Notes under the pieces: model-generated
The model's input: only the letters and a program-made list of their open reading frames with translations
What the model was told of the DNA's origin: nothing
Databases searched by the model: none
IMG/VR virus record: IMGVR_UViG_3300034198_008498
Location: 1-25,791 of that record
Length of the DNA stretch: 25,791 nucleotides
Reading direction: 5' to 3' (one strand)
Origin: a virus
Program-made: the position numbers and the translations under genes
Part shown: positions 1-25,791 of the stretch, in pieces
Layout: the number at the start of each line of letters is the position of its first letter
Numbering within the stretch: the first letter of the stretch is position 1

Positions 1-288
1 GCACAAGGCACCGTCAGCATCTTGCAGTCTGCCAACATCACCGCAGGCAACATCCGGTTAGAACCGGGCACCTACTATCTGGCAATCGCCAACTCGTCTA
101 CCGGCAACCTGTTCGGACGCACCATCTCAGCGGCAACGGTTACTTACCAGCCATATGCGTTCGGTTGGCAGACAGCAGCAACAAGCGGCGGCAGCGGCAC
201 ACTCGCCACCACCCTTACCGCAGCCACATGGACAGGACTACGGTATCCCGTGTTCGGGTTCAGTCGTCTACCGTCCGGTCAATACTAG
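1..288 (+). CDS. Fibre-like/decoration protein, C-terminal part (5' truncated)
   Basis: The reading frame is open from the first base, so only the last 95 residues are seen; the start lies outside the window. The TTG at 22 is not needed as a start because the frame continues upstream. The segment is rich in Ser, Thr, Gly and Ala and looks like beta-structure. Its end shares clear motifs with the next gene: a GTYY-x-A stretch followed about 50 residues later by a T-x-ATW segment and a terminal GFSR. The two genes are therefore tandem paralogues, probably trimeric fibre or virion-decoration proteins. I do not recognise a named family. The stop at 286-288 lies inside the ribosome-binding site of the next gene, so the two are probably co-translated. 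Confidence 0.75.
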   Translation, partial: AQGTVSILQSANITAGNIRLEPGTYYLAIANSSTGNLFGRTISAATVTYQPYAFGWQTAATSGGSGTLATTLTAATWTGLRYPVFGFSRLPSGQY

Positions 289-297
289 GAGAGCGTC

Positions 298-855
298 ATG
301 GATTTCCCCGGCGAATGGATACAGCCATTGATGATCTCATCATTAGGCCGGTACAGCAACTTCGGCCTCTCCTACACCGCCCTGTCTGCTCCTACCGCAC
401 CCACATCCGGTGTCATGCAATCCGTCAACGGGCAAACCTGCCTCATTGGTTTCACACTTCCCGGCCCGTACACCATCCGCGCATTCTGGGTTTACAACGG
501 TGCCACCGTCAGCGGCAACATCGACCTCGGCATCTACGTCACCAATCCCGGCCAAACGACCCTCAGCCGCATCCTGTCCACAGGCGCAACCGCCCAGTCA
601 GGCGGCAGCACGGTGCAAACCGTAACCTGCACCGCCACCCGTCTAGACCGTGGCACCTATTACATGGCGTTGACCGCATCCGCTGCTGCGGCCACGTTCA
701 CCAGTATCGCCCCGACGTTTGCGTTGGCTGGCGGCATGGGCTGCCACATTGCGACCACCGCAGGCTCATTGCCGACCACGATCACACCGGCCACATGGGG
801 ACAGCCCACCTTCCGCATCCCGTGGATGGGTTTCTCTAGGAACACGACGATATGA
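298..855 (+). CDS. Fibre-like/decoration protein, paralogue of the preceding gene
   Basis: A 185-residue protein that starts at an ATG preceded by AGGAGAG (287-293). It has no signal peptide or membrane segment and is rich in Ser, Thr, Gly and Ala, with regularly spaced aromatic residues, as in beta-sandwich virion proteins. The C-terminal half repeats the GTYY-x-A, ATW and GFSR signature of the truncated gene before it, which marks a tandem duplication. The stop overlaps the next start (ATGA at 852-855). No family is recognised. A virion surface or fibre role is inferred from composition, from the duplication, and from the neighbouring repetitive fibre-like gene and tail genes. Confidence 0.8.
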   Translation: MDFPGEWIQPLMISSLGRYSNFGLSYTALSAPTAPTSGVMQSVNGQTCLIGFTLPGPYTIRAFWVYNGATVSGNIDLGIYVTNPGQTTLSRILSTGATAQSGGSTVQTVTCTATRLDRGTYYMALTASAAAATFTSIAPTFALAGGMGCHIATTAGSLPTTITPATWGQPTFRIPWMGFSRNTTI

Positions 856-2060
856 GGGGTTACTCAACTCGCACATTCATTGTTCTTGTCATTGGCACAC
901 CGTCAGTCGGTACAGCCGCTGTCACCCTTCAGAACGCCACCTCAGCCGCTAGCGGCGGCGTCACCATCAGCGGCAGCGCAGCCGTCACGCTCACCAACCA
1001 GTTCGCTACCGCAACCGCACAAGAGGTGTTTGCGGCGTCAGGTGCTCAAACGCTTGACTCGCAAACCGGCAGCGGCACCGGTCTAGAAACCATCGCAGGT
1101 GCCGGTTCACAAAACCTGACCGGCGCAAACTCGCAAGCCTCAGGCACCGTCACCTCCGCAGTCACCATCACCGGCAGCGGCTCCCCAACCCTCGGGAACT
1201 TCACTTCCACCGCAACCGGCACCGCTACTTCCGCCTCCGCCATTACATTTACGGCTGCTGGATCGTCGTCTTCCTCGGGAACACTTTCCGTACTAGTTGA
1301 ACACACCGCCTCTCTTTCCGGTTCGGCGGTCAGTACCGGGGCAATTACCGCACTAGTCGACCGCGTCGCCTCGCTCTCGGGCGCATCGACCACAACGGGG
1401 ACCCTCACCGCATCGGTCGAACACATTGTCTCCTCTGCTGGATCGGCGGTTGGCAACGGAACAATTGCTGCACTAGTCGAACACATCGCCTCACTTCTGG
1501 GGGCCTCGACAACTTCTGGCGCTGCTTCCTTCACGTCTAGCACTGTCATTTCCCATACCGCCGTATTGAATGGTTCTAGTGGTTCCGCTGGATCATCCAC
1601 CGTCTCCGTAGAACACGTCGTCACGATGGCCGCTGTTTCTGTGGCAGCGGGAACGGCGGCGCTGGTGGTTTCTCGCCAGTGGACGGCAAGTGGTTCCAGC
1701 CTTACCGCAGGAACTGTCACAGCCTCCCCTGCGGTGCAAATCTCGTTCACCGCACAAGGCCAGTCACAGACTTCTGGCATTATCAAAACCAAGGCAAATG
1801 TTGCCAACATCCTGTGGGCCATTCCCACCAAGTACACAGCCAAGAAATGGAGTGGGTCTGCTTGGGTGGTTAGTCCGCTGGAGCGCCCCTTGTCCTACGC
1901 CCCTACGGGGAGTTGGTCCACAGAGAAAGTGTGGAACGGTACAGAATGGGTGGCTACTCTTCCCTCAAAGACACCTGCTGAACCGTCGGGAACTTGGGCG
2001 GTCAAGCGCAAGTGGAACGGAACCGAGTGGGAAGTACTGAGCCGTGAGTGGGTTTCGTAG
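852..2060 (+). CDS. Repetitive Ser/Thr/Ala/Gly-rich fibre or adhesin-like protein
   Basis: A 402-residue protein whose start overlaps the previous stop by four bases; AGGA lies about 10 bases upstream. Nearly all of it is low complexity. From about residue 15 to 310 it is built of repeats of about 20 residues with a pattern near S-x3-G-T-x4-V-[ED]-[HR]-x3-[SA]-x-G. In the middle the period is exactly 60 bp. The last 80 residues differ: three copies of K-x-W-[NS]-G-[ST]-x-W separated by Pro-rich linkers, a possible ligand-binding or capping segment. Such architecture (beta-repeat shaft plus aromatic-rich tip) fits a fibre. A long reverse-strand frame over this gene is a by-product of the repeats. 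Function is inferred; no named family is recognised. Confidence 0.8.
   Translation: MRGYSTRTFIVLVIGTPSVGTAAVTLQNATSAASGGVTISGSAAVTLTNQFATATAQEVFAASGAQTLDSQTGSGTGLETIAGAGSQNLTGANSQASGTVTSAVTITGSGSPTLGNFTSTATGTATSASAITFTAAGSSSSSGTLSVLVEHTASLSGSAVSTGAITALVDRVASLSGASTTTGTLTASVEHIVSSAGSAVGNGTIAALVEHIASLLGASTTSGAASFTSSTVISHTAVLNGSSGSAGSSTVSVEHVVTMAAVSVAAGTAALVVSRQWTASGSSLTAGTVTASPAVQISFTAQGQSQTSGIIKTKANVANILWAIPTKYTAKKWSGSAWVVSPLERPLSYAPTGSWSTEKVWNGTEWVATLPSKTPAEPSGTWAVKRKWNGTEWEVLSREWVS
1281..1500 (+). repeat. In-frame tandem repeat with a 60-bp (20-residue) period
   Basis: Segments around a [AT]CTAGT[TC]GA or ATCGGTCGA core begin at 1291, 1351, 1411 and 1471, exactly 60 bases apart, each followed by a Ser/Ala/Gly-rich half. 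Less exact units extend both ways, to roughly 900 and 1790. In protein terms each unit contributes one V-[ED]-[HR] strand and one SGS/SGA turn. Third-position changes between units show an old, selected repeat rather than a recent slippage product. Confidence 0.85.
1842..2036 (+). repeat. Three degenerate W-x-G-x2-W repeats
   Basis: The encoded segments KKWSGSAW, KVWNGTEW and RKWNGTEW are spaced by about 26 residues and joined by Pro-rich linkers. They form a compact C-terminal module distinct from the shaft repeats before it. Paired Trp residues around Gly are common in carbohydrate-contacting or trimer-capping modules, but the role here is not established. Confidence 0.7.
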
Positions 2061-2088
2061 TAATCTTGCCTCATAGGAGGGTATGACA

Positions 2089-3018
2089 ATGCCGGGTGCA
2101 ACGCTTCCGAGTACTGACTCGCTGGTCACTTGGACCGACAACACTGATAACTGGCGAGCGCAAGATGCTGACTTCCTTCAGCGGCGGTCCATTCTTCGGT
2201 TCTCAACATCGTCGGCAAAGATCACGGCCCTCGGGCCGTCGCTGTCAATCCCCTCGCCGTCCGCCGGTCAGGCAGTGTTTGTCTCTCAGACAAACTCTCT
2301 GGAATACCTTGACTCCACTTCTACGTGGCGAACTGTCAATGCATTCAAGAACGCCAAGTTTGATGACACCAGCACTTCTTTCGGTGTCCGCCTTAGCAGT
2401 GACGCTACTAACCCTTTGACGCTGGAGTCGGGGAAGGTTGTGTTGGGTTCCAATCGTGGTCTTGTTGTTACTGGCTCTTCCGTGCAGATCAAGACCGGTT
2501 CCGCAACTGCTACGTTGACCACGAACAGCACGACTTTGCTGTTTGATACCCCCATTTCAGTTCCTTCTGCCTCACTAGGTGCGGTGACAGCGACCGGTGT
2601 AAACGCTGGGTCGGGGGCGGTTTCGTCGGGAACACTCTCTGTCACAGGACAGGCCACCGTTGGATCGCTGACAAGCGGGGCTACAACGCTCGGAACAACC
2701 ACGGCTGCGTCGGTATCCGCCGCCAACCTGACCGCTACCACACTGCTCACGGCTACCACGGGGAGACTGGGGCAGTTGGAAATGTCCTACTCCGCCTCTA
2801 CCGGGTCGTCCATTGCGCCGATTGGCTCCACTGTTTGCAACGTACGGTTCCTCTCCAACGAGGTCACAGTGGCAGGTAACAAGATCACCCTCGCTCCTAC
2901 ATCTGCAACTACGGCAGTACTTCACGGCAATGGGCTGCCCTTTGCGACCGTGCTGGTGTCAACTGTTACCCCCGTTGCAGCGCAGTATCCCGAGGGAACT
3001 ATCTGGGTACAGCCGTGA
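2089..3018 (+). CDS. Putative fibre/minor structural protein
   Basis: I place the start at the ATG at 2089 (309 residues) because AGGAGG at 2075-2080 is then 8 bases away. The earlier in-frame ATG at 2083 is only 2 bases from the site. The N-terminal 90 residues contain W-rich segments and a phrase like LEYLDSTSTWRTV. This resembles the short motifs by which phage fibre proteins report an attached value. The rest (about 100-250) is Ser/Thr/Ala/Gly-rich with V-x-S and T-x-T repeats typical of a beta-helical or triple-stranded shaft. The C-terminus ends in EGTIWVQP. The stop overlaps the next GTG start (GTGA, 3015-3018). It is probably part of the same appendage as its neighbours. No specific family is recognised. 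Confidence 0.8.
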   Translation: MPGATLPSTDSLVTWTDNTDNWRAQDADFLQRRSILRFSTSSAKITALGPSLSIPSPSAGQAVFVSQTNSLEYLDSTSTWRTVNAFKNAKFDDTSTSFGVRLSSDATNPLTLESGKVVLGSNRGLVVTGSSVQIKTGSATATLTTNSTTLLFDTPISVPSASLGAVTATGVNAGSGAVSSGTLSVTGQATVGSLTSGATTLGTTTAASVSAANLTATTLLTATTGRLGQLEMSYSASTGSSIAPIGSTVCNVRFLSNEVTVAGNKITLAPTSATTAVLHGNGLPFATVLVSTVTPVAAQYPEGTIWVQP

Positions 3019-4625
3019 CCGGTATTTACCGCAATTATGGGGGTGACTGGATTGCCGTAGCAGACGGCTCACTTCTGTACAGGGACCGAGTCCCTGATAG
3101 GTACCGACCTCTTCTTCCGGGTACCTCTCCCCCGACATCCCTTGTTTCAAGTTTCCCGACTCGCCCCCTGTTCGTTACGCCGAGGAAGGTGTACGTACGG
3201 AGTTCTGGGGATAACCCGGTATGGATTGACACCGGTTACAAGTGGGCGTTGGCTAAACCCGGTACCCCTTTGCTGAGGGTGGTAACTGAACAATCGCCCG
3301 GAGCCATGACCGTCCTTGGCGTGACATGGGCTGATTCCACGCAGGGAGTCGCCCCTACTGAGTACTGGGTGACCCTGTATGACTCCGCAGGCACGCTCAT
3401 CCAGCGAAAGAGTGTTCTCTACGTTGAGAGGCCCATCGTTTCCAGCGAGCCATACAACAACTCCGTAGAGTTCTCGCTGTCCTTTGCTTTCGACACCAAT
3501 TACTACGTTGACGTAACTTCCGTCCGAACAGGGTTTACCAACGTCAAGAGTGCGCCCACCAAGTTCCGCACAGGGCACCCGGCTGTAACTGGCTCTCAGG
3601 CTGTGTACGGATGGGGCGCAGAAACTTCCACTCACCCCACGTTGCTGGCGACGACTTCCCAGCAGGATTCCACTCACTCAGGAAGTTCCGCCGTGGATTC
3701 CAGCGTGGACCTCACCGCCCTGTTCAGTAGTTGGGTATCCGATTACCACACTGCCAGTACAAGTTCTTCTAAGCCTCATACCTTCTGGGAAGGGATCAAC
3801 TTCACCATCCCTACCAGTACCGGGAAGTTGACCAAAATTCAGGTCATTGCTGATCCTGCTCAGACCATGTATCTCGGACTCAATAAGAACGGGTCTTGGC
3901 TCGGCGCTATCACCCCCGCCTCGGCAGGTATCGCAACTACGGGATACCGAAACACCGGTTACGGGGAGATTCTGAACCACACTCATGCCGCCGTTCACGC
4001 CGATCACACCACAAATATCAAGGTGTTCGACGTGTCGTCGTTTGCCTTGGAGTTCAAAGACATTGAGAAGTTCTCACTGGCAGTTACGAACTTCATCGCT
4101 CTCGGCTCCATCGGCGGCTCGGCCGGTACTCCGGTAACGACGACCATTACTCCTGCTGTTCCGTCTGTGAATATCCCGACGAACGCCCAGATTATGGTCT
4201 TCAACGCCCAGTACAACAACCCTCACGTGCAGTTCTACAACCCAACCACTGCTTCGTATGTAATGAACTCACAGGGTCTGATCGTGACCGCCCCGGTTAC
4301 CTACATCTCCGGGTACCGGCCCGCCACCAATGCTACGAAGGACTTGGTTCGTTGGGAAAGGATCACGAACCCGTCGACCTACCACTTGAGTTCCAACGGG
4401 TCAGTTACCTCTGTTTCCCTTGCCTCGTATCGCGCATGGCTGAACAAGGCGGGATCAGCGGCAGTCACTTCTACTACTTATGTAGGCGGGTCGCCCCCAA
4501 CGCCAACATGGCGTGCCCGGATTCAGGATGTCACGCTCTTCTACCAGCCCTACACAATCATCCGTTATGACACTGTGATAGTGACGCCATCTGTGGCTGT
4601 AGAAATCGGCCCGGACGCTTGGTAA
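3015..4625 (+). CDS. Large fibre-like/minor structural protein with a fibronectin-III-like segment
   Basis: A 536-residue protein starting at a GTG that overlaps the previous stop by four bases. Its N-terminus (YRNYGGDWIAVADGSLLYRD) resembles the W-x-V tags seen in the two preceding proteins. Residues about 80-185 have the strand spacing of a fibronectin-III-like fold: a W-ADS strand, a Y-WVTLYD strand, then F-NYYVDVTSV. The remainder is beta-rich and aromatic, with no membrane segment. It closes the five-gene fibre block; an 83-base gap with possible signals follows. A role in a virion appendage is inferred. A T4-like whisker, a head fibre or a side tail fibre are all possible. Confidence 0.75.
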   Translation: MTGIYRNYGGDWIAVADGSLLYRDRVPDRYRPLLPGTSPPTSLVSSFPTRPLFVTPRKVYVRSSGDNPVWIDTGYKWALAKPGTPLLRVVTEQSPGAMTVLGVTWADSTQGVAPTEYWVTLYDSAGTLIQRKSVLYVERPIVSSEPYNNSVEFSLSFAFDTNYYVDVTSVRTGFTNVKSAPTKFRTGHPAVTGSQAVYGWGAETSTHPTLLATTSQQDSTHSGSSAVDSSVDLTALFSSWVSDYHTASTSSSKPHTFWEGINFTIPTSTGKLTKIQVIADPAQTMYLGLNKNGSWLGAITPASAGIATTGYRNTGYGEILNHTHAAVHADHTTNIKVFDVSSFALEFKDIEKFSLAVTNFIALGSIGGSAGTPVTTTITPAVPSVNIPTNAQIMVFNAQYNNPHVQFYNPTTASYVMNSQGLIVTAPVTYISGYRPATNATKDLVRWERITNPSTYHLSSNGSVTSVSLASYRAWLNKAGSAAVTSTTYVGGSPPTPTWRARIQDVTLFYQPYTIIRYDTVIVTPSVAVEIGPDAW

Positions 4626-4632
4626 TGACACA

Positions 4633-4660
4633 TTGCCAACCAGCGATGGGGTACGATAAG
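4633..4660 (+). promoter_or_regulatory. Possible sigma70-type promoter before the tail operon
   Basis: TTGCCA (4633-4638) matches the -35 consensus at five of six bases. Sixteen bases later GATAAG (4655-4660) matches the -10 consensus at four of six. It lies in one of the longest gene-free gaps of the window (83 bases), just before the neck, sheath and tube genes. The match is modest and has not been tested against chance. Confidence 0.35.
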
Positions 4661-4661
4661 C

Positions 4662-4686
4662 CCACTGCTGGATGAGCGTCCAGTGG
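4662..4686 (+). promoter_or_regulatory. Leader stem-loop in the gap before the neck gene
   Basis: CTGGA (4667-4671 region) pairs with TCCAG around a TGAGCG loop. CCA and TGG extend the stem outside a three-base bulge. No T-tract follows, so an intrinsic terminator is unlikely. It sits between the possible promoter and the AGGAGG at 4699-4704. It could be an mRNA leader structure or a weak processing site. Confidence 0.35.
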
Positions 4687-4708
4687 TTACATCTGCACAG
4701 GAGGAACG

Positions 4709-5092
4709 GTGGCCGAAGGCTTCCGCATCGAAGCATCATGGCTTGATGCACTCGACCGTTATGTCGAGGGCCTGAAGGAAGACGCTGCCGCTGCCGCCGA
4801 ATCTGCTGCGGAATTCACACACGATGCCGTGATCTCTTACGCTCAGTCCAAGCCTGCATGGGTTGGGCTGGCTGACAACATTCAGAAATGGTCGGTTGAC
4901 GGCCGACTGATGGTCGGGTTCCTCGGGAATGAGATGGCCTCGCAGGCCGAAGCCTTGGAGTATGGCGACCTGACCAATCCACCCGACTCGCTCTTCCGTA
5001 CCATGGACCACATCGCCATCATGGCGCAGGACCATTTCAACACCGCTATGCAGGCCCGTAGGCCCATCGTCATTCCGGGGGTCAAGGTATGA
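4709..5092 (+). CDS. Neck/tail-completion protein, HK97 gp10-like
   Basis: A 127-residue protein starting at GTG with AGGAGG at 4699-4704. The first half is an Ala/Glu-rich helix, including a run of five alanines. The C-terminal half has the family-like order: a VGFLGNE strand, an ALEYG stretch, a Pro-Pro turn, LFRTM, then a long helix. This E-Y/F-G, PP, [FL]-[LF]-R pattern is typical of HK97 gp10/tail-component proteins, which join head and tail. It overlaps the next gene by four bases (ATGA). Its position directly before a probable terminator and the sheath supports a head-tail joining or tail-completion role. Assignment is by pattern, not alignment. Confidence 0.65.
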   Translation: MAEGFRIEASWLDALDRYVEGLKEDAAAAAESAAEFTHDAVISYAQSKPAWVGLADNIQKWSVDGRLMVGFLGNEMASQAEALEYGDLTNPPDSLFRTMDHIAIMAQDHFNTAMQARRPIVIPGVKV

Positions 5093-5940
5093 GCGGTGTT
5101 CGCGCACCGATGCTTGGCACCCCCGATATGGCCACCCATACGGGGTTCATCTTGGCCGAGGACGCTGCCCTGCATACCTACCTATCGGGTCTTGAAGTGC
5201 CCAACCGCCCCGGAGACTCAAAGATGACCGAGGTTGGCGTGTGGTTCCGCTTCCCTGAGGGTGAGCGGGCCATCAAGTACCCCTTCATCACCATCGACCT
5301 CATCGACGTTTCCCCGGCCTATGAGTTGTGGACGAGCGAATACATCATGTCCACGGACGGGTTGTACCAGCCTTCGGTCAGTCCCACGATGCCTGTTCCC
5401 GACGCCGACATGAACTTGGACGTGAGGAACTTCCTACCCTTCAAACTGACGTATCAAGTTTCTGTGCATTGCCGATCCTCTCTGCACGACCGGTACTTGA
5501 TGAGCCATTTCTTCACTGACGTGTTCCCTCCCCGCCCCTTCTGGATGGGAGTGGACGCTGACAACACGTGGAGGCGCGTCGAACTGGTGGACTCAGCACA
5601 GGCTGACCTCATGGAAACCACTGAAAGTGGTAACAAGCGCATCTTCCGCAAGGTCTACACCATCAGCATGTTGGCGGAAGTCCCGCAGGAGTCGATCCGT
5701 CAGGCTTGGCAGGTGCTGCGTGTCTACACCCCCATCGTGGATCGTTCCTACGTGGACGACTTTCTCTACAACGTCCTTACCAACCCGAATACTGGGGAGA
5801 GCGTCTTGGGCTTGCCCGATTCTGTCCCGTCTGATTTCCGCGAGCGCCATGGCGAGTACGCCACTGCAATTGCTGACTTCGCCCACGTCTATCCCTCTAC
5901 CGCTTCTGCCACTGCTTTAGCATCGGCAGCGAATTCGTAA
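5089..5940 (+). CDS. Probable tail terminator/sheath-completion protein
   Basis: A 283-residue soluble protein that overlaps the neck gene by four bases. The central part has alternating strands and helices: YPFITIDLIDVSP, then FKLTYQVSVHCRS, then a helix with LMSHFFTDVFPPRPF, then a KVYTISMLAEV strand. This order resembles tail terminator proteins (the T4 gp15/gp3 and lambda gpU type of fold), which cap the tube and anchor the sheath at the neck. The last 90 residues, after the strand, look like an extra helical extension ending in a Ser/Ala tail. The position between the neck gene and the sheath is where a terminator is normally encoded. The exact family is uncertain. Confidence 0.6.
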   Translation: MSGVRAPMLGTPDMATHTGFILAEDAALHTYLSGLEVPNRPGDSKMTEVGVWFRFPEGERAIKYPFITIDLIDVSPAYELWTSEYIMSTDGLYQPSVSPTMPVPDADMNLDVRNFLPFKLTYQVSVHCRSSLHDRYLMSHFFTDVFPPRPFWMGVDADNTWRRVELVDSAQADLMETTESGNKRIFRKVYTISMLAEVPQESIRQAWQVLRVYTPIVDRSYVDDFLYNVLTNPNTGESVLGLPDSVPSDFRERHGEYATAIADFAHVYPSTASATALASAANS

Positions 5941-5958
5941 CGCCGTCTGGCTCGTAAC

Positions 5959-6001
5959 ACTCCCTCGTTTACCCCATCGTTTCCACGTCTACAAAGGGAG
6001 T
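5959..6001 (+). promoter_or_regulatory. Inverted repeat that could mask the sheath ribosome-binding site
   Basis: ACTCCCT (5959-5965) is the perfect complement of AGGGAGT (5995-6001). The second copy contains the only Shine-Dalgarno match before the sheath ATG at 6009. The stem is 7 bp with a 29-base loop, so it would be weak. It lies wholly in the 68-base gap before the sheath gene. Confidence 0.35.
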
Positions 6002-6008
6002 CCCCTAA

Positions 6009-7667
6009 ATGCCGCTTCTTTACCGCCGCCCCGGCGTCTACCTTGAGGAGAGTTTGCTCTCGTCAGCAGGTGATGTCTCCAACGCAACCAGTGTCGCCGT
6101 CTTCGTCGGTGCCGCTCCTAAGGGTCCGTTCAACTCGGGCAACATCCCTGTGCCTGTCCGTATCGAAACGTGGGGCGACTATGTCGCTCAGTTCGGCGGG
6201 TTTGATCCCGTTCCGACCAACACGTCCGGTGTCTGGGCCAAGTCGTACCTTCCCTACGCCGTGTACTCGTACCTCCAGAATGGTGGCCGTACGGCGTATG
6301 TCGTCCGCTCGGTTTCGGCCTCGCTGAACGGTGCCGCATCATCCAAGGTCGTGACTGGTGTGCAGTTCAGCAACGGCACGACTGCTGGCAACGCCTTCAC
6401 CATTTCGGCCAAGAGTGCCGGTGTGTGGGGTAACCGCCTGTCGTACACGCTGCGTATCTCGTCCACCGTTCCTTCAGCGGCTCCGTACACCGAAGTGCTG
6501 TACACCCTCCAGATTCTGCTTACCACCAACGGTGTTACCGAGATTGTGGACACCTTCAATGTGTCCGCCGCTGGCACCGTCTCTGGGGTCCCGCTGCTGG
6601 CTGATGCCGTCAATGACCCGGTTCGTGGTAGCACCTATGTAACGGTGTCGAACGTCCGCACTGACATTGTTCCCACCGAGGCTTTGACCGCTGTGGCGCT
6701 GACTGGCGGTACTGACCCGAACCTTCCCGGGGCCAGCGAATTGCGTGATTCGGCCATCAAGTCAGTTCCGCAGTTGGAAGGTCCGCTGATCCTCAACATC
6801 TCTGGATACATCAGCAACCAGAACAGCGTCAACACCTCTGACTGGGCTAGCAACTACATCGGTGCGACCTGCTCCAGCAGCGATTTCAGCGACCGTCAGG
6901 ACGTGTTCGTCGTCAACGACAACTGCACCCCTCGTCTTTCTGGCGTCACATCCTTGGCGTACGCAACGTCCATGCAAAGCACCTCGGCTTTGGGAGCCAA
7001 TTCGGGAGATTCGTACTGCGCTTCCTACGGGCCGTGGCTGCTGATCAACGACCCGGTGAAGTCCACCACCATCACCGCTATCCCGCCGGGAGGTTCGGTG
7101 ATCGGAATGATGGCCCGCATCGACGCAACCATCGGTGTGTGGCGCGCACCGGCCGGTGTGATTGCTGGACTGAACAACGTGGTTGGCGTTCAGACAAAGT
7201 TCAGCGATAGCGAACTGGGAACCCTGAACAATGCCAACGTCAACATCATCCGTCCGGTGACCGGCGCAGGTATCGCAGTGATGGGTGCCCGTACCCGGAA
7301 GTCGTACAACGCTGACCGTTATGTGTCGGCCCGCCGTACCCTCATCTACATCCGTGAAATCATGCGGCGGTCGACCCAGTACGCCGTCTTTGAGAACAAC
7401 GACAGCCGCTTGTGGTCGTCGCTTCGGATGACCGCAGACCGCATCCTCCGCCCCATCTGGGAAGCAGGCGGCTTGCGGGGAGCGAACGCTGCTCAGGCGT
7501 ACTACATCCGTTGCGACGAGACGACCAACACCACGGCAGTCATTCAGGCTGGCGAGGTCCGCATGGAAATCGGTGTGGCCTTGGAGTACCCCGCTGAGTT
7601 CGTGATCATTCGCGTGTCGCAGTTTGACCGCAGCCAGACCACCACCGAAGTCAACACGACCAACTGA
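6009..7667 (+). CDS. Tail sheath protein
   Basis: A 552-residue protein with strong family signatures. Near the N-terminus is RRPGVYLEE (residues about 6-14), the typical PGVY-x-[EQ]-E opening of phage and injection-system sheaths. It is followed by VAVFVGAAPKGP and a YLQNGGRTAYVVRS segment. The C-terminal domain (about 438-548) carries YVSARRTLIYIREIM, F-NN-LW, a G-L-G turn and a final hydrophobic V-I-VSQFD strand, as in the conserved sheath core. The sheath surrounds the tube and contracts to drive injection. GGGAG lies 8 bases upstream of the ATG. The tube gene follows after 16 bases, as in most contractile tails. A long reverse-strand frame here is a codon-use shadow. Confidence 0.97.
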   Translation: MPLLYRRPGVYLEESLLSSAGDVSNATSVAVFVGAAPKGPFNSGNIPVPVRIETWGDYVAQFGGFDPVPTNTSGVWAKSYLPYAVYSYLQNGGRTAYVVRSVSASLNGAASSKVVTGVQFSNGTTAGNAFTISAKSAGVWGNRLSYTLRISSTVPSAAPYTEVLYTLQILLTTNGVTEIVDTFNVSAAGTVSGVPLLADAVNDPVRGSTYVTVSNVRTDIVPTEALTAVALTGGTDPNLPGASELRDSAIKSVPQLEGPLILNISGYISNQNSVNTSDWASNYIGATCSSSDFSDRQDVFVVNDNCTPRLSGVTSLAYATSMQSTSALGANSGDSYCASYGPWLLINDPVKSTTITAIPPGGSVIGMMARIDATIGVWRAPAGVIAGLNNVVGVQTKFSDSELGTLNNANVNIIRPVTGAGIAVMGARTRKSYNADRYVSARRTLIYIREIMRRSTQYAVFENNDSRLWSSLRMTADRILRPIWEAGGLRGANAAQAYYIRCDETTNTTAVIQAGEVRMEIGVALEYPAEFVIIRVSQFDRSQTTTEVNTTN

Positions 7668-7683
7668 TCCGTAGGAGGAAATC

Positions 7684-8313
7684 ATGCCCACTCTCATTGA
7701 CAACAGGACTCGCGCTCACGCCGATCCGGTTCGCAACTTCAAGTTCCAAGTTCAACTGTTCCACCCGAACGGTGCCTTTGACAAGGGCATTGCAGAGATG
7801 GGATTCATGACCGTCGAAGGTCTGGCGATGAACACGGAAATGGTGCCCTACCGTGAAGGCGGCTGGAACACCAACCCCCACAAGTTGCCGGGCCAGACGG
7901 ACTTCGCTCCGCTCACCCTCAACGCTGGTGTGTTCCACACCAAGACCGGCATGTGGGACATCGCCAAGCGCATGTTCAGCGTGCAGTGGGGTCAGGGCGA
8001 TCTGGCCATGGGCGATGAGTACCGTTACGACATGGCCGTTCGTATCTTGGATCACCCCGTCACCATGGGGTCGCAGTCCGGTACGGGTGGCTCGGCAGAT
8101 GGTGCCATCTTGGCCTTCGTCTTCTACAACTGCTGGACGGCCAGCATTGGCTTCAATGGCCTCAATGCGCTGGATAACGCCATCCTCGTTCACCAGATGA
8201 CGGTGCATCATGAGGGCTTCGACGTGTTCTTCGGTAACACGGAGGCGAAGAATCTTGCCCATAGTTCGGGCGCAGGCGGCGCAGGCGGCGGCGGTCGTCT
8301 GCTCATGTCCTGA
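7684..8313 (+). CDS. Tail tube protein, T4 gp19-like
   Basis: A 209-residue protein with AGGAGG just upstream of its ATG. It opens with DPVRNFKFQVQL, then has FMTVEGLAMNTEMVPYREGG and KLPGQTDFAPLTLNAGVF. These match the typical gp19/injection-system tube pattern: an N-terminal F-x-V strand, a V-Y-REGG loop, and a K-LPG-x4-[LI]-T-L-x-x-G-V segment. It forms the hexameric inner tube through which DNA passes. The C-terminus carries a Gly/Ala-rich tail (AGGAGGGG), which most family members lack. It is directly downstream of the sheath, the usual partner order. Confidence 0.93.
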   Translation: MPTLIDNRTRAHADPVRNFKFQVQLFHPNGAFDKGIAEMGFMTVEGLAMNTEMVPYREGGWNTNPHKLPGQTDFAPLTLNAGVFHTKTGMWDIAKRMFSVQWGQGDLAMGDEYRYDMAVRILDHPVTMGSQSGTGGSADGAILAFVFYNCWTASIGFNGLNALDNAILVHQMTVHHEGFDVFFGNTEAKNLAHSSGAGGAGGGGRLLMS

Positions 8314-8343
8314 AGAATCCACAACTGAAACGGAGAACACACT

Positions 8344-9204
8344 GTGTCAACCACCGGAAACACCGCTGAGGCGTTTGACCTCTCGGTACTGGAAACCCCC
8401 ACGGACTCGAGCCAGAAGAAATCGCAGCAACTTGCTGCGGCAAAGGCGGCTATCGCAGGGTCCACTCCACTCATCCCCGATGCACCTAACTGCATCGTGA
8501 ACCTCCCCCGTGGTTTGTACCAAGGCGGGTCGTGGAAAACAGAAGCCGAAGTGCGTGAGTTGAACGGAGCCGATGAAGAGGCTTTGGCACGCGCTAAGGA
8601 ATCTGTCGACTTCTTCGACCTTGTCTTGGCCCACGGGGTGGTTCGGGTGGACAACATCAACCTCTCTGGCATGGCGGTTCCCGACCGTCAAGCAGCCCTT
8701 CGGGAGTTGCTGGTTGGTGAGCGGTCACAGTTGCTGTTGGCGATTCTTACCGTCACCTATGGCAACGAGAAGATTCTCAACCTCACGTGCCCGCATTGCG
8801 AGATGGAGCAGGAAGCCACCCTGCTCCTCAAGGAAGACTTCAAGCCCAAGGCTGTGGAAGATGTGCATGCTTCGACCTTTCACTACACCTCGGCCAAGGG
8901 TGATGACATCGAATACCGACTGGTCACTGGCGCAGATCAGTTGGAAGCCCTCAAGCGAAAGGGTGCCACTACTGCTGAACAGAACACTCTCATCCTGTCC
9001 CGCTGCATCACCAAGGTGAATGGCGCATTGGTCGTCAGCCCTACCGAGTTCGCTCGTAACTTGGGTATGAAGGACCGAACCGCCATGCTCACAGCAATGG
9101 TCAGCAAGCAACCCGACATCGACCTGTCGGTACAGATGGGATGTCTGGGCTGCGGGGGTGACATCATCCTCGCCCTTGGGTGGGGTGATTTGTTTCGCGC
9201 TTGA
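8344..9204 (+). CDS. Base-plate/tail-assembly protein with a zinc ribbon, T4 gp26-like
   Basis: A 286-residue protein starting at GTG with GGAG about 10 bases upstream. Residues 1-60 are polar and probably flexible. A helical region follows (about 75-140). Two CxxC pairs, C149/C152 (CPHC) and C267/C270 (CLGC), could hold one zinc ion. Between them is a strand-helix region with a TLILSRCITKVNG segment. This arrangement, and the place between tube and tape measure, resembles the T4 gp26/base-plate protein family found in T4-like phages and injection systems. The slot is also that of tail-assembly chaperones, so a chaperone role is possible. The next small gene starts one base after its stop (TGACATG), implying translational coupling. 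Confidence 0.7.
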   Translation: MSTTGNTAEAFDLSVLETPTDSSQKKSQQLAAAKAAIAGSTPLIPDAPNCIVNLPRGLYQGGSWKTEAEVRELNGADEEALARAKESVDFFDLVLAHGVVRVDNINLSGMAVPDRQAALRELLVGERSQLLLAILTVTYGNEKILNLTCPHCEMEQEATLLLKEDFKPKAVEDVHASTFHYTSAKGDDIEYRLVTGADQLEALKRKGATTAEQNTLILSRCITKVNGALVVSPTEFARNLGMKDRTAMLTAMVSKQPDIDLSVQMGCLGCGGDIILALGWGDLFRA

Positions 9205-9205
9205 C

Positions 9206-9349
9206 ATGCAGACCCTCTATCTGGAGTACGACATGCTCGCCATGACGTACAGCGGATGGGGACTGAATGAGTTGAAATCGCTGACATACCGTGAGCGCCA
9301 GTACTGGAAACGATTGAACTCTTGGAGGAGGGAGCGAAATGGAACCTAA
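9206..9349 (+). CDS. Small tail protein resembling the injection-system protein that follows the gp26-like gene
   Basis: A 47-residue protein. I chose the ATG at 9206 because it falls one base after the upstream stop and restart there is natural. The frame is also open upstream to 9158. The sequence has an aromatic N-terminal helix, then W-x-L-x-E-L-x-S-L-x-x-RER-x-x-W and a basic end. This is the pattern of short proteins (of the DUF6760 kind, from memory) encoded after the gp26-like gene in extracellular injection systems. Its end overlaps the tape-measure start by 11 bases. Because it lies in the +1 frame of the gene before it, a frameshift fusion, as known for tail-assembly chaperones, is a conceivable alternative to a separate start. 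Confidence 0.7.
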   Translation: MQTLYLEYDMLAMTYSGWGLNELKSLTYRERQYWKRLNSWRRERNGT

Positions 9350-12300
9350 TGCCGCTGGCGGCGGGGCATACGAAACCTCCTCAAGAGGAAAGGGCAATGG
9401 TCCTTCCAAGGTAGTCAACCCCGGTATCGCTTCGTTTGCCTTTGAAATTCCCGGCATCGGGGACACCACCCACAAGGTCAAGCAGTTGACTGATGCTTTG
9501 CATGGCTTCAAGTCAGCCTTGGCAGGGATGTCGTCGTCCTTCCTTTCGGGTGCCTTCACTAACATCCTGTCTCAGATCAGCCGTGCTTCGGCTACGGCCA
9601 CCCAGAATCTGAATGGTCTAGCCGCTGCGTCCCGTGGAGCAGGTGGCGGCGGCGGCGGTGGTGGCGGTGGAGGTGGAGGTGGCGGCGGTCGTTACGGGGG
9701 GTTCTCACCTAGCACCTCCTCAAACGCCGGTTTCGCCCAGAACTGGTCACGCTCCGCAGGAGGCGGCAACTCCACTGGTGGTTCCGTGGGCGGAGCCGCA
9801 GCCGCCAACATGGGGACCTCCATCGGTGGGGCGGTCAACAACATGACCAGTGGCCTCATTGAGGGCCTTCCCATCATCGGCTCCATGGCTAAAGGTGTAT
9901 TGGACTTCGCTGGTGACATGGCGATGTTCCCACTGCGATTCGCCAGAGAGCGAATCAACACCAACCGAAACGCTGCTGCGAGGATGACAGCAGACCTCAC
10001 GCCCTACCAGTGGCAGGGCGGCGGTAAGAAAGAGATGGACGCCATCCTCAGTTCCATCAAGAACATCCCCGGCAATATGAAGGGGGACGTTACTGACATC
10101 CTCAACGCTCTAACGATAGGTCGCCAAAGCGGTGCCATGGCCCCCCTTGGGGGAAACCTCGGTCAGGATAAAGCCAGCCAGTTCTACAACATGATTGGCC
10201 AATTTCAGATGATGACTCCCGGTAAGGGAGCCGGTGAAGTGGCCAAGGTAGTTGGGTCCCAGATCAGTAATACACAGGCCAACCAGACAGCGGCCTTCTA
10301 TACCGGTGGTACCTTCTCCCTGCTCAAAATGGGCGGGGGAATGAAGTCTGCGTCCGAATGGGCACAAGGCATCATGAACTGGCTGAAGAATCAGCGACCC
10401 GGCAAGGACAGAGGGAAACAATTCAACTACGGTGAATTGCTGGCGCAGAACTTCCCCGGCTCAAACATCAACGCTTGGTTCGACCAAACCGGGGTTAGCC
10501 CAGAGATGCGTGATTACTGGTGGTCGTGGGCGCTTGCCTCAACGAACACCGGCATGGGCGGAGAGAAAATCTTTGACTACATGGGCGGTAATAGCGACGC
10601 AGAGAAACTTGCGAGCAACCAAGCATGGCGAAAGGCTGCTGCCGCTACTGCTCTGACCCGCAACGAGTTCGGACTGGCTGGGCAGATGACTGGCCAGTAT
10701 GCCACGCGAGAGCGGTCGAACCAGTGGTTCAACCAAGCGATGGGCGCTGCGGTCAACCGGTTGGTCCCCGGTATGGCTAAGGGCGCTCTCGGGATGATCC
10801 AGTACATGCCCGATGAAGTCGAACAATTCCTGTGGAACATCCTTGAGTCCTCCGGCCCCCTCGGTCAAATCGTTGGTGGCGGTATCGGATGGACTGCCGC
10901 AGCATCGGCCGCCGGGCCGTTGGGTGCTGCCACCTCCGGGGGGCTACCCGGAGGTAGTGGGTCGCCAATTGTTCCTAATTCTGATGGGACTTCTTCTACA
11001 GGGGACATTGGCGATTACGGTGCTTACGGGGGTTCCAGTACTGCTGGTCTGCACCCCGATATGCGCCGAAAGGTAGACCGGATGATGCGGGATAACCCGC
11101 GTTTGAAGGTGACATCCGGCCTTCGTGACGGATACACACAAGCCAAGTTGAAAAAGAAGGGCATTGGTAACTTTGGTTCAGGCGCACCATTCATCGGTGA
11201 TTTGGGTGATAACGGGGTAAATGGCCACGGCCAGCACTCTGGTGGGTGGGCAGCAGACCTCGGACCACGTTCGGAGTATGGATGGATTGCTGCTAATGCT
11301 CATAAGTACGGCCTAGAAACTGGTGGACGCCATGGTGAGCCGTGGCACGTTCAGGCTGCTGGAACAGTTGGTGGGTTCTCCAAGCGCCGACGCCGGGGCA
11401 CGGGCGACATTGGTGACTTGGGAGGGTGGCTTAGTGACACAATTTCCTCCATTCCCATCGTTGGTACGGCGTTCGATATGGCTGGCGGGATCATGGACGG
11501 TATTGAGATGATCGCAAAGACCTTGGGAGTGATGTTCAAGGGAATCCAGACGTTGGTTGGAATGTCGACCGGTGGGGGACTTCTTGACATGGCCAATCCC
11601 GATCCTTCACAGGTAGCAGCGAAGTCTCAGCAGTACATGAGTCTCATGGGGTTGGGGTCAGGAGCAGGCGTAAAGGCGGACGTGGTCCTCCCTTACGACG
11701 CTGCGTTCGGTCGCGGATTGCCCACTCAACTAAACCTGTCTAACTCATGGCAGGGAACTTCCGGCTCTACTAGCGGCGGGGTTGGTAGCGGCGGGGTCGG
11801 TAGCGGCGGGGTCGGTAGTGGAGGCGGTGGAGGCGCATCGGGTTCAATGCCCGGGTCCGCCAACGTGCAGCGAATTCTTCAGAAGTACGCCGGGGGAACG
11901 TCGAGTGTCAACGCCAAGTCCGTCGACGCTGCTACTAGGCAGCGTATGGAGGTCGCCTTGCGTGCCGCCTCAGCAGCAGGGTTCTCTGGGGATGAACTGG
12001 TAGCCATCGTTTCACTTGCTGGGCGAGAATCAAATTTCCGCCCTGAGGCGTACAACGGAAACCTTGGTACTGGCGACAACTCGTACGGTCTGTGGCAGAT
12101 CAACACCCTCAACGGTATGTGGGAGAACATGAGAGGCCCTCTTGGCCTGACTGACAAGAATCAGTTGAAGGACCCTATGGTCAACGCCCGGGCAGCAAAG
12201 TACTTGTTCGATCAGAGCAGGACTCCGTTCTTCGCATGGGGTCCATACCGGGGAGATGCCCCTCTTCATGGCGGAGCAGAAGATTGGGTTCCGACGGTGT

Positions 12301-12521
12301 ACTCCGTGGCCAAGGCTGATGGGTACGTGGGCGACATTGGTGATCTTGGTGATTACTCGCAACGCTCGCAGATGAGCAGCAACATGACCATTCAGTTCAA
12401 CAACCAGTTCCACCTGAACACGCAGGGTATGACCGGAGGCATGGACATCGGACGCCTTGTTCCGATCATGGCTGACCGGTTGGAGGAAGAAATGCGTAAG
12501 CGGTTGGCGGTACGTAGATGA
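9339..12521 (+). CDS. Tape measure protein with M15-type peptidase and lysozyme-like transglycosylase domains
   Basis: A 1060-residue protein with GGAGGAGGG upstream of its ATG. The N-terminal 100 residues are helical, followed by a poly-Gly tract (about 101-117) and a Gly/Ser-rich linker. Hydrophobic segments occur near 168-195 and 505-535. Residues about 565-680 form an M15-like (VanY/VanX-type) zinc peptidase: H633-x2-G-x-A-x-D640 and E667-P-W-H670 match the metal and catalytic pattern. Residues about 865-990 form a lysozyme-like/SLT domain: E897 in the GRESNF motif and Y916-G-L-W-Q-I. The motif GD[IL]GD[LY]G recurs at 555, 620 (variant), 689 and 998. Tape measures set tail length and travel ahead of the DNA. 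Both enzyme domains would cut peptidoglycan during entry. The size and place after the small tail proteins support the call. Confidence 0.92.
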   Translation: MEPNAAGGGAYETSSRGKGNGPSKVVNPGIASFAFEIPGIGDTTHKVKQLTDALHGFKSALAGMSSSFLSGAFTNILSQISRASATATQNLNGLAAASRGAGGGGGGGGGGGGGGGGRYGGFSPSTSSNAGFAQNWSRSAGGGNSTGGSVGGAAAANMGTSIGGAVNNMTSGLIEGLPIIGSMAKGVLDFAGDMAMFPLRFARERINTNRNAAARMTADLTPYQWQGGGKKEMDAILSSIKNIPGNMKGDVTDILNALTIGRQSGAMAPLGGNLGQDKASQFYNMIGQFQMMTPGKGAGEVAKVVGSQISNTQANQTAAFYTGGTFSLLKMGGGMKSASEWAQGIMNWLKNQRPGKDRGKQFNYGELLAQNFPGSNINAWFDQTGVSPEMRDYWWSWALASTNTGMGGEKIFDYMGGNSDAEKLASNQAWRKAAAATALTRNEFGLAGQMTGQYATRERSNQWFNQAMGAAVNRLVPGMAKGALGMIQYMPDEVEQFLWNILESSGPLGQIVGGGIGWTAAASAAGPLGAATSGGLPGGSGSPIVPNSDGTSSTGDIGDYGAYGGSSTAGLHPDMRRKVDRMMRDNPRLKVTSGLRDGYTQAKLKKKGIGNFGSGAPFIGDLGDNGVNGHGQHSGGWAADLGPRSEYGWIAANAHKYGLETGGRHGEPWHVQAAGTVGGFSKRRRRGTGDIGDLGGWLSDTISSIPIVGTAFDMAGGIMDGIEMIAKTLGVMFKGIQTLVGMSTGGGLLDMANPDPSQVAAKSQQYMSLMGLGSGAGVKADVVLPYDAAFGRGLPTQLNLSNSWQGTSGSTSGGVGSGGVGSGGVGSGGGGGASGSMPGSANVQRILQKYAGGTSSVNAKSVDAATRQRMEVALRAASAAGFSGDELVAIVSLAGRESNFRPEAYNGNLGTGDNSYGLWQINTLNGMWENMRGPLGLTDKNQLKDPMVNARAAKYLFDQSRTPFFAWGPYRGDAPLHGGAEDWVPTVYSVAKADGYVGDIGDLGDYSQRSQMSSNMTIQFNNQFHLNTQGMTGGMDIGRLVPIMADRLEEEMRKRLAVRR
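9640..9691 (+). repeat. Poly-glycine coding tract in the tape measure
   Basis: An almost pure run of GGN codons (GGC, GGT, GGA mixed) encodes about 16 consecutive glycines. The mix of third bases suggests selection for the amino acid rather than recent slippage. It marks a flexible joint between the helical N-terminus and the rest of the protein. Confidence 0.85.
11772..11831 (+). repeat. 15-bp tandem repeat encoding a Gly-Val-Gly-Ser linker
   Basis: The unit AGCGGCGGGGT[TC]GGT occurs three times (11772, 11787, 11802) and a fourth degenerate copy follows at 11817. The second and third copies are identical. It encodes SGGVG repeats that form a linker just before the lysozyme-like domain. The near-identity suggests recent copy-number change. 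Confidence 0.9.
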
Positions 12522-14179
12522 TCAACGCCGGAAATACCAACAACTATGTGGCCTTGGTGTCTGCCCCCTATGGGTTTACCGGGGCTGCTCCTTACAACCA
12601 GTCTGATGTCCCTTCCCATTGGGCATCCAATAACGCCCTTTCACCGCAGCAACTAGAGCAGAAACTGGCGTATGAATGGCTGAACAGCCATGAGATCAGC
12701 GGAGAGGACTCAAACCCACCGTTTACGTCAGGCGCATCGGGCCGGTTGATCCCCGGACTCAATGGCGGACAACGGATCGTGCGAGGGTACATCCGCAGGG
12801 CTAATTACGAAGCCAACGATGCCACAAGTAAGAAGCGGCTCTACTTCATGTACAACCCTGAGACGATTGTCAGGGATTACGTGTCGTACTTGGACCAAGC
12901 CGCCTTGGACCCATTCAACACTGTATACGGTTCCAAGAACCTCGTCGCTCCCCCCTCGTTCATGAACTTCCGGTTCGACTTGTTCTTCGACCGGCAGGAT
13001 GAGGTGTCGCAAGACATGAACAACCCCGGAGTGTTCGCTGACTACCAGTTCTTCGATCTTGTGGTCCGCAATGTCATTCCCTCAAACCCGAATTCGGTCA
13101 GCAACCAGATTCCCGATAACGGTGTAATGATGGTGAACCCCCGTGACATCACAGTGGTGTTCAGCCCGCAACTGTCTGTGCAGGGTCGCCCCATCAACGC
13201 ACAGGTGGTCTTTGAGAAGTTCTCCAGTCGCATGACCCCTATCCGCATGCGGATCAGTCTTGAAATGCGTGTCGTCTACATCGGCCCCATGAGGGAGTTC
13301 TCCGAGTACACGATGGAAGCAGCGGTTACCAGCACTTCCGATACTGTCGCCGCTGACGACTCCGCAAACTTTACGCTTACGTACAACACTGTGGTGGCCG
13401 CTTCTGGCGCTAACTCCGGTATCGGTGCTTACACCCCGAGTGCGAATCCCCAGACTCAGTCAAATCTTGTCAATGTAGGCAACTTGGCAAATATCGGTAA
13501 CACCGCTGATGGAACCGGTGGTACCGCAAGTTCTCCTAATGGAAGGGTTCGCAGTAACGCCCTTCAATGGGCGATCAACCACGTGAAAGAGGGATACACC
13601 CTCTACGACAACAACTTCGGGTTCCGTGGTAATGGCGTGGACCCGTCGGGGTTCCTGCGCTACGCCGATTGCTCCTCACTTGTGTGGTGGGCATACCGCA
13701 GTATCGGTATGTCCGAGAGAATGGGCTGGGGGAAGAACACCCCGGGGAATGTCCAGAGCATGCTGGAAGCGATGATCAAGAACAACACCGGCTTGGTACT
13801 CCTTTCGTGGGACCCTGAATCTGCTGACCTAGCCAGAACTTGGTTCTCCGTCAAAGCCAACCGTGACAAGATGCTTCCCGGTGACCTCATCATCCGCGAT
13901 AAGCGACTTGTGCCCGGTGCGCGCACCAGTCACGTAGCGTTCTTCAACGGATGGGCGGACAACGAAGGGAATTTCTTCAATGTCTTTGATGCCGCTGGTC
14001 AATCCAAGACTCCGCAGGTGGGCCACCGTAAATCTGGACATCTCGGCTGGAACCATAGTTCACTGCTGAACTTTGAGAATGGTGCCGGTGCTACGCACAT
14101 TGTTAGGCCCATTCCGCTTGGAGCATCCTCCGTCACTACATACAGCACTAACAGTCCTTACGCAGGGATTAGGTACTGA
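12518..14179 (+). CDS. Baseplate/tube adaptor protein with a C-terminal NlpC/P60 peptidase
   Basis: A 553-residue protein overlapping the tape-measure stop (ATGA). Residues about 100-260 resemble the injection-system tube-adaptor family (Afp7-type, CIS_tube): FMYNPETI at 110-117, a FRFDLFFDR strand, then FSP and a final RISLEMRVVY strand. A Ser/Asn/Gly linker follows (about 260-345). Residues about 346-540 are an NlpC/P60 cysteine peptidase: C385 in YADCSSLVWWAY, GDLII, H472 in SHVAFF, and possibly H503 as the third residue. Such enzymes cut the D-Glu-diamino-acid bond of peptidoglycan stems. Afp7-type proteins usually carry a LysM domain instead; here a LysM-like sequence is the separate next gene. 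The domain order is seen; the exact baseplate position is inferred. Confidence 0.8.
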   Translation: MINAGNTNNYVALVSAPYGFTGAAPYNQSDVPSHWASNNALSPQQLEQKLAYEWLNSHEISGEDSNPPFTSGASGRLIPGLNGGQRIVRGYIRRANYEANDATSKKRLYFMYNPETIVRDYVSYLDQAALDPFNTVYGSKNLVAPPSFMNFRFDLFFDRQDEVSQDMNNPGVFADYQFFDLVVRNVIPSNPNSVSNQIPDNGVMMVNPRDITVVFSPQLSVQGRPINAQVVFEKFSSRMTPIRMRISLEMRVVYIGPMREFSEYTMEAAVTSTSDTVAADDSANFTLTYNTVVAASGANSGIGAYTPSANPQTQSNLVNVGNLANIGNTADGTGGTASSPNGRVRSNALQWAINHVKEGYTLYDNNFGFRGNGVDPSGFLRYADCSSLVWWAYRSIGMSERMGWGKNTPGNVQSMLEAMIKNNTGLVLLSWDPESADLARTWFSVKANRDKMLPGDLIIRDKRLVPGARTSHVAFFNGWADNEGNFFNVFDAAGQSKTPQVGHRKSGHLGWNHSSLLNFENGAGATHIVRPIPLGASSVTTYSTNSPYAGIRY

Positions 14180-14511
14180 TGATCACTCCCGATTCCCGCT
14201 ATCAAGATGCCACCAAGACCTTTACCGTGGGCCACACCTACGACGAATACGGTCGCATCTATCTGGATGGTGATGAGCCGACCCCGGTGCCGAAGACTGT
14301 CTCCCATGAGACATTGTTTCGTCTGACTACTCCCGCTCCTACCCCAGTCTCTCCTGTTACTTACATGGTCAAGGACGGTGAAGACCTGTCATTCATCGCT
14401 TGGAAACTGACCTCGGCGCATAACAATTGGTGGCGCATTGCGGAAGCCAACCCGTTCATTTGGTACCCCTTGGACCTCACCACTGGTACGGCCCTAAAGG
14501 TTCCACTCTGA
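14179..14511 (+). CDS. LysM-like baseplate protein (gp53/gpX type)
   Basis: A 110-residue protein whose ATG shares one base with the upstream stop (TGATG). The N-terminal half is Pro/Thr-rich. The C-terminal 50 residues have the LysM order: YMVKDGEDLSFIAWK, a helix with WWRIAEANP, then L-TGTALKVP. LysM proteins here, such as P2 gpX and the domain in Afp7, link tube, hub and wedge. T4 gp53 has a similar fold and is an alternative. The preceding adaptor lacks this domain, so the two genes may together replace one longer protein. The next start is two bases downstream (TGACATG). Confidence 0.8.
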   Translation: MITPDSRYQDATKTFTVGHTYDEYGRIYLDGDEPTPVPKTVSHETLFRLTTPAPTPVSPVTYMVKDGEDLSFIAWKLTSAHNNWWRIAEANPFIWYPLDLTTGTALKVPL

Positions 14512-14512
14512 C

Positions 14513-15730
14513 ATGGCTGTCAACGCCTCCTTCGATGCTCAATTTCTCAACATCCCAATCCGTTCACTGTTCATCAACGGTGATGTGTTTCCTGTCGTAA
14601 TCCGTGAGGTGACAATTGACAGGGGTCAAGGGGTCCACGACTCAGTCACGATGTCGGTGTTGATCCCCGGAGAAATGACCTTCGATGGAAATATTCGTAT
14701 CCCCTACGACGACCCGACCTCCATATCACGGACTAGGGACGTGTCGGTATCGTCCTTGACCGGGCAGGCAGTCAACTTCACCTTCGGTATTTCCCCCAGT
14801 GTGGAACAGTTCTTTGGGTACGTAATTTCAATTACCCCTGACCAGCAATTCAAGCAGGGTTTGAACTACGTGATTCAGATGGTCGGCAGCACGCTGATTA
14901 CACAGATACTGAACCGAAGGTTCTACACCAACATCACTGCTTCGCAGGTAGCCAAGAAATGCACGGATCGCTCACGTCTTGGATACCAAGGGGTTTCTAC
15001 CTCTTACAGATGGCCTGCAATCGGGGTAACCAATGACACCGACTGGACTGTCCTCAACGCCATGGCTTCTGTAAGCGGCTGCATTCTCTTGAATTGGGCA
15101 GGGGTGGTGAGGATGGTAGACCCCTTAGAACTGTTCCGTGAGTATCCGTTCACCACTCTGGTACAGAGTGATGAAATTCTGGAATCTGACCGCAAGTTGA
15201 TGGACTTCAAGCCCACGGAGCACACAATTCGACAGGTCAGTAAGGCTCCTCAGCAGTTCTACTTCTTCGATGCTGGCGGCGGAGTGGTGTCTCATATTCA
15301 GCCCACTGCCTCAAAGGCTGACCCAGTGCCTTGGTTCAAGAGTCCTGTCCGTAGCCGGGAAGAAGCCGAGGTGTATGGAAACGCCTCCGTCAGGAGCCTG
15401 TCCCGGTGGCTTCAGGATGCTTCTGCGCGTATCAAGGGAGACGCTTCGATCTACCCCGGGGTGACCGTGGATGTGAACACCGGCACACGTTCATCCAGCG
15501 CAAAGTTCAACGGTAGGTGGTTGGTAACCCACGTAAAGCATTCAATGAAGCGTGACGCTTACGATACCGAACTAACGCTCACCCGACCCGGAGCCAGTAT
15601 CCCCGCTCTGACTAAGTCGTCCTTTGAGCATTTCTGGCGTAACTCTCCGAAGGCCCGCCCCTCGCTTAGTCTTCGTAATGGCCAATGGGTGTCATCATGG
15701 GCAGACCCATTTGTGGAGGTAGCAGTCTGA
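14513..15730 (+). CDS. Baseplate hub protein, gp27/GpD-like
   Basis: A 405-residue protein. The N-terminal 120 residues are beta-rich, with FGYVISITPDQQ, as in the first hub beta-domain. The middle contains a helix-turn with QVAKKCTDRS and the WTVLNAMASVSGCILL segment. The later part has RSLSRWLQDAS, Y-PGVTVDVN, and FNGRWLVTHVKHSM ending in a Y-x-T-ELTLTRP strand. This end is very typical of late-control-D, gp27 and VgrG first domains. The trimeric hub closes the tube and carries the spike. At this length only the hub part is present, with no OB-fold or beta-helix spike visible. It starts two bases after the LysM gene and ends overlapping gp25 by one base. Confidence 0.82.
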   Translation: MAVNASFDAQFLNIPIRSLFINGDVFPVVIREVTIDRGQGVHDSVTMSVLIPGEMTFDGNIRIPYDDPTSISRTRDVSVSSLTGQAVNFTFGISPSVEQFFGYVISITPDQQFKQGLNYVIQMVGSTLITQILNRRFYTNITASQVAKKCTDRSRLGYQGVSTSYRWPAIGVTNDTDWTVLNAMASVSGCILLNWAGVVRMVDPLELFREYPFTTLVQSDEILESDRKLMDFKPTEHTIRQVSKAPQQFYFFDAGGGVVSHIQPTASKADPVPWFKSPVRSREEAEVYGNASVRSLSRWLQDASARIKGDASIYPGVTVDVNTGTRSSSAKFNGRWLVTHVKHSMKRDAYDTELTLTRPGASIPALTKSSFEHFWRNSPKARPSLSLRNGQWVSSWADPFVEVAV

Positions 15731-16131
15731 TGCAAGCAATCAAGTTTCCGTTCTCTGTTTCAAACGGTCAAACCGTTCAGTCCACGTCGTCCTACGAGGA
15801 AATCGTGCGCGGCCAAGTCGTTGACGCTCTCATGACCAACCAAGGGGACCGAGTTTCTCGAGCCAACTACGGCTGCGACATCCAGTCAGCCCTCTTCGAC
15901 CCGTCAGACGAACTGGTCAGGGCCGACGCCGGTGCTTACATCAAGGATAAGTTGCAGAGATTTGTCCCAAGGTGCGTGGTCAACTCGGTACGCATTGAAT
16001 CACCGGACAATGAGGCTGGAGTAATCTACATCTCGGTGGCATACCAGACCTCGGTGTATCAGAACGAGCAGACTTTGAGGGTGCCCGTGAGTAGCGAATT
16101 CATTCAGCGAAGCATTGGGGGCACGGTATGA
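15730..16131 (+). CDS. Baseplate wedge protein, GPW/gp25-like
   Basis: A 133-residue protein. The ATG at 15730 (TGATG overlap with the hub, GGAGG at 15715-15719) is preferred over an in-frame ATG at 15685 inside the hub. From that start the protein opens with IKFPF, as the family does. Characteristic parts follow: V-x-DALMTNQGDRVSRANYG, then L-DP-DEL, then a strand-rich end with VIYISVAYQ. gp25 joins the sheath to the wedge and is essential in all contractile tails. It overlaps the baseplate J gene by four bases. Confidence 0.92.
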   Translation: MQAIKFPFSVSNGQTVQSTSSYEEIVRGQVVDALMTNQGDRVSRANYGCDIQSALFDPSDELVRADAGAYIKDKLQRFVPRCVVNSVRIESPDNEAGVIYISVAYQTSVYQNEQTLRVPVSSEFIQRSIGGTV

Positions 16132-17855
16132 CCGACCAAGGTGTAATCATCACATCGGAGGATTTCCGAAAGACCCGAAGCCGGGCTGTGCTGGACTACA
16201 CCTCCAGAGACTTCGCCGCCATTCGCGCCCAGTTGGTTGGACTCGCCAAGGGATTCATGCCTGAGTGGGAGACGGTCGGGGAAGCCGGTGACTTCGGAAC
16301 CCTTCTGCTGGAACTGTTCGCCTACATGGGCGATGTCATGCACTTCTACATTGACCGAACCGCTAGCGAGGCGTTTCTTGGAACCGCAGTGCGTCGTCAG
16401 AGTGTGCTGTACATCGCTGACATGTTGGGATACAAGCCCATTGGGCAGCAGGCAGCATCAGTAATCCTCACTTTTTCCATGGCAGACGCTGCCGCTCTGG
16501 AGACTGCGCTGGGTCTGACCACGGCTGAGGCGCTGGATTATTCGGTCACTATCCCTGCTGGAACCCGGGTTACAAACAGCACAAACACCGCCGACTCGCA
16601 GGCAATCTTTGAGGCGGACTACGAGTTCACCTTGACCCCCGGAACCTCCTTGGAAGTGTTCGCTACAGAGGGTGTGACCATCAGCAACGAAGGTCTGGGT
16701 AACTCCAAGGGCACGCCGAACGCCACCTATCTGGTTCCCAACACCGGGGTCATCAGCAACTCGGTGGAGATCACTACGCGTGAAGGAGGGAACAACATTC
16801 GGTGGACGTATGTATCCGAAATCTCCTTGGCTCGTCCGACCCAATCCGCATTCACCACCTACTTGGACGATGAAGGCCGCACCTTCGTGGTGTTCGGGGA
16901 CAATTCCGCCGGGCGAATCCCGCCGTTCGGCTCTGAAATCTTTGTCAGTTATCGGTATGGCGTGGGCGCTTCAGCCAACGATTTGTCCCTAGGGTCGCTC
17001 ACTGTTCTGGTCCCCCCTACCGGTGTGGACACCTACGGCATCTCTGTCACCAACGGTGCGCCGCCGATTGGTGGCGCAGACCATGAGTCTGTTGAAAGCA
17101 TGCGGTACTCCATTCCACGTTCTACTGGTCGGCTGAAGTCACGCGCCGTAACTCTCAACGACTACGCCGACCTCGCTTTGCAGGTCCCCGGCGTAGCCAA
17201 AGCCGTATCATTCGGCACGTTGTACACAGCCGTACATGTCCGTGTTGCGCCCGTCGGCGGCAACGCCAATGACGCCTACATGGCTCGGCTGAACGCCGCA
17301 GTTGAAGATCATTTGAGGGACAAGGTTCTGGTAGGAACCCATATCTATTCAGAACCAAGTACCGCTGATGACTTGTGGCTGGACGCTTACCTGCGTATCA
17401 CGGTGCATGTGCAGCCTGCGTACAACAAGACGCAGGTGCGTAAGGCTGTGGAAAACTATGTGAGAAGTCTGTTCGCCTTTGACAATGTGGATTTCGGCAC
17501 CCGTATCTCGCTTGGTCAGGTATACCGGGCCTGCCTTACTGTCCAAGGCGTCGAATGGGCAGAGATTCGGTGGTTGGATTCAGTTGCCCCTTCCAATACG
17601 TCAATGGAAGTAACGCTGGACCAAGACGACGATGTCCGCAAGATTCAATCGCAGGGGTTGGCTCCTGACGAACTGCACATCGTCCGCATCAAGACTTTCG
17701 TTGTGGACGCCGCCCTGTTGGCTCGGTACCCAGATTCCACACTGGGAGCCACAAATGTTGTGGAGTCGGCAGCGTATTGGCCTGACCTTTCGCTGGACGA
17801 ACGCACCCACGATGGTCTGTGGGTAAAGGCTGATGGAGGGTTGGTCGGGACATGA
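16128..17855 (+). CDS. Baseplate wedge protein, baseplate J/T4 gp6-like
   Basis: A 575-residue protein. The N-terminus is typical of the family: LDYTSRDFAAIRAQLV, then DFGTLLLELFAYMGDVMHFYIDR, then R-QSVLYIADMLGYKP (about 20-110). A beta-rich middle follows, including FVVFGDNSAGRIPPFG. The later part has the ESMRYSIPRSTGRLKSRAVTLNDY helix-loop and a C-terminal domain with VRKAVENYVRSLFAF-N-VDFGTRISLGQVY. With gp25 and the I-like protein it forms the wedge ring around the hub. It overlaps both neighbours by four bases. Confidence 0.92.
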   Translation: MTDQGVIITSEDFRKTRSRAVLDYTSRDFAAIRAQLVGLAKGFMPEWETVGEAGDFGTLLLELFAYMGDVMHFYIDRTASEAFLGTAVRRQSVLYIADMLGYKPIGQQAASVILTFSMADAAALETALGLTTAEALDYSVTIPAGTRVTNSTNTADSQAIFEADYEFTLTPGTSLEVFATEGVTISNEGLGNSKGTPNATYLVPNTGVISNSVEITTREGGNNIRWTYVSEISLARPTQSAFTTYLDDEGRTFVVFGDNSAGRIPPFGSEIFVSYRYGVGASANDLSLGSLTVLVPPTGVDTYGISVTNGAPPIGGADHESVESMRYSIPRSTGRLKSRAVTLNDYADLALQVPGVAKAVSFGTLYTAVHVRVAPVGGNANDAYMARLNAAVEDHLRDKVLVGTHIYSEPSTADDLWLDAYLRITVHVQPAYNKTQVRKAVENYVRSLFAFDNVDFGTRISLGQVYRACLTVQGVEWAEIRWLDSVAPSNTSMEVTLDQDDDVRKIQSQGLAPDELHIVRIKTFVVDAALLARYPDSTLGATNVVESAAYWPDLSLDERTHDGLWVKADGGLVGT

Positions 17856-19915
17856 GTGACCTCTGGAATGAGGTAACGCCCCCGGCGTTCACCGTCCAGC
17901 GTGTCACTACTGATGGCACAGGCGGTGACTTTGTTAGGGGCCGCCCTGTTACTCGTCAGAATGCTCTTCGATACAGGGCTAAGAGCATCACCACAAACAC
18001 AGCCAGCGACAAGATCGCCGTCAAGTCGTCAATGACGGCGGTTCCCTCTGACTACGGAGTGATTGAACTGTCGTGGGCTTGGCCAGCGGCGTACAAGGAT
18101 TGGTCAGGGGTAGCCATCGTCCGGTCAGGTATGGGACACCCCAGCACCGTCAACGACGGGGTTACGGTGTTCAGGGCGCATAGCGCCACCACCATCGTGA
18201 ACGAGTTTGACTATCAGTTCTACGACGAAGAGGGTAACCCCCTGACCATCACTATCGAAGACCGGGACTTGCAACCCGGTCGTTGGTACTACTACACACT
18301 GTTCTTCCTCACCACTTACTGGGAGCCTGTGATGTTTGCGGAGGCGTTGACGCCGCGCAACTTCGGCCACTTCGACCACCTCTTCTCCCGAGTTCCTGAG
18401 TATTACCGGTGGGTCGACGCACGATTCCGTGGGGAACAGGGTTACCTTCAGCAGTTCCTCAAGTCGTTCGGCTTTGAACTGGACTTGACTCGGGAATATG
18501 TTGAGTCTTGGCAGGACACGTACCACTTTGACAACAGCCCTTGGCCGCTTCTCTATCAAGTGGGCCTCAACCTCGGTGTAGGTAGGGACGACGGTCTTGG
18601 GGAAGTTCGGTCACGGTCACTGATCAGCCAGATCAATACTCTGTACGACAAGCGTGGAACCACCGCTGGGATCAAGGGAGTCATCGAAGCAGCCTCCAAG
18701 TATGAGGCTTCTCTCAGCAGCGGACGGAATCTGATGCTGCTCCCCGATGACAGCGAGTTCGTACAGGGCTATGGAAACTGGCTCCTCAGCGAGTTTGGTC
18801 TCCCTTACACCGCTCACCATGTGAGCGCCCTCGCTCGGGCAAAGGCCTTCAATGCCCTAGTAACAACGACCTACATCACGTACAACATCACCAACGTATC
18901 GCTGACTAGTAACGTGGCTGAGGTCACTACCTCAACCGCCCACAACTTCTCAGTCGGCAACATCGTTACGGTGTTCGGTGTCGACGCCTTGTTCAACGGA
19001 ACCTTTACGGTCACTGCCGCGCCAACGACAACCACGTTCAGGTACGCATTGGTTAGTGCAGACGTTGCATCCACCTTGGCCTCAGGCGAGGCACACGTTG
19101 AACGCAACACATTGGCCACACGCACATCGACCTATGCCGATGCCGCCAGCGTGGCATACGACGCTTTCATCCGCACCACTCCTCCCGACACCCGCCACGT
19201 CGCCTTGACCACCCTGTCATCGGTTGGAACCGTGTCTAGCGGAATCACGGTGTCGGACGTAGCGCCAGAATCCGGTGTTGGAGTTCTGGCGGTCAACGTA
19301 AGTGACACGTTCGGCACCGGTGATGTCTCATTGACATGCGGAATAGGGACCGCCGATAACGGCGTAGAAATGTCCCCCAAGTACAACGGCATTCCTGTGG
19401 AGCCAAATATCCGGTACGGCTTTACGTGTCAGTACAAGTATGGCTCCAACGGGTTCATTGGTGCAGTGAACACCAGTAGTTCTGTAACTGTAGGGATTCT
19501 CTGGTACGACCGAAATGAACTGTTGATTGGGTCTGACTGGTACACCGTTCCTGTAACCGGCGGGTGGCAGGAACTTGTCGTTTACGGGGTAGCCCCTTCC
19601 ACCTACACCAGTGTTTCCTTTGGTGAGGCAGTCGGTGCAGCGTTTGATGCTCGTACCACAGGTACGTTGATCGCCGTGGCTCCTGCACCGATCAATGCCT
19701 CACTGCGGTATAACGCCCCTACGGAAGCGCAGTATGCCATTCCCTACATCACCGTGGCAGAACGAAACAGCGGTGATGACTTCCGAATGATGGGCTGCAT
19801 GTTCTACGCCGCTGGTAAGGCGGGTGAAGCGGCACCGCTCGCCCCGGACATCTACCTCACGCTGGGCACCGATGAACTCATTGGTGTCGCCTCTGGAAAG
19901 GTGATCGGCGGATAA
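17852..19915 (+). CDS. Baseplate protein, phage tail protein I-like, with C-terminal beta domains
   Basis: A 687-residue protein. Residues about 170-310 carry the tail-protein-I pattern: LFSRVPEYYR, then a helix with YLQQFLKSFGFELD, then PLLYQVGLNLG, R-RSLISQINTLYDKRGT and GIKGVIE. Before it is an unusual 170-residue N-terminal extension with strands and WYYYTLFF. After it, residues about 343-415 form a short beta domain with VAEVTTSTAHNFSVGN and FNGTFTV, a repeat-type module common in phage structural proteins. A third beta region (about 430-687) resembles a carbohydrate-binding sandwich. P2 gpI is about a quarter of this length, so this is a fusion of wedge protein and fibre-attachment domains. 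It shares one base with the next gene (TAATG). Confidence 0.85.
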   Translation: MSDLWNEVTPPAFTVQRVTTDGTGGDFVRGRPVTRQNALRYRAKSITTNTASDKIAVKSSMTAVPSDYGVIELSWAWPAAYKDWSGVAIVRSGMGHPSTVNDGVTVFRAHSATTIVNEFDYQFYDEEGNPLTITIEDRDLQPGRWYYYTLFFLTTYWEPVMFAEALTPRNFGHFDHLFSRVPEYYRWVDARFRGEQGYLQQFLKSFGFELDLTREYVESWQDTYHFDNSPWPLLYQVGLNLGVGRDDGLGEVRSRSLISQINTLYDKRGTTAGIKGVIEAASKYEASLSSGRNLMLLPDDSEFVQGYGNWLLSEFGLPYTAHHVSALARAKAFNALVTTTYITYNITNVSLTSNVAEVTTSTAHNFSVGNIVTVFGVDALFNGTFTVTAAPTTTTFRYALVSADVASTLASGEAHVERNTLATRTSTYADAASVAYDAFIRTTPPDTRHVALTTLSSVGTVSSGITVSDVAPESGVGVLAVNVSDTFGTGDVSLTCGIGTADNGVEMSPKYNGIPVEPNIRYGFTCQYKYGSNGFIGAVNTSSSVTVGILWYDRNELLIGSDWYTVPVTGGWQELVVYGVAPSTYTSVSFGEAVGAAFDARTTGTLIAVAPAPINASLRYNAPTEAQYAIPYITVAERNSGDDFRMMGCMFYAAGKAGEAAPLAPDIYLTLGTDELIGVASGKVIGG

Positions 19916-22900
19916 TGGGATTCTTCTCCACCTTTCTCCTAGAGAATGCCGTTACCGCTGCCGCCCCTATCACTACGGGGCCGGTTGATGTAACGCTCAT
20001 GCTGCTGGCTCGCGCCCCTGAGTTGGAAGACGTAGAGACTAGATACGCCTTCAAGGGCGTGACCACCCCTGAATCGCTGGTGGCTCTGGATGGGTGGGAA
20101 GAAATCTCCGACCCCGGGTACAGCCGTAAGGTCAACGCCGGATGCACCATTTACACAAATGGTTCAAACCAATATTTGATTCCTAAGACTGACATCCTGA
20201 CGTTCTCCCTGTCTGCCGATACTCAGGTGGAGGCTCTTGCTCTGCTGGTAGACGGAACGAAACTCGGGGGGTCAGCGGGTGCCCGTGTCATCTGCGTGAC
20301 CACTACACCGTTTGCAAAGGACCCGATACTTCGGGACGGGGACCGAATCACCGCCCTAACGGACAGCACTATCGGAAAGAAGTGGTACGTCGGGTGGTCC
20401 ACCACGGACGTACTTCTGCCTGTGCCTGCCACGGTGTTCAAGAACGCATCGGAAGGGACCACGGTTCTGTGGCAAGGACCGCCCAAGTTTGAGTCCTCTC
20501 GTATCCAACATGTGTGGCTTTCCCCCCAGCGAGTGAACTTCATCGCTAATCCCTCATTTGAATACACCCAATCCGTGTCTCCCCCTGCGGGCATGGTTAT
20601 TGCAGCAGTTGGCCGTGAAATCGCCCCAGCGATTGGAAAGGCCATGGATGCGGTGGTGTGCCTTGCTAACGTGCCCACCCCCATTTCTGCCAATGCATAT
20701 GGGTCCGCTTTCAACGCTACTGTCACCCCCGCCAACAACAAGTTGGCTGGATACTGGCAGACCAATTCATACCCGCTTCAGCGTGTTCGGGAAGAAGAGT
20801 GGGCTGGGTATGGCTCCATCAACTGGCCCTCTCCGAATTTGTCTGCCAATGCACAGAAGATGTCAAGGTACGTCCCCCAGTACGACCCTGAATCCCGTCT
20901 GTACATCAAGTCATCTCCCTTCTACCCCACCGGTCATAACTTCACCTTCCAATTGCTGGCCAAGGGCCGTGGAATTGCACGTGTCGGGTTGGCGTATTAC
21001 GCACGTGATTACGTGGTGGAAAGTGCCGACTGGGGAATGCAGGACAATCTTGTGTTTCAAGAGTGGACGCTATCCAGCGATCACTACACCTCGTTGAGGG
21101 GTCTTCGCTTCACGGATGACCGTGCCTATGAGGTGGCGCTCATTATTGAGGTGCGCGGGTATCTCACTAACCCGGACAACCCCAGTACTTACGTCACCCC
21201 GGAAATCATTCTGGACAATTGTCTCGTTGAGGAAGGCGAACTTCTGGACTGGCCGTACTTTGACGGCGACAGTACGTACGCAGCGCCCGGGGACTATTCA
21301 TGGTACGGAGGAACGAGTCAGGCCGGGAAGTCGTACAGCCTGTGGTACAACAACCGTAAGTCTGTTTCGGCCCGTCTGTTCGGCAGGTTTGTTGATGATG
21401 ACGCCCTTTATACAAACCGTGATGAGCAGTTGGATAGCCTCCTATCGGAGTGGGTACCCACCGGCACACAAATTGTGCCCCACTGGGATGTCCTCAAGCC
21501 CGGTGACACTCAACTTCTTCCCGAAAACAGGGCCTCGGTTGTTCTTCCTGCTTCTCTCTGGCCGGAACAGTCGCAGAAGTTCTCCATTTACAATGTGGAG
21601 TCAGATACCGATTCCGCTGTAATTCAGGTAATCGGTGAGGGAGCCTTTCCGGTTACACGGGGGTTTGTATACACAGAAGGCAGTACTTCGGTCCAGCCCT
21701 TGACTATCGCACCTCGCCCTTGGGAAGCGCCCGGTCTACGTCAGTACCAAATTGACGCCTTGAAATCGCAACTATATGACTTGTCGGTGGCGCAGGAAAT
21801 TAGTGTTTCATGGGCAGGAGTCCCGGCCTTCTCTACTAACCATGTCTACTTGGAGCGAGGCACTTCTTCATCCCCTCAGTCATGGGCATCGTTTACCCTC
21901 GTCGCTACCGCTGCTGCTGGCTATGACATTGCCGAGGGTATTGCGTACAGAGCAACCGCCTCCGTTTCTACCCCGGTCAGTACTACATCCGTTACAGGTA
22001 CGGCACTGGATGCGGTTGCAAGAACTTCCTTTGCTGCTGGACTCGCCTCCGGTTCTGCCCAAGCCTTTAGCCCCGGTTGGGATAACGTCACTAGTGGGCA
22101 GGTACTGGCTAGTTCGACCGCTTCAGCCTTTGATGCCGTGCTTGCCACAGCGATTACGGCGGCCGCTGACACGACCTCCGCAACAGGAACTGCATACAAC
22201 AGCGGGGCAAATTCTTCCCCGACAACGGACAGCGCAGCGGGTACTGGTACTGCAATCGACGGCTCTACAAATCTCTTGAGGCTTGCCCCAGCAGAAACTG
22301 CTGTAGCGGTCGCCGCCACAGGAGCAGCGGGCGCTGCCGCCGATGTGAACATCGACATGGCGACAACTACCGGTACCGGCTACACCGGTTCGACCTCTAT
22401 TGGTGCGCTAGCGGAGCAGTCGGCAGCGACAGGTGCCGCTTACGACGTGTCGCAGGTGTTGGTGGCCAACACTGCGGATTCGGCCTCTGCTACAGGTTCC
22501 GCTGCCGACGCCCAGTCCAGCATCACGTTCTCTGTCGGTTCTGCCGCTGCTACTACCGCTGCCGCCGACGCTCAGTCCAATCTCGCACCGCCAGTTGAGA
22601 CGGCCGCAGCATCTTCTACGGCATACGACATTGTGGACGAAATCGACGCCGTTTCGGCCGGTGTGGCCGACAGTGTTGCTACCGCTTACCAGCCCAATAC
22701 CAGCGTTGTTGTTACATCCCTAGAAACGGCTATGGCATCCTCCACCGCATATGACCTTGTGGATGAGACAACTGCCCTTACTGCCGAAACAGCGACTGGC
22801 GTTGCTACCGGTTACACCCCCGGGACTAATGCTGATACCACCATTCCGGTCGCAAGTGGTAGCGGTACCGCTGTCAACCCGGCGTCTCAAGTTGACACCA

Positions 22901-23829
22901 GCAGCACCACGGGAATCGGCTCCGGTCAATCGTTCAGCGTGTCGTTCGACACTGTCATTCCTACCCCGACCATCCTCTCCTTCCAGCCCGAAACCTCCTA
23001 CGGACAGATGGTCCTGCGGTGGACAAACGGCACCGATGTCCAGACATATCTGGACACCGTGTTGGTGGAGGCTTCAGACAATGGGACGACGTGGACAACA
23101 GTGGCCAACTTCACCGCCGACGGCGCTGACACGCTCGCAGGGTCTGCCATGTCCATCGTTGTCGGTACTTACGCCGCCCCTGCTGCGGGAACATCGGACG
23201 ACAAGTACGCCCGTGTGACCTGCACTGACAAGGCCGGTAACTCGGCGTCAAGCACGGCAAGTTACGTGTTGATTCCGTCCCCGATCAACGTGGTCGCCAC
23301 CGCCACCAACTCATGGCGAAACACCAACGGCGGCGAATGGAACTCTCAGGCCAACAACCGGGTGTACCAGTGGTACTTCACCAACGCTGCTTGGAACGCA
23401 ATCGGCTGCTACTTCTACGACAACAACATCTCTAAGTGGCAGACGACCTACAACGGGACCGCAGCAACGGCGTCGCACGGTGTCCGCACAGTCTCTACCA
23501 TGCGAATTCTGTTCACCCGTGACAACGTCACTGGTTCTTCCGTAGGCCATGAACCGGTCATTCTCGCACACAAGATCGTTTCCAATCCCGGCAACGTGAC
23601 TGGGTATGCAGAGCCGACCCTCTACGACACGGAAACCAGTACGGGGCTGTCCCTTGGTCTAAACACCAATGGGTTCTACACGCTTCCGACCTCGTATAGA
23701 GATGGTTTGTTCAATGGCACTTATGAAGGCATCGCCCATCGTGACACCACTTCCGGTGTGTATGCGGCGTACTACGCCGTTTCTGAGAATGCCTTGTCTG
23801 GCATGATCGAAATCAACCATCTGGGGTAG
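19915..23829 (+). CDS. Giant tail fibre/receptor-binding protein with about fifteen 20-residue repeats
   Basis: A 1304-residue protein. The N-terminus (MGFFSTFLLENAV) and the first 200 residues probably attach it to the baseplate. Residues about 205-480 hold a carbohydrate-binding-like sandwich: NPSFEY at 212, a long beta region, then the YFDGDS, Y-WYGG and S-S tail that commonly closes such domains in phage proteins. Residues about 682-1012 are repeats of 20-21 residues near A-[ST]-[GS]-x-A-Y-[DN]. Residues about 1018-1115 look fibronectin-III-like (LRWTNGTD, VLVEASDNGTTW, YARVTCTDKAGN). The last 190 residues, aromatic and unrelated to the rest, are a candidate receptor-binding tip. It is the last gene of the tightly overlapping tail block. 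Confidence 0.82.
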   Translation: MGFFSTFLLENAVTAAAPITTGPVDVTLMLLARAPELEDVETRYAFKGVTTPESLVALDGWEEISDPGYSRKVNAGCTIYTNGSNQYLIPKTDILTFSLSADTQVEALALLVDGTKLGGSAGARVICVTTTPFAKDPILRDGDRITALTDSTIGKKWYVGWSTTDVLLPVPATVFKNASEGTTVLWQGPPKFESSRIQHVWLSPQRVNFIANPSFEYTQSVSPPAGMVIAAVGREIAPAIGKAMDAVVCLANVPTPISANAYGSAFNATVTPANNKLAGYWQTNSYPLQRVREEEWAGYGSINWPSPNLSANAQKMSRYVPQYDPESRLYIKSSPFYPTGHNFTFQLLAKGRGIARVGLAYYARDYVVESADWGMQDNLVFQEWTLSSDHYTSLRGLRFTDDRAYEVALIIEVRGYLTNPDNPSTYVTPEIILDNCLVEEGELLDWPYFDGDSTYAAPGDYSWYGGTSQAGKSYSLWYNNRKSVSARLFGRFVDDDALYTNRDEQLDSLLSEWVPTGTQIVPHWDVLKPGDTQLLPENRASVVLPASLWPEQSQKFSIYNVESDTDSAVIQVIGEGAFPVTRGFVYTEGSTSVQPLTIAPRPWEAPGLRQYQIDALKSQLYDLSVAQEISVSWAGVPAFSTNHVYLERGTSSSPQSWASFTLVATAAAGYDIAEGIAYRATASVSTPVSTTSVTGTALDAVARTSFAAGLASGSAQAFSPGWDNVTSGQVLASSTASAFDAVLATAITAAADTTSATGTAYNSGANSSPTTDSAAGTGTAIDGSTNLLRLAPAETAVAVAATGAAGAAADVNIDMATTTGTGYTGSTSIGALAEQSAATGAAYDVSQVLVANTADSASATGSAADAQSSITFSVGSAAATTAAADAQSNLAPPVETAAASSTAYDIVDEIDAVSAGVADSVATAYQPNTSVVVTSLETAMASSTAYDLVDETTALTAETATGVATGYTPGTNADTTIPVASGSGTAVNPASQVDTSSTTGIGSGQSFSVSFDTVIPTPTILSFQPETSYGQMVLRWTNGTDVQTYLDTVLVEASDNGTTWTTVANFTADGADTLAGSAMSIVVGTYAAPAAGTSDDKYARVTCTDKAGNSASSTASYVLIPSPINVVATATNSWRNTNGGEWNSQANNRVYQWYFTNAAWNAIGCYFYDNNISKWQTTYNGTAATASHGVRTVSTMRILFTRDNVTGSSVGHEPVILAHKIVSNPGNVTGYAEPTLYDTETSTGLSLGLNTNGFYTLPTSYRDGLFNGTYEGIAHRDTTSGVYAAYYAVSENALSGMIEINHLG
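21970..22940 (+). repeat. About fifteen in-frame repeats of 60-63 bp in the giant fibre
   Basis: Units centre on [AT]-x-[ST]-[GS]-[TA]-A-[YA]-[DN]. Two exact examples are visible at the DNA level. The GCCGACGC[CT]CAGTCCA core recurs at 22504 and 22564 (60 bp). The segment GC[AT]A[CT]GACNTTGTGGA[CT]GA recurs at 22621 and 22747 (126 bp, two units). They build a long Ala/Thr/Ser-rich beta shaft. The protein pattern resembles the repeats of the gene at 852-2060. Confidence 0.8.
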
Positions 23830-23844
23830 AGGTACAGTCTCGGC

Positions 23845-24102
23845 ATGGATTACGTGCTGTCGAGTTTCGCTGTGTTCTTTGTCTACTCTCTGCTGAACTC
23901 ATACCTTGGTTTGCCGGGGTGGGCTTGGCGTGTAACTCTGGTTGCGTTGTCTGCTGGCGCATGGTGGGCGGTCGGCCCCCAAGGCTGGTGGCGTATCCCG
24001 ATGATCGCCGGGGTTACAACGATCATCAAAGGTACGGAAGCCTTGTTGTTAGTAACTCAGGACCGTGCTACAGTCGACCTCCTCCGCAGCCAGCGGAGGT
24101 AA
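23845..24102 (+). CDS. Small membrane protein, holin candidate
   Basis: An 85-residue protein with two clear hydrophobic segments (about 4-22 and 28-45) and a third, weaker one (about 50-70), followed by a short charged tail ending in RSQRR. Size, multiple membrane segments and a basic C-terminus fit holins, which form lesions at lysis, but no endolysin is next to it. AGAGG at 23828-23832 is 12 bases from the ATG, so translation may be modest. The last codons lie inside a GC-rich hairpin that includes the stop region. Other small phage membrane proteins are equally possible. Confidence 0.6.
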   Translation: MDYVLSSFAVFFVYSLLNSYLGLPGWAWRVTLVALSAGAWWAVGPQGWWRIPMIAGVTTIIKGTEALLLVTQDRATVDLLRSQRR

Positions 24103-24112
24103 CACCGGAGGA
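24080..24112 (+). promoter_or_regulatory. Two competing hairpins around a stop codon and the next ribosome-binding site
   Basis: CCTCCGC (24081-24087) pairs perfectly with GCGGAGG (24093-24099) around a five-base loop. The overlapping TCCTCCG (24080-24086) can instead pair with CGGAGGA (24106-24112), which holds the Shine-Dalgarno of the next gene (GTG at 24120). The two pairings are mutually exclusive. Ribosomes finishing the small membrane-protein gene would cover the left arm, so translation of the two genes could be linked. Confidence 0.4.
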
Positions 24113-24119
24113 ATGCATC

Positions 24120-24938
24120 GTGACCCTGTATGTGGTTCTGGGCGACGGCGAGATGCCGTCCAAGGAAGTGCCCCATCAACTGGAAGACCTGTGGGACAAG
24201 GCTGAGGCGGAGGACCAGAATTTCTGGTTCGCTCTGCTGGCCAAGGAACACCCCACCGCAACCGACTTGGAGTTGGTCAAGTTCTTCAACGCCAACGCCG
24301 TCCACTACGCCCTCATCGTGCCCGCAGATATGCAGGCACCCGACCTCTACACCGATGTCGCTGAGTACTTGGACGTGGACACCCCCAAGACCGGGGTGGA
24401 CTTCGCCCTCAGTGAATTGGCTGAACAGGGCGAGAAGACCGTCGCTCTGGCGCTCTTCAGCAACTTGGAAGAAGACGACCCGGCTGACGCCGAACTCATC
24501 GACTACATCGCCGCCGCTCTGGAGAATGGTCGTGAGGTGTACGCCCTCAACGATTCCATGGAGCCGGTGGAAATCCGCACAGAAGAAGTGGCCCCGATGC
24601 CTGAGGCAACCGTGGCCCCGAAGCAGGAGGACCCCGTGGAATCAGCACCGGAAGTGGAAGATGCCCCCGACTTGGAGCCGTTGGACAAGCCCTATCTGGA
24701 GGGCCTGACCACGGCTGAGTTGAAGGAACTGTGCAAGGGGATGGGCATTCCATACACCACTAAGGCTGCGGCCGTGGAAAACATCCTCGCCTACGAGGCT
24801 GCACCAGCCACAACCCACCCCGAAATTGAGCGGATGCTGGACGAGGAACAGCAGGATGAGATGGTCTTGGTGGTCATCCACTATCCCACCAGCATGGTGT
24901 CGAAGTGGGTCCCGGCTTCCGCTGTGGCAGGTCTGTGA
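24120..24938 (+). CDS. Acidic protein with a C-terminal SAP/HeH-like motif
   Basis: A 272-residue protein. The GTG at 24120 is chosen because GGAGG (24107-24111) is 8 bases away. The frame is open to 23919, but that part lies inside the membrane-protein gene. Residues 1-150 are a soluble alpha/beta region, beginning TLYVVLGDGEMPSK, that I do not recognise. Residues about 150-190 are an acidic, Pro-rich linker. Residues about 190-225 (LEGLTTAELKELCKGMGIPY-TKAAAVENIL) match the helix-extended-helix pattern of SAP/HeH or Rho-N-like motifs, usually nucleic-acid binding. A short strand-rich tail (VLVVIHYP) follows. Function unknown; DNA or RNA binding is inferred from the motif only. Confidence 0.75.
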   Translation: MTLYVVLGDGEMPSKEVPHQLEDLWDKAEAEDQNFWFALLAKEHPTATDLELVKFFNANAVHYALIVPADMQAPDLYTDVAEYLDVDTPKTGVDFALSELAEQGEKTVALALFSNLEEDDPADAELIDYIAAALENGREVYALNDSMEPVEIRTEEVAPMPEATVAPKQEDPVESAPEVEDAPDLEPLDKPYLEGLTTAELKELCKGMGIPYTTKAAAVENILAYEAAPATTHPEIERMLDEEQQDEMVLVVIHYPTSMVSKWVPASAVAGL

Positions 24939-25111
24939 TGCAGACGTTCGTCCCCGCCGCCAGACGGGAGAAGCCGCGACGCTCTCGGAGTCCCGATCTC
25001 CAGCGTCCGAGTCGCTCGCCGCTGACCAATCCAATAACACAAGAGGAGACACACCACCATGACCACCAACTTCTGGCCCAACCGCATCACCGAAGACGAC
25101 GATTCGTGTGA
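24938..25111 (+). CDS. Possible small Arg/His-rich protein
   Basis: A 57-residue frame whose ATG shares one base with the preceding stop (TGATG), as many genes here do. The sequence is very basic and low in hydrophobic residues. It overlaps the next, better supported gene by 53 bases. No family is recognised. It may be translated by re-initiation or may be only an open frame in a leader; I favour the second. Confidence 0.25.
   Translation: MQTFVPAARREKPRRSRSPDLQRPSRSPLTNPITQEETHHHDHQLLAQPHHRRRRFV
24978..25007 (+). promoter_or_regulatory. Bulged stem-loop between two small genes
   Basis: GACGCT (24978-24983) pairs with AGCGTC (25002-25007) and GGAG (24987-24990) with CTCC (24998-25001), leaving a three-base bulge and a seven-base loop. 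No T-tract follows. It occupies the 120-base stretch before the ATG at 25059 and may be a leader or weak terminator element. Confidence 0.35.
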
Positions 25112-25277
25112 CGTGTGCGACGGCACCGGCCGAGTGCAGGACGAGCCGACCGACCGCCAACGTAACGCTGCCAAGCGTTTCGGCTGGGACTGTCCCGAGT
25201 TCTTTGACCGCCCCTGTTCGCTCTGTCCGATCAGAAGCAGCGCGGCGGTGACCCCCGAGGGTAAGGTCAGCGCATGA
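25059..25277 (+). CDS. Small protein with zinc-finger-like CxxC pairs
   Basis: A 72-residue protein with GAGGAG about 10 bases before the ATG. C17-x2-C20 is followed by D-G-T-G, the CxxCxGxG signature of DnaJ-type zinc fingers. C45 and C53-x2-C56 could supply the other ligands. The stretch between them is hydrophilic. Such mini zinc fingers are common among small phage proteins of unknown role. The stop overlaps the next start by four bases (ATGA, 25274-25277). Confidence 0.75.
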   Translation: MTTNFWPNRITEDDDSCDVCDGTGRVQDEPTDRQRNAAKRFGWDCPEFFDRPCSLCPIRSSAAVTPEGKVSA

Positions 25278-25381
25278 GAGAACCTCGCCGTGGGCAATTC
25301 CACTCCCTCAGGCAAACCGGTGCGGCGGCACACAAAGGGACCATCTCTCCCGAAGACATCATTGACGTGGAGAATCTCTAG
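25274..25381 (+). CDS. Very small (35-residue) protein
   Basis: The frame starts in an ATGA overlap with the preceding stop and ends at TAG 25379-25381, just before the next gene. It opens with a basic stretch (MREPRRGQF) and ends acidic (SPEDIIDVENL). The tight junctions on both sides and the filled gap favour a real gene. No family is recognised. Confidence 0.55.
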   Translation: MREPRRGQFHSLRQTGAAAHKGTISPEDIIDVENL

Positions 25382-25388
25382 GATCGCC

Positions 25389-25622
25389 GTGGTTGAAGAT
25401 GTTGCAGAAGAATTGGAGTGGGGGGATGCGAGTACCACTTCATACACGGCTGAATCTGCAAGCGTGAATGGCAAGAACGTAGTCGTATGCCTTGACGATG
25501 AAGGGCCGTTGCGACCGGCCTTCTACTGGACTGTTGAGGACGACAAGGTGGTTGCCGACGGCTGGGCTTCCAGCATAGAAATGGCGCGATCCTTTGCTGT
25601 CCATGAGGCCCGCCGTGGCTGA
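25389..25622 (+). CDS. Small conserved-looking phage protein of unknown function
   Basis: I place the start at the GTG at 25389 (77 residues), with AGGA at 25380-25383 five bases upstream and the preceding gene ending at 25381. The frame is open back to a GTG at 25290, but that part overlaps the previous small gene in another frame. The N-terminus is acidic. The middle is strand-rich (NVVVCLDDEG, F-WTVEDDKVVADGWA). It closes with an Ala-rich helix. It resembles many short actinophage-type proteins with the W-V, G, A-S-x2-A-R order, but no function is known. Confidence 0.65.
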   Translation: MVEDVAEELEWGDASTTSYTAESASVNGKNVVVCLDDEGPLRPAFYWTVEDDKVVADGWASSIEMARSFAVHEARRG

Positions 25623-25661
25623 CGACACCGTGACCAACTAGACCAAGCAGAGGAGAAACAA

Positions 25662-25791
25662 TGAAGACAGAACAGCAGACCATCCGCATCGTTCGGACGA
25701 AGGCCGACGCCATCATGTGCCGTAACGCAGGGGAGAACGTCCTGTGCGTGGAAGAGGCCGCTGAGGCACTTCTGGCCTTCGGTGGCGGTGA
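25662..25791 (+). CDS. Protein of unknown function, N-terminal part (3' truncated)
   Basis: The ATG at 25662 has GAGGAG at 25651-25656. The 43 residues visible run to the window end without a stop. They begin with a charged strand (TEQQTIRIVRTK) followed by an Ala/Glu-rich helix. Too little is seen to name it. Confidence 0.6.

Follow-up and report, generated by a model that had tools for sequence, protein, structure and literature searches.

Introduction

Hydrolases carried on phage tape measure proteins (TMPs) have first to be retained by the tail and later to attack the cell wall, and how they are held and released is known for few phages. The TMP of phage T5, pb2, is cut between a hydrophobic stretch and a muralytic metallopeptidase, so that the enzyme is detached from the tape (PMC10038345). 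The tail lysozyme gp5 of T4 is cut from the spike during assembly (cited in PMC10038345). In VWD domains, the sequence GDPH undergoes autocatalytic Asp-Pro cleavage (PMC10880436). Cell-wall hydrolases embedded towards the TMP C-terminus are found in the Streptomyces phages BRock and GiJojo and in P1 Sit (PMC9024508). In the open-licence PMC literature, we found no description of a TMP motif of the kind reported below.

Here we analyzed an IMG/VR virus record of 25,791 bases (the window) encoding a TMP in which a Gly-Asp (GD) heptad recurs around embedded enzymes. Like pb2, this TMP has a hydrophobic stretch followed by a metallopeptidase, and the T5 cut site lies where the GD before the M15 peptidase lies here. 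However, T5 has one site only, after R1127 and not at GD, and a non-contractile tail, and cleavage of the present TMP is a proposal. No conserved Arg was found beside GD in the profiles of the three sites, and T5-type cleavage after Arg is thus not what the family displays. In T4 gp5, too, a domain border is the place of a specific cut, which releases a tail lysozyme, but gp5 is a spike protein rather than a TMP. GDPH shares a Gly-Asp-Pro core that is common in clade B relatives of our TMP, but its site lies in a folded VWD domain, and here the His is absent and the window has Ile for Pro. We rejected GDPH autocleavage, as the window reads GDI and the relatives read GDP and varied residues. 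The BRock and GiJojo TMPs share the C-terminal placement of hydrolases but lack M15, and the GD element is not conserved in them. A GDLGD after the NlpC domain of GiJojo was rejected as a copy from a cultured phage, since relatives read GDMGS, GNLSD, and GSMDG at this place. Separately, GiJojo gp84 (annotated 'hypothetical protein', L081:18710-21880) and BRock gp134 (annotated 'endolysin', L084:18702-21779) occupy the TMP position by gene order, and both have NlpC/P60 (a Pfam match in GiJojo) followed by a further enzyme-like domain.

Tail module and tape measure gene

The ORF at 9339-12521 is a TMP, as judged by its position, length, and relatives. It is housed in a contractile-tail module that includes the sheath (6009-7667), the tube (7684-8313), hub- and wedge-like proteins (8344-9204, 14513-15730, and 15685-16131), and baseplate J (16128-17855). 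Judged by the tail sheath, the closest cultured phages are Streptomyces myophages, e.g., BRock and GiJojo, at about 33% identity and with shared gene order. Comparison of the whole TMP, as DNA and as protein, with cultured phages gave no matches outside the enzyme domains, and a genome scan for prophage relatives confirmed none.

For the gene 3' of the TMP (12518-14179), two weak matches were obtained, one to NlpC/P60 (E 0.0067, which does not reach the Pfam cut-off) and one to a tail protein that has lysin activity; from these matches, its product is a possible third cell-wall enzyme of the tail module. Between this NlpC-like gene and a hub-like gene, a 110-aa ORF (14179-14511) weakly resembles a PHROG endolysin family (E 2.1e-5).

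Table 1 Features of the TMP gene in the window.
Feature	Position	Strand	Basis or remark
Tape measure protein (TMP), 1060 aa, embedded M15 peptidase and SLT lysozyme	9339..12521	+	ORF; placed after sheath and tube genes; SLT domain; M15 fold
Hydrophobic stretch, aa 511-529, 5' of motif copy 1	10869..10925	+	Kyte-Doolittle mean 1.03 over 19 aa
Motif copy 1, GDIGDYG, aa 555-561, M15 N-terminal border	11001..11021	+	
M15 zinc-peptidase domain, about aa 557-683	11007..11387	+	zinc ligands H633, D640, H670; catalytic E667; fold match
GDLGDNG, aa 620-626, look-alike within M15 domain, non-functional copy	11196..11216	+	GDIGSIG in L003
Motif copy 2, GDIGDLG, aa 689-695, M15 C-terminal border	11403..11423	+	
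SLT/lysozyme-like domain, aa 876-958	11964..12212	+	Pfam SLT_3 41.7 bits (cut-off 27); SLT 31.3 bits (cut-off 21.3)
Motif copy 3, GDIGDLGDY, aa 998-1006, border before C-terminal domain	12330..12356	+	
TMP C-terminal strand-helix domain, about aa 1013-1060	12375..12518	+	conserved block, family alignments; C-terminal helix in model

The heptad GD[IL]GDxG occurs in the TMP at exactly residues 555, 620, 689, and 998 (nucleotides 11001, 11196, 11403, and 12330). Chance does not readily produce it: in 20,000 shuffles of its residues, the protein yielded 0.00095 heptads on average and at most 1, so the three copies named in the original prediction (555, 689, and 998) stand against an expectation of about 0.001. 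The shorter GDxGD is present five times in the TMP and is absent from the window's other open stretches of 60 aa or more.

Conservation of Gly-Asp at the domain borders

We gathered the family by profile searches, anchored first on M15 and then on two regions of the tape outside M15. The M15-anchored searches may bias the set; the tape-anchored searches gave the same picture, and all relatives turned out to have M15, even those retrieved by a tape region alone. All members come from uncultivated viruses in metagenomes and are very divergent. The counted set comprised 75 non-redundant TMPs with a complete C-terminus and a recognisable M15 pattern, and the linker windows were measured off from the M15 catalytic residues and the C-terminus rather than from solved domain ends.

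GD was present in the linker before M15 in 74 of the 75 relatives and, without exception (75/75), at 38-110 residues from the C-terminus, before the C-terminal strand-helix domain; two thirds of them (50/75) also had GD in the 60 residues that follow M15. The third GD was as invariant as the M15 catalytic residues in an alignment of 23 sequences. Shuffling was performed on an earlier set of 47 TMPs. The pre-M15 GD was observed in 45/47 (shuffle mean 25.5/47, maximum 35) and the pre-C-terminal GD in 44/44 (shuffle mean 18.9/44, maximum 27), while DG, GE, and GN were depleted or unchanged in the same comparison. In L188, GE replaces GD at the C-terminal site; the M15 of this relative lies outside the pattern used, and L188 is hence not among the 75.

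The third copy had been described as following the lysozyme domain, and this did not survive the comparison. GD before the C-terminal domain is kept in TMPs in which Pfam detects no lysozyme or NlpC domain, namely the short TMPs L131, L135, L139, and L145 as well as L101, L241, L270, and L272, so this copy belongs to the C-terminal border. TMPs whose sole detectable enzyme is M15 keep GD on both sides of it. Since about 75 highly divergent relatives retain the motif at these borders, we consider it a real functional tag, and the sequence comparisons suggest that it probably serves to release or anchor the enzymes. A specific Asp/Gly tag at domain borders, as originally predicted, is therefore strongly supported; the motif was looked for in close relatives, whose lack of it would have counted against the idea, and it was present in close and very distant relatives alike.

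Outside the family, the TMP of Rhodobacter phage RcZahn (L287:1-4215) has an M15 preceded by GDAATL, and a GDMGG that lies 47 residues short of the C-terminus, a single suggestive case far from the sequences counted here.

Form and position of the element

The heptad is, from the family sequences, a local form of a broader G-D-[P/V/I/A] element. Clades were taken from the tree that also served the Pro test below. At the C-terminal site, GD is followed by P in 85% of clade B and by P, V, or I in most of clade A. The window carries the clade A form with GD doubled or tripled (GDIGDLGDY), and L032 has tandem copies (GDVGDIGDVGD). Several relatives have an aromatic residue or Met soon after the C-terminal GD (GDVMDYEM, GDVEAMAM, and GDPMPVRSM).

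We compared GD with shuffles along 71 complete TMPs. The ratio was highest at the two outer borders (2.3 in the linker leading to M15 and 2.6 ahead of the C-terminal domain) and reached 1.7 after M15. It was close to unity within M15 (1.1) and in the middle linker with the enzyme region (0.9), and lowest in the tape (0.5) and the final 38 residues (0.16). GDP was found 113 times in the TMPs against 18.5 expected, and 14 times in 299 neighbouring ORFs against 25 expected; GDxGD was found 37 times in the TMPs and once in these ORFs. Composition or generic disorder does not explain this pattern, because GD is scarcer than expected in the tape, near expectation in the Gly-rich middle linker, and shows no enrichment among the neighbours. 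At the other end of the protein, GDP lies near the N-terminus in L040 (about aa 16) and L053 (about aa 11); family-wide, GD in the first 40 residues is 1.4 times expected, too weak to claim.

We next asked whether the six residues after GD are more alike among copies within one protein than across proteins that share a subclade. This held for the pre-M15 and pre-C-terminal copies (p 0.0002; p 0.0024 with an identity measure), as in L270 (GDPMPYGDK, GDPMPYGDA, and GDPMSLL) and L264 (GDPMPYG, GDPMPFG, and GDPVAYM). The post-M15 and C-terminal copies resembled each other weakly (p 0.03). For the pre-M15 and post-M15 copies, a looser windowed test had given p 0.012; we dropped that resemblance, as the fixed-window test was not significant (p 0.33). 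The likeness of the two outer copies fits a common reader of both sites and is moderate evidence, as the subclades retain internal relatedness. Parallel switching between Pro and non-Pro at the sites was not significant in a tree-aware test (about 3 same-way against 2 opposite pairs), and Pro concordance was therefore discarded as evidence.

Enzyme domains and structure models

The M15 model matches the folds of LdcB (BaLdcB), VanY, ChiX, and Ply500 (Z about 9 over about 100 residues), and the aligned structures cover model residues 40-166, which correspond to aa 557-683. The peptidase is thus bracketed by the copies at 555 and 689, as had been proposed. Its zinc ligands and catalytic Glu (HxxxxxxD ... 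ExxH) are invariant at H, D, E, and H in 77 aligned sequences. Pfam VanY is over the cut-off in L004, L015, L049, L131, and others, and below it or unlisted in L003 and the window. One relative, L034 (3302-6130), has a Cys-rich linker after M15 (GDPGKGCCVGCGGAG) between GD copies. The SLT domain of these TMPs is about 42-45% identical to gp26 of the Streptomyces tectivirus Forthebois (L288:2953-3621), which is annotated as a glycosyltransferase.

In an AlphaFold2 model of aa 520-1060 (23 sequences), the three border copies fall in segments with pLDDT below 50 or at their edges. In a second model of aa 518-716 (77 sequences), copy 1 falls on the N-terminal edge of the M15 fold; copy 2 lies beyond it, with a pLDDT of about 50. 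In neither model does the motif have a fold of its own or form a confident part of an enzyme. The border copies are thus predicted to sit in disordered linkers at or just outside the edges of the M15 fold.

A hydrophobic stretch was found within 70 residues before the pre-M15 GD in 54 of 74 TMPs, the window included, as defined by a hydropathy threshold, compared with 12% of control positions.

Close relatives and the DNA of the copies

L001 and L002 are near-identical to the window, and L003 is 68% identical. Many residues have been gained and lost in the linkers between L003 and the window, around border copies that are kept (GDIGDYG, GDIGDTG, and GDLGDYG). The counterpart of residue 620 in L003 reads GDIGSIG. 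The variant reported at this residue is present in the window, but lying inside M15 and lost in L003, it is a look-alike rather than a working member of the motif. At the end of the L003 contig, GDIGDVGP occurs in a large ORF (L281:6233-9196, minus strand). We rejected this as a member of the motif, as it looks collagen-like and unrelated and is probably a fibre segment.

Identical bases had been reported at two of the copies, and these are confirmed: the 15-mer GGGCGACATTGGTGA occurs without mismatch at 11402-11416 and 12329-12343 only, i.e., at copies 2 and 3. The DNA of the border copies differs between the window and L003 almost only at synonymous positions, which argues that selection acts on the peptide. 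The codons of the motif match the general codon use of the genes, so the motif does not appear to be a DNA signal, and the repeated 15 nucleotides are, from the sequence comparison, incidental codon choice.

Discussion

Our best reading of the motif is a short linear element under selection, placed in disordered linkers on either side of the hydrolase cassette of a TMP family; its presence, its conservation at the protein level, and its specificity for the TMP and for position are established here. We tentatively favour recognition by a protease, and we infer that a factor reads the motif and that cutting is the outcome. The protease may be phage-encoded, of the host, or the embedded M15 itself, and it would act at or next to Gly-Asp while the tail is assembled or in the course of infection. 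Through cuts on the N-terminal side of M15 and of the C-terminal domain, the enzymes would come loose from both the tape and the C-terminal anchor; where the extra copy after M15 is present, a cut there would separate the peptidase from the lysozyme. Conservation at the borders, positional enrichment, linkers of low pLDDT, the likeness of the outer copies, and the GD sites flanking M15 in TMPs with no other enzyme all favour cleavage. Against it, the residues after GD vary (P, V, I, A, and G), which is loose for a protease site, the T5 cut follows Arg rather than GD, tandem copies as in L032 suit docking as well as cutting, and the Pro state shows no significant tree-independent covariation between the sites.

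It is nearly as likely, on the same data of position, conservation, and disorder, that the element is instead a docking tag, as the original prediction also allowed. GD-[P/V/I] would then bind a pocket, whether on the tail hub, in the tube lumen, or on an assembly chaperone, and the linkers flanking the enzymes would be held during assembly and released on firing. Tandem GDs would suit multivalent binding, and the aromatic or Met residues shortly after the C-terminal GD and the likeness of the two outer copies agree with such a pocket. Placement at the borders of the enzyme module, however, is explained more directly by release than by anchoring. We put cleavage slightly ahead because the topology is that of T5 pb2, with the site between a hydrophobic stretch and a metallopeptidase.

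Both GD and DP often form turns, and the copies are located in linkers; the motif could merely break secondary structure at domain ends as a turn or flexible hinge with no partner. This is unlikely, as GD is enriched specifically while DG, GN, and GE are not, the Gly-rich middle linker shows no enrichment, and a hinge needs neither conservation in 75/75 relatives nor likeness between distant copies.

A narrower form of the cleavage reading, in which the GD sites are a release code read by the embedded M15 and the TMP behaves like a small self-cutting polyprotein, is improbable. M15 is a candidate protease for these sites because it is found in every member, tape-fetched ones included, and Gly-Asp, as a small-acidic pair, loosely resembles the Ala/Gly-D-Glu bond of peptidoglycan.

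We consider a metal-binding turn of the calcium type or a collagen-like Gly-X-Y segment very improbable. The window does read GDI-GDL-GDY, with Gly at every third residue and Asp repeated, and a metal-binding turn was among the original suggestions. But most relatives have one GD, with neither Gly periodicity nor a nearby second Asp, and the linkers are predicted to be disordered. Two or three Gly-X-Y triplets are too few for a collagen helix, and we rejected a collagen-like segment as the window has only two to three rather than an extended run. Least credible is a DNA-level boundary sequence aiding recombinational swapping of enzyme domains, for which the 15 bases shared by copies 2 and 3 speak, but against which stand the ordinary codon usage, the mainly synonymous differences from L003, and the six GD bases, common to 19% of same-gene copy pairs compared with 15% expected.

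Under the cleavage reading that we favour, or under docking, a border motif kept across this large and divergent family would mark precise sites for the processing or docking of TMPs. The motif also provides a simple signature with which enzyme-bearing TMPs may be found and divided in metagenomic phage genomes.
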